This document shows positions 1 to 64,000 of a DNA stretch of 64,000 nucleotides, piece by piece. How positions within the stretch are numbered: position 1 is the stretch's first letter; the number at the start of each line of letters is the position of its first letter. Source of the DNA: Vitreimonas flagellata (GTDB lineage: Bacteria; Pseudomonadota; Alphaproteobacteria; Caulobacterales; Aquidulcibacteraceae); contig NZ_SBJL01000002.1 in NCBI RefSeq assembly GCF_004634425.1, forward strand, positions 620,001-684,000. The letters run 5' to 3'. The translations under genes and the position numbers were made by a program. A model generated the notes under the pieces. That model saw only the letters and a list, made by a program, of their open reading frames with translations. It made no database searches and had not been told where the DNA came from.

Positions 1-818
1 CGATCCAGAGTCAGGTGGCGGGCGCGCGCGTGGGCAATTCTGTCGCGGCCTTCGCAATGGAGCGGCTGGGCGTGCGCGTGTTGCAGTTGCCGACAGTGCT
101 GCTGGGGCGCCGGCCCGATCACGGCCCACCGGGCGGCGGCCCTATTCCGGCGGCGACGTTGAGCGCGATGATCGAAGGCTTGGCGGCGGATGGCGTCTTG
201 GCCGAGGTCGATGCGGTGCTGAGCGGCTATCTCGGCGCTTCGGATCATGTCGCCGTGGTGCTCGGCGCCGTGGCGCAGGTGAAGGCGGCAAACGCCAAGG
301 CCGTGTTCGTCTGCGATCCGGTGCTGGGCGATGACGGCAAGCTCTTCGTGCGCGACGAGATCGCGGACGCGGTGTTGAACGGCCTGTGGCGGCATGCCGA
401 TTGGCTGACTCCGAATGCATTCGAGCTTGGCCTATTGACTGGCCGGACGGTCGACTCGCTGGAGAGCGCGCGGGAGGCTGCGCGATATGTCGGCAAACCG
501 GTGCTGTGTTCCTCTATTCGGACTGCGCTGGGCCTTGGCAATCTGCTGGCGGCGCCGACGGGCGATTGGTTCTGCGAAACGCCGCGCCTGCCCCGCGCAC
601 AGAAGGGCGCCGGCGATTTGTTGAGCGCGCTTTACGTGGCGCGACGCGTGCGCGGCGATGCGCTGGTGATGGCGCTCGAAGGCGCCACGGGTTCTGTTTA
701 TGACGTCATCGTGCGCTCGCTGGCGGCGGACAGCGAGGATTTGCTGTTGCCCGAGGCGCAAGATTTGCTGGAAGAGCCGGTGACGTGGCCGCGCGCGCGG
801 TCGTTGGAGCGAGTTTGA
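1..818 (+). CDS. pdxY: Pyridoxal kinase, 5' end outside window
   Basis: Ribokinase-fold kinase that phosphorylates pyridoxal to PLP in the B6 salvage pathway (cytosol). The reading frame is open from base 3, and its first visible residues, IQSQVAGARVGNS, match the PdxK/PdxY N-terminal substrate motif. The true start codon therefore lies a few codons upstream of the window, and the GTG at 15 is internal. The phosphate-binding and catalytic loop appears near the C-terminus as GAGDLLSALYVA, where the family usually has GTGD. The first loop Thr is Ala here, but the catalytic Asp is kept. The stop overlaps the next start (TGATG at 816-820), so the downstream hydrolase is probably translationally coupled. 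Whether it is PdxY or PdxK cannot be settled from this fragment. Confidence 0.88.
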   Translation, partial: IQSQVAGARVGNSVAAFAMERLGVRVLQLPTVLLGRRPDHGPPGGGPIPAATLSAMIEGLAADGVLAEVDAVLSGYLGASDHVAVVLGAVAQVKAANAKAVFVCDPVLGDDGKLFVRDEIADAVLNGLWRHADWLTPNAFELGLLTGRTVDSLESAREAARYVGKPVLCSSIRTALGLGNLLAAPTGDWFCETPRLPRAQKGAGDLLSALYVARRVRGDALVMALEGATGSVYDVIVRSLAADSEDLLLPEAQDLLEEPVTWPRARSLERV

Positions 819-1924
819 TGGTGGAAGGCTATGTCGCGCCGGGGTTCGAGCGCGTGCGCGAGGCGTTCGCGGCGGGCTTAAGCGAAGAACTCGGCGCGGG
901 GTTTGCCGCCGTGCGCGATGGCGAAGTCGTGGTCGATATCTGGGGCGGCTGGGCCGATCGCGCACAAACGAAGCCTTGGACGCGCGAGACGATCGTGCCG
1001 GTCTATTCGACCACGAAAGCGATCAGCGCGATCGTGATGGCGTGGCTCCATGATCGCGGCTTGCTCGAGTACGAGGCGCCAACGGCGAAGCTCTGGCCCG
1101 AATTTGGCGTGCACGGCAAAGATAAAGTCACCGTGGCGCAAACGCTCGCGCACATGGCGGGCTTGCCGGGCTTCATCAATCCAATCGATCCCGATCTGTG
1201 GCTCGATCCGCCAGCCTGCGCGGCCGCGCTCGCAGCGCTTGAACCATTGTGGGAGCCAGGCACGGCGAGCGGCTATCACCCGATGAGCTGGGGCTATCTC
1301 GTGGGTGAGATGGCGCGGCGTGCGTCGGGGCGTTCGGTGGGCACTATTTTGCGCGAAGAAATTTGTGCGCCGCTCGGCATCGATTTTCAGATCGGCACGC
1401 CGGAGAGCGAGCATCATCGCGCCGCGGAGATGAAGAAGCCGACGCGCCCTGGCGATTTCAACGAGATCACACCGGCGCTGAAAGCTGCTTTCTTTTCGCC
1501 TTGGGCCGCACCCGTGCGTGGTTCGGCGCAATGGCGGCGGATCGAGATCCCGTCCGCCAACGGCCACGGCGGCGCGTTGGCGGTGGCGCGTTTATATGAA
1601 GTGTATGCGACGGGCGGCTTGATCGGCGGCAGCCGCGTGCTCTCACAAGAAGCGTTCGACGCGCTAACGAAGCGACGCTTCAAGGGCGAAGATCTGGTGT
1701 TGCCGTTCAACGTGGATTGGCGCACCGGCGTGATTGGAAACTCGAACCGCTTCTATGGGCCGAACGTAGAAGCGTTCGGACATTCCGGCGCGGGTGGTTC
1801 TGTCGGCTTCGGCGATCCCGTCGCCGGCGTGTCGGCGGGCTATGTGATGAACAAGCAATCGCACCACATCATGGCCGACCCGCGGTCGCTGAAGCTGATC
1901 GAGGCGCTCTATTCGTGCCTATGA
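818..1924 (+). CDS. Beta-lactamase-family serine hydrolase (EstB-like)
   Basis: Class C beta-lactamase / penicillin-binding-protein-fold hydrolase, about 368 aa from the ATG at 818. That start overlaps the pyridoxal kinase stop; an upstream in-frame GTG at 785 would place 11 extra residues inside the kinase gene. The nucleophile motif SxxK is S64-T-T-K67. The second motif is a Tyr in SGYHPMSWG, and the C-terminal HSGAGGSVGFGDP matches the HxG loop of EstB-type esterases. There is no signal peptide, so it is likely a cytoplasmic esterase or amidase rather than a resistance enzyme. The substrate is unknown. Its 3' end overlaps the convergent phosphatase gene by 6 nt. Confidence 0.85.
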   Translation: MVEGYVAPGFERVREAFAAGLSEELGAGFAAVRDGEVVVDIWGGWADRAQTKPWTRETIVPVYSTTKAISAIVMAWLHDRGLLEYEAPTAKLWPEFGVHGKDKVTVAQTLAHMAGLPGFINPIDPDLWLDPPACAAALAALEPLWEPGTASGYHPMSWGYLVGEMARRASGRSVGTILREEICAPLGIDFQIGTPESEHHRAAEMKKPTRPGDFNEITPALKAAFFSPWAAPVRGSAQWRRIEIPSANGHGGALAVARLYEVYATGGLIGGSRVLSQEAFDALTKRRFKGEDLVLPFNVDWRTGVIGNSNRFYGPNVEAFGHSGAGGSVGFGDPVAGVSAGYVMNKQSHHIMADPRSLKLIEALYSCL

Positions 1925-2626
1925 GGCGCGGAGGAAGCGTGGCTTTTCATTGGGTGCGAGCACGGCGCAGGTGAGCGGGCCGCCGAAGCAGGCGCCAGTG
2001 TCGACATTGATGCGGCGCGGATTCTGGTCGGGCTCTTTGTCGAGCGTCGGCGTGTGGCCATGCACGACCATGAGGCCCTCAAGCTCGGGCCGTTTCGGCC
2101 AAAGCACCTCGTTGTAGAATTTGCGCGAGCGCGTCCAGATGCGGATGCCTTCGGGACATTCTGGAAACCGCGCAGGGTCGATGCCGGCGTGCACGAACAC
2201 GAGACCACGCGCTTCGTCGCGGATGATCGAGGGCAGCGCGCGCATCCATTTCATGTGATCGGGGTCGATGGAGTCGCGCCAATGACCGCGCGTGCCATTG
2301 GCGCTCTGATATGAGCGGATCGTATCGTCGCCGCCATTGCTGGCCCAATGATAGAGCCCCATCGTCTCGTCGCGTTCGTAGGCGTGGACCATGAGTTCTT
2401 CGTGGTTTCCCTTGACGCTAATCGCCTCGCCCGCCGCTTCCGCTTTCATTGCGCGCGCGACAACGGCGCGGCTGTCCGGGCCGCGATCGATGAGATCGCC
2501 GAGAAAGACGATCATATGTTGCGCGCCTTTGCGGGCGGCGTCCTCACGAATGAAATCGTGCAAGCGCTCAAGTTTGTCGGCTTCGCCGTGGACGTCGCCG
2601 ATGGCGTAATAGATGCGGTCACTCAT
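1919..2626 (-). CDS. PPP-family metallophosphoesterase
   Basis: Calcineurin-like serine/threonine protein phosphatase or diadenosine-tetraphosphatase-like enzyme, 235 aa. The metal-binding signatures are in order: GDVHG (residues 10-14), GDLIDRG (43-49), GNHEE (73-77), then VHAGID and VVHGHTP. The start at 2626 is preferred because its ATG overlaps the rarD stop (ATGA). A longer frame to 2656 would sit inside rarD. It is the last gene of a minus-strand GNAT-rarD-phosphatase operon. The substrate (phosphoprotein or ApnA) cannot be decided from sequence alone. Confidence 0.85.
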   Translation of the reverse strand: MSDRIYYAIGDVHGEADKLERLHDFIREDAARKGAQHMIVFLGDLIDRGPDSRAVVARAMKAEAAGEAISVKGNHEELMVHAYERDETMGLYHWASNGGDDTIRSYQSANGTRGHWRDSIDPDHMKWMRALPSIIRDEARGLVFVHAGIDPARFPECPEGIRIWTRSRKFYNEVLWPKRPELEGLMVVHGHTPTLDKEPDQNPRRINVDTGACFGGPLTCAVLAPNEKPRFLRAS

Positions 2627-3537
2627 GGAGTCTTGGCGCGACGCAACGTGTCCCATGCGAAGAAGATAAGACCAACCCAGATCAGTGCAAAGCTAATGGC
2701 GCGTAAGGGCGTGAAAGGTTCGCCAAAAGCCAGTCCGGTTGCGAATTGAAGACTTGGCGCAAGGAATTGCAGCAGGCCGAGCGCGGTAAAGCTCACGCGC
2801 CGCGCGCCAAAGGCGAAGGCCATGAGCGGAATGGCGGTGACCGGGCCCGCCAAAGCGAGCAACGCCACGTGCGACCATGATGTGTCGAACGAGAGCGGGG
2901 CTTCGCTCGCCGTCCACATTAGAAGACCAATAGCGACCGGCGCGAGCGCGATGGTTTCAACGAAAAGCCCGGTGGCGGCGGGCACAGCTGCGCGCTTGCG
3001 GATGACGGCATAGACCGACCACGTCGCGCACAGCGCAAGCGCTGCCCACGGCGGCGCACCAAGCGCGATCCCCTGCACAATCACGCCAATGAAAGCCAGC
3101 GTAAGTGCAATGATTTGCGCCGTCCGGATTTGCTCTTTGAAGAAAAGCACGCCGACAGCAACGCTGACGAGCGGCGCCAGGAAGTACGCGAGCGAGGATT
3201 CAATCACACGCGCTTGCAGCACAAGCCAAACGTAAAGGCCCCAATTGAAGAAGATGAAGAAGGCCGACGCGACGAGCGTTAGAAACATCCTCGGACGAAA
3301 CGCGGCGGAGAGTTCGCGCAAGCCCTGGCGCCAGCCACTCATGATGAAGATGGCAGCTAGCGCCGCCGGCGCGCACCAGAGGATACGCTGCGCCAGCACT
3401 TCGCGCACGTCCGCGAAATTCAGCAGCTTCAGATAGAGCGGCAGGAAGCCCCAAATGAGATACGCGCACGCAGCGGCGATGAAGCCGTTGCGGCGATCGG
3501 TGTCGGAGGGCGACATCGGGAGTGCGGCGTCAGTCAT
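2623..3537 (-). CDS. rarD: RarD-type EamA-family permease
   Basis: Inner-membrane drug/metabolite-superfamily transporter of 304 aa with about ten hydrophobic segments. The N-terminal NGFIAAACAYLIWGFLPLYLK is characteristic of RarD, a two-EamA-domain permease linked historically to chloramphenicol sensitivity; its physiological substrate is not established. Both ends overlap neighbours by ATGA: the upstream GNAT stop at 3534-3536 with this start, and this stop with the phosphatase start at 2626. The three genes therefore look like one transcript with coupled translation. Confidence 0.88.
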   Translation of the reverse strand: MTDAALPMSPSDTDRRNGFIAAACAYLIWGFLPLYLKLLNFADVREVLAQRILWCAPAALAAIFIMSGWRQGLRELSAAFRPRMFLTLVASAFFIFFNWGLYVWLVLQARVIESSLAYFLAPLVSVAVGVLFFKEQIRTAQIIALTLAFIGVIVQGIALGAPPWAALALCATWSVYAVIRKRAAVPAATGLFVETIALAPVAIGLLMWTASEAPLSFDTSWSHVALLALAGPVTAIPLMAFAFGARRVSFTALGLLQFLAPSLQFATGLAFGEPFTPLRAISFALIWVGLIFFAWDTLRRAKTP

Positions 3538-3965
3538 GCGGCGGGGATTCCATAGGGATTGGCGTTGCGTTTGTGCATGAGCCGATGCGGCTCTTCGATT
3601 GTGGTGAAGCCAAGTTTTTCGTACACGCCGTGCGCATCGCGCGTACCGAGCAGCCAGCGGCGGAGATTGCCGAGTTCGGGATGCGCTTGCAGCGCACGCA
3701 CAAGGTCGCGGCCAATGCCTTGGCCTTGATGCGCGGGCAGCACGATCACGTCGCAGAGCCAGGCGAACGTGGCGCGATCAGTGACGAGGCGAGCGAAGCC
3801 GATCAGCGCGCTGTTCTCATCGCGTGCAATAGCGCAGATAGAATTGGCGGCGGCTTTCGCGACAACCTCGCGCGGAATGCCGGGCGACCAATAGGTCTCC
3901 GCGAGCACAGCGTGAATGATGTCGATGTCCGTTTGTGACGGCTGTTCGAGTGCGATGGCGGCCAT
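3534..3965 (-). CDS. GNAT-family N-acetyltransferase
   Basis: Small 143-aa acetyltransferase. The acetyl-CoA pyrophosphate-binding motif A is visible as HQGQGIGRDLV (roughly residues 78-88), preceded by the strand DVIVLPA. The C-terminal YEKLGFTTIEEPHRLM is the usual GNAT strand/helix pair. It resembles YjaB/AAC-like single-domain GNATs; the acceptor is unknown. It heads the GNAT-rarD-phosphatase operon, and its stop overlaps the rarD start. Confidence 0.85.
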   Translation of the reverse strand: MAAIALEQPSQTDIDIIHAVLAETYWSPGIPREVVAKAAANSICAIARDENSALIGFARLVTDRATFAWLCDVIVLPAHQGQGIGRDLVRALQAHPELGNLRRWLLGTRDAHGVYEKLGFTTIEEPHRLMHKRNANPYGIPAA

Positions 3966-4077
3966 GAAATCCCCTCATGGCGTAAATAGGAAGCGCGGGC
4001 GCATTTCGCACGCGCTCAACGGCGAAACGCACAACACGTTTTGTAACAGAGCATGTCAGCGCGGCTCACAACAGAGC

Positions 4078-5298
4078 TCAATTCATCATGCCGAGCGGGC
4101 CGGAATAGACTTCCGCCGCCTCAAGATAGGCAAAGCCGCGCTTCAGTGCGTAACGGGCCGGTTCGATGATCTTGATGTAGTCGGGCGAGAGAGCATCGCC
4201 ATAATGGTCGCCCCAAGCCCGGCTCAGCTCGCGTTTGTGCGTTTCCAAAAGCTCAACAAAGGCGGCCACGTTCTCTGGGGCCACATAGCCGCCCAATGAG
4301 AAATTGTCGTGGATCGTCGTGCGCAGACCGTCGCCGACCTTCGGCGCCATCTTCACGAGCGGCGCAAAGAGCGGCGCGGGTGTCTCGATCAACCCACCTG
4401 TCTTCACACCGATCTTGTCGAACAGAAACGAGGCGTGATTACTGCCGCGGTTCATCCAGCCGGGCAGCAGGGCCGCGGCAAAGCTGACGATGTTGTGCGG
4501 CAGGCTCGGAAGGAGTTCGTCCGCCGTGGGCGGTGGACGCTGGTCGCCGGCGATCTGCACCCAGCGTTCGCCGCCCTCGTCGCTCTCTTCGTCTTGATCC
4601 ACCTCATCGACGTTGAAGGTCTGCTTCGTGCCGCGCGCCGCAAAGATGTCGCGCCAAGACTGGACTTGCTTGCGGTAGGCACGCTCAACCCGCGCGGCGT
4701 TAAACGCTGCTTCGCCATCAGGTTTGGCGACAGTTGAAAAATCCGGAAACGCGCGCGCCGCAGCAAGTACGCCCGCGTGCGTGTCGGTGGGAATACGCGC
4801 CCGCATCGCCTCCATGCGCGCGATCATTTCTCGCGCGATCGGGTCGACCGCCTCAGCGTTCTGCCCGATCAGCGCCAGATAGCGCTCAAAGTCGGCAAGT
4901 GCGGTCGCCTCGTCGTCCGCGACGATAAAGAATGGCCGACCCCAGATGGCGAGGTCGGTATCAAAGCCCGGCAAGCCCGGCACCCGATCGGGCGCTTCGC
5001 AGTGCTCCGTGACCGTCTTTGCCTTTGCGCCAAACAATTTCGCGAGCAAATTTGGTTCAGAGACGACCTTCTCATAGGCGTGCCTTACAACCGGCGCCGC
5101 GTCGCGCTGCACCCCGGTGAAAGCCCTCTGTACGTTGTATGCGCCCAAGCCCCAGGAATTGACGTGATGCGAAACCGCGGCGACCGCAACGGCGCGCTCG
5201 ATCAAATCATCTAGCGCGCCGTGCCCTTGCACAAAGGGAATGAGTCTGTCTCGAAATAGCGCGGTATCGATTGGATGGGCGCTGATATCGAGACCCAT
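4078..5298 (-). CDS. Uncharacterised 406-aa protein
   Basis: I do not recognise this family. The protein starts MGLDISAHPIDTALFRDRL at an ATG four bases after the asd stop, so it probably sits in the asd transcript. A longer frame reaches back into asd on the same strand, but it is the shifted frame of that gene and is not used. There is no signal peptide or clear membrane segment. A short acidic linker (VDEVDQDEESDEGGE) divides an N-terminal part of about 240 residues from a C-terminal part of about 150 residues that contains HDNFSLGGYVAPENV and a Tyr/Glu-rich end (AYLEAAEVYSGPLGMMN). Length, codon use and clean overlap with no other gene support a real cytoplasmic protein. Confidence 0.75.
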   Translation of the reverse strand: MGLDISAHPIDTALFRDRLIPFVQGHGALDDLIERAVAVAAVSHHVNSWGLGAYNVQRAFTGVQRDAAPVVRHAYEKVVSEPNLLAKLFGAKAKTVTEHCEAPDRVPGLPGFDTDLAIWGRPFFIVADDEATALADFERYLALIGQNAEAVDPIAREMIARMEAMRARIPTDTHAGVLAAARAFPDFSTVAKPDGEAAFNAARVERAYRKQVQSWRDIFAARGTKQTFNVDEVDQDEESDEGGERWVQIAGDQRPPPTADELLPSLPHNIVSFAAALLPGWMNRGSNHASFLFDKIGVKTGGLIETPAPLFAPLVKMAPKVGDGLRTTIHDNFSLGGYVAPENVAAFVELLETHKRELSRAWGDHYGDALSPDYIKIIEPARYALKRGFAYLEAAEVYSGPLGMMN

Positions 5299-5302
5299 AG
5301 AT

Positions 5303-6334
5303 CTAGGCCGCCGCCAAACGCTTGAACAAGCCGCGATTGAGCATGAGTTCGGCGATTTGGACAGCATTGAGGGCGGCGCCCTTGCGGAGGTTGTCGCTGA
5401 CGCACCAGAGCGAGAGGCCGTTCTCGACTGTGGTGTCTTCACGCACGCGCGAGACGTAGGTGGCGAATTCGCCCACGGCCTCCACCGGCGTGATGTAGCC
5501 CTCGTCCTCGCGGCGATCGACCAGCACGACGCCCGGCGCTTCACGCAGAATGCCTTGCGCTTCTTCAGCGCTGATCGGGTTTTCGAATTCGATATTGATC
5601 GCTTCGGAATGGCCGACAAACACCGGCACGCGCACGCAGGTGGCGGTGAGCTTGATCGACGAGTCCATGATCTTCTTGGTCTCGACCATCATCTTCCATT
5701 CTTCCTTCGTGTAGCCGTCCTCCATGAACACATCGATGTGCGGGATGACGTTGAAGGCAATCTGCTTGGTGAACTTCTCTTTCACCAGCTCGTCATTGAC
5801 GAAGAGGCCGCGCGTTTGAGTCCAGAGCTCGTCCATCGCGTCCTTGCCGGCGCCGGACACGGATTGGTACGTCGCGACGACAACGCGCTTGATCTTGGCG
5901 TAATCGTGCAGCGGCTTCAGCGCGACGACGAGCTGAGCGGTGCTACAATTCGGGTTGGCGATGATGTTGAGCTTGTCGTAGCCCATCACGGCGTCCGGGT
6001 TCACTTCCGGCACGACCAGCGGGACGCGCGGGTCCATGCGCCAGGCGCTTGAATTGTCGATGACGACAGCTCCCGTCGCGCCAATCTTCGGCGACCATTC
6101 CTTCGACACCGAACCGCCCGCGCTCATCAGCACGAGATCGACGCCGGAGAAATCGAATTGCTCGAGGTCTTTGCATTTCAGCGTTTTGTCGCCGTAGCTG
6201 ACCTCTTGGCCCACGGAGCGGCGCGAGGCGATGGCGATCACCTCATCGGCTGGAAACAGCCGCTCTTCGAGAATGGTGAGCATTTCCCGGCCCACATTGC
6301 CGGTGGCGCCAACGACGGCTACGCGCAAACCCAT
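5303..6334 (-). CDS. asd: Aspartate-semialdehyde dehydrogenase
   Basis: Reduces aspartyl-4-phosphate to aspartate semialdehyde with NADPH, feeding lysine/DAP, threonine and methionine synthesis. The 343-aa protein begins with the Rossmann glycine motif VGATGNVGREM, which binds NADP. It carries the catalytic cysteine in NPNCST (Cys130) and the family segment TYQSVSGAGK. Length and motifs are standard for the bacterial single-domain enzyme. The met operon at 27-29 kb uses the homoserine branch that starts from this product. It is followed 4 nt later by an unrecognised gene on the same strand. Confidence 0.96.
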   Translation of the reverse strand: MGLRVAVVGATGNVGREMLTILEERLFPADEVIAIASRRSVGQEVSYGDKTLKCKDLEQFDFSGVDLVLMSAGGSVSKEWSPKIGATGAVVIDNSSAWRMDPRVPLVVPEVNPDAVMGYDKLNIIANPNCSTAQLVVALKPLHDYAKIKRVVVATYQSVSGAGKDAMDELWTQTRGLFVNDELVKEKFTKQIAFNVIPHIDVFMEDGYTKEEWKMMVETKKIMDSSIKLTATCVRVPVFVGHSEAINIEFENPISAEEAQGILREAPGVVLVDRREDEGYITPVEAVGEFATYVSRVREDTTVENGLSLWCVSDNLRKGAALNAVQIAELMLNRGLFKRLAAA

Positions 6335-6474
6335 CTAAATCCCTCCAGCGGCCGGCTTCTAGCCTCACCGCATCCATCGCTACCTAAGGAAACTCCCCCC
6401 TCTTTCCAAGCGGGCAGGAGACAATGCGGCTGTGGCCGATCTAAGATCAGCACAGCCGTTTCGGGGGAAGCATC

Positions 6475-6978
6475 ATGGTCGACGCCGCCACCAATCTCGA
6501 AATCTATAAATTGCTGGTCGAGGACGTCCGCGACGCCCGTAAGGCGCGGCGTGAGCTGTCCAACGTGTTCACGACCCTGAACCTGGCCGGTATCGGCGCG
6601 CTGGGCTTTCTTTCCAGCCCGGACGGCATGGACAATCCGGTGCTGTTCACGCTCTGCGCGCTGGCGCTGGCCTTCACATGCATCATCTGGCGCACGTCCA
6701 ATTCGTACTACACCGTGCTGCTCGCGGCGAAGTACAAGAACATCTACGCGCTCGAAGACGACCTCGGCATCCATCCGATCCGCGATGAATGGACGACCAT
6801 AACCGGCAAGCGCCGGGCGATGAAGTGGTGGTCTCTGGAGCGCGCCATGCCGGTGCTCTTCATTCTCGGCTACGCGATCTTCTTTGCCGTGCATGTCGGC
6901 GGCGTCGATTTCAGCACTTTGTTCGACGGCTTGCAGGACGCTTTCGCAAGCGTCCTGCAGAGCGTCGGTTTGCGCTAA
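6475..6978 (+). CDS. Small membrane protein, RipA-like
   Basis: 167-aa protein: a charged N-terminal helix (YKLLVEDVRDARKARRELSN), a hydrophobic hairpin (about residues 38-65), a middle soluble segment KYKNIYALEDDLGIHP.RDEW, and a last membrane segment (about 122-142). This order resembles the RipA family octameric membrane proteins, whose members keep a similar N-terminal Y-x2-V-x2-A-x-A/S-R-R pattern and a central E-x2-L-x3-P-x4-EW region. The assignment is by pattern recall, so moderate. An in-frame ATG at 6475 follows a purine-rich stretch (GGGGGAAGC). It is divergent from asd and convergent with a GNAT gene 2 nt away. Confidence 0.7.
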   Translation: MVDAATNLEIYKLLVEDVRDARKARRELSNVFTTLNLAGIGALGFLSSPDGMDNPVLFTLCALALAFTCIIWRTSNSYYTVLLAAKYKNIYALEDDLGIHPIRDEWTTITGKRRAMKWWSLERAMPVLFILGYAIFFAVHVGGVDFSTLFDGLQDAFASVLQSVGLR

Positions 6979-6980
6979 CC

Positions 6981-7538
6981 TCAGCACGCGATCGCCTCAC
7001 GTACGCCGAAGCCACGCTCCATCGCCGGCGCATAGCGCATGCGCTTCACGGGCGCGCGTGCGTTGCGGCCGAGCGAATAAAGGTTCTCCGTCTCGCCCGT
7101 GTAAGCAAAGCCGCCCTTCTCCAGAACGCGGCCTGAAGCGGGGTTGTCGACGAAGTGGCCCGCCTGCAGTGCGCCCAGGCTTTGCGCTTCGCTGACGAAA
7201 CCGCGCAGCGCTTCAGTGGCGTAGCCTTGGCCCCAATACGGGCGACCAAACCAATAGCCGACCTCAAAGCCATCGCCGCTCTTGTGCGCGCCGATGACGC
7301 CGACCAAGCCTTCGCCCTCGACGTCCGCGGCGAACACGAAATCTTCGCCCAGCGGCGCACGCGCGTTGAGCGTCATGATCCAGCCTTCAGCGGCGCATTC
7401 GAGATACGGCGTAGGCGCGCGCAGAATCATGCGCGCAACGCCAGGATCGCCGGCAAAGCGCGCCACGCGGGCCGCATCGCTCATGCGCAGCGGCCGCAAT
7501 TTCAGCCGTTCAGTTTCGATTTCGATCACGTCCCGCAT
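6981..7538 (-). CDS. RimJ/RimL-like GNAT acetyltransferase
   Basis: 185-aa GNAT protein of the Acetyltransf_3 / RimJ type. The N-terminal [22 protein letters not shown] is the family hallmark (ET-x-R-L-x-L-R). [19 protein letters not shown] carries motif A for acetyl-CoA, and [15 protein letters not shown] carries motif B. The acceptor is unknown; relatives acetylate protein N-termini or small molecules. It appears to be monocistronic. Confidence 0.87.
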
Positions 7539-7578
7539 ACGAGCCTCCCTTGGCTCTGGTCGCGCGGGGCATAAAAAA

Positions 7579-7604
7579 TGGGGCGCCTTGATCCGGGCGC
7601 CCCA
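7579..7604 (-). terminator. Intrinsic terminator downstream of rpmA
   Basis: Perfect 9-bp stem TGGGGCGCC / GGCGCCCCA with an 8-nt loop. On the minus strand it is followed directly by six T (the A run at 7573-7578). It terminates the rplU-rpmA transcript. Confidence 0.88.
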
Positions 7605-7618
7605 CGCTATCTCGGGAA

Positions 7619-7648
7619 CCGGATCGCCCTGTGTTTCAGGCGATCCGG
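7619..7648 (-). terminator. Second hairpin downstream of rpmA
   Basis: Perfect 10-bp inverted repeat CCGGATCGCC / GGCGATCCGG with a 10-nt loop, lying between the rpmA stop and the T-tract terminator. It has no T run of its own, so it may protect the mRNA 3' end or assist termination. Confidence 0.6.
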
Positions 7649-7667
7649 AGAAGTCTTTCCGTTTCGC

Positions 7668-7937
7668 CTATTCCGCCGCCGCCATAATCGGCGCGACAGA
7701 TACGTACGTGCGGCCGTCGCGTTTCGTCGCGAACGCCACTTTGCCTTCACAAAGAGCAAAGAGCGTGTGGTCGCGGCCAAGGCCTACGTTGCCGCCCGGA
7801 TGGAATTTAGTGCCGCGCTGGCGCACGAGGATCTCGCCGCCATTGACGGATTCACCGCCAAAACGCTTCACGCCAAGACGGCGACCAGCTGAGTCGCGAC
7901 CGTTGCGGGAGCTGCCGCCTGCTTTTTTGTGCGCCAT
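7668..7937 (-). CDS. rpmA: 50S ribosomal protein L27
   Basis: 89-aa bL27, part of the large subunit near the peptidyl-transferase centre. The sequence begins [20 protein letters not shown], the invariant L27 N-terminus with no Firmicutes-type cleaved extension. It continues with the expected [16 protein letters not shown] segment. It lies 40 nt downstream of rplU in the usual rplU-rpmA operon and is followed by two hairpins. Confidence 0.98.
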
Positions 7938-7977
7938 GACGTCCTCGTACGAACCTTATTGGGCCTGTTGGCTTTGC

Positions 7978-8283
7978 TTAGCCGATGGCCGTGATCTTGA
8001 TGTGGCTTTCGGTCTGACGGTGACCGATCTTGCGGCGATAGGTGTTGCGACGGCGCTTCTTGAACACCGTGACCTTGTCGCCCTTCTTGGTTTCGATCAG
8101 CTCGCCCGTGACCTTCACGCCGGCAACGTCCTTGCCGAGCTTCACGGTGCTGCCGTCGCCCGTCATCAGAACGCTGTCGAAGGTGATCTTCGCGCCCGCA
8201 TCGCCTTCGAGCTTTTCGACAACGATCACGTCGTCCTTGGCCACCCGGTATTGCTTGCCGCCCGTTTTGATAACCGCGAACAT
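7978..8283 (-). CDS. rplU: 50S ribosomal protein L21
   Basis: 101-aa bL21. It starts [14 protein letters not shown] and ends [13 protein letters not shown], both conserved termini of the family, with the basic [12 protein letters not shown] rRNA-binding segment before the end. First gene of rplU-rpmA. The 229 nt upstream hold no convincing gene and probably contain the promoter and leader. Confidence 0.98.
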
Positions 8284-8512
8284 GACTTCCTGCCTGGTTA
8301 GCGCGCCCGAAAGCTCGCCCCGAAAAACGTAAACGCGCCCGCAGCGAAGCTCGCGCGGGCGGGGAGCGGCGATATAGAGCGAGGCGCCGGCGCTCGTCAA
8401 CCGCGTTTGGGGAGCTTTTCTGGGGTTTTCAGCGGCTCGTTTCGGGGCCTGGCGCGGCGGTATCCGAGGGCGCTTCAGTGGCCCGCGCCAGCCCAAGTTC
8501 GGCTGCGACCTC

Positions 8513-8779
8513 CTAAATGTCAGCGCCGCGGGGCACCTTGCGCCACTGGCCCGGCTCGCTCCCCAGGACGACGGTCACCGCATCCTTGGGGCAAAGCTTC
8601 AGGCAATCGACCTCGACCAATCCAACACTGGCCCGCCGCCCCTTCTTCAATCTCAACTCTTTGCGCAGCGCCTTGCGGAGTGAGGTCTTCTCCTTGGCCC
8701 CAAACCCGCCGCCGACCTTCTTACTGCACTTCCGGCAGACCAGGACGACCTCTTCCCAATTGGAGCGGACTTTCTTCAT
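8513..8779 (-). CDS. Thioredoxin-like (2Fe-2S) ferredoxin domain protein
   Basis: 88-aa protein. Four cysteines are placed as in thioredoxin-like [2Fe-2S] ferredoxins: VCRKCSKK near residue 15 and VDCLKLCPKDAV near residue 60. A Lys/Arg-rich segment between them (LRKALRKELRLKKGRR) is common in these small alphaproteobacterial proteins. The likely role is electron transfer, with the partner unknown. It is a single gene between rplU and tRNA-Ser. Confidence 0.8.
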   Translation of the reverse strand: MKKVRSNWEEVVLVCRKCSKKVGGGFGAKEKTSLRKALRKELRLKKGRRASVGLVEVDCLKLCPKDAVTVVLGSEPGQWRKVPRGADI

Positions 8780-8912
8780 GGGTGTCAGGTGCGCACGAGC
8801 ACCTTAAACCTCAAGCCGGCCTGCCTGGCTGGAACGCCTCGGCACACATCGGAAATAACCGACATAAGGCGGATTGATCCCGCGCGGGCCTTCTACTAAA
8901 CCCACGCGCTCC

Positions 8913-9002
8913 GGAGAGGTGGCAGAGTGGTCTATCGCACCGCACTCGAAATGCGGAGTACTCGCAAGGGTACCGTGGGTTCGACTCCCACCCTCTCCGC
9001 CA
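8913..9002 (+). tRNA. tRNA-Ser (CGA anticodon)
   Basis: 90-nt class II tRNA with encoded CCA. The acceptor arms GGAGAGG / CCTCTCC pair at 8913-8919 and 8992-8998, with discriminator G at 8999 and CCA at 9000-9002. The anticodon stem CCGCA / TGCGG encloses loop CTCGAAA, giving anticodon CGA at 8947-8949, which reads UCG serine codons. A long variable arm (GTACTCGCAAGGGTAC) and the GGTTCGACTCC T-arm confirm tRNA-Ser. Confidence 0.97.
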
Positions 9003-9023
9003 GACCTCTCGGCTGACAATCCC

Positions 9024-11798
9024 CTACCCAAACGCCCCATAGAAATGCGCGATCCCTACGGTGATGCGCTTTATGGCTTCGTCTATTTCGCGGAGTGGCG
9101 CGGCGATTTCGCGGGCGATTTCGGGGTAGCCGGCTTCGCCTGTGGCTTCGCCGGGTTCGGCGAGGCGCGCGAACGCGGCGGGCGTTTCGCTGGTGGTGGG
9201 AAAGATTTCCGCGAGCGCATCGGCAACCTTGGCAAAGCGTAGATCGAGGGCGAGATCGATCAGGGTTTCGCGACTGATGTCGTGGCGCGGCGAGAATTGC
9301 GGAATGGCGCCGGCGAGCGTGAAGCCGCGTACGATCAAAACCATGCGGATGGCGTGCAAGACGTAGAGGTTCGCGTCGAAACCGGAATCGCCGGTCGAGG
9401 ATTGCGTGAGCTCACGACAGACGGAATCGAAACGGCGACGATCGCTGGAAAGCAGATTGGCGAGGCGATCGATGGACACATCGAGGCCGTGTTCGTCGAG
9501 GCGTTCGGCGATGCGGAGCGCGGTGTCCGACGCGCGATCGTCGTCGCTACGCGCGGCGCGGATGGTCCAGAAACCCGGACTATAAAGATTGGCGTAGGTG
9601 CGCAGAATCGAGAGCGAGGTGAGCTTGCGCGACGCGCCGGCCATGTGCAGCAATTGCCGCAGGCGCGGCGAGCCCTTCACGTGCGCGATGAAGCGATCCG
9701 GCTCGCGGCTCGCCACGTGGCCCCAGCCGCCGGAGACATTCGCGGGCGCTGCGAGCTGCTGCAGGATCGCGTTGTGCGGGATGGCGCGGAGCGAACGCGC
9801 CGCGTCGCCTTTTGACGTGCCGCTCTGGCGCCGCGTTTTGCGTGAGCCTGTGGTCGGCAAGAGATTGAGGCCGAAGGCGCCGAGCACGGATTGATAATGA
9901 CGCTCCGCGAAGAGCTCTTCCTGCCAACCCTTGATGGCGCGGTAGATGTCCCACGAGAAATTAATGTCGGCGTAGAAGGCGTCGTTGTTGTCAAGCGCGG
10001 GCGTTTGGAACGCCCATGACGCGATCGCGCGCAACGTGGCTTCGGCGAGATGTGGCGTTTGGAAATGCAAATAGCCGTCGCCGCCTTGGAAACTGATCTC
10101 TGCATGCGTCGGCGCTTGGTCACGCGCGAAGCGGGCGCGGACCCACGGCGTCAGCACGTGATCCAAGCGCTGCTGCATGGAGCCCGGATAAGCGCCCCGC
10201 CCCATCGACTCGCCGTGCGTGTTGAAAATCACGACCTCAACATCGCGCACGCTACGGCGCGCAAGCGCACGGGAAAGCAGCACGTGCAGACGCTCAATCG
10301 CCATGTCGGCGGAGATTTGCCCCATGAAACGGCCGCTGTCGGAAAAGCCGTACTGCACACACAAGCGACCGCGCTTGCGGATGTAAGCGAGATATTCCGG
10401 TTCATCGAGCAGGCGCTCCATGAAGCGGCCGCCGCGTTCGAGCACGTCCGGCGTTTCGAACAGCGGCGAAATATCAAGGCGGTCGTACACGCCGTAGAGG
10501 CGCGCCAGATAGATCGCGCCCATGATCGTGGCCGGGCTTTCGATCTCGGCGATGAGGAAGCGGATCGGCGTGTCGGCATCGACGTGCTTCAAGATTTCCG
10601 CGCACAACATCAGCTGACGCCGCGCAGTCATGCGCTCTTGGAAGATCGAACCGAAATTGACGGCCTGGCGCTTGGCGTGCGCGGCGCGCTCGGCGGCGGC
10701 GGTGACAGCGCGGCGATCGAAGAAATCGGCCGTTTCGCTCAAGCCCAAATCAGCCTGCACGGCGGAGCGGACTTGTGAGGCGTTCACGCGCAGATGGATG
10801 CGCGCGACGCCGAGGCCACAGGCATCCATCTCGGCGCGGATGACGCAGAGCGCTTTCTTACGACCCTCATCCTTCTCGCCCGCGATCAGCGCCTCGAGCA
10901 CTTCGAGATCGGGCGCGAGGCTGGTGTAGCGATCCTTGCCCGGCGCGGTCAGCCGGTTCGCGGCGGCCACGATTTGGTCGGGATCGTCGAGATCGCCGGC
11001 GAACAAAGCGGCTTGCGCTTCGGTCTCTTTGCCCGCGCGGCTGAGGCAATCGGCCAGCGCGCCAGCGCTCACCTGCCCCAAAGCCTCGGCGTAATGGGCG
11101 AGCTGGCGGGCTTTCTCTTCCAGGCGGAAGCGGATGGTTTGGGCCCAATGGATGTCGGTGCGGCCATCGAGGTCGTAGCCGACCCAGGTGGAGAGCAAGA
11201 GCGGCGCGGGGCGGATGGTCCACCAGGGGCCGTCGACGTTCGCCGCCAGCCAGTCGAACAAAGCCGCCGAAAGCGCGCGAAGCGCAGCTTGGGCGCGGAT
11301 GATCGCGGCGCCGGCGTCGGCGTGTTCGTCGGCCAGAGTAATCACGGCGTCCGGCGCGTGCTGGAGCGGCGCGATGTCGGCTGCCTCGCCACTGGCCAGC
11401 GCGCCCAGCGCATCGCGCATGGGCCGGGAGAGCGCAAACGTCGGGTGGGCGGTGAACACCACGCCGGCGCGGCGGGTTTCGAGGGCCGCCTTTATTTCCT
11501 CAAACGACTTTCCCTTCAGCGGATCGAGCGCCCGGCTGACGACCGTCGTCCAATCCCCGTCCGGTTTGGAGGCCCCCAAGCGTGCGGCACGATCGCGGAG
11601 GGCGGCATCGCTGATGCGTTTGACGAGAGCATCGAGCCCGGCGCTATCGGCGTCCGAGCGGTCGAGCATATCGAGCGCGAGTTGGCGTACGCCGGTGGCC
11701 ATCGGATCGCGCAAGGCGGACGCATTGTATTCGGCCAGACGCCCCAAGCACCATTGGTGCAGCGCCGCCGCGCCATCCTTATCCTTGGCCTTCGCCAT
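9024..11798 (-). CDS. ppc: Divergent phosphoenolpyruvate carboxylase family protein
   Basis: 924-aa PEPC-family protein; PEPC fixes bicarbonate onto PEP to replenish oxaloacetate. The start ATG at 11798 has a good ribosome site (GGGAG, 9 nt upstream); the longer frame to 11912 is not favoured. The first catalytic motif FTAHPT is intact (His118). The second and third signatures are changed: canonical YSDSxKD reads FSDSGRF (485-491), and canonical FHGRGGxxGRGG reads FNTHGESMGRGA (525-536). The final Arg equivalent is kept, but the catalytic His and first Arg become Asn and His. The C-terminal RNTG that helps bind inhibitory aspartate is replaced by YGAFG. It may be an active but unregulated clade or a family member with altered chemistry. 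Confidence 0.8.
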   Translation of the reverse strand: MAKAKDKDGAAALHQWCLGRLAEYNASALRDPMATGVRQLALDMLDRSDADSAGLDALVKRISDAALRDRAARLGASKPDGDWTTVVSRALDPLKGKSFEEIKAALETRRAGVVFTAHPTFALSRPMRDALGALASGEAADIAPLQHAPDAVITLADEHADAGAAIIRAQAALRALSAALFDWLAANVDGPWWTIRPAPLLLSTWVGYDLDGRTDIHWAQTIRFRLEEKARQLAHYAEALGQVSAGALADCLSRAGKETEAQAALFAGDLDDPDQIVAAANRLTAPGKDRYTSLAPDLEVLEALIAGEKDEGRKKALCVIRAEMDACGLGVARIHLRVNASQVRSAVQADLGLSETADFFDRRAVTAAAERAAHAKRQAVNFGSIFQERMTARRQLMLCAEILKHVDADTPIRFLIAEIESPATIMGAIYLARLYGVYDRLDISPLFETPDVLERGGRFMERLLDEPEYLAYIRKRGRLCVQYGFSDSGRFMGQISADMAIERLHVLLSRALARRSVRDVEVVIFNTHGESMGRGAYPGSMQQRLDHVLTPWVRARFARDQAPTHAEISFQGGDGYLHFQTPHLAEATLRAIASWAFQTPALDNNDAFYADINFSWDIYRAIKGWQEELFAERHYQSVLGAFGLNLLPTTGSRKTRRQSGTSKGDAARSLRAIPHNAILQQLAAPANVSGGWGHVASREPDRFIAHVKGSPRLRQLLHMAGASRKLTSLSILRTYANLYSPGFWTIRAARSDDDRASDTALRIAERLDEHGLDVSIDRLANLLSSDRRRFDSVCRELTQSSTGDSGFDANLYVLHAIRMVLIVRGFTLAGAIPQFSPRHDISRETLIDLALDLRFAKVADALAEIFPTTSETPAAFARLAEPGEATGEAGYPEIAREIAAPLREIDEAIKRITVGIAHFYGAFG

Positions 11799-12006
11799 AT
11801 TCTTTGCTCCCACGCAGCAGAAGCATAGCGCAACGCGAAGCCACAAGCGCCGACCAATCGCGCAAGGCTGCCATTCCGCGTGTGCCCACTCGCGCGTCGT
11901 GCGCGCCTGCAAAAAGTGCGCGTTTTAACTGCTTGCTTACCAAAAAGCTGCGCGCGGAGCGGTAACGGAAACTACTCGGCAACACATTCACCGTAAACGT
12001 GGCTCG

Positions 12007-12041
12007 CTTACGTCCGAGAGCAGAAGCGCTCGGAGTGTAAG
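12007..12041. promoter_or_regulatory. Inverted repeat upstream of the repeat-protein gene
   Basis: CTTACGTCCGAG and CTCGGAGTGTAAG are complementary apart from a one-base bulge and one mismatch, with a 10-nt loop. The element lies 44 nt before the repeat-protein start codon and could be an operator or a 5'-UTR hairpin. The rest of the 287-nt divergent region holds the promoters of ppc and the repeat protein. An AGGA ribosome site lies at 12073-12076. Confidence 0.55.
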
Positions 12042-12085
12042 TGGGTCGATCGAATGTCGACTCTTAACGACCAGGATGGTCCGGA

Positions 12086-15000
12086 ATGTCGATCACGGGT
12101 TTGTCGCCCGCGCAGATTAGCGCGCTTTCTGTCACGGCCATTCAAGGGCTGTCGACGACTGTCATATCGCAGCTGGCGGCCACACAGGTCGCGGCGATCA
12201 GCGCAACCGGCATTGCGGCCCTCAATAACACGCAGGTTACAGCGCTTAGCACGACGCAAGTCCGCGCGCTGACGACCACGCAAGTCCCGAATTTCTCAAG
12301 CGATGTGACGTTCTCCTCGGCGCAGCTCCTGGCGCTCTCGGCCAACCAGCTTGGCGTGATGACGACGACGCAGGTCGCCAATTTCAACACGACCGCCATC
12401 AGCGGCTTCACCACGGGCCAAGTGCAAGCGCTTTCGGCCACGAACATCTCGGCGCTGGATTCCACGCAAGCGGCGGCGCTGCGCACCACGCAAATTTCCG
12501 CGCTTAGCACCACGCAAGTCGCCGGCCTCTCCGCCACCGACATCGAAGAGCTCACCTCGACGCAAGCCCGCGCCTTCACGGCCACGCAAATCGCCCGCCT
12601 GACGACCGAAGCGGTCGCGGCGTTCGACGCAACGACCGCGGCTTCGCTCACGGTGACGCAAGTCAAGGCGCTGACGACGACGCAAATCGATTCGCTGGAT
12701 ACCGCCGATATCGCCGAATTCTCGTCGACGCAGCTCGCCAGCATGTCGACGACGCAAGTGCGCGCGATCAACGAAACGAATTTCGCCGCCCTGACCGAAA
12801 CCCAAGTCGGCGCGCTGACGGTCACGCAATTGCAATCGGTTACGGACACGCAGCTGGCCGCGCTCACGGACACGCAAGTGGCCGCGATGTCGACCACGCA
12901 AGTGAGTTCGATCAAGGCCAGCCAATTGGCGGCGTTGAGCGCCTCTGACATGGTCGAGCTGACCAGCACGCAATTGGCCGCGCTTTCGACCAGCCAAGTG
13001 CGCGCGCTCACGGAAACGAGCTTCAGCGCGCTGGCGGATACGCAAATCGCTGCCCTTGGCGCGACGCTCGTCCAATCGATCTCGACCACGACATTGACGG
13101 CGCTGGCTGACACGCAGGTCGCGGCTTTCACCACCACGCAGATCGCCGCGCTTTCGACCGCACAGGCGCGCGTGCTGAACGAGACCAATATCGGCGCGAT
13201 GTCCGAAACGCAGGTCGCGGCCTTCACCGGAGCGCAATTGCAGGCGTTGACGGCAACGGCGCTCTCGGCGCTGGCGGAAACGCAAGTGGCGGCGATGAGC
13301 ACGACGCAAGTTGCGTCGCTCAAGTCGAACCAACTCACTGCGCTCAACGAAACCGACATCGCGGAATTCGCAGCGACCCAGATTGCCGCGCTCACGACCT
13401 CCCAGCTGCGCGGCCTCACCGCCACCAGCATTGGCGCGCTGACGGACACGCAAGTCGCCGCCTTCACGACGACGCAAATTCAGTCGCTGACCACCACGCA
13501 AGTGGGTGCGTTCGATGAGACGCAATTCGGCGCGCTCACCACCACGCAAGTCGCCGCCTTCACCGGCTCGCAACTGCGCGGCCTGAACGCGACGACGGTG
13601 GGCTCGCTCGCCGACACCCAGATCGCCGCCTTCTCAGCCACGCAGATCGCCGCCCTTTCCGACACAGGCCTGGCGGCGTTCGACGCCACACAGATCGGCG
13701 CGATGAGCACGACACAAGTGGCCGCGCTCACCCGCAACCAAGTCGCGGCGATGAGCACGACCACACTGTCGCTGTTCGAAGGCACGCAGGTCGCCGCGTT
13801 CACGGAAACGCAAATGCGCGCGTTGACGGCGACGCAGCTCGGCACACTGGACGCCACGGATGTGGCGGAGTTCACCACGACGCAATTGGCGGCTTTGGCC
13901 TCCACGCAGGTCGCTGCTCTGACCTCGACCAATATGGCGTCGCTGGCGGAAACGCAGATCGCGGCCTTCACGGCCACGCAGGTCAAGTCGTTCTCGTCCA
14001 CGAATCTCGCCGCCCTCGCCGACACACAAATCGCGGCGTTCACGACCACGCAGATCGCCGCACTTGGAGCGACCCAAGTCTCTGGCCTGGGCGCAACGAA
14101 TATCGCCGCCTTGACCGAAACGCAGATCGGCGCCCTCAACGCAACCAATATCGCAGCGCTCTCGACCACGGCGGTGTCGGCCTTTGACTCCGCTCAGTTC
14201 GGCGCACTCAACACCACGCAGGTTCGCGCGCTGACCAGCACGCAGGTGGCCGCGCTCGACGAGACCGACGTCAGCGAATTCACCACGACCCAGATCGCCG
14301 CTCTCACCGCCACGCAGGTCACGAACCTGACCGGCACGGTCGTGGAAGCCCTCGCGGACACGCAAATCGCGGCGCTGACCACGGCGCAAGTTCAAGCCTT
14401 GAAGGCGACCAACATCGCCGCCATGGCTGACACGCAGATCGCCGCCTTCGCCGCCACGCAGATCGCGGCGATGACGGCGAGCCAAATCGCGGGCCTCGAC
14501 ACCACGAACCTCGACGCCTTCACCGAGACGCAAATCGGCGCACTGACGACGACGCAACTCGCCCTGCTCTCCAGCACCAATCTCTCGAGCCTCGCCGATT
14601 CGCAGATCGCCGCGCTCTCGACCACGCAGATCAAGTCGTTCGTTGCAACTCAGCTCGCCGGTTTGGACGAGACCGATATGGCTGAGTTCACCGAAACGCA
14701 GATCGGCGCGCTGACGGCAAGCCAAGTTCAAGCGCTTTCGAGTACGAATTTCGCGGCGCTGGCCGATAGCCAAGTCGCAGCGCTGACGACGACGCAACTC
14801 GCGGCCGTCTCGGCCACCAATATCGGCGCGATGACCGAAACGCAGGTCGCGGCCTTCACGACCACGCAGATCGCCTCGCTCTCGACCAGCCAAGTGCGCG
14901 CTTTCAACGCGACCAACCTCTCGGCCCTCGATGCGGATCAAACCGCAGCGCTGACGGCGACGCAGGTTGCTTCGCTGACGACGACCCAGTTGGCCGACCT

Positions 15001-18000
15001 CGAATCCACCGACATCGGGGAGCTGACGGGCGCGCAATTGGCGGCGCTTTCGGCGACGCAAGTGAAGGGTCTGACCAGCACCCTGCTGACCACGCTCACG
15101 GAAACGCAAGTCGCCGCCTTCACCGCGACGCAAGTCCAGGCGATCACCACCACCAATGTCGCTGAACTCGCCGAAACGCAGATCGCGGCGCTGACGACCA
15201 CGCAAGTCGGCGCGCTTACGGCCTCGCAGCTGAAGGTGCTCGACGAAACGAATTTGGCTGCACTCGACGCGACGCAATTCGCGGCGATCAGCGCCACGCA
15301 GATCAAGTCCTTTACGACCACGCAGATCGCCGGCCTCGACGCCTCGAACCTGGCGGAACTGACGACCACGCAAATCGGCGCCCTGGCGACGACGCAGGTC
15401 TCGGCCATCGAAGCCACCAGCTTGGCCGACCTCACTGAAACTCAGGTCGCAGCCTTCAGCGGCACGCTCATCGCGCGTCTGACGACCGAGGCGCTCAACG
15501 CCCTCGACGCCACGCAATTCAACGCGCTCAACGCCACGCAGATCGCCAATTTGACCACGACGCAAATTGCGTCGCTCGACTCGACCGATCTCGGCGAATT
15601 CACGACGACGCAGATCGGCGCGCTGACCAAGCGTCAGATCGAATCGCTTACGGATACGGCGCTGACCGGCCTGGCCGACACACAAGTGGCCGCCTTCACC
15701 GCGACGCAAATCCAATCTTTCACGGCGACCACCCTCTCCGCACTCGACGCGGCGCAGGCTGGCGCGCTGACCACGACGCAGATCGCGGCTCTGAAGACGA
15801 CGCAGGTCACAAGCTTCAACGCCACCGACATGGCCGAATTCTCCACGACGCAAGTCGCGGCATTCACGGCCTCGCAAATTTCGAAACTCACGGATGAAGC
15901 GGTCGCGGCTCTTGACGCGGCGCAAGTCGGCGCCCTCAACACCACGCAGGTGCGCGCGCTGACCACCACGCAGATCGCGGCGCTCGAAGCAACCGACGTT
16001 GCCGAATTGAGCACAACGCAAATCGCGGCGATGCACACGACGCAGATCGGCGCGCTGACGGCGACGAACATCACCGAGCTGGCCGACACGCAGGTCGCGG
16101 CGCTCACGGCGACGCAAGTCTCGGCGCTCTCCAGCACGATCATCAACGCGCTGGCGGATACGCAGATCGCCGCTTTCACCACCACACAGATTGGCGCACT
16201 CACCGCGCTGCAAGCGGCAAGCCTGACCGAAACCAGCATCGGCGCGCTGACGGAAACGCAAGCAGCGGCGATGAACGCGACGCAGCTCGCGGCCCTCACC
16301 TCGACGGCGGCGGCGGCGTTCGAACAAACGCACATTGCAGCGATGAACACGACGCAAGTGCGCGCGTTCTCGACGACGCAAGTGGCCGCCTTCGACGAAA
16401 CCGACATCGGCGAGTTCACCGAGACGCAAATTGGCGCGCTGACGACCACGCAAGTTCAGTCGCTGAGCTCCACCAATTTGGCCGCGCTCGCCGAATCGCA
16501 AGTGGCTGCGCTGACAGCAGCGCAGCTCGGCGCGATCACGTCGACGAATTTCGGCGCCATGACCGAAACGCAGATGTCGGCGCTGACGACCACGCAGGTC
16601 GCCGCGCTCTCCACCAGCCAATTGCAGGCGATGGACGCCACCAACCTCTCAGCGCTCGACGCCACGCAAGTTGCGGCCCTGACCACGACGCAGGTGTCCG
16701 CGCTCAGCACGACGCAACTCGGCGATCTGACGGCCGGCGACGTCGCGGAGTTCGGCGTCACGCAAATCGCGGCGCTGACGGCCACGCAAGTGCGCGGTCT
16801 GACCGAAACGAACATCGGCGACCTGGCCGACACCCAGATCGCGGCGCTCACCGCGACGCAGGTTCAAGCGCTCTCCGCCACCAACGCGTCGGCCCTGGCT
16901 GACACGCAGGTCGCGGCCCTCACCACGACCCAAGTCTCGGCCCTCACGACGACGCAATTGGCGGCGCTCAACGAGACCGACATCACCGAGTTCAACGAGA
17001 CGCAGATCGGCGCGCTGACGACCACGCAGGTCAAGGCGCTGGTCGATACGCAACTCGGCGCACTGGTCGACACGCAAGTTGCGGCGATGACTGCGGCACA
17101 GCTGCAGTCGATCTCCACCACCCGCCTCGCCGCCTTCGACGAGACGCAAATGGCGGCGATGACCACGACGCAAGTGGCCGCACTCACCACCTCGCAGGTG
17201 AAGGCGCTCTCGACCACGAACCTCAGCGCCTTTGACGCCACGCAGGTCGCGGCGATGACGAATTCGCAAGTTGCAGCACTTACGACGACGCAGCTCAACG
17301 CGCTCGACACGTCGGACATGGCGGAATTCACCACAACGCAAATCGCCGGCATGGCGACGACGCAGGTGCGCGACCTTTCCGCCACGAATTTCGCAGCGCT
17401 GACCGACACGCAAGTCGCGGCGCTCACGGCGACGCAGGTGAAGGCGATGACGGCGACCAACGTGGCCGGCCTCTCCGACACGCAAGTGGCTGCGCTGACG
17501 ACGACGCAAGTCGCTTCGCTCACCACCTCGCAGATCGCGGGCCTGCAAGCCGGCGACATCGCCGAGTTCAGCACCACGCAAGTCGCGGCGATGACCACGA
17601 CGCAGGTGAAGGCGCTCTCGACCACGAACCTGCAAGCGCTCTCGGACGCCCAGATCGCGGCCATGAGCATCGCGCAACTGCAATCGATCGCCACAACGGC
17701 GGTCGGTTCGCTGACCGAAACCCAAATCGCGGCGCTCACGCTCAGCCAAGTCGGCGGCTTGAGTGCGGCGCAGGTCTCAGCCTTCTCGACCACGAATCTG
17801 AACGCTCTCGACGCGACGCAAGTCGGCGCGCTGACGACCACGCAGGTCAAGGCGCTGACGGCGACGCAGATCGATGCGCTCGGCGCCACCGATCTCGCCG
17901 AGTTCAGCACCACGCAGCTGCAGGCGATGAGCTCGACGCAGATCGCGGCCTTCACGGCGACCAACATCGCCTCGCTGGCCGACACCCAGATCGCCTCGCT

Positions 18001-18400
18001 GGCTTCGACGCAACTCTCCCGCATCTCGACGGAAGCGTTCGCAGCACTCGACGCCGCGCAGGTGGCCACGCTCACGACCACGCAAGTCCGCACGCTGGCG
18101 ACCACGCAGATTGCAGCGCTCGTCGCCTCCGATATAGCGGAGTTCGCCGATACACAGATCGCGGCGATGACGGTGACGCAGGTTCAGGCGCTCTCGACCA
18201 CGGTGATCGCGGATATCGAATCGGCGCAGCTGGCCGCGCTCGACATCACGCAAGTCGCCGCGCTCTCGACCACGCAGCTTGATCACCTCTCGACGACAAA
18301 CATTTCAGCGATGACGACGACGCAGGTCTATGCCTTCACCTCGACGCAGGTGGCGAGCCTGGATGCGGCGCAGATCGAAGCTTACCTGGCCGTCGCCTAA
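12086..18400 (+). CDS. Giant octapeptide-repeat protein, 2104 aa
   Basis: No family assigned. The whole protein is an 8-residue tandem repeat with consensus T-Q-[VIL]-A-A-[LFM]-[TS]-[TASED]. Reading octads from the N-terminus gives 9 units, one 6-residue unit (DVTFSS, residues 73-78), then 252 octads and a 10-residue end (AQIEAYLAVA) with no further register break. About every third or fourth octad is a marker without Gln, often TNxxALxE/D. Nineteen markers read as [TSAG]-[DN]-x-x-E-[FL], the first at residue 151 and the last at 2015. No Cys or Trp, very few Pro, His or Tyr; rich in Thr/Ser/Ala and net acidic. There is no N-terminal signal peptide, so if exported it would need a type I-like or other non-Sec route. 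A TPR/GT41 glycosyltransferase follows on the same strand. A surface or structural solenoid is the likeliest role; this is inference. Confidence 0.93.
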   Translation: MSITGLSPAQISALSVTAIQGLSTTVISQLAATQVAAISATGIAALNNTQVTALSTTQVRALTTTQVPNFSSDVTFSSAQLLALSANQLGVMTTTQVANFNTTAISGFTTGQVQALSATNISALDSTQAAALRTTQISALSTTQVAGLSATDIEELTSTQARAFTATQIARLTTEAVAAFDATTAASLTVTQVKALTTTQIDSLDTADIAEFSSTQLASMSTTQVRAINETNFAALTETQVGALTVTQLQSVTDTQLAALTDTQVAAMSTTQVSSIKASQLAALSASDMVELTSTQLAALSTSQVRALTETSFSALADTQIAALGATLVQSISTTTLTALADTQVAAFTTTQIAALSTAQARVLNETNIGAMSETQVAAFTGAQLQALTATALSALAETQVAAMSTTQVASLKSNQLTALNETDIAEFAATQIAALTTSQLRGLTATSIGALTDTQVAAFTTTQIQSLTTTQVGAFDETQFGALTTTQVAAFTGSQLRGLNATTVGSLADTQIAAFSATQIAALSDTGLAAFDATQIGAMSTTQVAALTRNQVAAMSTTTLSLFEGTQVAAFTETQMRALTATQLGTLDATDVAEFTTTQLAALASTQVAALTSTNMASLAETQIAAFTATQVKSFSSTNLAALADTQIAAFTTTQIAALGATQVSGLGATNIAALTETQIGALNATNIAALSTTAVSAFDSAQFGALNTTQVRALTSTQVAALDETDVSEFTTTQIAALTATQVTNLTGTVVEALADTQIAALTTAQVQALKATNIAAMADTQIAAFAATQIAAMTASQIAGLDTTNLDAFTETQIGALTTTQLALLSSTNLSSLADSQIAALSTTQIKSFVATQLAGLDETDMAEFTETQIGALTASQVQALSSTNFAALADSQVAALTTTQLAAVSATNIGAMTETQVAAFTTTQIASLSTSQVRAFNATNLSALDADQTAALTATQVASLTTTQLADLESTDIGELTGAQLAALSATQVKGLTSTLLTTLTETQVAAFTATQVQAITTTNVAELAETQIAALTTTQVGALTASQLKVLDETNLAALDATQFAAISATQIKSFTTTQIAGLDASNLAELTTTQIGALATTQVSAIEATSLADLTETQVAAFSGTLIARLTTEALNALDATQFNALNATQIANLTTTQIASLDSTDLGEFTTTQIGALTKRQIESLTDTALTGLADTQVAAFTATQIQSFTATTLSALDAAQAGALTTTQIAALKTTQVTSFNATDMAEFSTTQVAAFTASQISKLTDEAVAALDAAQVGALNTTQVRALTTTQIAALEATDVAELSTTQIAAMHTTQIGALTATNITELADTQVAALTATQVSALSSTIINALADTQIAAFTTTQIGALTALQAASLTETSIGALTETQAAAMNATQLAALTSTAAAAFEQTHIAAMNTTQVRAFSTTQVAAFDETDIGEFTETQIGALTTTQVQSLSSTNLAALAESQVAALTAAQLGAITSTNFGAMTETQMSALTTTQVAALSTSQLQAMDATNLSALDATQVAALTTTQVSALSTTQLGDLTAGDVAEFGVTQIAALTATQVRGLTETNIGDLADTQIAALTATQVQALSATNASALADTQVAALTTTQVSALTTTQLAALNETDITEFNETQIGALTTTQVKALVDTQLGALVDTQVAAMTAAQLQSISTTRLAAFDETQMAAMTTTQVAALTTSQVKALSTTNLSAFDATQVAAMTNSQVAALTTTQLNALDTSDMAEFTTTQIAGMATTQVRDLSATNFAALTDTQVAALTATQVKAMTATNVAGLSDTQVAALTTTQVASLTTSQIAGLQAGDIAEFSTTQVAAMTTTQVKALSTTNLQALSDAQIAAMSIAQLQSIATTAVGSLTETQIAALTLSQVGGLSAAQVSAFSTTNLNALDATQVGALTTTQVKALTATQIDALGATDLAEFSTTQLQAMSSTQIAAFTATNIASLADTQIASLASTQLSRISTEAFAALDAAQVATLTTTQVRTLATTQIAALVASDIAEFADTQIAAMTVTQVQALSTTVIADIESAQLAALDITQVAALSTTQLDHLSTTNISAMTTTQVYAFTSTQVASLDAAQIEAYLAVA
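12320..18391 (+). repeat. 24-bp coding tandem repeat array
   Basis: About 250 tandem 24-bp units, each encoding one octad (typical core ACGCAAGTCGCGGCGCTGAC). Units differ at synonymous and non-synonymous sites, so the array is diversified rather than freshly amplified, yet every insertion or deletion has been a multiple of 24 bp. Some longer near-copies exist, for example the same 31 bp at 17193-17223 and 17601-17631, exactly 408 bp (17 octads) apart. Confidence 0.93.
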
Positions 18401-18420
18401 GGCGGACGCAAAAGGTTAAC

Positions 18421-18453
18421 GGTCGCCCGGCCGCGCAAGCGCGCCGGGCGACC
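18421..18453 (+). terminator. GC-rich hairpin after the repeat-protein gene
   Basis: Perfect 11-bp stem GGTCGCCCGGC / GCCGGGCGACC around an 11-nt loop, 21 nt after the stop codon. A weak T stretch (TTTT at 18465) follows about 12 nt later, so it is a probable partial terminator between the repeat protein and the glycosyltransferase. Confidence 0.65.
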
Positions 18454-18560
18454 TCCTATTAAGGTTTTGAAAACGCAAATCGCCGGAGCTTCGCGCCCGC
18501 GCGGGCGTGCGCCGCCGGGATTGCCCAGGCGTGCGACGGCTCCGCCGAGAGCCGGATTCC

Positions 18561-20612
18561 ATGTCCCAGATCAATTTCGCCGCAGCACTACAGAAGATCA
18601 CCACTGGCGAGTTGCCGATCGGTGAGCTGATCGCCGCGGCGCAAGCGCTCACCCAAGCGGGCCAACCCGATCAGGCGCGGCAGCTCTACCAAGTTTGGAT
18701 CGCGATGAATGCGGAGCATCCCCTGCTCTTCATTGCGCACTTCAATTGCTCGACTCTGATGCAAGCGCTGGGCGATGCCGCCGGCGGCGAGATCGCGTTG
18801 CGTAGCGCACTGGCGGCGAGCCCCGACTTTGCGCCGGCGCGGATCAATCTCGGCAGCGCGCTGGAGCGCCGCGGCGCGGTGAAAGAAGCGCTCACGGAGT
18901 GGCAAGCGGGCGTGGAACGCCTGGCCGCCGTGACGGGCGATGCGGTTGACTATAAGATCACATTGCTGAAGCAGATCAGCCGCGTGATGGGCGACAATCA
19001 GATGCACGAAGCGTCCGAGACGGCGCTGCTTCAAGCACTCGATCTCAATCCAGAGCAACGCGACGTGCTGGAGCAGTATGGCGCCGTGCGCTTGGCGCAG
19101 TGCAAATGGCCGATTGCGCAGATCAGCCCGAAGATTTCGCGGCGCTCCTTTATCTCGCGCTTCCACCCGCTTTCGGCATGCGCCTATGCGGATGATCCGT
19201 TGATGCATCTCGGCGTGGCGAAGCGCTATGTCGAAGCGCTGACGCCAATCGAGAGCATCAACACGCAATTCGACCGTCGCGACGCGGCGATCGAGACCAA
19301 CCGCCGTTTGCGCATTGGCTATGTGTCGTCGGATCTGCGCAGCCACGCCGTCGGCTATCTGATGGCCAATCTCTTTGAATCGCACGATCCGAGCGCGATC
19401 GAGGTGTTCGTCTATTATTGCGGCATCCCCGCGGACGACGTCATCAATCAGCGCGTGAAGGCCGTCGCCGAGCATTGGACAGACATTCGTTCGATGTCGG
19501 ACGATGAAGCGGCCGCAGCGATCGCGGCCGATGGCATCGATATTCTGGTCGATGTGAACGGGCACACGCGTGAGGCGCGTTTGGGCGTGTTCGCGCGCAG
19601 GCCAGCGCCAATCATCGTCAATTGGCTGGGTTATCCCGGCACGATGGGCAGCCCGTATCACCATTACATCGTCGCGGATGAGAACGTCATTCCGCCGGCG
19701 ATGGAGCATTATTATTCCGAGCGCGTCCTGCGTCTGCCCTGCTACCAACCGAACGATCGCCGACGCATCGTTGATCCGACGACGCCGACGCGGACGGAAA
19801 TGGGCCTGCCGGAAGATGCGTTCGTGTTCTGCAGCTTCAACGCTGCGCACAAGGTCACGCGCTTCTCGTTCGAGCGCTGGCTGGAGATTTTGCGCCAGAC
19901 GCCGAACAGCGTGCTCTGGTTGCTCGATTACAACGCCGAGACCAACGCGCGCCTCCGCGCCTACGCGAGCGCCAACGGAGTCGATGGCGAACGTCTGATC
20001 TTTGCGCCGAAGATCGCCAATCCACGCCATTTGGCGCGCTATCCGTTGGCCGATCTCTTCCTCGACACGGTGCCGTATGGCGCGCACACCACCGCCTCCG
20101 ACGCGCTCTGGATGGGCGTGCCGGTGCTGACTTTGCTGGGCCGGAGCTTTGCTTCGCGTGTGTGCGGCTCTTTGGTGCGTAGCGCTGGTTTGCCAGAGCT
20201 GGTGTGCGATACGCCCGAGGAATTCGTGGCGCGTGGCGTAGCACTCGCGGGCGCCGATCGCTTAAGTTTGCGCGCGTATCGCGAGCGCCTGATTGCAGGC
20301 CGTGATACGTGCACGCTGTTCGATACGGCCCTGCTCGCGCGCAAGCTGGAAGCGCTCTACGTCACGATGCGCGACGAATATCTTGCCGGCCAGCTCCCAC
20401 AGCCCAACCTCGCCAATCTCGATTCCTATCTCGAGATCGGCGTGGCGTACGATCATGACGCCACCGAGATCGGCCTGCTTGCTGAATACGAGGCGCTCTA
20501 TCGCGCTGAATTGACCAAGCGCCATCATCAGCGGCCGATGCAAGCTGACGGGCGCTTGTGGGATGGCGGCGCTATCGCTCCGCGTGCATCTCGGATTGAA
20601 CGCGCAGCTTAG
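18561..20612 (+). CDS. TPR / GT41 glycosyltransferase, SPINDLY/OGT type
   Basis: 683-aa protein from ATG 18561 (a longer frame to 18507 lacks support). Residues 1 to about 190 form several TPR-like helix pairs (for example AQALTQAGQPDQARQLY and LGSALERRGAVKEALTEW). The rest is a GT41 catalytic region: SSDLRSHAVGYL with His262, equivalent to the OGT His498; FNAAHKVTR with Lys431, equivalent to the UDP-binding Lys842; and the DTVPYGAHTTASDALWMGVP and SRVCGSLVRSAGLPELV blocks. GT41 enzymes transfer a nucleotide-activated sugar (GlcNAc, fucose or hexose) to Ser/Thr or Asn of proteins in the cytosol. The Thr/Ser/Asn-rich repeat protein 160 nt upstream on the same strand is the obvious candidate substrate. 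The 3' end overlaps the convergent nodT gene by 4 nt. Confidence 0.9.
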   Translation: MSQINFAAALQKITTGELPIGELIAAAQALTQAGQPDQARQLYQVWIAMNAEHPLLFIAHFNCSTLMQALGDAAGGEIALRSALAASPDFAPARINLGSALERRGAVKEALTEWQAGVERLAAVTGDAVDYKITLLKQISRVMGDNQMHEASETALLQALDLNPEQRDVLEQYGAVRLAQCKWPIAQISPKISRRSFISRFHPLSACAYADDPLMHLGVAKRYVEALTPIESINTQFDRRDAAIETNRRLRIGYVSSDLRSHAVGYLMANLFESHDPSAIEVFVYYCGIPADDVINQRVKAVAEHWTDIRSMSDDEAAAAIAADGIDILVDVNGHTREARLGVFARRPAPIIVNWLGYPGTMGSPYHHYIVADENVIPPAMEHYYSERVLRLPCYQPNDRRRIVDPTTPTRTEMGLPEDAFVFCSFNAAHKVTRFSFERWLEILRQTPNSVLWLLDYNAETNARLRAYASANGVDGERLIFAPKIANPRHLARYPLADLFLDTVPYGAHTTASDALWMGVPVLTLLGRSFASRVCGSLVRSAGLPELVCDTPEEFVARGVALAGADRLSLRAYRERLIAGRDTCTLFDTALLARKLEALYVTMRDEYLAGQLPQPNLANLDSYLEIGVAYDHDATEIGLLAEYEALYRAELTKRHHQRPMQADGRLWDGGAIAPRASRIERAA

Positions 20613-22048
20613 TTCCGCGTTTCGATCACCGGGCCGCCGCCGAAGGCGCGATAGGTGGCGATCGCCGCGCGCGCTTGCTGCGCTTCGGCATCGATGCGCG
20701 TGAGTTCTGCCTCGATCAATTGCTGCTCGGACCGCAGACGATCGCTCAAGCTTTGGATGCCCGCCTCATACGCGGCGCGTGAGCCGCGCGCGGTGACGTT
20801 GGCCGCCGCTTCCGCTTCGTTCGCCGCGTCGAGACGCAAGCGCCCCTGATCGAGCGCCACCAGCGCATTCGAGGCTTCGGCGACGGCCTGCGTCACGGTT
20901 TGGCGATATTGGATCAAAGATTGATCGAATTGCGCATCGCGCTGGCGGATGGTGGCGAAGCGCGAGCCCCAATCGAACAGCGGAATGGAGATGAACGGCG
21001 TCGCCGAACCGATGGTCGCGCCGACGCCAGTCGGATCGCCAATCAGCGCGTCGGACACATTGATCGAGCCGGTAAGATTAATCTGCGGCAGCAGCGCATT
21101 GCGCGCATCGGAGACGTTCGCGGCGGCGAGCAAGGTTTGCGCTTCCGCGCGCGCGACATCGGGGCGGAGGCGCAGCAGGTCCGCAGGCGCTGCCGGCGCT
21201 GCAGTGAGTTCGAGATGCGGCACCGGCGCATTGGCCTGCGCAAGTGCGCTGCGGATGGCGTCGGATTCCGTGCCGGGCGCTACGCCGCGCAGAACGGCGA
21301 GCACGTTTTCCGCGCGGCGTGTTTCGATGATGATGCCTGGAATGCGCGTGCGCGTGGTTGCGGCGGCGCGGCGGGCGTCGGCGGCGTCCGCTTCAGAGGC
21401 AAATCCGGCGCGTGCGCTGGTTTGCAAAATGCCCGCGAGTTCGTCGGAGATTTGCGCCGAGCGCTGCAGCGCCACACGGCTCGCCTGCGCCGCGCGCAAA
21501 TCGACATAGGCCTGCGCCACATCGGCCACGAGCGCGACTTGCGCGGCACGCAGATCAGCGCGCGCGCCTTGCGTATTCGCGCGTGCGCCGATGGCGGCAG
21601 CTTCGAGGCGACCAAACAGCGGAATTTCCCACGTTGCTTGCGCGCCGTACGTGCCGGTCATCTGCTCGCGCTCAAAGCCGCCTGCAGCTGTCGGCAGCGC
21701 GCCATCTTCGATCGCGCGCGTGTATTGGCCCTGCCCTGTTGCGGTCAGCTCCGGCAGATAGCGCGTCAGCGTTTGATACGAGAGCGCGCGTGCTTCGCGG
21801 ATGCGCGAGACGGCGAGTTGGATCGACGGGCCGTTTTGGAGCGCATCCGCAACGAGCGTGTCGAGGGTCGGGTCATTGAATTGGCGCCACCAATCGGTGA
21901 CCGGCAGCTCCGCGCCAGCTGGGGCGTCCTGCCACACCGTCGGGAGAGGCGGCGCTTCAGCCCTCTCGCGCGGCATGGTCGAGCAGGCGGCCAGAACCGC
22001 CGCCGCCGACACCGCCGCTGCCCGGCTGAGGGATCGCAAACGCATCAT
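20609..22048 (-). CDS. NodT-family outer-membrane efflux lipoprotein
   Basis: 479-aa TolC/OprM-like channel. The signal peptide ends in a lipobox LAAC (about residues 19-22), so it is lipid-anchored to the outer membrane. It has two OEP repeats with the usual TDWWRQFNDPTLDTLVADAL start and DARNALLPQINLTGS and YEAGIQSLSDRL segments. It forms the exit duct for an RND pump, almost certainly the divergent MFP-RND pair at 22.8-27.2 kb, which shares the control region at 22049-22228. Of the two N-terminal Met codons, the first is annotated. Confidence 0.92.
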   Translation of the reverse strand: MMRLRSLSRAAAVSAAAVLAACSTMPRERAEAPPLPTVWQDAPAGAELPVTDWWRQFNDPTLDTLVADALQNGPSIQLAVSRIREARALSYQTLTRYLPELTATGQGQYTRAIEDGALPTAAGGFEREQMTGTYGAQATWEIPLFGRLEAAAIGARANTQGARADLRAAQVALVADVAQAYVDLRAAQASRVALQRSAQISDELAGILQTSARAGFASEADAADARRAAATTRTRIPGIIIETRRAENVLAVLRGVAPGTESDAIRSALAQANAPVPHLELTAAPAAPADLLRLRPDVARAEAQTLLAAANVSDARNALLPQINLTGSINVSDALIGDPTGVGATIGSATPFISIPLFDWGSRFATIRQRDAQFDQSLIQYRQTVTQAVAEASNALVALDQGRLRLDAANEAEAAANVTARGSRAAYEAGIQSLSDRLRSEQQLIEAELTRIDAEAQQARAAIATYRAFGGGPVIETRN

Positions 22049-22160
22049 GCCTCGTTACTCCGCAAAGCCTTAGCCCGGCCCTAACCACGTTGGCCGCATC
22101 CTCGGGGCGCGAGGGGACTTGGGTCAGCTGCTTGACCACGTCCAGGTTTAACATTTATAG

Positions 22161-22174
22161 AACGAACATTCGTT
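22161..22174. promoter_or_regulatory. TetR-type operator candidate
   Basis: Perfect dyad AACGAA-CA-TTCGTT in an AT-rich patch (ATTTATAGAACGAACATTCGTTTTATAT) between divergent nodT and tetR. Size, symmetry and position fit a TetR-family operator controlling both directions, including the regulator itself. Confidence 0.65.
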
Positions 22175-22228
22175 TTATATGCAACGCAGCGAACGGGGGC
22201 AAGTCCCTGACGCTTTGGAGAATACGTC

Positions 22229-22837
22229 TTGGCGCGGGTCGCCGATCCCCTGCTGGCTGACAGACGCCGCCGTCAGATCATGGACGCGGCGATCGTCTGC
22301 TTTCGCCGCCGCGGTTTTCACCAGGCGTCGATGCAGGAGATTTGCGCCGAGGCCGGGATCAGCGCGGGCGCGCTGTACCGCTATTTCAGCTCCAAGGCCG
22401 ACATCATTGGCGCCATCGCAGAAGACTCGCGCGCCGAAGGCGACGAAGCGTTTCTCCGCGCGGCGGAAAAATTCGGCTTCCTCGAAGCCATGCTCACCTC
22501 CTCCCGCGACTTTCTGCAGAAGTTCGTCGAGGATGGCCCGCTCGTCGCCGACATCATGGGCGAGTCCTTGCGTGACGAGAGCATCGCCACCGTGCTCCGC
22601 GCGAGCGACCGGCGCAGCATCCTCATTTTCGCGAAAGCCATCATCGCCGCGCAAGCGCGCGGTGAGATCGACAAGTCACTCGATCCCGAAAAAGCGGCGG
22701 ACACCTTGTTCGCGATGGTCGAAGGCATAGGTCTTCGCCGCGCCTTCAACGGCGCCACGGATACCGAAGCCGCGCTCGCGCAATTCCGCGCTGTTGCAGA
22801 ACGCTATTTAGCCCCTCCTCCCCGAGACCGGTCATGA
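22229..22837 (+). CDS. TetR/AcrR-family repressor of the RND pump
   Basis: 202-aa regulator with a TTG start, supported by GGAG 8 nt upstream. The N-terminal HTH is visible: RRQIMDAAIVCFRRRGFHQ then MQEICAEAGISAGALYRYF, followed by the SSKADII linker. The C-terminal ligand domain is helical. Its last codons overlap the MFP start (ATGA at 22834). The perfect dyad at 22161-22174 is its probable operator, making this a classic self-regulated efflux operon. Inducer unknown. Confidence 0.9.
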   Translation: MARVADPLLADRRRRQIMDAAIVCFRRRGFHQASMQEICAEAGISAGALYRYFSSKADIIGAIAEDSRAEGDEAFLRAAEKFGFLEAMLTSSRDFLQKFVEDGPLVADIMGESLRDESIATVLRASDRRSILIFAKAIIAAQARGEIDKSLDPEKAADTLFAMVEGIGLRRAFNGATDTEAALAQFRAVAERYLAPPPRDRS

Positions 22838-24138
22838 ACAAGCCCGAGCGTCCCGAAATCTTCAACAAGGCCGGCGATTTGCTGAAACGCGCCGCCGATG
22901 CAGGCGGCAGCGCGCTGAAGAGCGTGGGCGACGCCAGCGAGGCCGCGTGGAATCGCGCCACAGATGCGCCGGATGAAGCCGGCAAGCGCCGCAAGACTTT
23001 AATCATTCTCGGCAGCGGCATCGCTGCGATCATTGTCGTGCTCTTCGTGGTCAGTCGCTTGGGCGGCGACGGCGCCGTGCATACGCCGGTCTCGACGGCG
23101 CAAGCCGTGTCCGTGATCACGGTTGCGCCGCGCGGCGTAACGCCGACGATTTCGCTCAATGGCGAAGCGCGCCCGGTGCGCGATATCCAAGTTTCGGCGC
23201 CGACAAGCGGCGTACGTGTTCTCGAAATTCTCGTCGATGAAGGCGACACGGTGCGCGCGGGCCAAGCGATGGCGCGGCTCGACACCAATGTCGCGGAAGC
23301 GCAAATCCAGTCCGCGCAAGCCAGCGTGGCGGAAGCGGAATCCTCCGCGATCCGCGCGCGCGGCGAGTATGAGCGCGCGGAATCGATCCGTGACTCGGGC
23401 GCCCTTTCCGCCGAGGCGATCGAACAGCGCCGGGCGGCGGCAGTTGCGGCGGATGCACGTTTGGCGGCGGCGCGCGCGCAAGCGCGGGAAGTGAATGCGC
23501 GCTTGGGCGGCGGTTATGTGCGCGCGCCAGCAGCGGGCTTGGTGATCGACCGCGCGGCGGAAGTTGGCCGCAACGTCGATGGCCAGGTGCTCTTCCGCAT
23601 CGCGGCGGACAATCGTTTGGAAGTGGCGGCGCAGATCGCGGAAGCCGATGCGCTGGCGCTTGAAGTCGGCCAGACGGCGCAATTCACGCTGGTCGATGGC
23701 TCGACGGTTGAAGGCAGGCTGCGGCGCGGCCCCGCTTCGATCGATAGCCGGACACGGACGGGCGAAGCGCTCTTCTCGCTACCGGCCGGCACGCGCGTGC
23801 GCGCGGGCATGTATCTGCGCGGCGTGGCGCATCTCACAGAGCGGAGCGTGCCGGCGATTCCGCAAAGTTCGGTGCTGTACGATGACGGCCAAGCGTACGT
23901 TTATGTTGTCGGCGACAACAATATCGTGCGCCGCACAGAGGTGCAGCTGGGCGCACGCGACGGCGATTATATCGAGATCATCTCCGGGCTCGACCTCGGC
24001 CAACGCGTTGTCGGCGCAGGCGCCGCCTTCTTGCAAGACGGCGAAGAAGTCCGCGCGATCGCCACCGAAGCTGCGGCGGCGCCGGCGGCCACCGCGCCGG
24101 TCCCTCCGGAACAAAATCTTCGCGGCCGGGAAGGCTAA
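22834..24138 (+). CDS. RND efflux periplasmic adaptor (MFP)
   Basis: 434-aa membrane-fusion protein. A cytoplasmic N-terminal segment of about 50 residues precedes one membrane anchor (LIILGSGIAAIIVVLFVV, about 54-72). The biotinyl-lipoyl halves are at DEGDTVRAGQAMARLD and GGYVRAPAAGLVIDRAAEVGR, with an alpha-hairpin between them, then beta-barrel and membrane-proximal domains. The unusually long pre-anchor segment (LLKRAADAGGSALKSVGDAS) looks amphipathic. Stop and start overlaps with tetR and a 3-nt gap to the pump gene indicate one operon. Confidence 0.92.
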   Translation: MNKPERPEIFNKAGDLLKRAADAGGSALKSVGDASEAAWNRATDAPDEAGKRRKTLIILGSGIAAIIVVLFVVSRLGGDGAVHTPVSTAQAVSVITVAPRGVTPTISLNGEARPVRDIQVSAPTSGVRVLEILVDEGDTVRAGQAMARLDTNVAEAQIQSAQASVAEAESSAIRARGEYERAESIRDSGALSAEAIEQRRAAAVAADARLAAARAQAREVNARLGGGYVRAPAAGLVIDRAAEVGRNVDGQVLFRIAADNRLEVAAQIAEADALALEVGQTAQFTLVDGSTVEGRLRRGPASIDSRTRTGEALFSLPAGTRVRAGMYLRGVAHLTERSVPAIPQSSVLYDDGQAYVYVVGDNNIVRRTEVQLGARDGDYIEIISGLDLGQRVVGAGAAFLQDGEEVRAIATEAAAAPAATAPVPPEQNLRGREG

Positions 24139-24141
24139 GCT

Positions 24142-27100
24142 ATGGCTTGGAATATCTCCGCGGGTGCGATCCGCAACCCGATCCCGCCCATCGTCCTGAT
24201 CCTCGCGCTCTTGTTCGCGGGCTGGACGGCGTATGGCCGCTTGCCGATCAACCAATTGCCGAACGTCGATTTCGGCGGCTTCACGGTAACGGTCGCGCAA
24301 GGCGGCGCGGCGCCTGCGGAAATGGAAACGCAGATCACGCAGCGCATCGAATCCGCGCTGACGTCCGTGGAAGGCGTCAAGCGTGTCACCTCCACGATCT
24401 CACCCGGGGTTTCGCAAACGCAAGTGGAGATGGACAGCGGCAGCGATCTCGGCCGCGCTGTCGACGACGCGCGCGACGCGATCAACCGTATTCGCGCCGA
24501 ACTACCGGCCGACATCACCGAACCCGTCATCACCCGCATTGAAGCGGCGGCCCAGCCGATCGGCTATTACGCGGTCGAAGGCCAAGGCATGACGCCCCAG
24601 GACATTTCCTGGTTCATCGACAACGATCTGCAGCGCGAATTGCTGGCGGTGCCCGGCGTGTCCCAAGTGCAGCGCATGGGCGGGGTCGATCGCGAAATTC
24701 GCATCGAGCTCGATCCCGCGCGCATGCTCGCGTACGGCATTTCCGCCGACCAAATCAACAGCCAGCTGCGCGCGCTGAACGCCGACCTTCCCGGCGGCCA
24801 AGCCGAGGTCGCTGGCCAAGCACAATCCATCCGCATCCTCGGCGGCGCGCAAAGCGTGGCGGAACTCGCCGACATCCGCGTCACCGCCAGCGACGGCCGC
24901 ATCGTGCGCATCGGCGACCTCGGCACGGTGACGGACAGCGCCAGCGATCTGCAATCGATCTCACGCTACAACGGCCAGCCGGTGGTGGGCTTTCTCGTGC
25001 TTCGCTCGCGCGGCGCCTCGGAAGTCCAAGTGTTCGACCGCATGGACGAACGCATTCGCGCCATCGAAGAAGCGCGCCCAGAGCTGCGCATCCGCGAAAT
25101 CGGCTCGACCGTCGAATTCATTCGCGGCATGCACGAAAGCTCAATCCATGCGCTGATCGAAGGCGCCCTGCTCGCCTGCGTGGTCGTGTTCTTGATCCTG
25201 CGCGATTGGCGCTCGACGCTCATCGCGGCCGCAGCGATTCCGCTTTCCATCATGCCGACCTTCGCCGGCATGGAAGTGCTGGGCTTTACGCTGAACATGG
25301 TGACGTTGATCGCGCTGGCGCTGGTCACCGGGGTGCTTGTCGACGATGCGATCGTGGAGATCGAGAATATCGTCAGGCACATGCGGATGGGCAAATCCGC
25401 GTATCAGGCCTCACTCGAAGCGGCGGATGAAATTGGCCTCGCGGTTGTTGCGACCACGTTCTCGATTATCGCCGTGTTCGTGCCGGTGAGCTTCATGTCC
25501 GGCGGCATGGGGGTGTTCTTTAGGGAATTCGGACTCACCGTTGCGATGGCGGCGTTCTTCTCGCTTGTCGTCGCGCGCTTGATCACGCCGATGATGGCGG
25601 CATTCTTCCTCAGCAATTCCGGCCACGAAGAGCGCCCGCCCGGCACGATCCTGAACATCTACAAAGACGCCCTGCACTGGGCGATCATCAATCCGTGGAA
25701 GACGATCGGCATTGGCCTGGCCATGTTCGTCGTGCCCGTCGGCTTGCTGATTGCGGGCGCCATTCCAGCCGTCGTGATCCCGCGCTTCGACAACGGCATG
25801 ATCCAGGTGCGCGTGGAAATTCCGCCAGGCACGCCAGTGCTGAGCGCCGATCGCGTGCTGCAACAAATGAGCACGCGCATTCGCGAAGCCGCGCCCGAAG
25901 TCGAAGGCGTGTTTACTTCGATGAGCGGCGCAGACGGTTCAGCGCCAGACGCGACGATCTACATTCAGCTAACGGATCGCAAAGACCGTGATCGCTCCGG
26001 CTACGCGATCCAGCAAGTGCTGCGCCCGGTGCTTGCGGATTTCCCGGACTATCGCGCTGCGTTCGTGCAGGACCAGGGCGGACAATCCGGCTCTGACATC
26101 ACGGTCCAATTTGTCGGCCAAGACCCAGCCGCCGTGAACCTAGCGGCCGAGCGCTTAGCCGCGGCGATGAACCGATTGGACTCGCTGACGGACGTGCGCT
26201 CCGCCTCCGCGCTGCGCCGGCCTGAAATTCAAATCCGTCCACGCCAAGAAGACATGGCGCGCTTGGGCGTCACCGCCGCAAGCCTCGCCTCCGCGATCCG
26301 CATCGCCACGAGCGGCGACGCTGAGCAGAATCTGCCGAAGTTCGATTTGGCCGATCGCCAAATCCCGATCCGCACGACGATCCGCCCGGATCGCAGGCAA
26401 GACCTCGACGCGATCCGCTCGCTGCCGGTGCAGTCGAATCTCGGCGTCCCGGTGCGTCTCGACGCCGTCGCGGAAGTACAATTCTCACTCGGCGAAGCCA
26501 CGATCGAGCGCCGCGACCGCGAGCGCGCGGTGACCGTTGGCGCCAACGTGGTGCCGGGCGTCGAATTGAGTGAGGCGCAGCAGGAAGTGTTCAATCTTCC
26601 CGAAGCGAATGAGCCGCCGCCGGGCGCGCGTCTCGCGGTCGGCGGTCAGACCGAAGATTTCGCGGAAATGACCGACGCATTCGGCACGGCAATGCTGTGG
26701 GGCGTGATCTTGATCTACGGCGTGCTGGTGTTGCTGTTCAAAGACTTCTTCCAGCCGATCACGATCATGATGGCGTTGCCGCTTTCGATCGGCGGCGCGT
26801 TCTTGGGCCTCATCATCGCCAATCAACCGCTCTCGCTATTCGCGTTCATCGGCTTGTTGATGCTGATGGGCCTTGTAACCAAGAACTCGATCCTGCTGGT
26901 CGATTTCGCCGTCGAGCGCATGCACATGGGCGCGAGCCGCAATGCAGCACTCATGGAAGCCGGCATGAAGCGCGCACGGCCGATCATCATGACCACGTTC
27001 GCGATGTCGGCCGGCATGATCCCCGCCGCCGCGGGCTGGGGCGTCGACGGCACGCTGCGTCAGGGCATGGGCGCGGCTGTGATCGGGGGCTTGATGCTCT

Positions 27101-27228
27101 CCACCCTGCTCTCGCTTGTGTTCGTGCCGGCGATGTTCGTGCTGATCGATCGCCTGGAGCGCTGGGTGCAAGGCTTCCTGCCAAAGCCCAGCACCGGCGA
27201 AGCCCACGCGCACACGCCGGCCGAATAA
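24142..27228 (+). CDS. RND-family efflux pump, inner-membrane subunit
   Basis: 1028-aa AcrB/MexF-like proton-driven exporter with twelve membrane segments and two periplasmic porter loops. It begins AWNISAGAIRNPIPPIVLI. The TM4 proton-relay pair is present in TGVLVDDAIVEIENIVRH, and the TM10 lysine in LMGLVTKNSILLVDFAVER. The EMETQITQRIESAL and VEGVKRVTSTISPG porter motifs resemble the less-studied branch often annotated as multidrug/acriflavin RND rather than AcrB itself. Substrates cannot be inferred. Convergent with metB, 2 nt apart. Confidence 0.94.
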   Translation: MAWNISAGAIRNPIPPIVLILALLFAGWTAYGRLPINQLPNVDFGGFTVTVAQGGAAPAEMETQITQRIESALTSVEGVKRVTSTISPGVSQTQVEMDSGSDLGRAVDDARDAINRIRAELPADITEPVITRIEAAAQPIGYYAVEGQGMTPQDISWFIDNDLQRELLAVPGVSQVQRMGGVDREIRIELDPARMLAYGISADQINSQLRALNADLPGGQAEVAGQAQSIRILGGAQSVAELADIRVTASDGRIVRIGDLGTVTDSASDLQSISRYNGQPVVGFLVLRSRGASEVQVFDRMDERIRAIEEARPELRIREIGSTVEFIRGMHESSIHALIEGALLACVVVFLILRDWRSTLIAAAAIPLSIMPTFAGMEVLGFTLNMVTLIALALVTGVLVDDAIVEIENIVRHMRMGKSAYQASLEAADEIGLAVVATTFSIIAVFVPVSFMSGGMGVFFREFGLTVAMAAFFSLVVARLITPMMAAFFLSNSGHEERPPGTILNIYKDALHWAIINPWKTIGIGLAMFVVPVGLLIAGAIPAVVIPRFDNGMIQVRVEIPPGTPVLSADRVLQQMSTRIREAAPEVEGVFTSMSGADGSAPDATIYIQLTDRKDRDRSGYAIQQVLRPVLADFPDYRAAFVQDQGGQSGSDITVQFVGQDPAAVNLAAERLAAAMNRLDSLTDVRSASALRRPEIQIRPRQEDMARLGVTAASLASAIRIATSGDAEQNLPKFDLADRQIPIRTTIRPDRRQDLDAIRSLPVQSNLGVPVRLDAVAEVQFSLGEATIERRDRERAVTVGANVVPGVELSEAQQEVFNLPEANEPPPGARLAVGGQTEDFAEMTDAFGTAMLWGVILIYGVLVLLFKDFFQPITIMMALPLSIGGAFLGLIIANQPLSLFAFIGLLMLMGLVTKNSILLVDFAVERMHMGASRNAALMEAGMKRARPIIMTTFAMSAGMIPAAAGWGVDGTLRQGMGAAVIGGLMLSTLLSLVFVPAMFVLIDRLERWVQGFLPKPSTGEAHAHTPAE

Positions 27229-27230
27229 AG

Positions 27231-28379
27231 TTAGCGCAACGCCTGTTCGAGATCGGCGATCAGATCGTCCTCATGTTCGAGGCCGATGGAGAGACGAAGC
27301 AGCGTGTCGGTGATCCCTGCACGCACACGCGCTTCGGGCGCCATCGCGGCGTGCGTCATCGTCGCGGGATGCGAGATCAACGATTCAACGCCGCCCAGCG
27401 ATTGCGCAAGCGTGAAGCGCTGGAGCCTATCGAGAAAGCCCGGCGCCACGGATACATCACCGGCAAGATCAATGCTCAGCATGGAGCCGAAGCCCTTCTG
27501 CTGCCGCGCCGCGATGGCGTGGCCTGAGTGGTTCGCCAAGCCGGGATAATGCACGGCGCGCAATCCAGCGTTCTTCGCCAGCGCGGTCGCGATCTTCGCC
27601 GCACTCTTCTGCTGACGTTCCAGCCGCACGCTCAGCGTCCGCAAGCCGCGTAAGGTGAGCCAGCAATCAAACGGCGCGCCGGTCACGCCGCAGCAATTGG
27701 CCCACCACTTAAGTTGCTCGACATCGTCGGCGCTCTTGGCAATCACCGCGCCGCCGACGACATCGGAATGGCCGTTCAGGAATTTGGTGGTCGAATGCAC
27801 CACGAAATCGGCGCCGATCGCGAGCGGCTTCAACAAGAGCGGGGAAAGAAACGTATTGTCCGCCGCGACGCGCGCGCCAACGGCTTTGGCCGCCTTGGCG
27901 ATGGCTTCGACATCGACGACACGCATCAGCGGATTGCTGGGTGTTTCGATCCAGACCAGAGCCGGCTTGCGCGCGAGCGCCCCACTCAGCGCTGCCGCAT
28001 CGCCTTGATCGACATAGACGACTTCGATCTGCTTCTTCTTCGCGCGCGCCTCGAACAGCCGCCAGGTGCCGCCGTAACAATCATGCGGCGCAACGATCAG
28101 TGCGCCGGCGTCGAGCAGGTTCAGCACCAGATCGATCGCGGCCATGCCAGAACTGGTGATCACGGCGCCAGCGCCCTGCTCCAGCGCGGCCAATGTGCGC
28201 GCGAGCACGTCGCGCGTGGGATTGGCGGTGCGGCCGTAATCGTAAGCGCGCTTTTTCTGGAAGCCTTCCAGACTATAGCTCGACGACAAATATAGCGGCG
28301 GCATCACCGCGCCTTGGCCGGGGTCTTCGTCGACGCCGATCGAGGCGAGAATGGTTTCGTCGGACTCGAACTTAGTCAT
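27231..28379 (-). CDS. metB: Cystathionine gamma-synthase / trans-sulfuration PLP enzyme
   Basis: 382-aa Cys/Met-metabolism PLP enzyme. The PLP lysine lies in HSTTKFLNGHSDVVGG. The phosphate-binding SSGMAAIDLVL and the segment WIETPSNPLMRVVD are typical. In the operon with metX it most likely condenses an acylated homoserine with cysteine to cystathionine, although O-acylhomoserine sulfhydrylases share these motifs. Its start overlaps the metX stop by 8 nt, and it is last in the SAM-controlled operon. Confidence 0.9.
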   Translation of the reverse strand: MTKFESDETILASIGVDEDPGQGAVMPPLYLSSSYSLEGFQKKRAYDYGRTANPTRDVLARTLAALEQGAGAVITSSGMAAIDLVLNLLDAGALIVAPHDCYGGTWRLFEARAKKKQIEVVYVDQGDAAALSGALARKPALVWIETPSNPLMRVVDVEAIAKAAKAVGARVAADNTFLSPLLLKPLAIGADFVVHSTTKFLNGHSDVVGGAVIAKSADDVEQLKWWANCCGVTGAPFDCWLTLRGLRTLSVRLERQQKSAAKIATALAKNAGLRAVHYPGLANHSGHAIAARQQKGFGSMLSIDLAGDVSVAPGFLDRLQRFTLAQSLGGVESLISHPATMTHAAMAPEARVRAGITDTLLRLSIGLEHEDDLIADLEQALR

Positions 28380-29358
28380 GGTTCAAGAACTCGCGCAGGA
28401 TCGCGCCGACGCGCTCCGACTCTTTCAGAAATGAATCGTGGCCGTAGAGCGAGGGCAAGGTGCGCAGCGCGGCGAGATTTTGCACGCGGCGGCCGAGCTC
28501 TTCGATCGCCTCGAGCGGCGCGATCTGATCGGTGGGACACGCCACCAACGTCACAGGCGCTGCAATGCCCTCGGGCGCCAGGGCGCAGCGATCAATGGAT
28601 TCGCTGAGCGACAGCCAACGCTGCGGCGCCATCGCATCGATATACGCCTCGCCCCGCGCGATCAGATAACGATCGAGGCTCGAGCGCCCCGCCTCATCGA
28701 GCGCGCCATCCTCAAAACGCTGCTCGAATTCATCGGCGCTACGATAGGTGATCATGGCGAGTTGGCGCGCCAGCGCCAGGCCCTGGTTGATGTCGCCCTG
28801 CGCGATCGCGAATTCGACCACGCGCCGCTGCACGCCGCGCCAGCCGCGCGCGAGCGCCGCTGGCTTGTGCGCCGCGCAGAGCACGCACAGGCGCTTCACA
28901 CGCGCGGGCGCATATGCCGCGAAATTCAACCCGACCGAACCACCATAGGACGAGCCCACCCAAGCTTCGATCACGCCAATGCCCAGCGCATCGAGCGCCA
29001 CCGCAATCAAGCGCGCCTGGTCGCGCGGCGAGAGGCGTACGCGATGGTCCTCGACCGGCGCGAAATCGAAGCCGAACACGCAATACGCCTCGAGATCGAT
29101 CGCTTTGCCCGGCGCCACGTGATCGCGCCACCAGCCGCTCTCGCCCGCGATAAAACGCCCGCTCGAAATGCCGCCGCTCACGATCACGACTGGACCGTCG
29201 GCGCGCCCGTAACGGCGCAGACGCACATGCGCGTCCGGCAGCGTGTCGCCGGTTTCCAAACTAAAATCGCTCGGCACGGCGACGAAGACATCTTCGCCCT
29301 CGTAGCTCGGCGCCTGCGCCTGGGGATCGATCTGCGCCGCCATCTTAAGCGCCGACAT
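28372..29358 (-). CDS. metX: Homoserine O-acyltransferase (MetX family)
   Basis: Alpha/beta-hydrolase-fold enzyme that acylates homoserine, the first committed methionine step. The nucleophile elbow is GSSYGG, with the Asp in CPTDQIAP and the His in YGHDSFLKE completing the triad. About 328 aa from ATG 29358; an alternative ATG at 29343 gives 323 aa. The longer choice overlaps the upstream ACT-like gene by 14 nt but has a better purine-rich ribosome site. MetX-fold enzymes can use succinyl- or acetyl-CoA; the sequence alone does not let me choose. Confidence 0.88.
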   Translation of the reverse strand: MSALKMAAQIDPQAQAPSYEGEDVFVAVPSDFSLETGDTLPDAHVRLRRYGRADGPVVIVSGGISSGRFIAGESGWWRDHVAPGKAIDLEAYCVFGFDFAPVEDHRVRLSPRDQARLIAVALDALGIGVIEAWVGSSYGGSVGLNFAAYAPARVKRLCVLCAAHKPAALARGWRGVQRRVVEFAIAQGDINQGLALARQLAMITYRSADEFEQRFEDGALDEAGRSSLDRYLIARGEAYIDAMAPQRWLSLSESIDRCALAPEGIAAPVTLVACPTDQIAPLEAIEELGRRVQNLAALRTLPSLYGHDSFLKESERVGAILREFLNHD

Positions 29359-29671
29359 GCTCGCCCGCCTTCGCCAGCATGAGGTGCTCGACGCTCGCCG
29401 CGCCCTCCACCACGCCATCGAGATCGCGCACAAACGCGCGCGCGCGTGCGGCCGAGATCGCCTTCACGCGACAGCGCAGCACAAACAGATCAGCGCTGCG
29501 ATTGAGCGAAAGCGCGTGCACGTCGGCGCCGACAGCGCTTAGGCGCTCGGTAATGCCGCCGACATCGGACCAATTCTTCAGGGAGAACAGCATCTCATGC
29601 TGCAGTTCGAGGCCGGGAAGACAGAAATCTTCCGCGTTACAATCGGGCTCCGAGGGAAGTTCAAATGCCAT
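29345..29671 (-). CDS. Small ACT-like domain protein of the met operon
   Basis: 108-aa protein. A central region with beta-alpha-beta pattern (HEMLFSLKNWSDVGGITERL ... ADLFVLRCRVKAI) resembles an ACT-type amino-acid-sensing fold, and the C-terminus is a helical tail. It is the first gene after the SAM-II-type leader and overlaps metX. A regulatory role sensing an amino acid for MetX/MetB is plausible but inferred. No catalytic motif is visible. Confidence 0.6.
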   Translation of the reverse strand: MAFELPSEPDCNAEDFCLPGLELQHEMLFSLKNWSDVGGITERLSAVGADVHALSLNRSADLFVLRCRVKAISAARARAFVRDLDGVVEGAASVEHLMLAKAGEHVGA

Positions 29672-29709
29672 AGGTCCGCGCCTTCAAATTTGCGCGTCGA
29701 TCGAGGCAT

Positions 29710-29784
29710 AGCTTGCGGGCCGGAGGGGCGCCCCCGAGGGCGCTGACCTTCGCTTTAGCTGCATTTTTAACGCGCCCGCAAGCT
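29710..29784 (-). promoter_or_regulatory. Alternative-pairing element of the met leader
   Basis: An 11-bp perfect inverted repeat (29710-29720 and 29774-29784; AGCTTGCGGGC / GCCCGCAAGCT) spans the leader. The upstream RNA arm is part of the aptamer and overlaps its P1 3' strand; the downstream arm lies just before the first gene. A smaller GCGCCC-CCGA-GGGCGC hairpin (29728-29743) sits inside. The two folds are mutually exclusive. Confidence 0.7.
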
Positions 29785-29803
29785 GAGCTTCAAATCGGCG
29801 CAA
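29749..29803 (-). promoter_or_regulatory. SAM-II-type riboswitch
   Basis: The minus-strand leader reads GCGCCGAUUUGAAGCUC, then CUUGCGGGCGCG, then UUAAAAAUGCAGCUAAAGCG. This matches the SAM-II signature: P1 GCGCC/GGCGC (29797-29801 with 29772-29776), an A/U-rich loop, and the conserved UGCAGCUAAA pseudoknot strand. It precedes ACT-like/metX/metB, the usual alphaproteobacterial setting. The related SAM-V class has a very similar core and is not excluded. Confidence 0.85.
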
Positions 29804-29808
29804 GCGGG

Positions 29809-29837
29809 TCTATAGCGGAACGAAACGGGCCTGTCAC
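29809..29837 (-). promoter_or_regulatory. Sigma-70-like promoter of the met operon
   Basis: The minus strand shows GTGACA (-35, 29837-29832), a 17-nt spacer, then TATAGA (-10, 29814-29809). Transcription would start around 29802, directly at the riboswitch aptamer, which supports both calls. Confidence 0.7.
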
Positions 29838-30115
29838 CCCCTCGCGGGCGCGGCAAGCTCAGCACTTGCAGAAGCAGGCTTGGCGATATCGGCCAGGATA
29901 GCCCCGATGGCGGCGGCGATGCCGACGGCGCCGAGCTCCTTCTCCTGAAGCCGCGGCGCCTTTCCGCGCGCGACGAGTCGCTCGGCGCCGCGGCGCGCCG
30001 TGCGCATGGAGGATTCCATGCAGACCACCATCTTGCCTTGCGAGAGCGCGCGGATGGCGGTGTCGACCGTGGCGCTGTCTTGATTGCACTCGAACACGAG
30101 AAAAATGTCGCACAT
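29834..30115 (-). CDS. Small uncharacterised 93-aa protein
   Basis: Not recognised. It starts MCDIFLVFECNQDSATVDTA, continues with a basic middle (MRTARRGAERLVARGKAPR) and ends in a hydrophobic, Ala-rich stretch (LGAVGIAAAIGAILADIAK). No strong ribosome site is visible. The stop lies beside the met promoter, and gyrB ends 138 nt upstream. Composition looks protein-like, but small size and lack of a family make it provisional. Confidence 0.5.
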   Translation of the reverse strand: MCDIFLVFECNQDSATVDTAIRALSQGKMVVCMESSMRTARRGAERLVARGKAPRLQEKELGAVGIAAAIGAILADIAKPASASAELAAPARG

Positions 30116-30220
30116 GGCGCTGGTTGGGTGAGGGTGGAGCGCTAACGGTTCAGGACCAACGAGGCGGAACGACTGGGCGCAGCTAAAACATCCAAACGCC
30201 AGCGCCGGCCCCTCACCCTG

Positions 30221-30245
30221 CCCTCTCCCGCAGTGCGGGAGAGGG
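30221..30245. repeat. Palindromic element after gyrB
   Basis: Perfect 11-bp stem CCCTCTCCCGC / GCGGGAGAGGG with a 3-nt loop, 8 nt past the gyrB stop. There is no T run on either side. This CCCTCTCCCGC-type palindrome recurs in many genomes as a REP-like element; here it may stabilise or end the gyrB mRNA. Confidence 0.6.
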
Positions 30246-30253
30246 TTCAGAGC

Positions 30254-32779
<2,526 letters not shown>

Positions 32780-33382
32780 CTAGAAAATCAGCGGGAAAGC
32801 GAGCCAAAACGCGCCGCCGACGGCGAGCGTGCCGAGCAGCAGCCAAAGCCCATCGCGGGCGGTCATGCCAAGGCCGAAGAACACCACGGCGAGGCCAGGC
32901 GCGAGCGGCGCTAGCGGGATGAGACCGAGCGGGAATGTGATGAGCGCTGCGCCAATCACGAGCAGCGCTACGAGGTTCACGAAGGGCGGCTTGGAGAGGA
33001 AGGTCAGTCGCGGCTTCAGCAGCGTGTCCACGACCTTGGCGACGCCGCGGCTCTTCTCGACCGCCCCCTTCACGCCCTCCGGCGGCAAGCTCATGTCGCG
33101 CGCTTTACGCGGCAACCAGATGCGCTTCATGCCGAGCGCCATTTGGCCTGCCACGAGCAGCGTCAGCACCGCGACGAGCCATGTCGTGCCTGGCAGCGCC
33201 GTCAGCGGCGAAACGGCGATAAGCCCAATCACCAGCAGCAACGGCCCGTAGGTGCGGCGACCGACCGAATCTAGCACCTCGCCAAGTGTGAGCTTGTCCG
33301 GCGTGTCATCGTTGTCGGCCTTGTAGGCAATGTCGTCGAGCACCTCGTTGAAGCTGAGGGGCTCTGGATGTGGAGGCGGCAT
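32780..33382 (-). CDS. ExoD-like membrane protein
   Basis: About 200 aa. The N-terminal LSFNEVLDDIAY and TLGEVLDSVGRRTYGPLLLVIGLI match the ExoD family, first described in Sinorhizobium exopolysaccharide mutants. Four to five hydrophobic segments follow. The start at 33382 (MPPPHPEPLSF) is chosen because ExoD proteins are about 200 aa; the frame extends to 33451. Biochemical function is unknown even for the family. Confidence 0.82.
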   Translation of the reverse strand: MPPPHPEPLSFNEVLDDIAYKADNDDTPDKLTLGEVLDSVGRRTYGPLLLVIGLIAVSPLTALPGTTWLVAVLTLLVAGQMALGMKRIWLPRKARDMSLPPEGVKGAVEKSRGVAKVVDTLLKPRLTFLSKPPFVNLVALLVIGAALITFPLGLIPLAPLAPGLAVVFFGLGMTARDGLWLLLGTLAVGGAFWLAFPLIF

Positions 33383-33487
33383 GGATGATCCACACGCGCG
33401 TTTGCGCGCGCCGTCAATGCGTGCGTTCGCTGATTGGCTGACGCTGTTCATCGTGCGGGCAACGCTGGCCCGGCTAAGCTTGTTCCG

Positions 33488-34759
33488 TCAGCCGGAGATG
33501 CGGACGGGCAGCGTCTCGTAACCCTTCACGAAGGACGAATAGACCCGCTTGGGCTCGCCCACGACCTCGATATGGTCGAAGCGCTTAAGGATTTCTTCCC
33601 AGACAATGCGCAGCTGCATTTCGCCGAGGCGATTGCCAACGCAGCGGTGAATGCCGAAGCCGAACGACAAGTGGCGGCGCACGTTTTCGCGCTCGATGTT
33701 GAAGTCGTTCGGATTGGTGATGACTTCCTCGTCGCGATTGCCCGAGACATACCACATCACGACTTTGTCGTGCTTCTTGATCAGCTTGCCGCCGAACTCA
33801 ACGTCCTGCAGCGCCGTGCGGCGCATGAAGGCCAGCGGCGTTTGCCAGCGGATGGTTTCCGATACGAGGTTCGGAATAAGCGCCGGATTGGCTTTCAACT
33901 TGGCGTATTGCTCGGGGAATTTGTTGAGCGCGTAGACGCTGCCGGTGATCGAATTGCGAGTCGTGTCATTGCCGCCGACGATCAGCAGGATCAGGTTTCC
34001 GAGATATTCCATCTGCGGCATGTTCTTGGTGCTCTCGCCATGCGCGAGCATCGAGATCAGATCGTTGCGTGGCGGCGCATTGGCGCGCTCCTGCCAAAGA
34101 TTCATGAAATAGGCCAAGCACTCCATGAGCTCGGCACGGCGCTGTTCGTCGGTTTCTACGATGCCGCCGCCGGGGGCCGCGGTCGCGACATCCGACCAGC
34201 GCGTGAGCTTGCGGCGATCTTCCCATGGAAAATCGAACAAGGTCGCAAGCATCTGTGTCGTCAGCTCGATCGAAATCTTATCGACCCAATTGAACACTTC
34301 GTTGCGCGGCACTTCATCGAGCAGTTTGCCGGCGCGCTCGCGGATGAGCGGCTCCAAATGCGCGAGGTGATTTGGCGCAACGATGGGCGAGACCGTCTTG
34401 CGTTGCACATCATGCTTCGGCGGATCCATTGCGATGAACATCGGCAATTGGAAATCCTCTTCCGGATCGAACAATACGATCGACGGCTCAGAGGAAAAGC
34501 GCTGGTGATCGGTGTCGATCGCCATGATGTCGTTGAACTTGGTGATCGACCAATACGGGCCGTTCAGGCTGTCCGGGCAATAATGCACCGGGTCCTCTTT
34601 GCGCAGACGCTCGAAGAACGGCCAGAAATTGTTGTCGCGGAAACGCTCAGGGCGGCTGATGTCGAGCTTTGATAGGTCCGTCGTCCAGGGATCCTCATTT
34701 GGGTCGTAGTCGAAGACGAAGTCTGGATTTTCGACGCGGACGTAATCGGGGTTGGCCAT
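33488..34759 (-). CDS. Cytochrome P450, CYP153-like
   Basis: 423-aa soluble P450. The heme-cysteine signature is FGFGIHRCVGNRLGE. The I-helix oxygen-activation motif is VGGNDTTRN, and the K-helix ExxR is ETIRW. The ending SSFVKGYETLPVRI and the wider heme region are those of CYP153 terminal alkane / fatty-acid hydroxylases. No dedicated ferredoxin or ferredoxin reductase is adjacent, so redox partners must be elsewhere. ATG 34759 has a strong GAGG ribosome site. It is oddly placed between recF and gyrB. Confidence 0.88.
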   Translation of the reverse strand: MANPDYVRVENPDFVFDYDPNEDPWTTDLSKLDISRPERFRDNNFWPFFERLRKEDPVHYCPDSLNGPYWSITKFNDIMAIDTDHQRFSSEPSIVLFDPEEDFQLPMFIAMDPPKHDVQRKTVSPIVAPNHLAHLEPLIRERAGKLLDEVPRNEVFNWVDKISIELTTQMLATLFDFPWEDRRKLTRWSDVATAAPGGGIVETDEQRRAELMECLAYFMNLWQERANAPPRNDLISMLAHGESTKNMPQMEYLGNLILLIVGGNDTTRNSITGSVYALNKFPEQYAKLKANPALIPNLVSETIRWQTPLAFMRRTALQDVEFGGKLIKKHDKVVMWYVSGNRDEEVITNPNDFNIERENVRRHLSFGFGIHRCVGNRLGEMQLRIVWEEILKRFDHIEVVGEPKRVYSSFVKGYETLPVRISG

Positions 34760-34822
34760 GTGCGTTTCCTCTTTCCGCACACGTCAGCAAATTTGAGCGC
34801 GTTTGTCACCGTGACGCTTGCG

Positions 34823-35965
34823 TCAGGTTGGCGTCACCTTCCCGTCTTTTACCTCAAATCGCTGCGCGCGATCGCCGAACGCCTCGAACAAATTCTCGTC
34901 CGTGCCGGTGAGCCAAGCTTGGCCGGCGTTTGAGAGTAATTCATCGAACAAGGCGGCGCGGCGGATGCCATCGAGGTGCGCGGCCGCCTCATCGATCAGA
35001 ATGAGCGATGGCCCGGCGCCAGGATCGCCTGCGAGCGCGCGCGCCTGGGCAAGTGTCAACCCGACGAGCAGCGCCTTCTGCTCCCCGGTCGAGCATTGAT
35101 CCGCGGGCATGTCCTTGGCGGCGTGGCGCGCGAGCAGATCGGAGCGATGCGGGCCGTCGAGCGCGCGTCCGGCGCCGGCGTCGCGACCGCGCACCTCGCG
35201 CAGCAATTCGGCGAAATCCTCTTCAACATCAGCGCTCGCCGCACCGTTTTCGAAGCGCGCTTCGAGCAGGCCTTCGAGTTCAAGCAACGCTTTCGGGAAG
35301 GCGCCATCTGGACGCGTGTCTATCGCGCTTTGCAGACGATGCAGCGTTTCCACGCGCGCCGCAGCGATCGCCGCGCCGTGGGCGGACATCTCACGCTCCA
35401 AACCGCCGAGCCATGAATCGTCAAACACGCGCTCGCTGAGCAGACGCTGGCGTTCGCGCATGGCGCGTTCATAAGCGGCGGCGCTGTGGCCGTGCTCGGA
35501 CGCGCGGGCGAGCGTCAGTCGATCGAAGAATTTGCGGCGATCGCCGGCGGGGCCGGACCAGAGCCGATCCATCGCGGGCGTGAGCCATGTCATGCGCGCG
35601 GCTTCGGCGAGTTCAGCGGCGGTGGCAGGCTGGCCGTCGCGACGGGCGACGCGCTTGACGCCGCCTTCGGGCGTACGCTCGGCGCCAGCGCCCACGATTG
35701 TCTCTTCGCCGTCATGCATGATGCGCGCGGATACGGCCCAGGGCTGCACGCGGAATTCATCGCCTGCACGCGCCACCTCCGTGAGTGACGCCGTGCGCAA
35801 GCCTCTGCCCGGCGCGAGCATGGTGAGCGCTTCGAGGATATTGGTTTTGCCGGCGCCGTTCGGGCCGAACAAGCACACAGGCCTGCCATCGAGTTGCAGA
35901 TCGAGCGCCGCGTGATTGCGAAAGCTCGTGAGCGTGAGGCGCGAGACGTAAAGCGAATGGCTCAC
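34823..35965 (-). CDS. recF: DNA replication/repair ATPase RecF
   Basis: 380-aa SMC-like ATPase that loads RecA at gaps. Walker A is FGPNGAGKTN (residues 33-42). The ABC signature region is CSTGEQKALLVGL and Walker B is LILIDEAAAHLD. The N-terminal SRLTLTSFRNHAAL is the standard RecF start. It lies downstream of dnaN (31 nt) in the usual dnaN-recF order. Confidence 0.96.
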   Translation of the reverse strand: MSHSLYVSRLTLTSFRNHAALDLQLDGRPVCLFGPNGAGKTNILEALTMLAPGRGLRTASLTEVARAGDEFRVQPWAVSARIMHDGEETIVGAGAERTPEGGVKRVARRDGQPATAAELAEAARMTWLTPAMDRLWSGPAGDRRKFFDRLTLARASEHGHSAAAYERAMRERQRLLSERVFDDSWLGGLEREMSAHGAAIAAARVETLHRLQSAIDTRPDGAFPKALLELEGLLEARFENGAASADVEEDFAELLREVRGRDAGAGRALDGPHRSDLLARHAAKDMPADQCSTGEQKALLVGLTLAQARALAGDPGAGPSLILIDEAAAHLDGIRRAALFDELLSNAGQAWLTGTDENLFEAFGDRAQRFEVKDGKVTPT

Positions 35966-35996
35966 TTCACTCCCCCGCGCGCGGGGGAGGCATGCA

Positions 35997-37112
35997 TCAC
36001 ACCCTCAGAGGCATCAGCACGTAGAGCGCCTGATCGTCCGCTTCATCGCGCACAAGCGTTGGCGAACCGGAGTCTGCAAGCTCGAACACAGCTGAGCCGC
36101 CTTCAATCTGGCCGGCGACGTCGAGCAGATATTTGGCGTTGAAGCCGATCTCCATCGCGTCGTCGCCGTAATCGGCGGGCAGGTCTTCCGTCGCGACACC
36201 GGCGTCCGGGTTGTTCACGGTGAGCGTGACTTTGTCTTTCTCAAGCGCCAGACGCACGGAGCGCGAGCGCTCGGCCGACACGGTCGCGACGCGATCGACG
36301 GCTTCGGAGAACGACTTGTTGTCAATCTTCAGCTTCTTGGAATTGTTCTTCGGAATGACGCGCGCGTATTCCGGGAACGAGCCGTCGATCAGCTTCGAGG
36401 TGAGCACTGCGTCACCGAGCGCAAAACGAATCTTCTGCGGCGACACAGCGATCTCCACCATGTCGGACGCATCGTCGAGCAAGCGCTTCAATTCGTTGAT
36501 CGTCTTGCGCGGCACGATCACGCCCGGCATGCCGGTAGCGCCCTTCGGCGCGGTGGCGTCGGCAAGCGCCAAACGGTGACCGTCGGTGGCGACCGCGCGG
36601 AGCTTGGCGCCGTCGGCATCGACCGTGTGGAAGAAGATGCCATTCAGATAATAGCGCGTCTCTTCGGTTGAGATGGCAAAGCGCGTCTTATCGATCAGGC
36701 GCGAAAGTTCAGTCGGCTCGACTTCGAACCGCGTCTCGAAACCATCCGACGGCATCGACGGGAAATCGCCAGCCGGCAGGATCGGCAGATGCAGGCGCGA
36801 CTTGCCGGCAGAGAGGAAGAGCCGCGGATCGTCGGTCGAAGCATCGAGCTTGACGGCCGAGCCGTCCGGCAGCTTGCGCACGAAATCATAGAGATAGTTC
36901 GCCGGCGCCGTGGTCTGGCCGCCGCGTTCGACTTCGGCGTGGGCCGATTCTGAAATCTCGATATCGAGGTCGGTCGCCGTGAGCTTCAGACTGTCGCCCT
37001 GAGCAGACAGCAGCACGTTGGACAGAATTGGAATCGTGTTACGGCGTTCGACGACGCTTTGCACGTGATTGAGCGCTTTCAGGAGCGCCGAGCGCTCGAT
37101 CGTGAGCCGCAT
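35997..37112 (-). CDS. dnaN: DNA polymerase III beta sliding clamp
   Basis: 371-aa clamp with three similar domains. The N-terminus MRLTIERSALLKALNHVQSV and the C-terminal LMPLRV, which forms part of the hydrophobic partner-binding pocket, are conserved. It encircles DNA as a dimer and tethers Pol III. It is separated from dnaA by 180 nt containing two hairpins. Confidence 0.97.
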   Translation of the reverse strand: MRLTIERSALLKALNHVQSVVERRNTIPILSNVLLSAQGDSLKLTATDLDIEISESAHAEVERGGQTTAPANYLYDFVRKLPDGSAVKLDASTDDPRLFLSAGKSRLHLPILPAGDFPSMPSDGFETRFEVEPTELSRLIDKTRFAISTEETRYYLNGIFFHTVDADGAKLRAVATDGHRLALADATAPKGATGMPGVIVPRKTINELKRLLDDASDMVEIAVSPQKIRFALGDAVLTSKLIDGSFPEYARVIPKNNSKKLKIDNKSFSEAVDRVATVSAERSRSVRLALEKDKVTLTVNNPDAGVATEDLPADYGDDAMEIGFNAKYLLDVAGQIEGGSAVFELADSGSPTLVRDEADDQALYVLMPLRV

Positions 37113-37131
37113 AGTTTCTTCCCGTCCCGCC

Positions 37132-37152
37132 GCCCCCTCATTATGCGGGGGC
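37132..37152 (-). terminator. Hairpin in the dnaN leader
   Basis: GCCCCC / GGGGGC stem (37132-37137 with 37147-37152) just upstream of the dnaN start. There is no T run, so it may act on dnaN translation rather than terminate. Confidence 0.45.
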
Positions 37153-37162
37153 CTGATACGAA

Positions 37163-37203
37163 CACCCCCTGCGCGCGGCCTGAGTCGCCGCCCGCAGGGG
37201 GTG
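37163..37203 (-). terminator. dnaA-dnaN intergenic hairpin
   Basis: Perfect 11-bp arms CACCCCCTGCG / CGCAGGGGGTG around a 19-nt GC-rich loop between dnaA and dnaN. It lacks a clear T tract. It could be an attenuator or terminator that partly separates the two transcripts. Confidence 0.55.
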
Positions 37204-37292
37204 AGAAACTAGCAGAAGCCGCGCGATGCTAAAGCCAAAATTACAAGACTTAGCGATCGTTTGGCTTCAGGCGCCCCAAGATGCGCCAAAGA

Positions 37293-38717
37293 TCACGGCT
37301 CGCGGCGGATGGCGCGCGCCAAGTTCTCGATCTCCGCCTTGGTCGCCGGGTCTTGTTCGACCAGCTGGGCGATACGGTCACGCGCGTACATGATCGTTGT
37401 GTGATCGAATCCCCCAAATCGCTGGCCGATGTCCGGAAGCGACGCATGCGTCATCCGGCAGGCCAGAAACATGGCGATCTGACGCGGGCGCGCGATCGAA
37501 TGGCGGCGCGTGCGCTCCAGCAATTGCTGAACACTCATGTTGAAGTGCCGAGCCACCACCTTCTGCACCAGTTGCACGGTGATGCGGCGCTCCGAAGCGT
37601 CAGCCAATTTGCTTTGCAGAGCATTCGCGGCGGCTTCTAGCGTCACTGTTGTCCCTCCAGAGATTTTGGATTCGATGAGGAGTTGGCACACAGCCCCGTC
37701 CAGCTCGCGGCCGGTGACATGCATGCGATCTGCAATCATGTCGAGAGCTTCTGGCGCCACACTGAATTCAGGATTCGAGCGTGCGTGATGTGCAACACGC
37801 ATGTCGAGGATGCGACGACGCAGCGCCGTGTCCGGTTCGTTGATTTCAGACGAGGCAGCGCCCTTCAATTTCGCGCGCAATGCGTCGTCGAGGCCTTCAA
37901 GCCCTTCTGCGCCATGGTTTGCGGCGAGCACAACTTGGCCGCCGCGGCGCGTGAGATCGTGGAACGTGTCGAACGCTTCTTCTTGCGTCGCACGCTTGCC
38001 GCAGATGCGGTGGAAGTCGTCGATGATCAGCAGATCCGGCGCGCGCACCATTTCCTTGAAGGACGATGAGTCGCGCTTCTTGTGCAGCGCCGATTGGAAC
38101 GTCTCCAGGAATTCCTGGCCCGTCATCATTAGAACGTTGCGGCCCTGCTCCATCGCGTCATGCGCGATCGCGGTCAGCAAGTGCGTCTTGCCGCAGCCTG
38201 GCGGCGAATGGACAAGCCACACCGGGAAACTGACGCCGACACGCTGCGCAATCATCTGCGCGACGGTGAAGGCGTGCTGGTTCGAAGCGCCGACGCAGAA
38301 AGTGCCGAAGCTGAACGATTGCGCGTTCATGCGCGGGGCCGGCGTGGTCATCGCCTCGGTCGGCGCCACGCTCGGACGCACTTCGCCGCCGATGCGCGCG
38401 TCGGCGAGATCGCGGACGTCGACCGGAATTTCGTGTTCTAGGAGGATGCTGACCGGGCCCAGCTCAGGCAGGTACGAGCGCAGACGCGCTTCCAGCCGCG
38501 GCTGGATCTGCTGCCGCAGACGCTCCTTCGCCATCTGCGAGCTCGTGCGGAACAGCAGCGTGCCATCCCAATCCGCCACCAGCGCCAGATCGTTGACGTA
38601 GGAGCGGTAGATGTCCGCCCCGAGTTCCACATTCAATTCCCGACGAACGCGCTCATACGCCTGAGCCGCCGTCAGGCCCGCCGCATCGCGGCGAGCCACT
38701 TCTTCCACCGGATCCAT
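37293..38717 (-). CDS. dnaA: Chromosomal replication initiator DnaA, divergent AAA+ site
   Basis: 474-aa initiator that binds DnaA boxes and melts the origin. Domain I is about 1-95, a linker about 100-130, and AAA+ about 135-350. Walker A is PPGCGKTH (172-179); Walker B is LLIIDD (229-234). Sensor 2 Arg337 is in GRELDGAV. The domain IV signature RPRQIAMFLACRMTHASLPDI and GFDHTT (436-441) is intact. The box VII segment normally [LI]-[KR]-S-R reads L-R-A-K (280-283), putting Lys283 at the arginine-finger position, and sensor 1 reads LAANHGAEG. Location beside rpsT and dnaN-recF supports the true dnaA. Confidence 0.95.
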   Translation of the reverse strand: MDPVEEVARRDAAGLTAAQAYERVRRELNVELGADIYRSYVNDLALVADWDGTLLFRTSSQMAKERLRQQIQPRLEARLRSYLPELGPVSILLEHEIPVDVRDLADARIGGEVRPSVAPTEAMTTPAPRMNAQSFSFGTFCVGASNQHAFTVAQMIAQRVGVSFPVWLVHSPPGCGKTHLLTAIAHDAMEQGRNVLMMTGQEFLETFQSALHKKRDSSSFKEMVRAPDLLIIDDFHRICGKRATQEEAFDTFHDLTRRGGQVVLAANHGAEGLEGLDDALRAKLKGAASSEINEPDTALRRRILDMRVAHHARSNPEFSVAPEALDMIADRMHVTGRELDGAVCQLLIESKISGGTTVTLEAAANALQSKLADASERRITVQLVQKVVARHFNMSVQQLLERTRRHSIARPRQIAMFLACRMTHASLPDIGQRFGGFDHTTIMYARDRIAQLVEQDPATKAEIENLARAIRREP

Positions 38718-39114
38718 GCCAACCCCCGCAAGAATCTTGGTTAATTTTCAGCCCCGTACGGCAGGCACAGGTTCGCTATTCGAGCCGATGACCCTTTCGG
38801 CCCGATGCCTAGGCATCGGTGTCATTGAAGCGTCGAACAGCGAGTGCGCTCGCCGGACAAGGGAAACGATGCGCCAGCCCAAACCGGAAATCAATAGGCC
38901 AAACGGCCATCGATCTTTACTTCTTCGCAATATCCACAGAACGCTTTATTGCGTTGATTTTTATGAGAAAAATCGATGTATCCGATATGTTCGAATACTC
39001 CGGACACGGAGCATTATTCACCATAACGATACGGTGTTATTGCAAAGCTGAAACGTGAGGATTCGCAAGCCCTTGGCGGCTAAAATGCACGCCGAACGGG
39101 AATTTTTTACAGTG
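38718..39114. other. 397-nt AT-richer intergenic region upstream of dnaA
   Basis: No gene seen. It holds the dnaA promoter on the minus strand and several structured sites: an 18-bp palindrome (38802-38819); an ATATCCACA at 38930-38938 and a TTATTCACC at 39014-39022, each one base off the DnaA-box consensus TTATNCACA; and AACGC/GCGTT and GATTTTT/AAAAATC inverted repeats at 38940-38974. It is distinctly AT-richer than its surroundings. It may be a replication-control or origin-related region; this is unproven. Confidence 0.6.
38802..38819. promoter_or_regulatory. 18-bp perfect palindrome upstream of dnaA
   Basis: CCGATGCCTAGGCATCGG is perfectly self-complementary, with no spacer. It lies 85-102 nt before the dnaA start, where a homodimeric regulator could bind near the promoter. 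Confidence 0.65.
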
Positions 39115-39387
39115 TTACTTGGACGCCGAAAGCGCGGTCACGCGCTTTGTCAGGCGAGACACCTTACGGCTGGCCGTGTTCTTGTGAACAACGCCCTTTG
39201 ACACCGACCGCATGGTCTCGGATTCGGCCTGCTTCAGCGCGGCAGCAGCGGCCTTCGCGTCGCCCGAGGCGATCGCTTCTTCCACAGTACGCCACGTCGA
39301 ACGCATGCGAGAGCGGCGCGCTTTGTTGACCGCCGTGCGGCGACCAATGACGCGGTTGGCTTTCTTTGCGGACTTCGTGTTCGCCAT
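39115..39387 (-). CDS. rpsT: 30S ribosomal protein S20
   Basis: 90-aa bS20, a helical 16S rRNA-binding protein. The start [17 protein letters not shown] and the segment [16 protein letters not shown] are diagnostic. The longer frame to 39672 is rejected. Its position immediately upstream of dnaA matches Caulobacter-type order. Confidence 0.97.
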
Positions 39388-39466
39388 GTGTAGATGGTCC
39401 AGATTGACTTGGTTTCGGTAACGGAAGCGCGGGGCTATAGCCGGCCCAAAAGCCGGCGTCAAATAC

Positions 39467-40240
39467 TCAGCGGTGTTTAAATTCGGGCGGCCGCTTTGCA
39501 ATAAAGGCGGCCATGCCTTCCTTCTGATCTTCCGTAGCAAAAAGGCTGTAAAATAAACGCCGTTCGAGGCGCAGGCCTTCGTTGAGCGGGGTTTCGAAAG
39601 CAGCGTTAACCGCCTCCTTATTGGCGATCGTCGAGAGCCTGCCAAAGCCGGCGATTTTCTTGGCTGCGCCAAGCGCCTCTTCCATCAGCTTGTCGGCGGG
39701 AACAATGCGCGCGACGAGGCCAGCGCGCTCGGCTTCCGCCGCGTCCATCATGCGGCCGGTGAGGCATAGGTCCATCGCCTTAGCCTTGCCGATGCTCTTG
39801 GTCAGACGTTGCGAGCCGCCCCAGGCGGGCATGACGCCCAAAGTGATCTCGGGCTGGCCGAATTTGGCGGTATCGGCCGCGATGATGAAATCGCACATCA
39901 TGGCGAGCTCGCAGCCGCCACCTAGAGCATAGCCAGCCACCGCCGCGATCGTCGGCTTCCGGCAACGCGGCACACGCTCCAAATTCTGGAACGGGTCACG
40001 GGCGTAGAAATCGCTGAACTGGCCCTCGGCCATCTGCTTGATGTCCGCGCCCGCAGCGAACGCCTTTTCCGAGCCGGTGATGACGATGCAACCAATCGCG
40101 TCGTCGGCCTCGAATGCATCGAGCGCCGCATTGACCTCCGCAATCAGCGCATCGTTCAGCGCATTGAGCGCTTTCGGGCGATTGAGGCGAATGATTCCGA
40201 CGCCGGAATCCGTTTCGACAAGAATGTTTTCGTAAGCCAT
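39467..40240 (-). CDS. Enoyl-CoA hydratase
   Basis: 257-aa crotonase-fold enzyme that hydrates trans-2-enoyl-CoA in beta-oxidation. The oxyanion-hole segment [12 protein letters not shown] and the second one [15 protein letters not shown] are present. Catalytic Glu residues sit in GGGCELA and [14 protein letters not shown], as in the rat mitochondrial enzyme and FadB-type hydratases. ATG 40240 (MAYENI) is the standard start. Located 79 nt upstream of rpsT on the same strand. Confidence 0.93.
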
Positions 40241-40270
40241 GCGCTTGATTGCGCCGGGCATGGGCGAAAA

Positions 40271-40645
40271 TCAATCCGCGAGCGACGACGGCCGCATGAA
40301 GAGCCGCACGCGCAGCGCCGAACCATTGGTTTGCGGTGCGATGGTCAGAGCCAAACGCTCGCGGCCACGCAGGAAGATGAGATCGCCCTGCTCACTCACG
40401 CTGGGGCTTTGCGCCCAGCCGAGTGCCGGCAGCGCTTGCGCGTAGAAAGTGCGGATGGTGGCGGGCGGCGCCTCACCGCTGGCGCTGGCGCCAATGATGC
40501 GGCCGGCGGCGCCGTCAAAACTAAAACCCGGCGCGCTTTCATCGAGACCGGGCGCAACCGGCAAATCCTCGATCGCGTCAAAATATTCCGCTTGCGCGGG
40601 TGTCGCGAAAAGCAGTGCGGCGGCGGCGAAAAGCGCTCGACTCAT
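40271..40645 (-). CDS. Secreted protein of unknown function
   Basis: 124 aa with a clear Sec signal peptide (SRALFAAAALLFATPAQA, cleaved before EYF). The mature part is small and acidic and ends RVRLFMRPSSLAD. The segment TIRTFYAQALPALGW resembles a pattern found in small periplasmic proteins of alphaproteobacteria, but I cannot name a family. Divergent from the LprI-like gene 47 nt away. Confidence 0.7.
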   Translation of the reverse strand: MSRALFAAAALLFATPAQAEYFDAIEDLPVAPGLDESAPGFSFDGAAGRIIGASASGEAPPATIRTFYAQALPALGWAQSPSVSEQGDLIFLRGRERLALTIAPQTNGSALRVRLFMRPSSLAD

Positions 40646-40692
40646 GCGCGCAGTTTAGCTCTGTTCATTAACAAACTCATTCGGAGATCTGC

Positions 40693-41163
40693 ATGCGGTT
40701 CTTGCTCGTTTTGCTTGCGATCGGATTTGCGTCACCCGCAGCCGCGGCGCCACGGCAAGAAACGACCGTGGCGACGTGCGTCGCGGCCGCCGGCGACGAT
40801 TTCGGCGAGGGCTTCGCCGCGCGGCGCGCATGCATCGGCCAAGTGAGCGCGGCGTGTCAGAACGAAAGCGATGGCGGCGTCACGACCGCCGGCATGGTGA
40901 TGTGTGCAGACCGCGAACGCGCGCAATGGGAAGCGCTTGGCGAAGCCGCGTTGGCGATCCTGCGCGCGCAGGAAAGCGCCACGCAAACATCTGCACGCGA
41001 ACGCGCGCTCAGCGCCCATGCCACCGCCGCACGAGAACGATGCGCCTACGAAGCGTCACGCTACGAAGGCGGCTCGCTGGCGATTTTCGCCGCCGCCGCG
41101 TGCGCGATGAATCAGGCGGCTGATCTGGCGCTCATGCTGCACGCGCGGACGCTGGAGGGCTGA
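40693..41163 (+). CDS. LprI/DUF1311-like periplasmic protein
   Basis: 156 aa with signal peptide (FLLVLLAIGFASPAAAA). The mature domain has cysteines near residues 29, 47, 55 and 71 and a motif TTAGMVMCADRERAQWEAL, matching the LprI / DUF1311 pattern C-x(n)-M-x2-C-x3-E-x3-W-x2-L. Some members inhibit lysozyme; most are untested. Ends 6 nt before the convergent mutM. Confidence 0.75.
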   Translation: MRFLLVLLAIGFASPAAAAPRQETTVATCVAAAGDDFGEGFAARRACIGQVSAACQNESDGGVTTAGMVMCADRERAQWEALGEAALAILRAQESATQTSARERALSAHATAARERCAYEASRYEGGSLAIFAAAACAMNQAADLALMLHARTLEG

Positions 41164-41169
41164 CGCACC

Positions 41170-42027
41170 CTAACGCTGGCAGCGGGGGCACCAGAAGCTG
41201 GAGCGGCCGCTGTGCGTGGCGCGGATGATTACGCCCGTGCAGTTCGGCGTGGTGCAGGGCTGGCCTTCTTGGTCGTAGACGCGGAAGCGATGCTGGAAGC
41301 CGCCCTGAGCGCCGTCGACTTGCGCGTAATCGCTCAAAGTTGAGCCGCCGGCTTCGATCGCTTCTTCGAGCACCGCGCGGATGGCGTGATAGAGTTTTTC
41401 CAAGCGCTGCGCCGCGATGCGGCCAGCCTCCTTCGTCGGCGCAATGCCAGCGCGGTGCAGCGCCTCGACGACATAAATGTTGCCGAGGCCGGCGACGACA
41501 CGCTGATCGAGCAGCGCTGCTTTGATGCTGGTTTTCTTTCCAGCGAGCGCCTTCTTGAAATACGGCATGTGGAAGTGATTGCCGAGCGGCTCCGGGCCCA
41601 TCGCTTTGAAGAAGGGATGGGATTCGAGTTCGCCTTCGGCGATCAGATCCATATAGCCGAAGCGGCGTGGGTCGTTGAACTCCAACCGCGCGCCCTCTTC
41701 CATCTCCAGCACGACGTGCGTGTGCGTCGGATTGGTGGGCTCCGCGTAATAGAAATCGCCGGGCTGTTTTTTGGCGCCAAGGATCGACCAGCGGCCCGTC
41801 ATGCCCAGATGCGTGACCCAGACGTTGCCGTCATCGAGATGCGCCAGCAGATATTTCGCGCGCCGCTCCAGCGCATCGACGCGCCGACCGGACAGCCGCT
41901 TGGCGAAGCGTTCGGGAAATGGAAAGCGCAAATCAGCGCGCTTGGTTTGTGCACGCTTGATCCTTCGCCCGACCAAAGCAGGCGCCAGGCCGCGCCGTAC
42001 GGTTTCGACTTCGGGCAGCTCAGGCAT
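41170..42027 (-). CDS. mutM: Formamidopyrimidine-DNA glycosylase
   Basis: 285-aa bifunctional glycosylase/AP lyase removing 8-oxoguanine and Fapy. The N-terminal Pro-Glu after Met (PELPEVETVRRGL) is the catalytic end. The H2TH region reads LLDQRVVAGLGNIYVVEAL, and the C-terminal zinc finger is C-TTPNC ... FWCPRCQR. Divergent from ubiE across 94 nt. Confidence 0.97.
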   Translation of the reverse strand: MPELPEVETVRRGLAPALVGRRIKRAQTKRADLRFPFPERFAKRLSGRRVDALERRAKYLLAHLDDGNVWVTHLGMTGRWSILGAKKQPGDFYYAEPTNPTHTHVVLEMEEGARLEFNDPRRFGYMDLIAEGELESHPFFKAMGPEPLGNHFHMPYFKKALAGKKTSIKAALLDQRVVAGLGNIYVVEALHRAGIAPTKEAGRIAAQRLEKLYHAIRAVLEEAIEAGGSTLSDYAQVDGAQGGFQHRFRVYDQEGQPCTTPNCTGVIIRATHSGRSSFWCPRCQR

Positions 42028-42121
42028 GCGGCGAAAGGTCTAGGTATCTGACGAAAATCAAACGCGAAAGCATGGACCCCCGATATAGCCCCGCCCCGCC
42101 CGCGCCGCTATGGTCCGGCCC

Positions 42122-42889
42122 ATGAACGACACCCCCGCTGGCGAGACCGCCTCCTTCGGATTCCAGGACGTGCCCAGGGCTGAAAAAGCCTCGAAGGTGC
42201 GCGCCGTCTTTTCCTCGGTCGCCAGCAAGTACGACGTCATGAACGACGCGATGAGCGGTGGCCTGCACCGGCTCTGGAAGGACGCGGCCGCCGCCAAGCT
42301 CAACCCGCAGCCAGGCGAACTCATTCTCGATGTCGCGGGCGGCACCGGCGACATCGCGCGGCGGCTCAAGAAGCTGGGCGATGGCGCTGCGAAACGGCGT
42401 GGGCTTGAGGCGCCGGAAATCCACGTCATCGACATCAACACAGAGATGCTGGAAGCCGGCCGCGCACGCGGCGAAGATGGGCTCTTCTGGCACGAGGGCG
42501 ACGCGGAAAATCTGCCCGTCGATGATCACGTCGCCGACGCCTACATCATCAGCTTCGGCATCCGGAACTGCACCGATGTTCCCGCCGTGCTGCGCGAAGC
42601 TAAACGGGTGTTGAAGCCTGGCGGGCGGTTCTTCTGTTTAGAATTCTCGCGCCTCGCCATCGGCGGGGTCGAGCCGGTTTATGATTTCTATTCTTTTAAC
42701 GCGATCCCGGCGCTGGGGAAATTGCTCGCGAATGACGCGGATTCTTACAGATATTTGGTCGAATCCATCCGCCGGTTTCCGGATCAGGAAACATTTCTCA
42801 ATATGATCCGTGAGGCGGGTTTCGCACGCACGGCCTATCGGAACATGGCCGGCGGCGTTTGCGCGCTGCATTGGGGTTGGTCGGTTTAG
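42122..42889 (+). CDS. ubiE: Ubiquinone/menaquinone C-methyltransferase UbiE
   Basis: 255-aa SAM-dependent methyltransferase of quinone synthesis. The signature [24 protein letters not shown] and the SAM-binding [13 protein letters not shown] are typical, as is the later [28 protein letters not shown] 42122 is chosen over 42110 (4 codons upstream). The stop overlaps the ubiB GTG start (TAGTG). Confidence 0.96.
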
Positions 42890-44637
42890 TGTTTTCCTGG
42901 TTCTCACTGGTCCTTGTCATCGCGGCCGCGCTGCTGGTGGGCTTCGCCACCGGCGCCATCGGCCACACGTGGCGTTTGCTGCGCGTGGCGATGACGCTGG
43001 TGCGCTACGACGTGCTGCTGCCGGCTGAATATTACGATCGCTATCCGACCTCGCTGCAGGCGGCCCACACCGCGCTCTCGGTTTTCTCCAAGCGTCGCCG
43101 CGGCCGCAGTGTCGGTGAGCGTTTGGCCAAGGCGCTGGAGCGCTTGGGCCCGGCCTATGTCAAGGTCGGCCAATTCTTAGCGACGCGCCCAGACATGATT
43201 GGCGTCACCGTCGCGCAAGAGCTTGGTCGGCTGAAGGATCGTCTGCCGCCCTTCCCGCGCACGGTTGCCCTCGACACGATCAATGCCGAACTCGGCGGCA
43301 CTGAAGAATTGTTCGCCGGCATCTCCGAAGCGATGGCCGCCGCCTCGATCGCGCAAGTGCATCAAGGCATCGTGCCTCGCCAAGGCGTGGTTGCGATCAA
43401 AGTGATGCGCCCGCGCATTGAGAAGAAGATGGCCAAGGAAATGGCCGCGCTGCGCTTCTTGGCGCAAGCGATCGAATTCTTCTCGCCGCGCTCGCGCCGC
43501 CTGGAGCCTGTGCAGTTCGTCGATACGGTGCGTTCGGCGACCGAGCGTGAATTGGATCTGCGCCTCGAAGCGGGCGCCGCCGCTGAATTCCGCGAAGTCG
43601 CGGAGAAAGACGGCTATCTCGCCGTACCGGAGATTGATTGGTCACGCTCGTCCAAGCGCGTGATGACACTCGATTGGATCGACGGCGTGCCGCTGACGGA
43701 TTCGCACGCGCTCGACAAAGCTGGCGCCGATCGCAGCGAACTGGCCATCAAGATCACGCGCGGCTTCCTGGCGGCGGCGCTCGATTACGGCTTCTTCCAC
43801 GCCGACATGCATGAGGGTAATCTCATGTACGGCAAGGACGGCAAACTCTGGATCGTCGATTTCGGCATCATGGGCCGCATCGGCCACAAGGAGCGCCGCT
43901 ACCTCGCAGAGATTCTCTATGGCTTCCTGCGCCGTGATTATCGTCGCGTCGCTGAGGTGCACCAAGAAGCCGGCTATGTGCCCGAGAAATTCACGGTCGA
44001 GGAATTCGCTCAAGCGCTGCGCGCCATCGGCGAGCCGATCTTCGGCAAGACGGCGGACTCGATTTCGATGAGCCGCCTCCTCCTGCAGCTCTTCGACGTC
44101 ACCCATATGTTTGGCATGCATTTGCGGCCGGAATTGGTGCTGTTGCAGAAGACGATGGTGCAGGTCGAAGGCGTCGCGCGCGGGCTCGACCCCAAGCATG
44201 ATATGTGGACGGCATCGCGCCCGATCGTGGAGCGCTGGGTCGAGCGCGAATTGGGCGCCGAAGCGATGGCCAAGCGCGCCATCGATGAAGTGGGCCACGG
44301 CCTGGGCGCATTGCGGCGCCTGCCGCACACGTTGATCGCGCTCGAAGCCGCTGCCCGCAAGGTGAGCACCGAAGCGCCGCGCGAAGAGCGCAAATGGTAT
44401 CAGATGCCGGCGTTTTGGCTGGGCTTGGTCGGCGGTGCGCTGATCATGTTCGTGTTCGGCCCGCGCAGCGTTGAGCGCGAAGTGGTGCAACCTGCGCCCG
44501 AGCCCGCGCGTGTTGAACAACCAATCGCCCCGCCGGCTGCAACCGCGCCGATTCCGCCCGCCGTGGAAGAGGCGCAGGAAACGACGGACGCGGCGACCAC
44601 CGAAACAGAAACGGCGACGCCGGAGCCGACGCCATGA
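42889..44637 (+). CDS. ubiB: UbiB-family atypical kinase, ubiquinone synthesis
   Basis: 582-aa ABC1/ADCK-type protein needed for ubiquinone production, probably as an ATPase chaperone. The KxGQ motif is VKVGQFLATRPD, the A-rich loop is AAASIAQVHQG, and DFGIMGRIG carries the metal-binding Asp. The GTG at 42889 overlapping the ubiE stop is taken; a TTG 30 nt upstream is possible. A C-terminal membrane segment (FWLGLVGGALIMFVFG) is followed by a Pro/Thr/Glu tail of about 55 residues. The stop overlaps the coaBC start (ATGA). Confidence 0.95.
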   Translation: MFSWFSLVLVIAAALLVGFATGAIGHTWRLLRVAMTLVRYDVLLPAEYYDRYPTSLQAAHTALSVFSKRRRGRSVGERLAKALERLGPAYVKVGQFLATRPDMIGVTVAQELGRLKDRLPPFPRTVALDTINAELGGTEELFAGISEAMAAASIAQVHQGIVPRQGVVAIKVMRPRIEKKMAKEMAALRFLAQAIEFFSPRSRRLEPVQFVDTVRSATERELDLRLEAGAAAEFREVAEKDGYLAVPEIDWSRSSKRVMTLDWIDGVPLTDSHALDKAGADRSELAIKITRGFLAAALDYGFFHADMHEGNLMYGKDGKLWIVDFGIMGRIGHKERRYLAEILYGFLRRDYRRVAEVHQEAGYVPEKFTVEEFAQALRAIGEPIFGKTADSISMSRLLLQLFDVTHMFGMHLRPELVLLQKTMVQVEGVARGLDPKHDMWTASRPIVERWVERELGAEAMAKRAIDEVGHGLGALRRLPHTLIALEAAARKVSTEAPREERKWYQMPAFWLGLVGGALIMFVFGPRSVEREVVQPAPEPARVEQPIAPPAATAPIPPAVEEAQETTDAATTETETATPEPTP

Positions 44638-45839
44638 GCAAGCGCGCCCTCCTTATCATCGGTGGCGGCATCGCCGCTTACAAAAGCCTCGAACTGATCC
44701 GCCGCTTGAAAGAGACGGGCGTTGCGGTGCGTGTGGTGATGACGGAAGCGGCGCAGAAATTCGTGACGCCGTTGGCTGCTGGCGCCTTGGTCGGCGAGCC
44801 TGTGTTCACCGACCTCTTCGATCAGGCCCGCGAATTCGACGTCGGCCACATCCGCCTCGCGCGCGAGACCGATCTCATCATCGTCGCGCCTGCGACAGCG
44901 GATCTGATGGCGAAAGCCGCGAACGGGCTGGCAAATGATCTTGCCTCCGCCGTGCTGCTGGCCACCGATAAGCCCGTGCTGATGGCGCCGGCGATGAACC
45001 CGTTCATGTGGGCGAACCCCGCGACGCAGCGCAATTTCGCGCGGCTCCAGGCGGACAACCGCAAATTCGTCGGCCCGAACGAAGGCGAGATGGCCGAGAG
45101 CGGCGAACGCGGCTTGGGGCGCATGGCCGAGCCTCAGCAAATCCGCGACGCAGCTCTCGCTTTGCTCAGTGACGGCCCGCTTAAAGGTAAGCGCGCGATG
45201 GTGACAGCAGGCCCGACGATCGAAGCGATCGATCCGGTGCGCTTTCTCTCCAATCGCTCCAGCGGCAAGCAAGGTTACGCAATCGCCGCAGCGCTGGCCG
45301 AACTTGGCGCGGAGGTGACGCTTGTGTCTGGCCCAACCGCGCTCAGCGCGCCGCGCGGCGTGACGCGCGTGTGCGTGGAAAGCGCGCGCGAGATGTTGGA
45401 GGCGAGCCAAGCCGCGTTGCCGCTCGATGTCGCCGTCATGGTCGCCGCCGTCGCCGATTGGCGCCCGAGCGCGATCGCTGACGAGAAGATCAAGAAAGAC
45501 AAAGCCGGCATTCCCGGCATCGCATTGGTCGAGAACCCCGACATTCTCGCGACACTCTCGAAGCCTGGTAAAAAACGTCCGAAGCTCGTGATCGGCTTTG
45601 CCGCCGAGACCAACGACGTCGAAGCGCACGCCCGCGCCAAGATCGCCAAGAAAGGCTGCGACTGGATCGTGGCCAACGACGTCTCTGGCGACGTCATGGG
45701 CGGTGATGACAACACTGTCATGCTGATCAGCAAAGATCGCGCGGAAACCTGGGCGCGTATGCCGAAGGAAATAGTCGCGCAGAAATTGGCGGTAGAAATT
45801 GCCGCAGCCCTGAACGCGAAAAGTCCTGGCCGGAAGTGA
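44634..45839 (+). CDS. coaBC: Phosphopantothenoylcysteine decarboxylase / PPC synthetase
   Basis: 401-aa bifunctional CoA-synthesis enzyme. The N-terminal CoaC flavoprotein part has GGGIAAYKSLELIRRL, a catalytic His in DVGHIRLARETD, and PAMNPFMWANPATQRN. The C-terminal CoaB part starts near GKRAMVTAGPTIEAIDPVRF, with SNRSSGKQG and the KIKKDK motif. Overlaps ubiB by 4 nt, so a ubiE-ubiB-coaBC operon. Confidence 0.96.
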   Translation: MSKRALLIIGGGIAAYKSLELIRRLKETGVAVRVVMTEAAQKFVTPLAAGALVGEPVFTDLFDQAREFDVGHIRLARETDLIIVAPATADLMAKAANGLANDLASAVLLATDKPVLMAPAMNPFMWANPATQRNFARLQADNRKFVGPNEGEMAESGERGLGRMAEPQQIRDAALALLSDGPLKGKRAMVTAGPTIEAIDPVRFLSNRSSGKQGYAIAAALAELGAEVTLVSGPTALSAPRGVTRVCVESAREMLEASQAALPLDVAVMVAAVADWRPSAIADEKIKKDKAGIPGIALVENPDILATLSKPGKKRPKLVIGFAAETNDVEAHARAKIAKKGCDWIVANDVSGDVMGGDDNTVMLISKDRAETWARMPKEIVAQKLAVEIAAALNAKSPGRK

Positions 45840-45943
45840 TCGCAGGGCTTGAGCCCGGCGGTTTGGGCGCTATGTAAGCGTCTCCAATCTCAACCTTCTC
45901 GATTCTAGCGCCGCGTGCGCACGCGCGGGCTACAGGACTGTCG

Positions 45944-46321
45944 ATGAGCATCCCGAACCACAACGAACGACGTGACGCCGCCCTCGCCGCCAAAAAGGCG
46001 ATGCTGGAAAAATTTAAGACCAAGCCGCAGATTGATCCGGCTGTCGCCGCGCAGCGGGCCGCCGAGGCCAAGGCGCGGGAAGAAAAGCGCATCGCCGCCG
46101 AGCAAAAGCGCCGCGAGCGCGTCGAGATGGAAAAGCTCGAACGCAAATTGGCTGCCGAGGAGAAGGAGCGCGCCGAAGCCGAAGCCGCCCGTCTCGCCGC
46201 TGAAGAGGCCGAGCGCAAGCGTAAGGAAGAAGAGGAAGCCGCTGAAATCCTCGCCTTCGAACAAAAGGCTCGTCGCGACTTGAAGTACGCCGCCCGCAAG
46301 GCGCGCCAAGGCAAGCGGTAA
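45944..46321 (+). CDS. DUF6481-like highly charged coiled-coil protein
   Basis: 125 aa, about half Lys/Arg/Glu plus Ala. It begins [20 protein letters not shown], resembling the DUF6481 family, then forms a long uninterrupted helix or coiled coil (about residues 30-105) and ends with a basic tail ([11 protein letters not shown]). The basic end may bind nucleic acid; function unknown. Between coaBC and dut on the same strand. Confidence 0.75.
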
Positions 46322-46368
46322 GACTTGAAAGCCTCCCCAGCGCGCGCGAATCCGCGCATGGGGTGGAT

Positions 46369-46830
46369 ATGAGCAAGACAATTCAAATCCAGGTCGCGCC
46401 GCTGGCGCATTTCGAAGGCTTGCAGCTGCCGGCCTATGAGACGGCGCTTTCCGCCGGCATGGATTTGCGCGCCGCGGTTCCCGAAGATGCGCCGATCGTG
46501 GTGGCGCCGGGCGAACGCGTGCTGGCGCCGACGGGGCTCACCATCGCGCTGCCGGCTGGTTACGAGGCGCAAGTGCGACCGCGCTCCGGGCTGGCGCTAA
46601 AGCACGGCCTCACCTGCCTCAACACGCCCGGCACGATAGATGCGGATTATCGCGGCGAGGTCAAAGTCATCCTGATCAATCTCGGCCAAGAGCCGTTCAC
46701 GGTCAAACGCGGCGAACGCATCGCGCAGATGGTGATCGCGCCGGTGACGCAAGGTGTCTGGGATGTGGTCGAGACGCTGTCGGAAACCGCGCGTGGCGCC
46801 GGCGGCTTTGGCTCGACCGGGCGCGGCTAA
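46369..46830 (+). CDS. dut: dUTP diphosphatase
   Basis: 153-aa trimeric dUTPase hydrolysing dUTP to dUMP. All five motifs are present: [45 protein letters not shown] and [14 protein letters not shown] 46369 (MSKTIQ) is the likely start; a GTG lies two codons upstream. The 3' end overlaps a convergent membrane-protein gene by 4 nt. Confidence 0.97.
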
Positions 46831-47525
46831 TCCCTCACGCACAAATCGCGCGCCGCGCGGATGCCGCGCGCGGCTTGGCTGTGCATTTGGCGGCGTAACA
46901 GAATGGCGACCGTCGCCAGCACGCCCAACACCATCGCCCACGGACTGATCAGCCACGCCGCCGCCGCGAGCGCGAAATAATAGGCGCGCACGCCGGTGTT
47001 GAAGGCGGAGAAGGATGGGTGCAGCACGTCGCTCGCAGCGGCGACGAAGGCTTCGTGCTTATCCTTCTCAGTGGCCTCTGGCGCCGCGCCGAGGAGCGCC
47101 ATCGCGTAATTGAGCTGGCGAATGGCCCAGACGAAATCGAGCAGGCCGCGCGACAGCGTGATGATGACGACGCCCACTTTCAGCTCGATCAGCCAGTCTG
47201 ACGCCGGCGAGGCAAACTCCAAATCCTGCAAATTCGAACGCATTGCCTCGCCGCCAAACAGCACACCGGCCGCGGCGGCGATGACGAGTAGATTAGTGGA
47301 CGCGAAGAAGGACGCGGAATTGAGCAAATGCCCAAGCAGGTTCACGTCCATGATGCGGTTATCGCGGGCGAGGAATCGGCGAATCCATTCCTCGCGCACC
47401 GGGTACATATCGATATTGATGCTGCCGCCTCTACCCTTCGCCAACGCGCGGCGCAGCGGCTCGTAGCCGACCCAGCACAGGATGAAGATGACTAGGGCGG
47501 CGGTATCGACGGGACTCATGCGCAC
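46827..47525 (-). CDS. DUF599-family membrane protein
   Basis: 232 aa with four predicted membrane segments (about 8-22, 72-90, 115-135 and 185-215). The sequence [12 protein letters not shown] and [18 protein letters not shown] match DUF599. Function unknown for the family. Confidence 0.8.
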
Positions 47526-47558
47526 GAAGCTTAGAGTGCGCCGCGCCTGCCGGCAAAA

Positions 47559-48098
47559 TTAGCGGGCGCGCAGGCCGATGAAGCTGAGGCGGCGCTTGCG
47601 TGGGGGCTCTTCCGCGACGGATTCGTCATTGGTTGCGCGATCGTTGGCGACGCGCTCGATGGCTTGGCGATCGTCACTGGCGAGACGCACCTCGCTTGCG
47701 TCGGCGCGCGCAGATTCGATGGCGCGACGGAAGGCGACGGGGTCGGCCATAGGCGGAAACCCGATCACGGCGTCGCCCGTGCCGGTGACGACGACACGGC
47801 CATAGCCAAACAGGCGCTGGATGATGGTCTGGTCGAGCGAGACGCCTTCGACGCTCTCGACCGCCAGCTCTTGCGTGCGCCGGTTGAGCCAACCGCGCTT
47901 CAAGATCACGCGCCGATTGGTGACGGCGAAATCCGTGGTCTTCATGATGATGGCGGCGCGGATGAAGATGAAAACGCCGACCAAGACGATACCGAGCAAC
48001 AAGAGCGCCGCCCAGGCGCCAAACCAGAACACGCCAGGCCATGCGCCGCGTTGAAGGATGGTTTCACCGGGGGCGAGGCTCTCATCTATGTAGCGCAT
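47559..48098 (-). CDS. Bacterial PH-domain membrane protein
   Basis: 179 aa. Two close hydrophobic segments (GVFWFGAWAALLLLGIVLVG and FIFIRAAII) are followed by a bPH_2 domain: KTTDFAVTNRRVILKRGWLNRRTQEL ... VEGVSLDQTIIQRLFGYG. It resembles YdbS/YdbT-type proteins of unknown role. The tail after about residue 140 is charged and low complexity. Confidence 0.85.
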   Translation of the reverse strand: MRYIDESLAPGETILQRGAWPGVFWFGAWAALLLLGIVLVGVFIFIRAAIIMKTTDFAVTNRRVILKRGWLNRRTQELAVESVEGVSLDQTIIQRLFGYGRVVVTGTGDAVIGFPPMADPVAFRRAIESARADASEVRLASDDRQAIERVANDRATNDESVAEEPPRKRRLSFIGLRAR

Positions 48099-48172
48099 GC
48101 AGAAGCAACGTCAGCCTTCGGTGCGATGTTCCGCGCGCTCGACTATTCGAAGGCTTCGCTTATAAAGATTGC

Positions 48173-48703
48173 ATGCGCTTCATCTTCTTGGCTGCCGCGC
48201 TCGCGGTCTCTGCCTGCTCCACGATCGCGGCTCAAACCGCGACACCGCAAACCTGCCCTACCGAACGCGCCGTGTACGCGCTACGCGGCGAGCCGAACGC
48301 AAGCTTGCGCCTCATGCGTACGCCGCATCCGCTCAACGCTTACAGCGATCTCGCGGCGCGTGTGACGTTCGAAGGCGAGACTTATTGGTTCGCGTTCGTG
48401 TCGAGTCTTGGCTATTCGCGCAATTACGTGGGCCGCACGGACGATCCGTTTGAAGCTGCGCGTCGGGGGGATGCGGGCGAAGGCGCCGGCGAGGAGCAGC
48501 AGGAGCCCGAATACAACGGCTCCGAGCTCGTGAGCTTCGATACGGATTTCAACGTGCTGCCCAACGTGCCGCAATCTGGTGAGGCTGCGCCGGCGCATCT
48601 TTTGGCGACGGGGATCGGTTCGGCGATTTGGTATTCGACGCCGCGCCGTGTCCTACCTCAAGCGCTTTGGACATTGAGCGGTTGCGACAGTGCTGAGCGC
48701 TGA
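48173..48703 (+). CDS. Putative lipoprotein of unknown function
   Basis: 176 aa. It starts MRFIFLAAALAVSACS, and VSAC fits a lipobox. The remainder has TCPTERAVYALRG and a Gly/Glu-rich loop (DAGEGAGEEQQEPEYNG). A C-terminal Cys in LSGCDSAER could pair with the Cys near residue 28. No family recognised. Overlaps the MoeB/ThiF-like start by 14 nt. Confidence 0.65.
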   Translation: MRFIFLAAALAVSACSTIAAQTATPQTCPTERAVYALRGEPNASLRLMRTPHPLNAYSDLAARVTFEGETYWFAFVSSLGYSRNYVGRTDDPFEAARRGDAGEGAGEEQQEPEYNGSELVSFDTDFNVLPNVPQSGEAAPAHLLATGIGSAIWYSTPRRVLPQALWTLSGCDSAER

Positions 48704-49460
48704 GGAACGCGAGCGCTACGCGCGCCATATTTTGCTGAAGGAGATCGGTGGGCCGGGGCAACAGCTTTTGAAAGCGGCGCGCGTCGCGATTGTTGGCGCG
48801 GGCGGTTTGGGCGCGCCGGCCGCGCTTTATTTGGCGGCGGCGGGTGTCGGCCATTTGCGTTTGATCGATGACGATGTGGTCTCGCTTTCCAATCTGCAGC
48901 GGCAGATTGTGTTTGAGAGCGACGATGCGGGTGCGCCAAAAGTTCAGCGCGCGGCGACGGCGCTGAAAAAGCTCAATCCTCATGTCGAGATCGATGCACG
49001 ACGAGAACGGCTGACGAATGCCAATGCGCGAGAGCTGCTCGCTGGTGTCGATCTCGTGCTCGATGGCACGGACGATTTCGCGACACGCTTTGCGGTGAAT
49101 TCGGCGTGCCATGCGCTTGCCGTGACCTTGATCTCAGGCGCCGTGGGCCGCTGGGATGGGCAGGTCGCGACGTTTAAGTCTGGGCCAACCAAACATCTCC
49201 CCGAAAGCCAGCGTCTGCCCTGCTATCGCTGCTTCGTGCCTGAGACGCCGCCAAACGCGGAGACATGCGCACAAGTTGGCGTGGTCGGTGCGCTGGCCGG
49301 TGTGATCGGTTCGATGATGGCGCTCGAAGCGATCAAGGAGATCGCAGACGCCGGTGAAAGCCTCGCAGGCCGCATTCTGTTGTTCGACGGCCTTGGCGCC
49401 AATGCCCGCCGTGTCGCGTTGCCGCGCGATCCGGCCTGTGTTGTGTGCGGGCATGGATGA
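48690..49460 (+). CDS. MoeB/ThiF/HesA-family adenylyltransferase
   Basis: 256-aa E1-like enzyme that adenylates the C-terminus of a small sulfur carrier (MoaD or ThiS). The nucleotide-binding VGAGGLGAPAALYLAAAG and the segment DDDVVSLSNLQRQIVF are family signatures. Two CxxC pairs (CYRC and CVVC) would bind zinc. GTG start. The sulfur-carrier partner is not in this window, so MoeB versus ThiF stays open. Confidence 0.85.
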   Translation: MLSAEERERYARHILLKEIGGPGQQLLKAARVAIVGAGGLGAPAALYLAAAGVGHLRLIDDDVVSLSNLQRQIVFESDDAGAPKVQRAATALKKLNPHVEIDARRERLTNANARELLAGVDLVLDGTDDFATRFAVNSACHALAVTLISGAVGRWDGQVATFKSGPTKHLPESQRLPCYRCFVPETPPNAETCAQVGVVGALAGVIGSMMALEAIKEIADAGESLAGRILLFDGLGANARRVALPRDPACVVCGHG

Positions 49461-50052
49461 CATCGTCTGGAAAGATCGGCTGATCAAAGCCGCGCAGCTC
49501 GATATGCAAACGCGCGCGCGGCTCGCGGCGAGCGGCGATTTGTTCAAGGGCTACCACCCCGAGATGGAAGCCGTGCACAATGCCAACGCCGATCTGCTCG
49601 CGCAGGTGTTTGATGTGATGGGCTGGCCTGGCCGGCATCGGCTTGGCGACGACGGCGCAGCGGCGGCCTTCATCATTCTGCAGCACGCGATCGCGCGGCC
49701 TGAGATTCAGCGACGCGGGCTTACGCTGATGCTCGACGCCATTCCGCACGGCCACGCCAATGCAATGGATGCGGCGTATCTTTCCGACCGCATCGCCATC
49801 TATGAGGGCGGCGAGCAAACTTTCGGCACGCAATTCGATTGGGATGCGGACGGCCAGCTCTCGCCCGCGCCCACGCGCGACCTGGCTGACCTTGAGGAGC
49901 GTCGCGCCAGCGTCGGCCTGCCGCCGATGAGCGACACGATCGCGGAAATGCGCGCCAATGCCGCCGCGGAAAACCAACCGGCGCCCGCCGACCTGGCGGA
50001 ACGCCGCCAGGAATTCGAGGCCTGGGCCCGCCGCGTCGGCTGGCGCGCTTGA
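49453..50052 (+). CDS. DUF6624-like protein
   Basis: 199 aa, cytoplasmic. The pattern DQ/MQTRARL ... GWPGRHRLGDDGAAAAFIILQHA and AYLSDRIAIYEGGEQTFGTQ resembles DUF6624, a family of unknown function with conserved His and Gln. The C-terminal third is a charged helix. The start overlaps the MoeB/ThiF-like stop by 8 nt. Confidence 0.7.
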   Translation: MDDIVWKDRLIKAAQLDMQTRARLAASGDLFKGYHPEMEAVHNANADLLAQVFDVMGWPGRHRLGDDGAAAAFIILQHAIARPEIQRRGLTLMLDAIPHGHANAMDAAYLSDRIAIYEGGEQTFGTQFDWDADGQLSPAPTRDLADLEERRASVGLPPMSDTIAEMRANAAAENQPAPADLAERRQEFEAWARRVGWRA

Positions 50053-50096
50053 CGTTCGCCGCTCAAACCGCACTTTAGCGGCAGGGAGGGCGGCGC

Positions 50097-51113
50097 ATGA
50101 AATGGCTGTTTGGCGGATTGCTGGCGATTGTCGGCTTGGTCGCGTTGATTGCGGTCGGCGGCTATTTCGTGCTGAAGCGCGACGACGTTCCTTATGAAAC
50201 ATTGGCGTCGCGCTACGAGAGTGCGGCCTCGCGCTATGTCGATCTGCCCAGTGGTGTGCGTATGCACTACCGCGACGAGGGCCAACCGATCGGGCCGCCT
50301 CTGCTTCTTATTCACGGTTTCTCCGCCTCTGTGCACACGTGGGAGCCGTGGGTGGAGCGCCTTGGCGACGAGTATCGTGTCATTTCCATCGATCTGCCTG
50401 GTCACGGATTGACGCGTGCGCCAGCGGGCTATCAGGCCAGCATCGAAGCGTTTCGCGACGCGGTGCGTGAGTTCGCGACGACGCAGAATCTGACTCATTT
50501 CGCGGTCGCCGGCTCATCGATGGGCGGCAATGTGGCTTGGGAATATGCACTGGCGTTTCCGGATCAGGTCGATGCACTGATCTTGGTCGCCGCGTCGGGC
50601 TGGCCAGAGGATCGCGCTGGGCTTGAGCAAGATCCGCCAATTTTCCAGGTGCTGCGCAATCCTGTGCTCGGCCCGTTGCTTCGCGATCTCGACAATACGC
50701 AGCTCGCGCGCGGCGGGTTGGAGGCGGCCTTCTATGATCCGACTCTCGTCGATGACGCGATGGTGCAGCGTTACGTCCAATTGGCGCGCGCGCCCGGGCA
50801 TCGTGACATTCTGCTGCAATTGACGTTGGGCTTCCGCGAGCGCAACTACGCGACGCCGGAACGGCTGGCGGCGCTGCAGATGCCCGTTCTCGTCCTGCAT
50901 GGCGATACCGACCGGATCGTCCCACCCGTGCACGGCCAGCAATTTCACGACGCCATCGCCGGCTCGCAGCTGATCATGTTCGAGAACACCGGGCACGTGC
51001 CGCAGGAAGAACGCGCCGATGAATCAGCAACCGCAGTACGTGAATTCTTGTACGCGGCGATTGAAGGCTCAACGTTGCCGGAATTGCCGGAGCTGACGGC
51101 GCCGGCGCGCTGA
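50097..51113 (+). CDS. Alpha/beta hydrolase, membrane-anchored
   Basis: 338 aa. An N-terminal membrane anchor (WLFGGLLAIVGLVALIAVGG) is followed by an alpha/beta hydrolase: HGFSASVHTW oxyanion loop, nucleophile elbow GSSMGG, Asp in HGDTDRIVPP and His in NTGHVPQEE. Likely an esterase or lipase-like enzyme on the periplasmic side; substrate unknown. Confidence 0.87.
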   Translation: MKWLFGGLLAIVGLVALIAVGGYFVLKRDDVPYETLASRYESAASRYVDLPSGVRMHYRDEGQPIGPPLLLIHGFSASVHTWEPWVERLGDEYRVISIDLPGHGLTRAPAGYQASIEAFRDAVREFATTQNLTHFAVAGSSMGGNVAWEYALAFPDQVDALILVAASGWPEDRAGLEQDPPIFQVLRNPVLGPLLRDLDNTQLARGGLEAAFYDPTLVDDAMVQRYVQLARAPGHRDILLQLTLGFRERNYATPERLAALQMPVLVLHGDTDRIVPPVHGQQFHDAIAGSQLIMFENTGHVPQEERADESATAVREFLYAAIEGSTLPELPELTAPAR

Positions 51114-51173
51114 TCAATGCCGAAGCTCCTCGATTGTCGTGCGTCTGTCGCAGAGGCGCTTTAGGAGGCGGCC

Positions 51174-52832
51174 ATGCTGCTTGATCGTCGTTCCCTCCTC
51201 GCCGCTGCGTCGCTTACCGCAATCGCGGCGCCACGTGCGGCGTGGGCGCAATCGCTTGCGCATGGCATCTTCACGCACGGCATTGCCTCAGGCGATCCGC
51301 TGCCGGACGGCGTGATCCTGTGGACGCGGTTTGTCGGCGGTGATGGCCGCGTCGCCTGGGAAGTTGCAGAGGACGAAGGCTTCACCCGCGTCGCGCAGCG
51401 CGGTGTGGCGCGCGCAAGCGTCGCCTCTGATTATTGCGTGAAGGCGGACGTGCGCGGCCTGCAGCCGGGGCGTTCCTATTTCTATCGCTTCCTCTCTGGG
51501 GCTGGCCCGTCGTTCACCGGCAAAACCAAGACTGCGCCGGCGACAGGTGGCGAAAGCCTGACCGTCGCGATGTTCTCGTGCGCGAATTTCCCGTTCGGCT
51601 ATTTTCACGCTTACGGACACGCCGCCGTGCGCGAAGACATAGATCTCGTGCTGCACACGGGCGATTACATCTACGAAATTCAGCGCGGTTCGTATCCGAG
51701 TGCTGCGGAAACCGTGCCGGGACGCCTGATCGATCCCGTCGCCGAGACGGTGTCGCTCTCTGATTATTATCAGCGTTACGCCACCTATCACACGGACGCG
51801 GACTTGCTCGAACTCCGCCGCGTGAAGCCGATGAGCGTGGTGTGGGACGATCACGAGATCGCCAACGACGCGTGGATGGGCGGCGCGCAGGCTCACCAAG
51901 AGCCGACGGAAGGTCGCTATATCGATCGCATCGCAGCTGCGTCGAAAGCGTATTTCGATTGGATGCCGATCCGTCGCCCGGACAATTCTGTGCGCCTCTA
52001 CCGCACGTTCGATTGGGGCGATCTCGCGCGCATCGTCATGCTCGACACGCGCTATATCGGCCGCGACCGGCAGATCGATTATCGCACGACATTGACGCCG
52101 CAATTGGCGCAAGGCGGCGCTGACGCGGCCTCGCTCGCGGCGGAGTTTCGGCGCACGATCCTGGATGATCCGAACCGCAGCATGATGGGCGCGGCGCAAG
52201 AGCAATGGTTCGCGCGCACGTTGGCGGAATCGAAGCAACGCGGCCAACCGTGGCAGATCATTTCGCAGCAATTGGTCGTCGGCGATCAATTCGCGCCGGC
52301 TGGCATGACGGACTTGCTTCCGGCGGACGCTTCGCCCGGATCGCGCGCTTGGTTTAACTCCGGCGTGCAAATGAGCGCGCTTGGGTTGCCGTGGAATCTG
52401 GATGCGTGGCAAGGCTATCCGGCGGCGCGTGCGCGCTTCCTCGCGGCGTGCGCCGCGAACGCCAACAACGCCGTGATCCTGGGCGGCGATACGCACAATT
52501 GCTGGGTCAACAATTTGGCCGCCGCCGATGGATCGCGCCTGGCGGCGCTTGAGTTCGCGGGCGGCAGTGTTGCTTCGCCTGGCTTCGAGCGCACGCTCAC
52601 CAATGCGACGCCCGGCCAGCGCGAGAGCATCATGCGCTCGGGCAATCCGCAGCTGGCATTCTGCGATTTGACCAATCGCGGCTATGGCGTGCTGAAGTTC
52701 ACGCGTACAACCTGCGAGTCCGAGTGGCTGGCGTTTGAAGATGTGCGCTCGCCGCATGCGGGCGCGCCGATCGTGACGCGCTTTACCTCCACCGCGAGCG
52801 CGAGCGGCGGTCCGGGCGCATGGACGCTTTAA
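51174..52832 (+). CDS. phoD: Alkaline phosphatase D (PhoD-like)
   Basis: 552 aa. The N-terminus DRRSLLAAASLTAIAAPRAAWA is a Tat-like signal (Arg-Arg pair). The N-terminal Ig-like domain has HGIASGDPLPDGVILWTRF. The PhoD catalytic domain carries VLHTGDYIYE, VWDDHEIANDAW, the WQIISQQLVVG segment and VILGGDTHNCWVN. A periplasmic metal-dependent phosphodiesterase/phosphatase, usually Fe/Ca-dependent. No PHO box was identified. Confidence 0.93.
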   Translation: MLLDRRSLLAAASLTAIAAPRAAWAQSLAHGIFTHGIASGDPLPDGVILWTRFVGGDGRVAWEVAEDEGFTRVAQRGVARASVASDYCVKADVRGLQPGRSYFYRFLSGAGPSFTGKTKTAPATGGESLTVAMFSCANFPFGYFHAYGHAAVREDIDLVLHTGDYIYEIQRGSYPSAAETVPGRLIDPVAETVSLSDYYQRYATYHTDADLLELRRVKPMSVVWDDHEIANDAWMGGAQAHQEPTEGRYIDRIAAASKAYFDWMPIRRPDNSVRLYRTFDWGDLARIVMLDTRYIGRDRQIDYRTTLTPQLAQGGADAASLAAEFRRTILDDPNRSMMGAAQEQWFARTLAESKQRGQPWQIISQQLVVGDQFAPAGMTDLLPADASPGSRAWFNSGVQMSALGLPWNLDAWQGYPAARARFLAACAANANNAVILGGDTHNCWVNNLAAADGSRLAALEFAGGSVASPGFERTLTNATPGQRESIMRSGNPQLAFCDLTNRGYGVLKFTRTTCESEWLAFEDVRSPHAGAPIVTRFTSTASASGGPGAWTL

Positions 52833-52869
52833 GCTTGCGCGTCTGCGCGAGCACGGCCAGCATCGGCGC

Positions 52870-54447
52870 ATGAGCACAGATTGGCTGCGCGGCGCCGTTA
52901 TTTATCAAATCTACCCACGCTCGTTCCGCGACTCGGATGGCGACGGTGTCGGCGATTTGCGCGGCGTGATCGAGAAACTCGATCATATCGCAGAGCTCGG
53001 CTGCGACGCGATCTGGCTTTCGCCCTTCTTCATCTCGCCGATGAAGGATTATGGCTACGACGTCGAAGATTATTGCGGCGTTGATCCGCTCTTCGGGTCG
53101 CTCGCGGACGCAGATGCGCTGATCAAGCGCGCGCATGAACTTGGGTTGAAGGTGATCATCGATCAGGTCTGGTCGCATTCATCGGATCAGCACGTTTGGT
53201 TCGCGGAAAGCCGGCAGAGCCGCGACAATCCGAAGGCCGATTGGTATGTGTGGGCGGACGCGAAGCGGGATGGTTCGCCGCCCAACAATTGGCAGGCGAT
53301 GTTCGGCGGCGGCGCGTGGACGTGGGATTCACGGCGGCGGCAATACTACCTGCACAATTTCCTGATCGAGCAGCCGGACCTGAACGTGCGCAATCCGGCG
53401 GTGCAGGATGCGTTGCTGGATGTGGCGCGGTTTTGGTTGGAGCGTGGCGTTGACGGCTTCCGGCTCGATGTCGTGAACTTCTTCACGCACGACGAACAGC
53501 TCCGCGACAATCCGCCCATCACGACGCTGAAACGCGCGCCGCCGCGTCCGCACCAGTTTCAGCGTCATCTCTACGATCGCACGCAACCGGAAACGCTGGA
53601 GTTCATCGCGCGCCTGCGCACCCTGCTCGATGAATACGGCGCGATGGCGGTTGGGGAGATCGAAGACGAAGAGCCGCTCAAGGTGCAGCGCGACTACACC
53701 GACGGCGAGGATCGCCTGCACACGGCGTATTCCTTCTTCCTGCTGCGCACGCGCGCGATGACGCCCGCTGTGATCAAGGACGCGATGTCGCAATGGGAGG
53801 GCGCGCGTGGGTGGCCTTCTTGGTCACTCTCCAACCATGACGTCACGCGCTTTCCGACGCGGCTTGCCGCCGATGATCCGCAACGCACAAAACTGATGAT
53901 GGCGCTGCTGCTCGCGCTGCGCGGGACTGCGTTCATCTATCAAGGCGACGAGCTCGGCTTGTCGCATGGCGATGTATCGTTCGAGCGCTTGCGCGATCCC
54001 GAGGCGATCGCCTTCTGGCCGTCGGGCATTGGTCGCGACGGCGCGCGCACGCCGATGCCGTGGGCGCGCGATGCGAACATGGCGGATTTCACGCAAGCGC
54101 CGGATGCGTGGCTGCCGCTCGATCCACGCCATCGCGCTTTGGCCGTCGATGCGCAAACGGGTGTCGAAGGCTCGGTGCTGGAGTTCACGCGCGCGGCGAT
54201 CGCTTTCCGCAAGTCGAGCGCGGCGCTGCGCGAAGGCGAGTTCGTTGCGTTGGACGCGCCTGAGCCCGTTCTGGCGTTTGAGCGACGCTTCGGCGAGGAG
54301 CGCCTGCTCTGCTTGTTCAATTTGGGGCCAGACCCGGTGCGCCGGCCTGTGGCGGAGGGTGCTGCTCGGTTTTCCGTCGGCGCGGCCGAATTGAAGACGG
54401 GCGGGACGGCATTGGGCGGCTATTCGGCCCTCTTCGTCGCAATCTGA
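52870..54447 (+). CDS. GH13 alpha-glucosidase
   Basis: 525 aa, oligo-1,6-/alpha-glucosidase branch of GH13. It starts WLRGAVIYQIYPRSFRDSDG. The nucleophile is Asp200 in GVDGFRLDV, the acid/base is Glu263 in VGEIEDEE, and the third acid is Asp324 in LSNHDVTR. It hydrolyses alpha-linked gluco-oligosaccharides in the cytoplasm (no signal peptide). Related alphaproteobacterial genes usually lie in maltose-utilisation loci; here no transporter is nearby. Confidence 0.92.
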   Translation: MSTDWLRGAVIYQIYPRSFRDSDGDGVGDLRGVIEKLDHIAELGCDAIWLSPFFISPMKDYGYDVEDYCGVDPLFGSLADADALIKRAHELGLKVIIDQVWSHSSDQHVWFAESRQSRDNPKADWYVWADAKRDGSPPNNWQAMFGGGAWTWDSRRRQYYLHNFLIEQPDLNVRNPAVQDALLDVARFWLERGVDGFRLDVVNFFTHDEQLRDNPPITTLKRAPPRPHQFQRHLYDRTQPETLEFIARLRTLLDEYGAMAVGEIEDEEPLKVQRDYTDGEDRLHTAYSFFLLRTRAMTPAVIKDAMSQWEGARGWPSWSLSNHDVTRFPTRLAADDPQRTKLMMALLLALRGTAFIYQGDELGLSHGDVSFERLRDPEAIAFWPSGIGRDGARTPMPWARDANMADFTQAPDAWLPLDPRHRALAVDAQTGVEGSVLEFTRAAIAFRKSSAALREGEFVALDAPEPVLAFERRFGEERLLCLFNLGPDPVRRPVAEGAARFSVGAAELKTGGTALGGYSALFVAI

Positions 54448-54472
54448 GCGTCACCGCTTGACCTGGGCAGAT

Positions 54473-54504
54473 GTTATACCATAACTCTCACGTTACATTG
54501 TAAC
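54473..54504. promoter_or_regulatory. Two Zur-like operator dyads before the ZnuD-like gene
   Basis: Two perfect dyads, GTTATACCATAAC (54473-54485) and GTTACATTGTAAC (54492-54504), with centres 19 bp apart. The pattern GTTAy-x-A/T-x-rTAAC resembles the GTTATA-n-TATAAC core of Zur boxes. The first overlaps a candidate -10 (CATAAC) 16 nt after TTGACC at 54458-54463, so binding would block transcription. Confidence 0.7.
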
Positions 54505-54517
54505 GGGGACTATTGGT

Positions 54518-56527
54518 ATGAGCATGAGGGAGAAGCCCTTTGCGGCCGCGGCGCTGGCGCTCGGTACGCTGCTACCGGGCATGGCGTTGGCGCAGGATGA
54601 TGCCGGCGAGCCGGAAATCGTGGTGACGGCGCCGCTGGAAGGCTCGCGGATCGAGAGCCTTCAGGGCGCGGAAGTTCTGAACCGCGACGCCATCGTTGAA
54701 AACCTGCATGGCGGCCTCGGCGACACCCTCGATTCCACCCCGGGCATCGCCACGACATTCTTCGGCGCCGGCGCCAGCCGCCCGATCATTCGCGGCCTCG
54801 GCGAGGACCGCGTCCGCGTGCTGCAAAACGGGATTGGCGCCATCGACGCCTCCGCCGCCTCCCCCGATCACGCGGTGACGTCCGACGGCTTGGACGCCGA
54901 ACGCATCGAAGTGCTGCGCGGTTCAGCGGCGTTGGCCTATGGCGGCAACGCAATAGGCGGCGTCGTCAACGTGATCGATCAAAGCATTCCCATGCGCGCG
55001 ATCGATGGCATGAGTTTTGACGGCCTCGCCGGTTATTCTTCGGTGGACGAAGGCACGCAAGGCGCCGCGCGTTTGGGTTTCGGCGCGGGCGATGTCGCAC
55101 TCAATCTGAGCGCTTCGGCGCGCGAGACCGAGCCTTATGATACGCCGGTTGGCACAGCGCTCAATCAATGGACGAGCGTGCGCTCCTACGCTGCTGGCGC
55201 CTCACTCGTACGGGATTGGGGCTTTGCGGGTCTCGCCGTAAAGCGCACGGAAGATCAATACGGCCTGCTGCCGCACGATGAGGACGAACCTGGCGGCCGC
55301 ATCGAGATGGAGCAGACGCGCATCGAGTCGCGCGGCGATTTTCGCATCGATGTCGGACCGTTCGATCGGCTCGATTACGGCGTGCAGCACTCGGATTACG
55401 AACACACTGAGTTCGAAGGCGACGGCGAAGCCGGCACAATCTTCAACAGCGAAGGCTGGGAAGGCCGGCTTGAAGCACACCACGGCGGCAATCGTCTCGA
55501 TGGCGCGATCGGCGTGCAATTCAGCGACGTCGATTTCGGCGCGACCGGCGAAGAAGCCTTCATCAGCGCCACCAACACGCGCGATATCGGGCTCTTTGCG
55601 GTCGAACGCTACGATCTCGGCGGTTGGGGCGTTGAAGGCGGCGTGCGCTACGAACAACGCGAGATCGACAACGCGACCGCGGGTTCGCGCGATTTCGACA
55701 ATGTGAGCGCGTCCGCCGGCGTGTTCGTGCGCCCAGCGCAGAATTGGTTCTTGGGCGCGACTTTGGCCCGCACGGAACGCGCGCCCACGGCCATCGAACT
55801 CTTTGCCGACGGCCCGCACTTGGCGACCGAGAGTTATGAAATCGGCGGCGCCGATCTCAGCCAAGAGACGGCAACATCGATCGAAGCATCGGCGCGGTTC
55901 AACAGCGGCCCGCTGCGGTTCGAAGTGAATCTCTACCGGATCGAATTCTCGGATTACATCGCACTCGTCGAACGCGGCGATGTCTGGTGGCTTGACGAAG
56001 ACACCGAGACAAGCGGCTTCGCACCGAACGAGTCCGATCCCGGCATTCCTGTCGACGCCGAGATCTTCCCGGTGTTCAATTTCATCCAACAGGACGCGAC
56101 ATTCACGGGCGGCGAATTATCAGCGGCCGCGCGCTTGTTCGAGATGGGCGGCTTCGCGTTCACAGCTGACGCTGCATACGACCTGGTGCGTGCGGAGTTT
56201 GACGGCGGCGGTCACCCACCACGCATTCCGCCATCGACACTGACGCTAGGTCTTGAAGCGGAGAACTCCATCTGGAAGGGCCGCGTCGAGATTGTCGACA
56301 CGGACAGCCAAAACCGACTCGCGGCGTTCGAAACGCCAACGGATGGCTACACCTTCTTGAATGCCGGCCTCACGTTCCGTCCGGGCGGCGAGGCGAGCCC
56401 GTGGTCGCTGCGCGTCGATGGCCGCAATCTCACCGACGAAGAAGGCCGCGTGCATTCCTCGTTCTTGAAAGACGAATTGGCTCTCCCCGGCCGCAACGTG
56501 CGCTTCACGGTGTTGGCCAGCTTCTAA
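54518..56527 (+). CDS. znuD: TonB-dependent receptor, ZnuD-like
   Basis: 669-aa outer-membrane receptor. Signal peptide ends near GMALA-QDD; the TonB box is EIVVTAP. The plug contains RPIIRGLGEDRVRVLQNG and DASAASPDHAVTSDGL, and ERIEVLRGSAALAYGGNAIGGVVNVID, closely following ZnuD zinc receptors. A His-poor but acidic beta-barrel ends in a terminal Phe (VLASF). The paired Zur-like dyads and ribosome site GGGGAC at 54505 support zinc-starvation control. The strong hairpin 56554-56581 ends the gene. Confidence 0.88.
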   Translation: MSMREKPFAAAALALGTLLPGMALAQDDAGEPEIVVTAPLEGSRIESLQGAEVLNRDAIVENLHGGLGDTLDSTPGIATTFFGAGASRPIIRGLGEDRVRVLQNGIGAIDASAASPDHAVTSDGLDAERIEVLRGSAALAYGGNAIGGVVNVIDQSIPMRAIDGMSFDGLAGYSSVDEGTQGAARLGFGAGDVALNLSASARETEPYDTPVGTALNQWTSVRSYAAGASLVRDWGFAGLAVKRTEDQYGLLPHDEDEPGGRIEMEQTRIESRGDFRIDVGPFDRLDYGVQHSDYEHTEFEGDGEAGTIFNSEGWEGRLEAHHGGNRLDGAIGVQFSDVDFGATGEEAFISATNTRDIGLFAVERYDLGGWGVEGGVRYEQREIDNATAGSRDFDNVSASAGVFVRPAQNWFLGATLARTERAPTAIELFADGPHLATESYEIGGADLSQETATSIEASARFNSGPLRFEVNLYRIEFSDYIALVERGDVWWLDEDTETSGFAPNESDPGIPVDAEIFPVFNFIQQDATFTGGELSAAARLFEMGGFAFTADAAYDLVRAEFDGGGHPPRIPPSTLTLGLEAENSIWKGRVEIVDTDSQNRLAAFETPTDGYTFLNAGLTFRPGGEASPWSLRVDGRNLTDEEGRVHSSFLKDELALPGRNVRFTVLASF

Positions 56528-56553
56528 GCACGCCAACATCGCGCACAAAGAAA

Positions 56554-56581
56554 CGGGCCCGGCTTTCCCAAGCCGGGCCCG
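56554..56581. terminator. Bidirectional terminator
   Basis: Perfect 12-bp stem CGGGCCCGGCTT / AAGCCGGGCCCG with a TCCC loop, flanked by ACAAAG and CTTTGT, between convergent znuD and the OmpA-family gene. Confidence 0.85.
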
Positions 56582-56602
56582 CATTGCTTTGTGATTTGAC
56601 GA

Positions 56603-57634
56603 TTAGCGGAAGCTGATCGTCACTGCCGTACGGCGGTTGAGCGGTTCGCGGACGCCGTCACGTGTGGCGCGTGCGAGATCCGTTTCACCGCGCGCTTGGC
56701 TGGTGATCGCGCCAGCGGCGATGCCGCGTGCGGTGAGCGCATCACGCACCACTGAAGCACGACGCTCCGACAGACCTTGGTTGTAGGTGTTCGAACCCGA
56801 CGTATCGGTGTGGCCGACAACAACCACGCCCGCGACGTTGCACTGGCGCGCACGCGCGACAGCCGCATCGATGGTCTCGAGCGCCGCTTGGTTGAGGTTC
56901 GAGCGATCCCACTCGAAATACACCACGAACTCAGCCGCCGGGCACGCCACAGGCGGCGGCGGGGGCGGAGGCGGCGGGGGTGGCGGCGGAGGCGGTGGCG
57001 GCGGCGCAGCAGCAGCGCCGAATTGCCAACGCAGACCAACCGTCACGGCTTGGTGCACGTAGTCGCCGTCTGCACTGAACGGGATCGGCTCATCTTCCAG
57101 ATCGAGAACGCCGCTGACGCCCACATCGGGCGCGACGAAATAACGATAGCCGACGTCCAGCGCCAAACGCTCGGAGACTTGGAACGCCACGCCCGCGAGC
57201 CCTTGGTAAGCGAGCACGGTGTCGTCGTCGTCGAAAGACAACGGCCCGGCGACGCCTTCGACCTCCACCTGCGCCGCGCCTACGCCAATCCCGAGATAGG
57301 GTTGCCATTGGCCGCCGCGATTGAAGTCATAATAGAGGTTCGCCATCAGCGAGGTGGCGGTGGCGTCGCCGTCGAAATCCTCGAAATCGTTGTTGCGGTA
57401 GCCAAGCTCGGCTTCGCCGCGGAAGCCATTCTGGAAGCCATAGCCCAGCCCAAGGTGGCCGGACCAATTGTCTTCCAGGTCCAGATCGCCGCCGTCGAGT
57501 TCGACCGCAGCATCAACCGAATAGCCAACGTCGGCGCGGCCATACCAGCCCTCGGTCGCATGGGCTTTACCCGCGATGGTCGCGGACACGAGTAGAGCGG
57601 CAAGCGCCGCCGTACGCTTCAATTTTGAAAGCAT
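56603..57634 (-). CDS. OmpA-family outer-membrane protein
   Basis: 343 aa. Signal peptide (TAALAALLVSATIAGKAHA), an eight-stranded OmpA-like barrel (GWYGRADVGYSVDAA to VGLRWQFG), a run of 18 prolines (about 210-230), then an OmpA_C peptidoglycan-binding domain: VYFEWDRSNLNQAALETID ... VVGHTDTSGSNTYNQGLSERRA and NRRTAVTISFR. It links the outer membrane to the cell wall. The proline hinge is encoded by CCG/CCC/CCT/CCA codons. Confidence 0.93.
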   Translation of the reverse strand: MLSKLKRTAALAALLVSATIAGKAHATEGWYGRADVGYSVDAAVELDGGDLDLEDNWSGHLGLGYGFQNGFRGEAELGYRNNDFEDFDGDATATSLMANLYYDFNRGGQWQPYLGIGVGAAQVEVEGVAGPLSFDDDDTVLAYQGLAGVAFQVSERLALDVGYRYFVAPDVGVSGVLDLEDEPIPFSADGDYVHQAVTVGLRWQFGAAAAPPPPPPPPPPPPPPPPPPVACPAAEFVVYFEWDRSNLNQAALETIDAAVARARQCNVAGVVVVGHTDTSGSNTYNQGLSERRASVVRDALTARGIAAGAITSQARGETDLARATRDGVREPLNRRTAVTISFR

Positions 57635-57730
57635 GAGACAGTCCCCTGTTTTAGCCGGACAGCCCCGCTCTTTCCGGCGGTAGCTTTCTACGCCGCAGGC
57701 GAAAACGCGTTAAACGGAATCGCCCAAAAG

Positions 57731-57746
57731 ACGCGAAAAATCGCGT
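57731..57746 (-). terminator. Terminator downstream of the 2-hydroxyacid dehydrogenase
   Basis: Inverted repeat ACGCGA / TCGCGT with a 4-nt loop. On the minus strand it is followed by CTTTT. It lies 58 nt after the dehydrogenase stop, before the OmpA-family promoter. The rest of this 169-nt gap shows nothing else. Confidence 0.6.
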
Positions 57747-57803
57747 ATTGAGGCTTACAGAGAACGGACAGGATCACGCGGAACGCGCTGCGTTGCGCCC
57801 CGT

Positions 57804-58790
57804 TTAGAGCATCGCGGGAATGACGCGATCCGGCGGTTTGTGGCCGTCGGCGAAGGTCTTGATGTTGATGATGACCTTCTCGCCCATATCGATGCGGCCT
57901 TCGATCGTGCCCGAACCCATGTGCGGCAGCAGTACGACGTTTTGCAGCTTCTTGAGCTTCGGATTGATCGCAGGTTCGTGCTCGAACACGTCGAGGCCGG
58001 CGCCAGCGAGTTCGCCCTTCTCCAGCATGCGCGCAAGCGCGCCTTCGTCAATCACTTCGCCGCGCGCGGTGTTGACGATGTAAGCGTGCGGCTTAAGCAG
58101 CGCCAAGCGGCGCGACGACAGCAGATGGTACGTCGCCGGCGTGTGCGGGCAATTCACCGACACGATATCCATGCGCGACAACATCTGATCGAGGCTATCC
58201 CAGTACGTCGCTTCGAGTTCTTGCTCTATATGCGCCGCCACTTTGCGGCGGTTGTGATAGTGGATTTGCAGACCAAACGCTTTGGCGCGGCGCGCGACCG
58301 CTTGGCCGATTCGGCCCATGCCAATAATGCCGAGGCGCTTGCCCCAGATGCGGCGGCCCATCATCCACGTCGGCGACCAACCGTGGAATTCATCACGCTC
58401 GACGACCTTCACACCTTCGACCATGCGGCGCGGCACGGCGAGGATCAGCGCCATCGTCATATCGGCGGTGTCCTCGGTCAAAACGCCTGGCGTGTTCGTC
58501 ACGGTGATGCCGCGCTGCACAGCGGTTGCGACGTCGATATTGTCCACGCCGGCGCCGAATTGCGCGATCAGGCGCAATTGTTCGCCCGCGCGCGACAGCA
58601 CGCGACCATCCACGCGGTCGGTCACGGTCGGCACCAGAACGTCAGCGCGCGCCACGGCGGCTGCCAAGTCTTCGGCGGTGAAGGGCTTGTCTTCGACGTT
58701 CAGCTCAGCGTCGAACAATTCACGCAGGCGCGTCTCCACGGGATCGGGGAGGCGGCGGGTGACGACGACTTTGAGCTTTTTTCCGGACAT
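57804..58790 (-). CDS. D-isomer-specific 2-hydroxyacid dehydrogenase (glyoxylate reductase-like)
   Basis: 328 aa from ATG 58790 (ribosome site GGAGG); the frame to 59060 is an over-extension. The N-terminal catalytic part has QFGAGVDNIDV. The NAD(P) domain has LGIIGMGRIGQAVARRAKAFG. The catalytic Arg is in VNTARGEVIDEGAL, Glu in HEPAINPKL, and the His in LLPHMGSGT. It resembles GyaR/hydroxypyruvate reductases, which use NAD(P)H to reduce glyoxylate or hydroxypyruvate. Confidence 0.93.
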   Translation of the reverse strand: MSGKKLKVVVTRRLPDPVETRLRELFDAELNVEDKPFTAEDLAAAVARADVLVPTVTDRVDGRVLSRAGEQLRLIAQFGAGVDNIDVATAVQRGITVTNTPGVLTEDTADMTMALILAVPRRMVEGVKVVERDEFHGWSPTWMMGRRIWGKRLGIIGMGRIGQAVARRAKAFGLQIHYHNRRKVAAHIEQELEATYWDSLDQMLSRMDIVSVNCPHTPATYHLLSSRRLALLKPHAYIVNTARGEVIDEGALARMLEKGELAGAGLDVFEHEPAINPKLKKLQNVVLLPHMGSGTIEGRIDMGEKVIINIKTFADGHKPPDRVIPAML

Positions 58791-58926
58791 CAAGCCTCCA
58801 TAACCCACGCTGCGCCGCACTCCAAGAAGTGGCGGCGCGTTAAAGCCGCTTTCATGCCCCTTCTGCATCATCTGACGCCTTCCCTCCGGGCAACGGACGG
58901 GACGAGCCTCAAAAAGGTTGGGTGTC

Positions 58927-59433
58927 ATGCGCCGTGGGATCATGGCCGCGTTTGTGGCGGCTTCCGCTCTGCTTTCATTGAACGCCGCGTCGGCCAGCGA
59001 CACGCCCGCTGTCGGCCCGGATTCGAATCTGCCTGTGCCGCGGTTCGTCAGCCTGCGCACTGAGGGCGCGAATGGACGCCGCGGCCCTGGCCTCGAACAC
59101 CAAGTTGAATGGGTCTATGAGCGCGCCGGCTTGCCATTGCAGGTGACGGGCGAAAGCGGGCCATGGCGTCGCGTGGTCGATCCCGATGGCGATCAAGTCT
59201 GGATACATGCACAGAACTTGGAACAGCGGCGTACGGCCTATGTACGAGAAGCGGTAGCGTTGCGCCGTAACGCACGCGAGGGCGCCCAAATCGTCGCCTA
59301 CCTCTCGCCGGGCGTGGTGACGGGCTTCACCGGCTGCGATGGCGAGTGGCGACGGCTGACCGTCGGCGGCCGCATTGGCTGGGTCGAAGCCGACGCTGTC
59401 TGGGGCACGGATTGCGGCGCGCCGCTCAGCTAA
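58927..59433 (+). CDS. Secreted SH3-domain protein
   Basis: 168 aa. Signal peptide (GIMAAFVAASALLSLNAASA) then two bacterial SH3-like repeats: RFVSLRTEGANGRRGPGLEHQVEWVY ... WVHIHAQ-like, and REAVALRRNAREGAQIVAYL ... GWVEADAVWG. Such proteins bind peptidoglycan or act in envelope quality control. ATG 58927 chosen; a TTG three codons upstream is in frame. Divergent from the dehydrogenase across 136 nt. Confidence 0.85.
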   Translation: MRRGIMAAFVAASALLSLNAASASDTPAVGPDSNLPVPRFVSLRTEGANGRRGPGLEHQVEWVYERAGLPLQVTGESGPWRRVVDPDGDQVWIHAQNLEQRRTAYVREAVALRRNAREGAQIVAYLSPGVVTGFTGCDGEWRRLTVGGRIGWVEADAVWGTDCGAPLS

Positions 59434-59522
59434 ATTCGACAAAGACGCGAACATTCTGGACAGGTTTCGCCAAGAGACGTCCCATTAACCATGTCGCGCT
59501 TGGGGCCGGTTGGGGGAATCCG

Positions 59523-60035
59523 ATGCGCACCGTCTTCGTCATCCTGTCCGTAGTCGCACTCGCGGCGTGCGAAACATTGCCCGCCTACTCGCAGACGGGT
59601 GTGCTCACGCCGAGCACGGCGGCCCAACCCACCAGCTTTGCGCCGCCACCGGATCAGCAATAGCTTGAGCTGGAGCGGCAATTATCCGCGACCGCACAAG
59701 AACAAGGGCTTGGCGGCGCGTTGGCAACGGTGATGGATCCGAACGCCGGCATCTCGATCCGACCTGGTGTCACTTATACGGCGGCGGACGTCGCCCAAGG
59801 GCTCGCCCCGCCCGCCAACGCGGGGCCGATGTATTGGCAACCGGATCGCGTGCACGTGTCTTCGTCTGGCGACATGGGCATGACCAGCGGTCGCTATGTG
59901 CAGGTGATCACCGGCACGGAGGCGGTTCAGGGGCGGTATCTCGTGGTGTGGCGGCGCGATGCGGGCGGCGATTGGAAAGCGCTGACAGAAACGCGCATTC
60001 CCGATCCGCCACGCGCCGCACCACGCCGCCGGTAA
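59523..60035 (+). pseudogene. Lipoprotein / DUF4440-like gene interrupted by an amber codon
   Basis: One frame, 170 codons from ATG 59523 to the stop at 60035, is broken only by TAG at 59661-59663 (codon 47). Before it: MRTVFVILSVVALAACETLP, a lipoprotein signal with lipobox LAAC, then a Pro/Ser/Gln-rich linker ending PPPDQQ. After it the frame continues LELERQLSATAQEQG and a domain with YWQPDRVHVSSSGDMGMTSGRY and YLVVWRRDAGGDWK, typical of the DUF4440/SnoaL-like fold. CAG to TAG at a Gln run would explain it. Alternatives: a sequencing error, amber readthrough, or reinitiation at ATG 59733. Confidence 0.75.
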
Positions 60036-60113
60036 GGCGGCTCGCCTTGCTCCTGAGGCGTCCGGCCTGTAAGCGGGGCGGGATTTTTCCCTTCCATTCG
60101 CAGAGACTCAGTC

Positions 60114-60653
60114 ATGGCGTCCGAGCCCAGCCGGCCCTCCTCTTTCAGCTATGAAGACCTGATCGCCTCCGGCGAAGGGCGCCTGCACGGCCCAGGCAAT
60201 GCGCAATTGCCGCTGCCGCCGATGTTGATGTTCGACCGCATCACAAGGGCCACTGCCGAGGGCGGCGACCACGGCAAGGGGGTGATGATCGCCGAGTTCG
60301 ACATCACACCGGATCGCTGGTTCTTCGAATGCCATTTCCGCGGCGACCCGGTTATGCCCGGCTGCCTCGGCCTCGACGCGATGTGGCAGCTCACCGGCTT
60401 CTTTATGGCCTGGGCCGGTTCGCCCGGACGCGGCCGCGCGCTCGGCGTCGGTGAACTTGAATTCCGTGGCCAGATCACGCCGAAGACCAAGCTCGTCACC
60501 TACGAAATCCATCCCAAGCGCGTCATCCAGCGCAAGCTGCATATGATCGTGGCGGACGGGATCACGAAAGCCGATGGCGTCACCATCTATACGGCCAGGG
60601 ATCTTAAGGTCGGGCTGTTCTCACCGGAACAACTCGAAGCGCAGATGAAGTAA
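60114..60653 (+). CDS. fabA: 3-hydroxydecanoyl-ACP dehydratase/isomerase
   Basis: 179-aa FabA, which dehydrates 3-hydroxydecanoyl-ACP and isomerises it to the cis-3 product, seeding unsaturated fatty acids. Catalytic His74 ([11 protein letters not shown]) and Asp88 ([10 protein letters not shown]) are present. Starts at ATG 60114. Paired with fabB 11 nt downstream. Confidence 0.97.
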
Positions 60654-60664
60654 CGGAGCAGCTT

Positions 60665-61879
60665 ATGCGTCGCGTCGTCGTCACGGGCATGGGGATCGTT
60701 TCCTCGATCGGCAACAATACGCAAGAAGTGCTGGCCAGCCTTCGCGAAGCGAAGAGCGGCATCAGCGCGGCGCCGGAATATGCCGAGAAGGGCTTCCGCT
60801 CTCTCGTCCACGGCCAGCCGCGCGTGAAGCCGGAAGAGGTCGTCGATAAACGTAACATGCGTTTCATGGGCGAAGGCTCGGGCTGGAATTTCATCGCGAT
60901 GGAGCAAGCCATCGCCGACGCAGGCCTGACGCCGGAAGAAGTCTCCAACCCGCGCACGGGCATCATCATGGGCTCCGGCGGCCCCTCCGCGCGCGCGATC
61001 GTCGCCGCCGCAGACACCGCCCGCGAAAAAGGCGCCAAGCGCGTTGGGCCCTTCGCCGTGCCGAAAGCGATGAGTTCCACCGCGAGCGCCACGTTGGCGA
61101 CGCCGTTCGAGATCAAGGGCATCAATTATTCGATCAGCTCTGCCTGCGCGACCAGCGCGCACTGCATCGGCGACGCCTACGAGCACATCCAAAACGGCAA
61201 ACAGGACATCATGTTCGCCGGCGGCAGCGAAGAGCTGGATTGGACGCTGTCCGTATTGTTCGACGCGATGGGCGCGATGAGCAGCAAATATAACGACACG
61301 CCCGACAAAGCCTCGCGCGCCTACGACAAGAACCGCGACGGCTTCGTCATCGCCGGCGGCGCGGGCGTGCTGGTGCTTGAAGAATACCAACGCGCCAAGA
61401 AGCGCGGCGCCAAGATTTACGCCGAAGTCGCTGGCTATGGCGCGACGAGCGACGGGCACGACATGGTCGCCCCATCAGGCGAAGGTGCTGCGCGCTGCAT
61501 GAAAATGGCGATGCGCTACCTTGATCGTCCGGTCGATTATCTCAACACGCACGGCACGTCGACGCCGGTTGGCGATCTCAAAGAGATGGAAGCGGTGCGC
61601 GAAGTGTTCGGCGCCAAGCCGCCGCTGATCTCGAGCACCAAGTCGCTCACCGGCCACTCGCTTGGCGCGGCCGGCGTGCAGGAAGCGATCTATTCGATCC
61701 TCATGCTCAACAATGGCTTCGCCTGCGAGAGCGCGCACATCGAAGAGCTCGATCCGGCGTTTGAGGATCTGCCGATCCTGCGCAAGCGCGAGGACCGCGA
61801 GCTGAATTGCGTGCTCTCGAATTCGTTCGGCTTTGGCGGCACCAACGCCACCCTCGCCTTCACGCGCGTGGCGGCTTAG
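60665..61879 (+). CDS. fabB: Beta-ketoacyl-ACP synthase I
   Basis: 404-aa condensing enzyme that elongates the cis-3-decenoyl product of FabA. The catalytic triad is Cys161 (SSACATSAH), His296 ([11 protein letters not shown]) and His331 ([11 protein letters not shown]). The FabA-FabB pair is the anaerobic unsaturated fatty acid route. The 3' end overlaps a convergent gene by 4 nt. Confidence 0.97.
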
Positions 61880-62799
61880 GCGGACTGCGCTTCGGCTTCG
61901 ATTTCGCGGAGTTTGGCGAGCAGCGCGGTTTCGTTGGCGGTGCGCTTGCCATCCTCGCGCGCCATGCCAACGGCCCAGGCGATCTCCGCGAGCGTCAGAC
62001 GCTCGTCTTCGCGCATCTCGGCGACGACAGCCTCATAGCGCTGCTCCATGCGTGTGACGTCGTCCGGCGAAGTGACGCGGCTCCAGAAGCCCTTCAGGCC
62101 ACCTTCGAACATCGTGAGCACGGAATCGCCCAGCGGACCTTCGGCTTGTGCGGCAAACCAAGTCTCGCGACGCAGCATGTCGCTTTGCTCGAGCGCAGCG
62201 GGCGCGCGGCGTCCCATCAAATGATTGAGCACGCCTTTGACGAAAAGATCCGTCCAGAGCGGGTCATTGGCGCGGCCGTCGCTTTCGGCGTCAATCGCGA
62301 ATAGCCAGCGGGCCTCTTCTTCGGTGACGGAGACAGCGCCCGCGCCGGAGGCGACATAAAGCGCGCGGCGGATGAATTCGGTTTCTTGCGCGCCAATCGG
62401 TTTGCCGGCGAGCCATGCGGCGACGCGCTTGCGTGCGAAGGCCGCGAGCGACGCGGGCGCGCTTTCGCTGCGCTCGAGCGTCTTCAGCAGAACTTCGATC
62501 TCGGTTTCGCGGGCGCCGTTGTCGCCGAAGCGCGACATGAGCCAGGAGGTCGTGTTTTCATCCACGTGGCCTGCGTAATGGCCTGATTGCAGAACGTGAT
62601 CGACGATGCCTTCTACGAAGGCATTCGCCCAGGCCTGATCGCTATTGGCGACACGGCCCTCAAGCGAGATCAGCACATCCGCTTCCTGGCGCGAAACGAC
62701 GCCATCGGGGAAGATCGCCTGGCGCAACTGAAACGCCTCCTCCGCGCTGATGAAGCGGTCGGCGGCGATGTGTTCTGAAAGCGTTAGCAACGCGCTCAT
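61876..62799 (-). CDS. Uncharacterised protein with internal duplication
   Basis: 307 aa, all-helical in appearance, cytoplasmic, not recognised. Two similar segments: about residues 10-85 ([20 protein letters not shown] ... [14 protein letters not shown]) and about 130-210 ([17 protein letters not shown] ... [14 protein letters not shown]), sharing A-x4-W-x3-FV-x-G-[IV]-x-[DN]-H-[VL]-[LM]. The C-terminal [23 protein letters not shown] looks like another such helix pair. ATG 62799 has GGAG upstream. Confidence 0.75.
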
Positions 62800-62893
62800 G
62801 GGCAAACTCCAAACCCATGAATTTTAGCTGGCGCGGCTTAAGGCGACGCAAACGCCGAAGCTTAACGAAAGCAAAACGACGCTGCGTCCGGCG

Positions 62894-63064
62894 CTAGCGC
62901 ATTGCGCCTTGCGTGTAGGCGTACGCGGCGATGCTGAGGGCGATCACGACGATTCCGGCCCAAGCGCTGAGACCAATGCCTTGGCGCTTGGGCGGCTCGA
63001 TTTGGATGTCATGGGTGCGATCGAAGCGTTCGCCGCTCACTTCGGTCTCACGTATCCGCGCCAT
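62894..63064 (-). CDS. Small single-pass membrane protein, 56 aa
   Basis: Starts MARIRETEVSGERFDRTHDI, then a proline-rich turn and one membrane segment (LSAWAGIVVIALSIAAYAY), ending TQGAMR. A GGAGG ribosome site lies 6-10 nt before ATG 63064. Cytoplasmic side acidic/basic mix; no family recognised. It sits in the PadR-DUF2218 cluster on the same strand. Confidence 0.6.
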   Translation of the reverse strand: MARIRETEVSGERFDRTHDIQIEPPKRQGIGLSAWAGIVVIALSIAAYAYTQGAMR

Positions 63065-63130
63065 CCATGACCTCCAGAAACTGGATCGGCAAACGCGGAC
63101 GCCGCGCTTCTGTTCCCTTCTTGCCGAAAA

Positions 63131-63418
63131 TCAGGCGGCGCGCCAGCCCGGCACGACAAGCGGCGCGCGGAAGGCGAAGCGCTGCAGGTGATTGATGACA
63201 ACGCCGGAGAGGCGCTCGGCCTCAGCTTCGCTTTCGGCATCGAGGCGAAGCGCCAAGACGTTTGCGCCAGCTTGCAGAGTGCAGACACCCGTTGGAAACG
63301 GCACGCGACCTTCCGTTGGCGTGAATGTCGCGTCGAAGCGGTGGCCGAAATGCTTGCAGAGCTGCTGCAGGTATCGGCTGGCCTCGTTGGTGGCGATGTC
63401 TGTGACAATGGTGTGCAT
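63131..63418 (-). CDS. DUF2218-family protein
   Basis: 95 aa. The patterns ASRYLQQLCKHFGHRFDATF and GVCTLQAG, and the end NHLQRFAFRAPLVVPGW, match DUF2218, a small family often adjacent to PadR regulators or iron-uptake genes. Two Cys and several His could bind metal. Starts 3 nt after the padR stop, so cotranscribed. Confidence 0.82.
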   Translation of the reverse strand: MHTIVTDIATNEASRYLQQLCKHFGHRFDATFTPTEGRVPFPTGVCTLQAGANVLALRLDAESEAEAERLSGVVINHLQRFAFRAPLVVPGWRAA

Positions 63419-63421
63419 GGC

Positions 63422-63970
63422 TTAGCTCCGCTCGATCGCTTGGGCGGCGGCGTCGATGGCGGCGGCGACGTCCTGCAATTGCGCTTCCGTGAGCGGACCG
63501 CGCTCCATGCGCAGGCGCAGCGCGACTTTGAGGTTTTCCATGGCGCGCACGATTTGCGGTGAGCGGCCGCTGGAGAAGGTCTCACGCGCTGAAGCGATGC
63601 GGGCGAAGAGTGCGTCGACATTGGCCTTGTTCGACGCGAGTTCGGCTTGGCCCTGCTCGGTGATGGCGTAGAGCTTCTTGGCGCCTTCGCTGGCGCTGAG
63701 TTGGGCGAGGCCCATTTCTTCGAGCATGGTCAGCAGCGGGTAGATCACGCCCGGGCTCGGCGCATAGGCGCCGCCAACGCGGTGTTCGATCTCCTTGATG
63801 ATCTCGTAGCCGTGGCGGGGCTGTTCAGCGATGAGCGCCAGAACCACGAATTTGAGGTCGCCGTGGTCGAACATGCGGCGCAGGCCGCCGCCGTGGCGAT
63901 GACCCCGCCTGCCCCAATGGCCGCGCTCGTGGTCATGGCCGAAGCCCTCGCCATGCCGGGGACCGCGCAT
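63422..63970 (-). CDS. PadR-family regulator with His-rich N-terminus
   Basis: 182 aa. The first 30 residues are His/Gly/Arg-rich (HGEGFGHDHERGHWGRRGHR), then a PadR winged helix: DLKFVVLALIAEQPRHGYEII and SPGVIYPLLTMLEEMGL, with the wing LYAITEQGQAEL. A C-terminal helical dimer domain follows. The His-rich lead could sense or store metal. Start at 63970; an upstream start beyond the window edge cannot be excluded. Probably controls DUF2218 and itself. Confidence 0.87.
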   Translation of the reverse strand: MRGPRHGEGFGHDHERGHWGRRGHRHGGGLRRMFDHGDLKFVVLALIAEQPRHGYEIIKEIEHRVGGAYAPSPGVIYPLLTMLEEMGLAQLSASEGAKKLYAITEQGQAELASNKANVDALFARIASARETFSSGRSPQIVRAMENLKVALRLRMERGPLTEAQLQDVAAAIDAAAQAIERS

Positions 63971-64000
63971 GCAGCGCTGGCGCTTCAGATGTCGATGGTA

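Follow-up and report, generated by a model that had tools for sequence, protein, structure and literature searches.

The analysed window is a stretch of 64,000 nucleotides from Vitreimonas flagellata (contig NZ_SBJL01000002.1), in which a large repeat gene is followed by a gene for a glycosyltransferase. The following features were defined, with coordinates given within the window:

12086..18400, + strand: ALTTAQ-repeat protein, 2104 aa (ORF; Pfam PF20080)
12104..12295, + strand: first eight octads, in another register than the main array (translation; congeners have 8 or 9 octads ahead of the main array)
12296..12313, + strand: slip of six residues, where the register changes from the first octads to that of the main array (translation)
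12314..18385, + strand: main array, 253 octads of type T-T-T-Q-V-A-A-L, making ~74 periods of 27.44 residues (octad parse, spectrum)
12530..18145 (span), + strand: 21 [DN]xxE[FL] marker octads forming the acidic stripe, starting at residues 149, 205, 285, 421, 589, 725, 861, 973, 1021, 1085, 1165, 1245, 1301, 1325, 1437, 1549, 1629, 1741, 1821, 1933 and 2013 (motif count)
18507..20612, + strand: 701-aa glycosyltransferase of the GT41 (SPINDLY/OGT) type with a TPR region, a candidate enzyme for modification of the repeat protein (Pfam PF13844, E 1.7e-80; PF13428 for the TPR)

The repeat protein consists of octads end to end and is a clear member of PF20080, a model that is a single 38-residue window; 74 stretches match, with 777.6 bits in total (E 9.5e-241; cut-off 26.4). 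Octads of the ALTTAQ kind, with a T/S-x-T-Q start and hydrophobic positions 5 and 8, occur in 253 contiguous copies, position 4 being Gln in 177 of 252. The composition is of low complexity, Ala and Thr accounting for 440 and 427 of the 2104 residues. A main array of exactly 253 octads is also found in seven congener proteins, and the congener arrays with one break likewise leave 6 residues when octads x 8 is subtracted from the array length. PF20080 also occurs in a Caulobacter vibrioides control genome, although not at a stricter limit. A scan of genome contigs for relatives found one locus only, and a search for a phage origin of the protein gave 0 matches in 50,697 phage records.

The original prediction held that marked octads recur with a mean spacing of about 3.4 octads, and this periodicity is confirmed in the window protein. 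In a spectral test on 252 octads from aa 85, octads that lack Gln at their fourth position give a peak at a period of 3.431 octads (27.44 residues) with a power of 54.1, the best of 2000 shuffles, searched on a fourfold coarser frequency grid, reaching 15.3. Eight of 14 marks peak at 3.425-3.431 octads with none of the 2000 shuffles as high: non-Gln, N/D, D and N at position 4 (which overlap by definition), E/D at 7, D/N/E at 1, E/D at 2 and K/R/Q/E at 6. Leu 5 (3.442 octads; 36 of 2000 shuffles) and Phe 8 (3.419; 196 of 2000) lean toward the same period, not clearly, and the peaks for Ala 1, Gly 6, Ile 5 and Val 5 lie elsewhere over these octads. Among the successive spacings of non-Gln octads, 62 of 74 equal 3 or 4. 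Octad lags 7, 10, 14, 17 and 24 are enriched (z 6.8-8.2), lags 3 and 4 have z of 4.9 and 2.8, and lags 1, 2, 5, 9 and 12 are depleted. The recurrence proposed at 3, 6, 10, 13 or 14, and 17 octads is seen at 3, 10, 14 and 17, but not at 6 (z -1.1) or 13 (z 0.3). The pair autocorrelation of Asn, Asp and Glu has sharp lags at 27 (z 6.8), 56 (6.6), 80 (6.1), 136 (8.6) and 192 residues (7.1); of the two peaks anticipated earlier, that at 24 residues is present (z 4.8), whereas that at 32 is weak (z 0.9).

Several details of the marker count had to be revised. The octad array and its markers are present, and the limits of the marker span are 12530-18145 and not 12536-18151. The strict motif has 21 members and 20 spacings instead of the 19 and 18 counted before, two octads with Asn having been overlooked, so that one spacing of 14 becomes 6+8 and one of 17 becomes 3+14. 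The argument that all spacings can be built from steps of 3 and 4 is empty, because just 1, 2 and 5 cannot be so composed. The spacings do lie close to whole turns of 3.431 octads, with a distance of 0.098 turn, whereas randomly placed markers give 0.260 and none of 20000 placements came as near; the period had been fitted to the same protein.

The same period organizes the charged residues. The charge spectrum of the window protein peaks at 27.44 residues with a power of 99.4, compared to at most 12.3 in 60 octad shuffles, and acidic and basic residues occupy opposite halves of the turn. When the main array is wound on this turn, one half holds 142 of 149 Asp/Glu and none of the 38 Lys/Arg. 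If net charge is used to choose the axis instead, the acidic half holds 139 of 149 and again none of the 38.

This arrangement extends through the family. The test covered 35 ALTTAQ ORFs whose arrays reach 480 aa or more, some from the window's genus and others from as far as Rhizobium, Cereibacter and Niveispirillum. In a scan of 20-40 residues every one of them has its peak within 27.06-27.72, and in 34 the power exceeds all 60 shuffles; Rhizobium-type arrays lie at 27.1 and those of the window's genus at 27.4. These counts follow removal of L020 and L029 (one gene in two records, almost identical to that of the window), L067 (the same gene as L060), L065 (no array through the octad parse) and arrays below 480 aa (one in L073, one in L086); the congeners G039 and G048 have a match at loci outside the fetched set. 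In L088 the whole protein peaks at 27.10 and its runs at ~27.55 with low power. Charge separation beats every one of 100 shuffles in 34 of the 35 ORFs; in the Pseudomonas relative L068 it does not go beyond shuffles, and the basic residues of L061 and L066 show hardly any periodicity. In seven congeners at 58-61% identity, 93.7% of non-Gln sites remain non-Gln, 94% of D4 are kept as Asp and 90% of their E7 as Glu. The ALTTAQ family is already known, and no description of its turn code was found: a period of 27.4 residues that sets the charges apart was nowhere seen stated for PF20080, no paper naming ALTTAQ, PF20080 or HeliScrew was found among open-licence PMC papers (preprints being outside the scope), and a broader literature search of the same scope found no paper titled on such a repeat.

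Register slips allow the counting unit of the period to be recognized. In seven relatives the phase tracks the residue count across slips and not the octad count, as a backbone turn would. Peak power with the slip residues counted and cut out, respectively, is 79.9 and 39.9 in L087, 51.4 and 18.7 in L089, 29.5 and 22.2 in L086, 13.3 and 5.1 in L088, 87.3 and 60.3 in L026, 93.1 and 78.0 in L028, and 96.3 and 93.2 in L027. Tandem units of some relatives also come near whole turns of 27.44 residues (24 octads or 192 aa in L060, L062 and L073; 31 octads or 248 aa in L064; 13 octads + 6, or 110 aa, in L089; 61 octads + 7, or 495 aa, in L086). The units of L068, L069, L070 and L071 are nearest to whole turns at their proteins' own shorter periods only.

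Such units raise the question of whether the period is a fossil of growth, in which cassettes of 7, 10, 14, 17 or 24 octads were duplicated and the markers label the copies with no structural meaning. Several relatives have strong tandem units (24, 17, 31, 34 or 44 octads), and therefore the family does grow by duplication. In the window gene the best 10-octad DNA match, at lag 72, reaches 75%, and codon identity at lags 17, 34 and 62 is 0.527-0.532, ~2.5 sd above the 0.482 (sd 0.019) found elsewhere. However, over the 15 good lags the mean codon identity at conserved residues is 0.497, less than 1 sd from other lags, whereas amino acid identity is 0.448 versus 0.380 at other lags. The period is moreover common to arrays of differing unit length, its phase survives short slips, D/E and K/R lie in opposite phases, and congeners conserve the marker sites, all of which makes a growth fossil quite improbable. 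For the window gene, the codon test taken overall does not support a recent duplication as the source of the period, despite lags 17, 34 and 62.

Structure prediction bears on what is being wound. AlphaFold2 models a 400-residue stretch (aa 1213-1612) as 50 helices in 50 octads, strand-free, with a pLDDT of 94.1 and a pTM of 0.80; two of the five models are good (pLDDT 94.1, 93.6, 62.1, 58.9 and 56.4). A second, single-sequence prediction for aa 1-400 has a pLDDT of 80 and some adjacent helices fused. These fused helices in the poorer model, the low-complexity composition and weak leucine-rich repeat matches (Pfam LRR_EndoS at E 9.4e-13, above its cut-off; PDB chains at E 0.0036 to 0.8) would suit a chain of another kind than a short-helix solenoid: one continuous helix, a coiled coil, a beta-solenoid, a leucine-rich repeat or a disordered chain. 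We regard this as very improbable in view of the 50 separate short helices without a strand, the margin of more than 700 bits by which PF20080 outscores the leucine-rich repeat model, and the solved structure of HeliScrew4 (PDB 9zem), a chain of the same octad type compared here by sequence alone. A leucine-rich repeat, with one strand per 20-30 residues, was rejected as the identity of the protein on account of the strandless model, though one such model scored above cut-off.

The number of octads per turn was approached in two further ways. In a coarse model with random backbone torsions on an 8-residue unit (60920 clash-free screws), burial is best at 2.4-2.9 units per turn, and the best screws are mostly left-handed (right-handed 13-23%, versus 25% of all kept). 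Because this model, which uses C-beta atoms only, over-packs to a pitch of ~8 angstrom, it leans against 3.4 octads per turn at most weakly. Core contacts were assessed by the mutual information that position 5 of an octad shares with position 7 of the third octad after it. Pooled over six proteins, the coupling looks like a contact, with z of 12.4 at +3 and -0.2 at +7; among eight proteins taken singly it is strong in L063 (23.9) and L072 (5.6; tandem units, similar at +5) and weak in the window protein (3.2), L027 (2.5) and L032 (2.1), whereas L061, L066 and L074 lack it (0.9-1.6). Coupling of position 7 to 8 peaks at +5 octads (11.1 pooled) and is unexplained by any 3.4-octad turn, and we take the core contacts as suggestive at most. 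The proposal of a coiled-coil analogue, with the marks on a single face of a superhelix that takes about 3.4 octads for each turn, is partly supported. It is favored by the helix per octad predicted on the 400-residue stretch, the opposite charge halves, the shared period and the residue-counted phase, and disfavored by the torsion model and the weak lag of 32 residues.

The genomic context provides a clue to the fate of the protein. A GT41 gene comes after the repeat gene in all 14 fetched congener loci. A search of 25 of the genus's 30 genomes (all except G037, G039, G040, G044 and G048) for a GT41 of at least 69% identity found it wherever the repeat gene is present, i.e. in the window's genome and 13 congeners (14 of 14), and in one of the 11 congeners lacking that gene. 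From this constant order we infer a glycosylated, probably exported rod. Modification of the rod on Thr/Ser by O-glycosylation through the neighboring enzyme appears fairly likely from gene linkage, and for export the balance tips slightly in favor. A linked HlyD/ABC exporter, as would be expected for a type I secreted protein, is present in L068, L070 and L073 but not in L069, L072 and L074, the other three of the six annotated plasmid records, and the sole HlyD above cut-off in the window's genome lies on another contig than the repeat gene.

A linked GT41 would also be a plausible reader of the stripe if the latter were a ruler and not a turn, i.e. if a partner such as this enzyme or an export machine read a mark every 27 residues along a solenoid whose turn takes some other number of octads, and the torsion model, preferring fewer units, is compatible with such a ruler. 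On an unfolded or differently wound chain, however, there is no reason for near-exclusive, complementary acidic and basic halves, nor for slips to count by residue, and the period persists in L061, L063, L066 and L074, where the fetched stretch showed no GT41 gene. We consider the ruler unlikely.

The best explanation, and in our judgment a likely one, is a giant solenoid in which each turn takes ~3.4 helices and the stripe marks lateral faces that carry charge. The repeat gene would encode a single very long solenoid, each octad forming a short helix and a tight turn with position 1 outside the helix and positions 5 and 8, which are hydrophobic, presumably facing inward. One superhelical turn would be completed by about 3.43 octads (27.4 residues), and this equation of period and turn is very probably correct. 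A regular solenoid would make its octads equivalent, a symmetry that the stripe would break by placing Asp/Glu (with Asn beside) on one edge and Lys/Arg and Gln at position 6 on the opposite one, in phase over ~74 periods. The data suggest a long screw-like rod with one negative and one positive edge. By the model of the coiled-coil a/d stripe, the stripe would most likely mark lateral faces where the rod meets something else. The simplest partner would be another copy, acidic edge against basic edge; that such edges make rods line up laterally, either on the cell or outside it, is a tentative proposal.

More broadly, and with considerable doubt, ALTTAQ proteins might form a class of giant 'Janus screws', with a helix per octad, a turn of 27.0-27.7 residues stated in the sequence, glycosylation by GT41, edges that join rods into sheets or bundles outside the cell, and array lengths and duplications in whole turns. 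If true, the coiled-coil code would have a second-order counterpart whose letters are helices and not residues, and in which whole-turn lengths and duplications keep the edges in register. If the solenoid reading is right, i) sequence alone gives the superhelical turn to within ~1% for a family of which no functional description was found, ii) the sequence names the faces that meet the outside, iii) an orphan repeat family becomes testable through its charge edges, salt-dependent lateral assembly and the linked O-glycosyltransferase, iv) a natural template for very long charged helical rods is available, and v) the family offers an example of duplications that seem confined to whole turns.

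Among known systems, PMC7591256 describes FlmG of Caulobacter as a flagellin O-glycosyltransferase with an N-terminal TPR and a C-terminal GT-B transferase, which modifies a secreted filament protein in the cytoplasm. The gene downstream of the repeat gene likewise has TPR and GT41 domains, a likeness of domain layout, and its putative substrate is suggested by gene linkage. HeliScrew4 matches aa 1745-1852 of the window protein (E 1.1e-14, 108 of its 120 residues) and, as a 120-aa chain, is made of the same kind of octad; unlike the window array, it has about 15 octads rich in Pro/Glu. Because of its name and these octads it looks designed, and the name suggests that its authors regard it as a helical screw; 9zem is not among the best 50 Foldseek matches listed (PDB copy to 8 April 2026). 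Mesothelin, according to PMC10035497, is built of 24 short helices that form a right-handed solenoid with nine layers, and its turns mix three-helix and two-helix units. The ARM/HEAT-like superhelix of mesothelin, stereocilin and otoancorin provides the top Foldseek matches of the window model, the three at E <=0.001 being all mesothelin entries (best E 3.9e-4, TM 0.28 of target), with low TM-scores of at most 0.33 of target in the long mesothelin alignments and 0.48 over 116 columns (rmsd 4.8). No mesothelin, ARM or HEAT model is among the six Pfam matches up to E 1, and the modelled resemblance is one of build, which need not mean kinship. In a coiled coil, the heptad a/d stripe, with spacings of 3 and 4 averaging 3.5, marks the face that packs against a partner. 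The analogy with the ALTTAQ stripe is one of principle: in both, unequal spacings of 3 and 4 average to the turn (3.43 versus 3.5) and the stripe runs on one face, but here the counted unit would be a whole eight-residue helix and not a residue, and the stripe is charged, not hydrophobic.

The repeat gene and the gene next after it are:

12086-18400, + strand, ALTTAQ-repeat protein, 2104 residues, all repeat from one end to the other
18507-20612, + strand, TPR + GT41 glycosyltransferase

The array opens with eight octads and, after a slip of six residues (aa 71-76), continues with 253 unbroken octads and a tail, LAVA; the consensus octad is T-T-T-Q-V-A-A-L (positions 1-8). Scoring octad by octad for 'not Gln at position 4' gave a single sharp period of 3.431 octads with a power of 54.1, against a maximum of 15.3 among 2000 shuffles, which bears out the original observation that marker octads recur periodically. 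The accompanying list of marker spacings was correct apart from two missed markers, and its arithmetic, by which all spacings are built from steps of 3 and 4, is void as an argument; the distance of the spacings to whole turns is 0.098 versus 0.260 expected (0 of 20000 as small). Of the two residue autocorrelation peaks anticipated, the one at lag 24 was present (z 4.8) and there was barely any at lag 32 (0.9), the highest value below 50 residues being at lag 27 (z 6.8; 16 lags tried). The peak fell at 3.425-3.431 octads for 8 of 14 marks tried, four of which (E/D at position 7, D/N/E at position 1, E/D at position 2, K/R/Q/E at position 6) score sites other than position 4; for hydrophobic and Gly/Ala marks the period was weak or absent. 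Thirds of the array fitted separately have periods of 3.409, 3.438 and 3.434 octads, with a nearly constant phase (77, 72 and 67 degrees).

The marker stripe of this protein is electrical. Position 4 has Asn at a phase of 61 degrees and Asp at 111 degrees, close to Glu at position 7 (108 degrees) and Asp/Glu at positions 1 and 2 (136-143 degrees), while Gln, Arg and Lys at position 6 lie at 288-301 degrees. When the main array is wound on a 27.44-residue turn, 142 of its 149 Asp/Glu lie no more than 90 degrees from the acidic axis, versus 0 of 38 Lys/Arg. Most of the 19 Gln outside position 4 sit near Lys/Arg, the mean phases being 106 and 111, and Thr and Gly are spread almost evenly round the turn (R 0.10 and 0.07). 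The charge spectrum, scanned over 9-120 residues, has one tall peak at 27.44 (power 99.6), followed by 13.72, half of that value (power 6.8), and 9.74 (4.3).

The protein matches Pfam PF20080 (ALTTAQ repeat) with an E-value of 9.5e-241 in 74 stretches, and a near-identical copy of its gene (94%) is found in the Hyphomonadaceae MAG CP096134.1. The family search over 60 genomes detected PF20080 in 17, namely the window's genome and 16 of 29 congeners, against none of the 30 belonging to other genera. At E 1e-8 the order search gave 11 positives among 200 genomes (the window's, seven congeners and three more), and at E 1e-6 the class search gave 6 among 289, again counting the window's. There were 58 matching plasmid records and no matching phage record. 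LRR_EndoS, Sigma70_r4_2 and CAAP1 also score above curated cut-offs on the array (12086-18400), probably as composition matches because the array is so repetitive. In plasmid records of Cereibacter sphaeroides (locus L070 and hits H6-H9) ALTTAQ proteins are labelled 'heme utilization protein' or 'ICE nucleation protein', and nothing in the present analysis backs either label.

Octads were parsed in 36 ORFs from 29 loci, four loci being added later; the family count comprises 35 ORFs (duplicates removed, arrays of at least 480 aa, scan of 20-40 residues). All 35 peak at 27.06-27.72 residues, and 34 beat all 60 octad shuffles, the exception being a 520-residue piece, L073. Acid/base separation exceeds all 100 shuffles in 34 of the 35, and is weaker in L061, L063, L066, L069 and L088 (0.40-0.49 versus 0.93 in the window protein). 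The exception here is L068, from a Pseudomonas plasmid, which has a period of 27.06 yet charge segregation no better than shuffles; its array runs in frame into a non-repeat C-terminal stretch. Congeners, as close kin, were counted as one lineage; others include Niveispirillum, Rhodovastum, Rhizobium, Cereibacter, Thioclava, Pseudoroseomonas and Pseudomonas. The period is 27.26-27.44 residues in the window's genus, 27.44-27.56 in the order-mates L086, L087 and L089 (L088 differs, at 27.10), and 27.06-27.12 in the distant L068, L069, L071 and L072. Proteins whose leading octad-level Fourier peak lies off the period (e.g. 2.0, 2.4 or 8.5 octads) usually have strong tandem units (24, 17, 34 or 27/44/71 octads), or weak signals in their place (L061, L066). 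Units of 192, 248, 110 and 495 aa equal 7.0, 9.0, 4.0 and 18.0 turns of 27.44 residues; those of L068 (27, 44 and 71 octads) equal 7.9, 12.8 and 20.7 such turns, and are whole only at its own 27.06. Strongly tandem proteins are weaker evidence alone, because the peak must be a harmonic of the unit; the window protein and its congeners are not of this kind. At the sequence level, the 27-residue period is a property of the ALTTAQ family.

Slips of 4-7 residues interrupt some arrays. Were the stripe a count of octads, it should sharpen once the slip residues were cut out; it blurred instead in all seven proteins tried, peak power falling from 79.9 to 39.9 (L087), 51.4 to 18.7 (L089), 29.5 to 22.2 (L086), 13.3 to 5.1 (L088), 87.3 to 60.3 (L026), 93.1 to 78.0 (L028) and 96.3 to 93.2 (L027, with a single slip near the N-terminus). 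Six of these proteins also offer slip-free runs of at least 41 octads, 14 in all. Scanned over 3-4 octads, these runs have their peaks at 27.38-27.65 residues, with low power (4.6-9.5) in L086 and L088. The phase of the stripe therefore follows the length of the chain, which is what a physical turn would do.

The window protein and seven others align gap-free across 253 octads, with 58-61% identity to the former. The position-4 class is kept at 93.7% for non-Gln and 97.4% for Gln, Asp at position 4 is kept as Asp at 94% and its Glu at position 7 as Glu at 90%, and positions 1, 2, 5 and 6 are conserved at merely 44-51%. Mean codon identity at conserved residues of the window gene is 0.497 at 15 good lags versus 0.482 (sd 0.019) elsewhere, and about 2.5 sd high at lags 17, 34 and 62. 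Judged from these comparisons, the marker sites reflect selection rather than recent copying.

The main run counts 253 octads, no more and no fewer, in the window protein and in seven congeners, an array length almost frozen; two further congeners (L024, L032) have 205, a shortfall of 48 octads or 14.0 turns of 3.43. The six-residue slip past the first eight or nine octads (window 12296-12313) is also present in congeners, and looks as if it divides an N-terminal cap from the rod. The repeat gene is broken into at least two ORFs in different frames in L020 (= L029), L030, L034 and L073, through either assembly error or genuine frameshift; these ORFs were kept separate and never joined. On the minus strand (12142-18286) the array is overlapped by antisense ORFs as long as 995 aa, more likely side effects of the octad repeat than gene candidates.

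The AlphaFold2 model of 400 residues (aa 1213-1612, run with the L020 counterpart) has 50 helices of 4-6 residues for 50 octads, a predicted one helix for each octad (pLDDT 94.1, pTM 0.80); two of five models were of pLDDT ~94 quality, the other three 56-62. Run as a single sequence, aa 1-400 gave a model of lower quality (pLDDT 80.2, some helices fused), and our own torsion sampling gave no support for 3.4 units per turn. The solved chain nearest in sequence is HeliScrew4 (9zem; E 1.1e-14). Foldseek gave three PDB matches with E <=0.001, all mesothelin entries (best E 3.9e-4), with TM of at most 0.33 of target across the long alignments and 0.48 across 116 columns. The structure paper on mesothelin (PMC10035497) describes its fold as a right-handed solenoid whose 24 short helices are arranged in nine layers.

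A close GT41 relative lies within about 170 bases downstream of the repeat gene in 14 of 14 fetched congener loci. Among 13 distant loci with an array, nine have a relative somewhere in the fetched stretch, adjoining the array in L064 and L068-L072 and some 4-5 kb off in L060, L062 and L073; none was found in the fetched stretches of L061, L063, L066 and L074. Across 25 of 30 genomes of the genus, a close enzyme (at least 69% identity) accompanies the repeat gene in all 14 that have it and occurs in 1 of the 11 that lack it; in this lone genome the match lies 108 bases from the end of its contig. A type I exporter adjoins the array in three of six annotated plasmid records; the type I HlyD above cut-off in the window's genome is on another contig. 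Window 20609-27228 encodes an outer-membrane efflux protein, a TetR regulator, an HlyD-type adaptor and an AcrB-type pump; together they resemble a standard RND efflux set beside the locus and are no obvious exporter for the repeat protein.

The single period, the two charge edges, their conservation, the predicted one helix per octad and the linked enzyme are shown; beyond these, one period probably represents one superhelical turn. With 76 or so turns, the chain would then form a rod roughly 60-75 nm long, assuming a rise per turn of 8-10 angstrom, a packing distance. Because no edge is distinguished from inside a uniform superhelix, the conserved stripe calls for an external factor, and the acidic and basic edges could contact another rod or a charged surface. 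The rod would probably also be O-glycosylated and exported. The repeat family is known; we found no description of the stripe property itself in the open-licence literature. According to PMC7591256, FlmG (TPR + GT-B) O-glycosylates flagellins in the Caulobacter cytoplasm. By its linkage the GT41 gene may have a comparable role, FlmG providing the precedent of a transferase modifying a filament protein prior to export.
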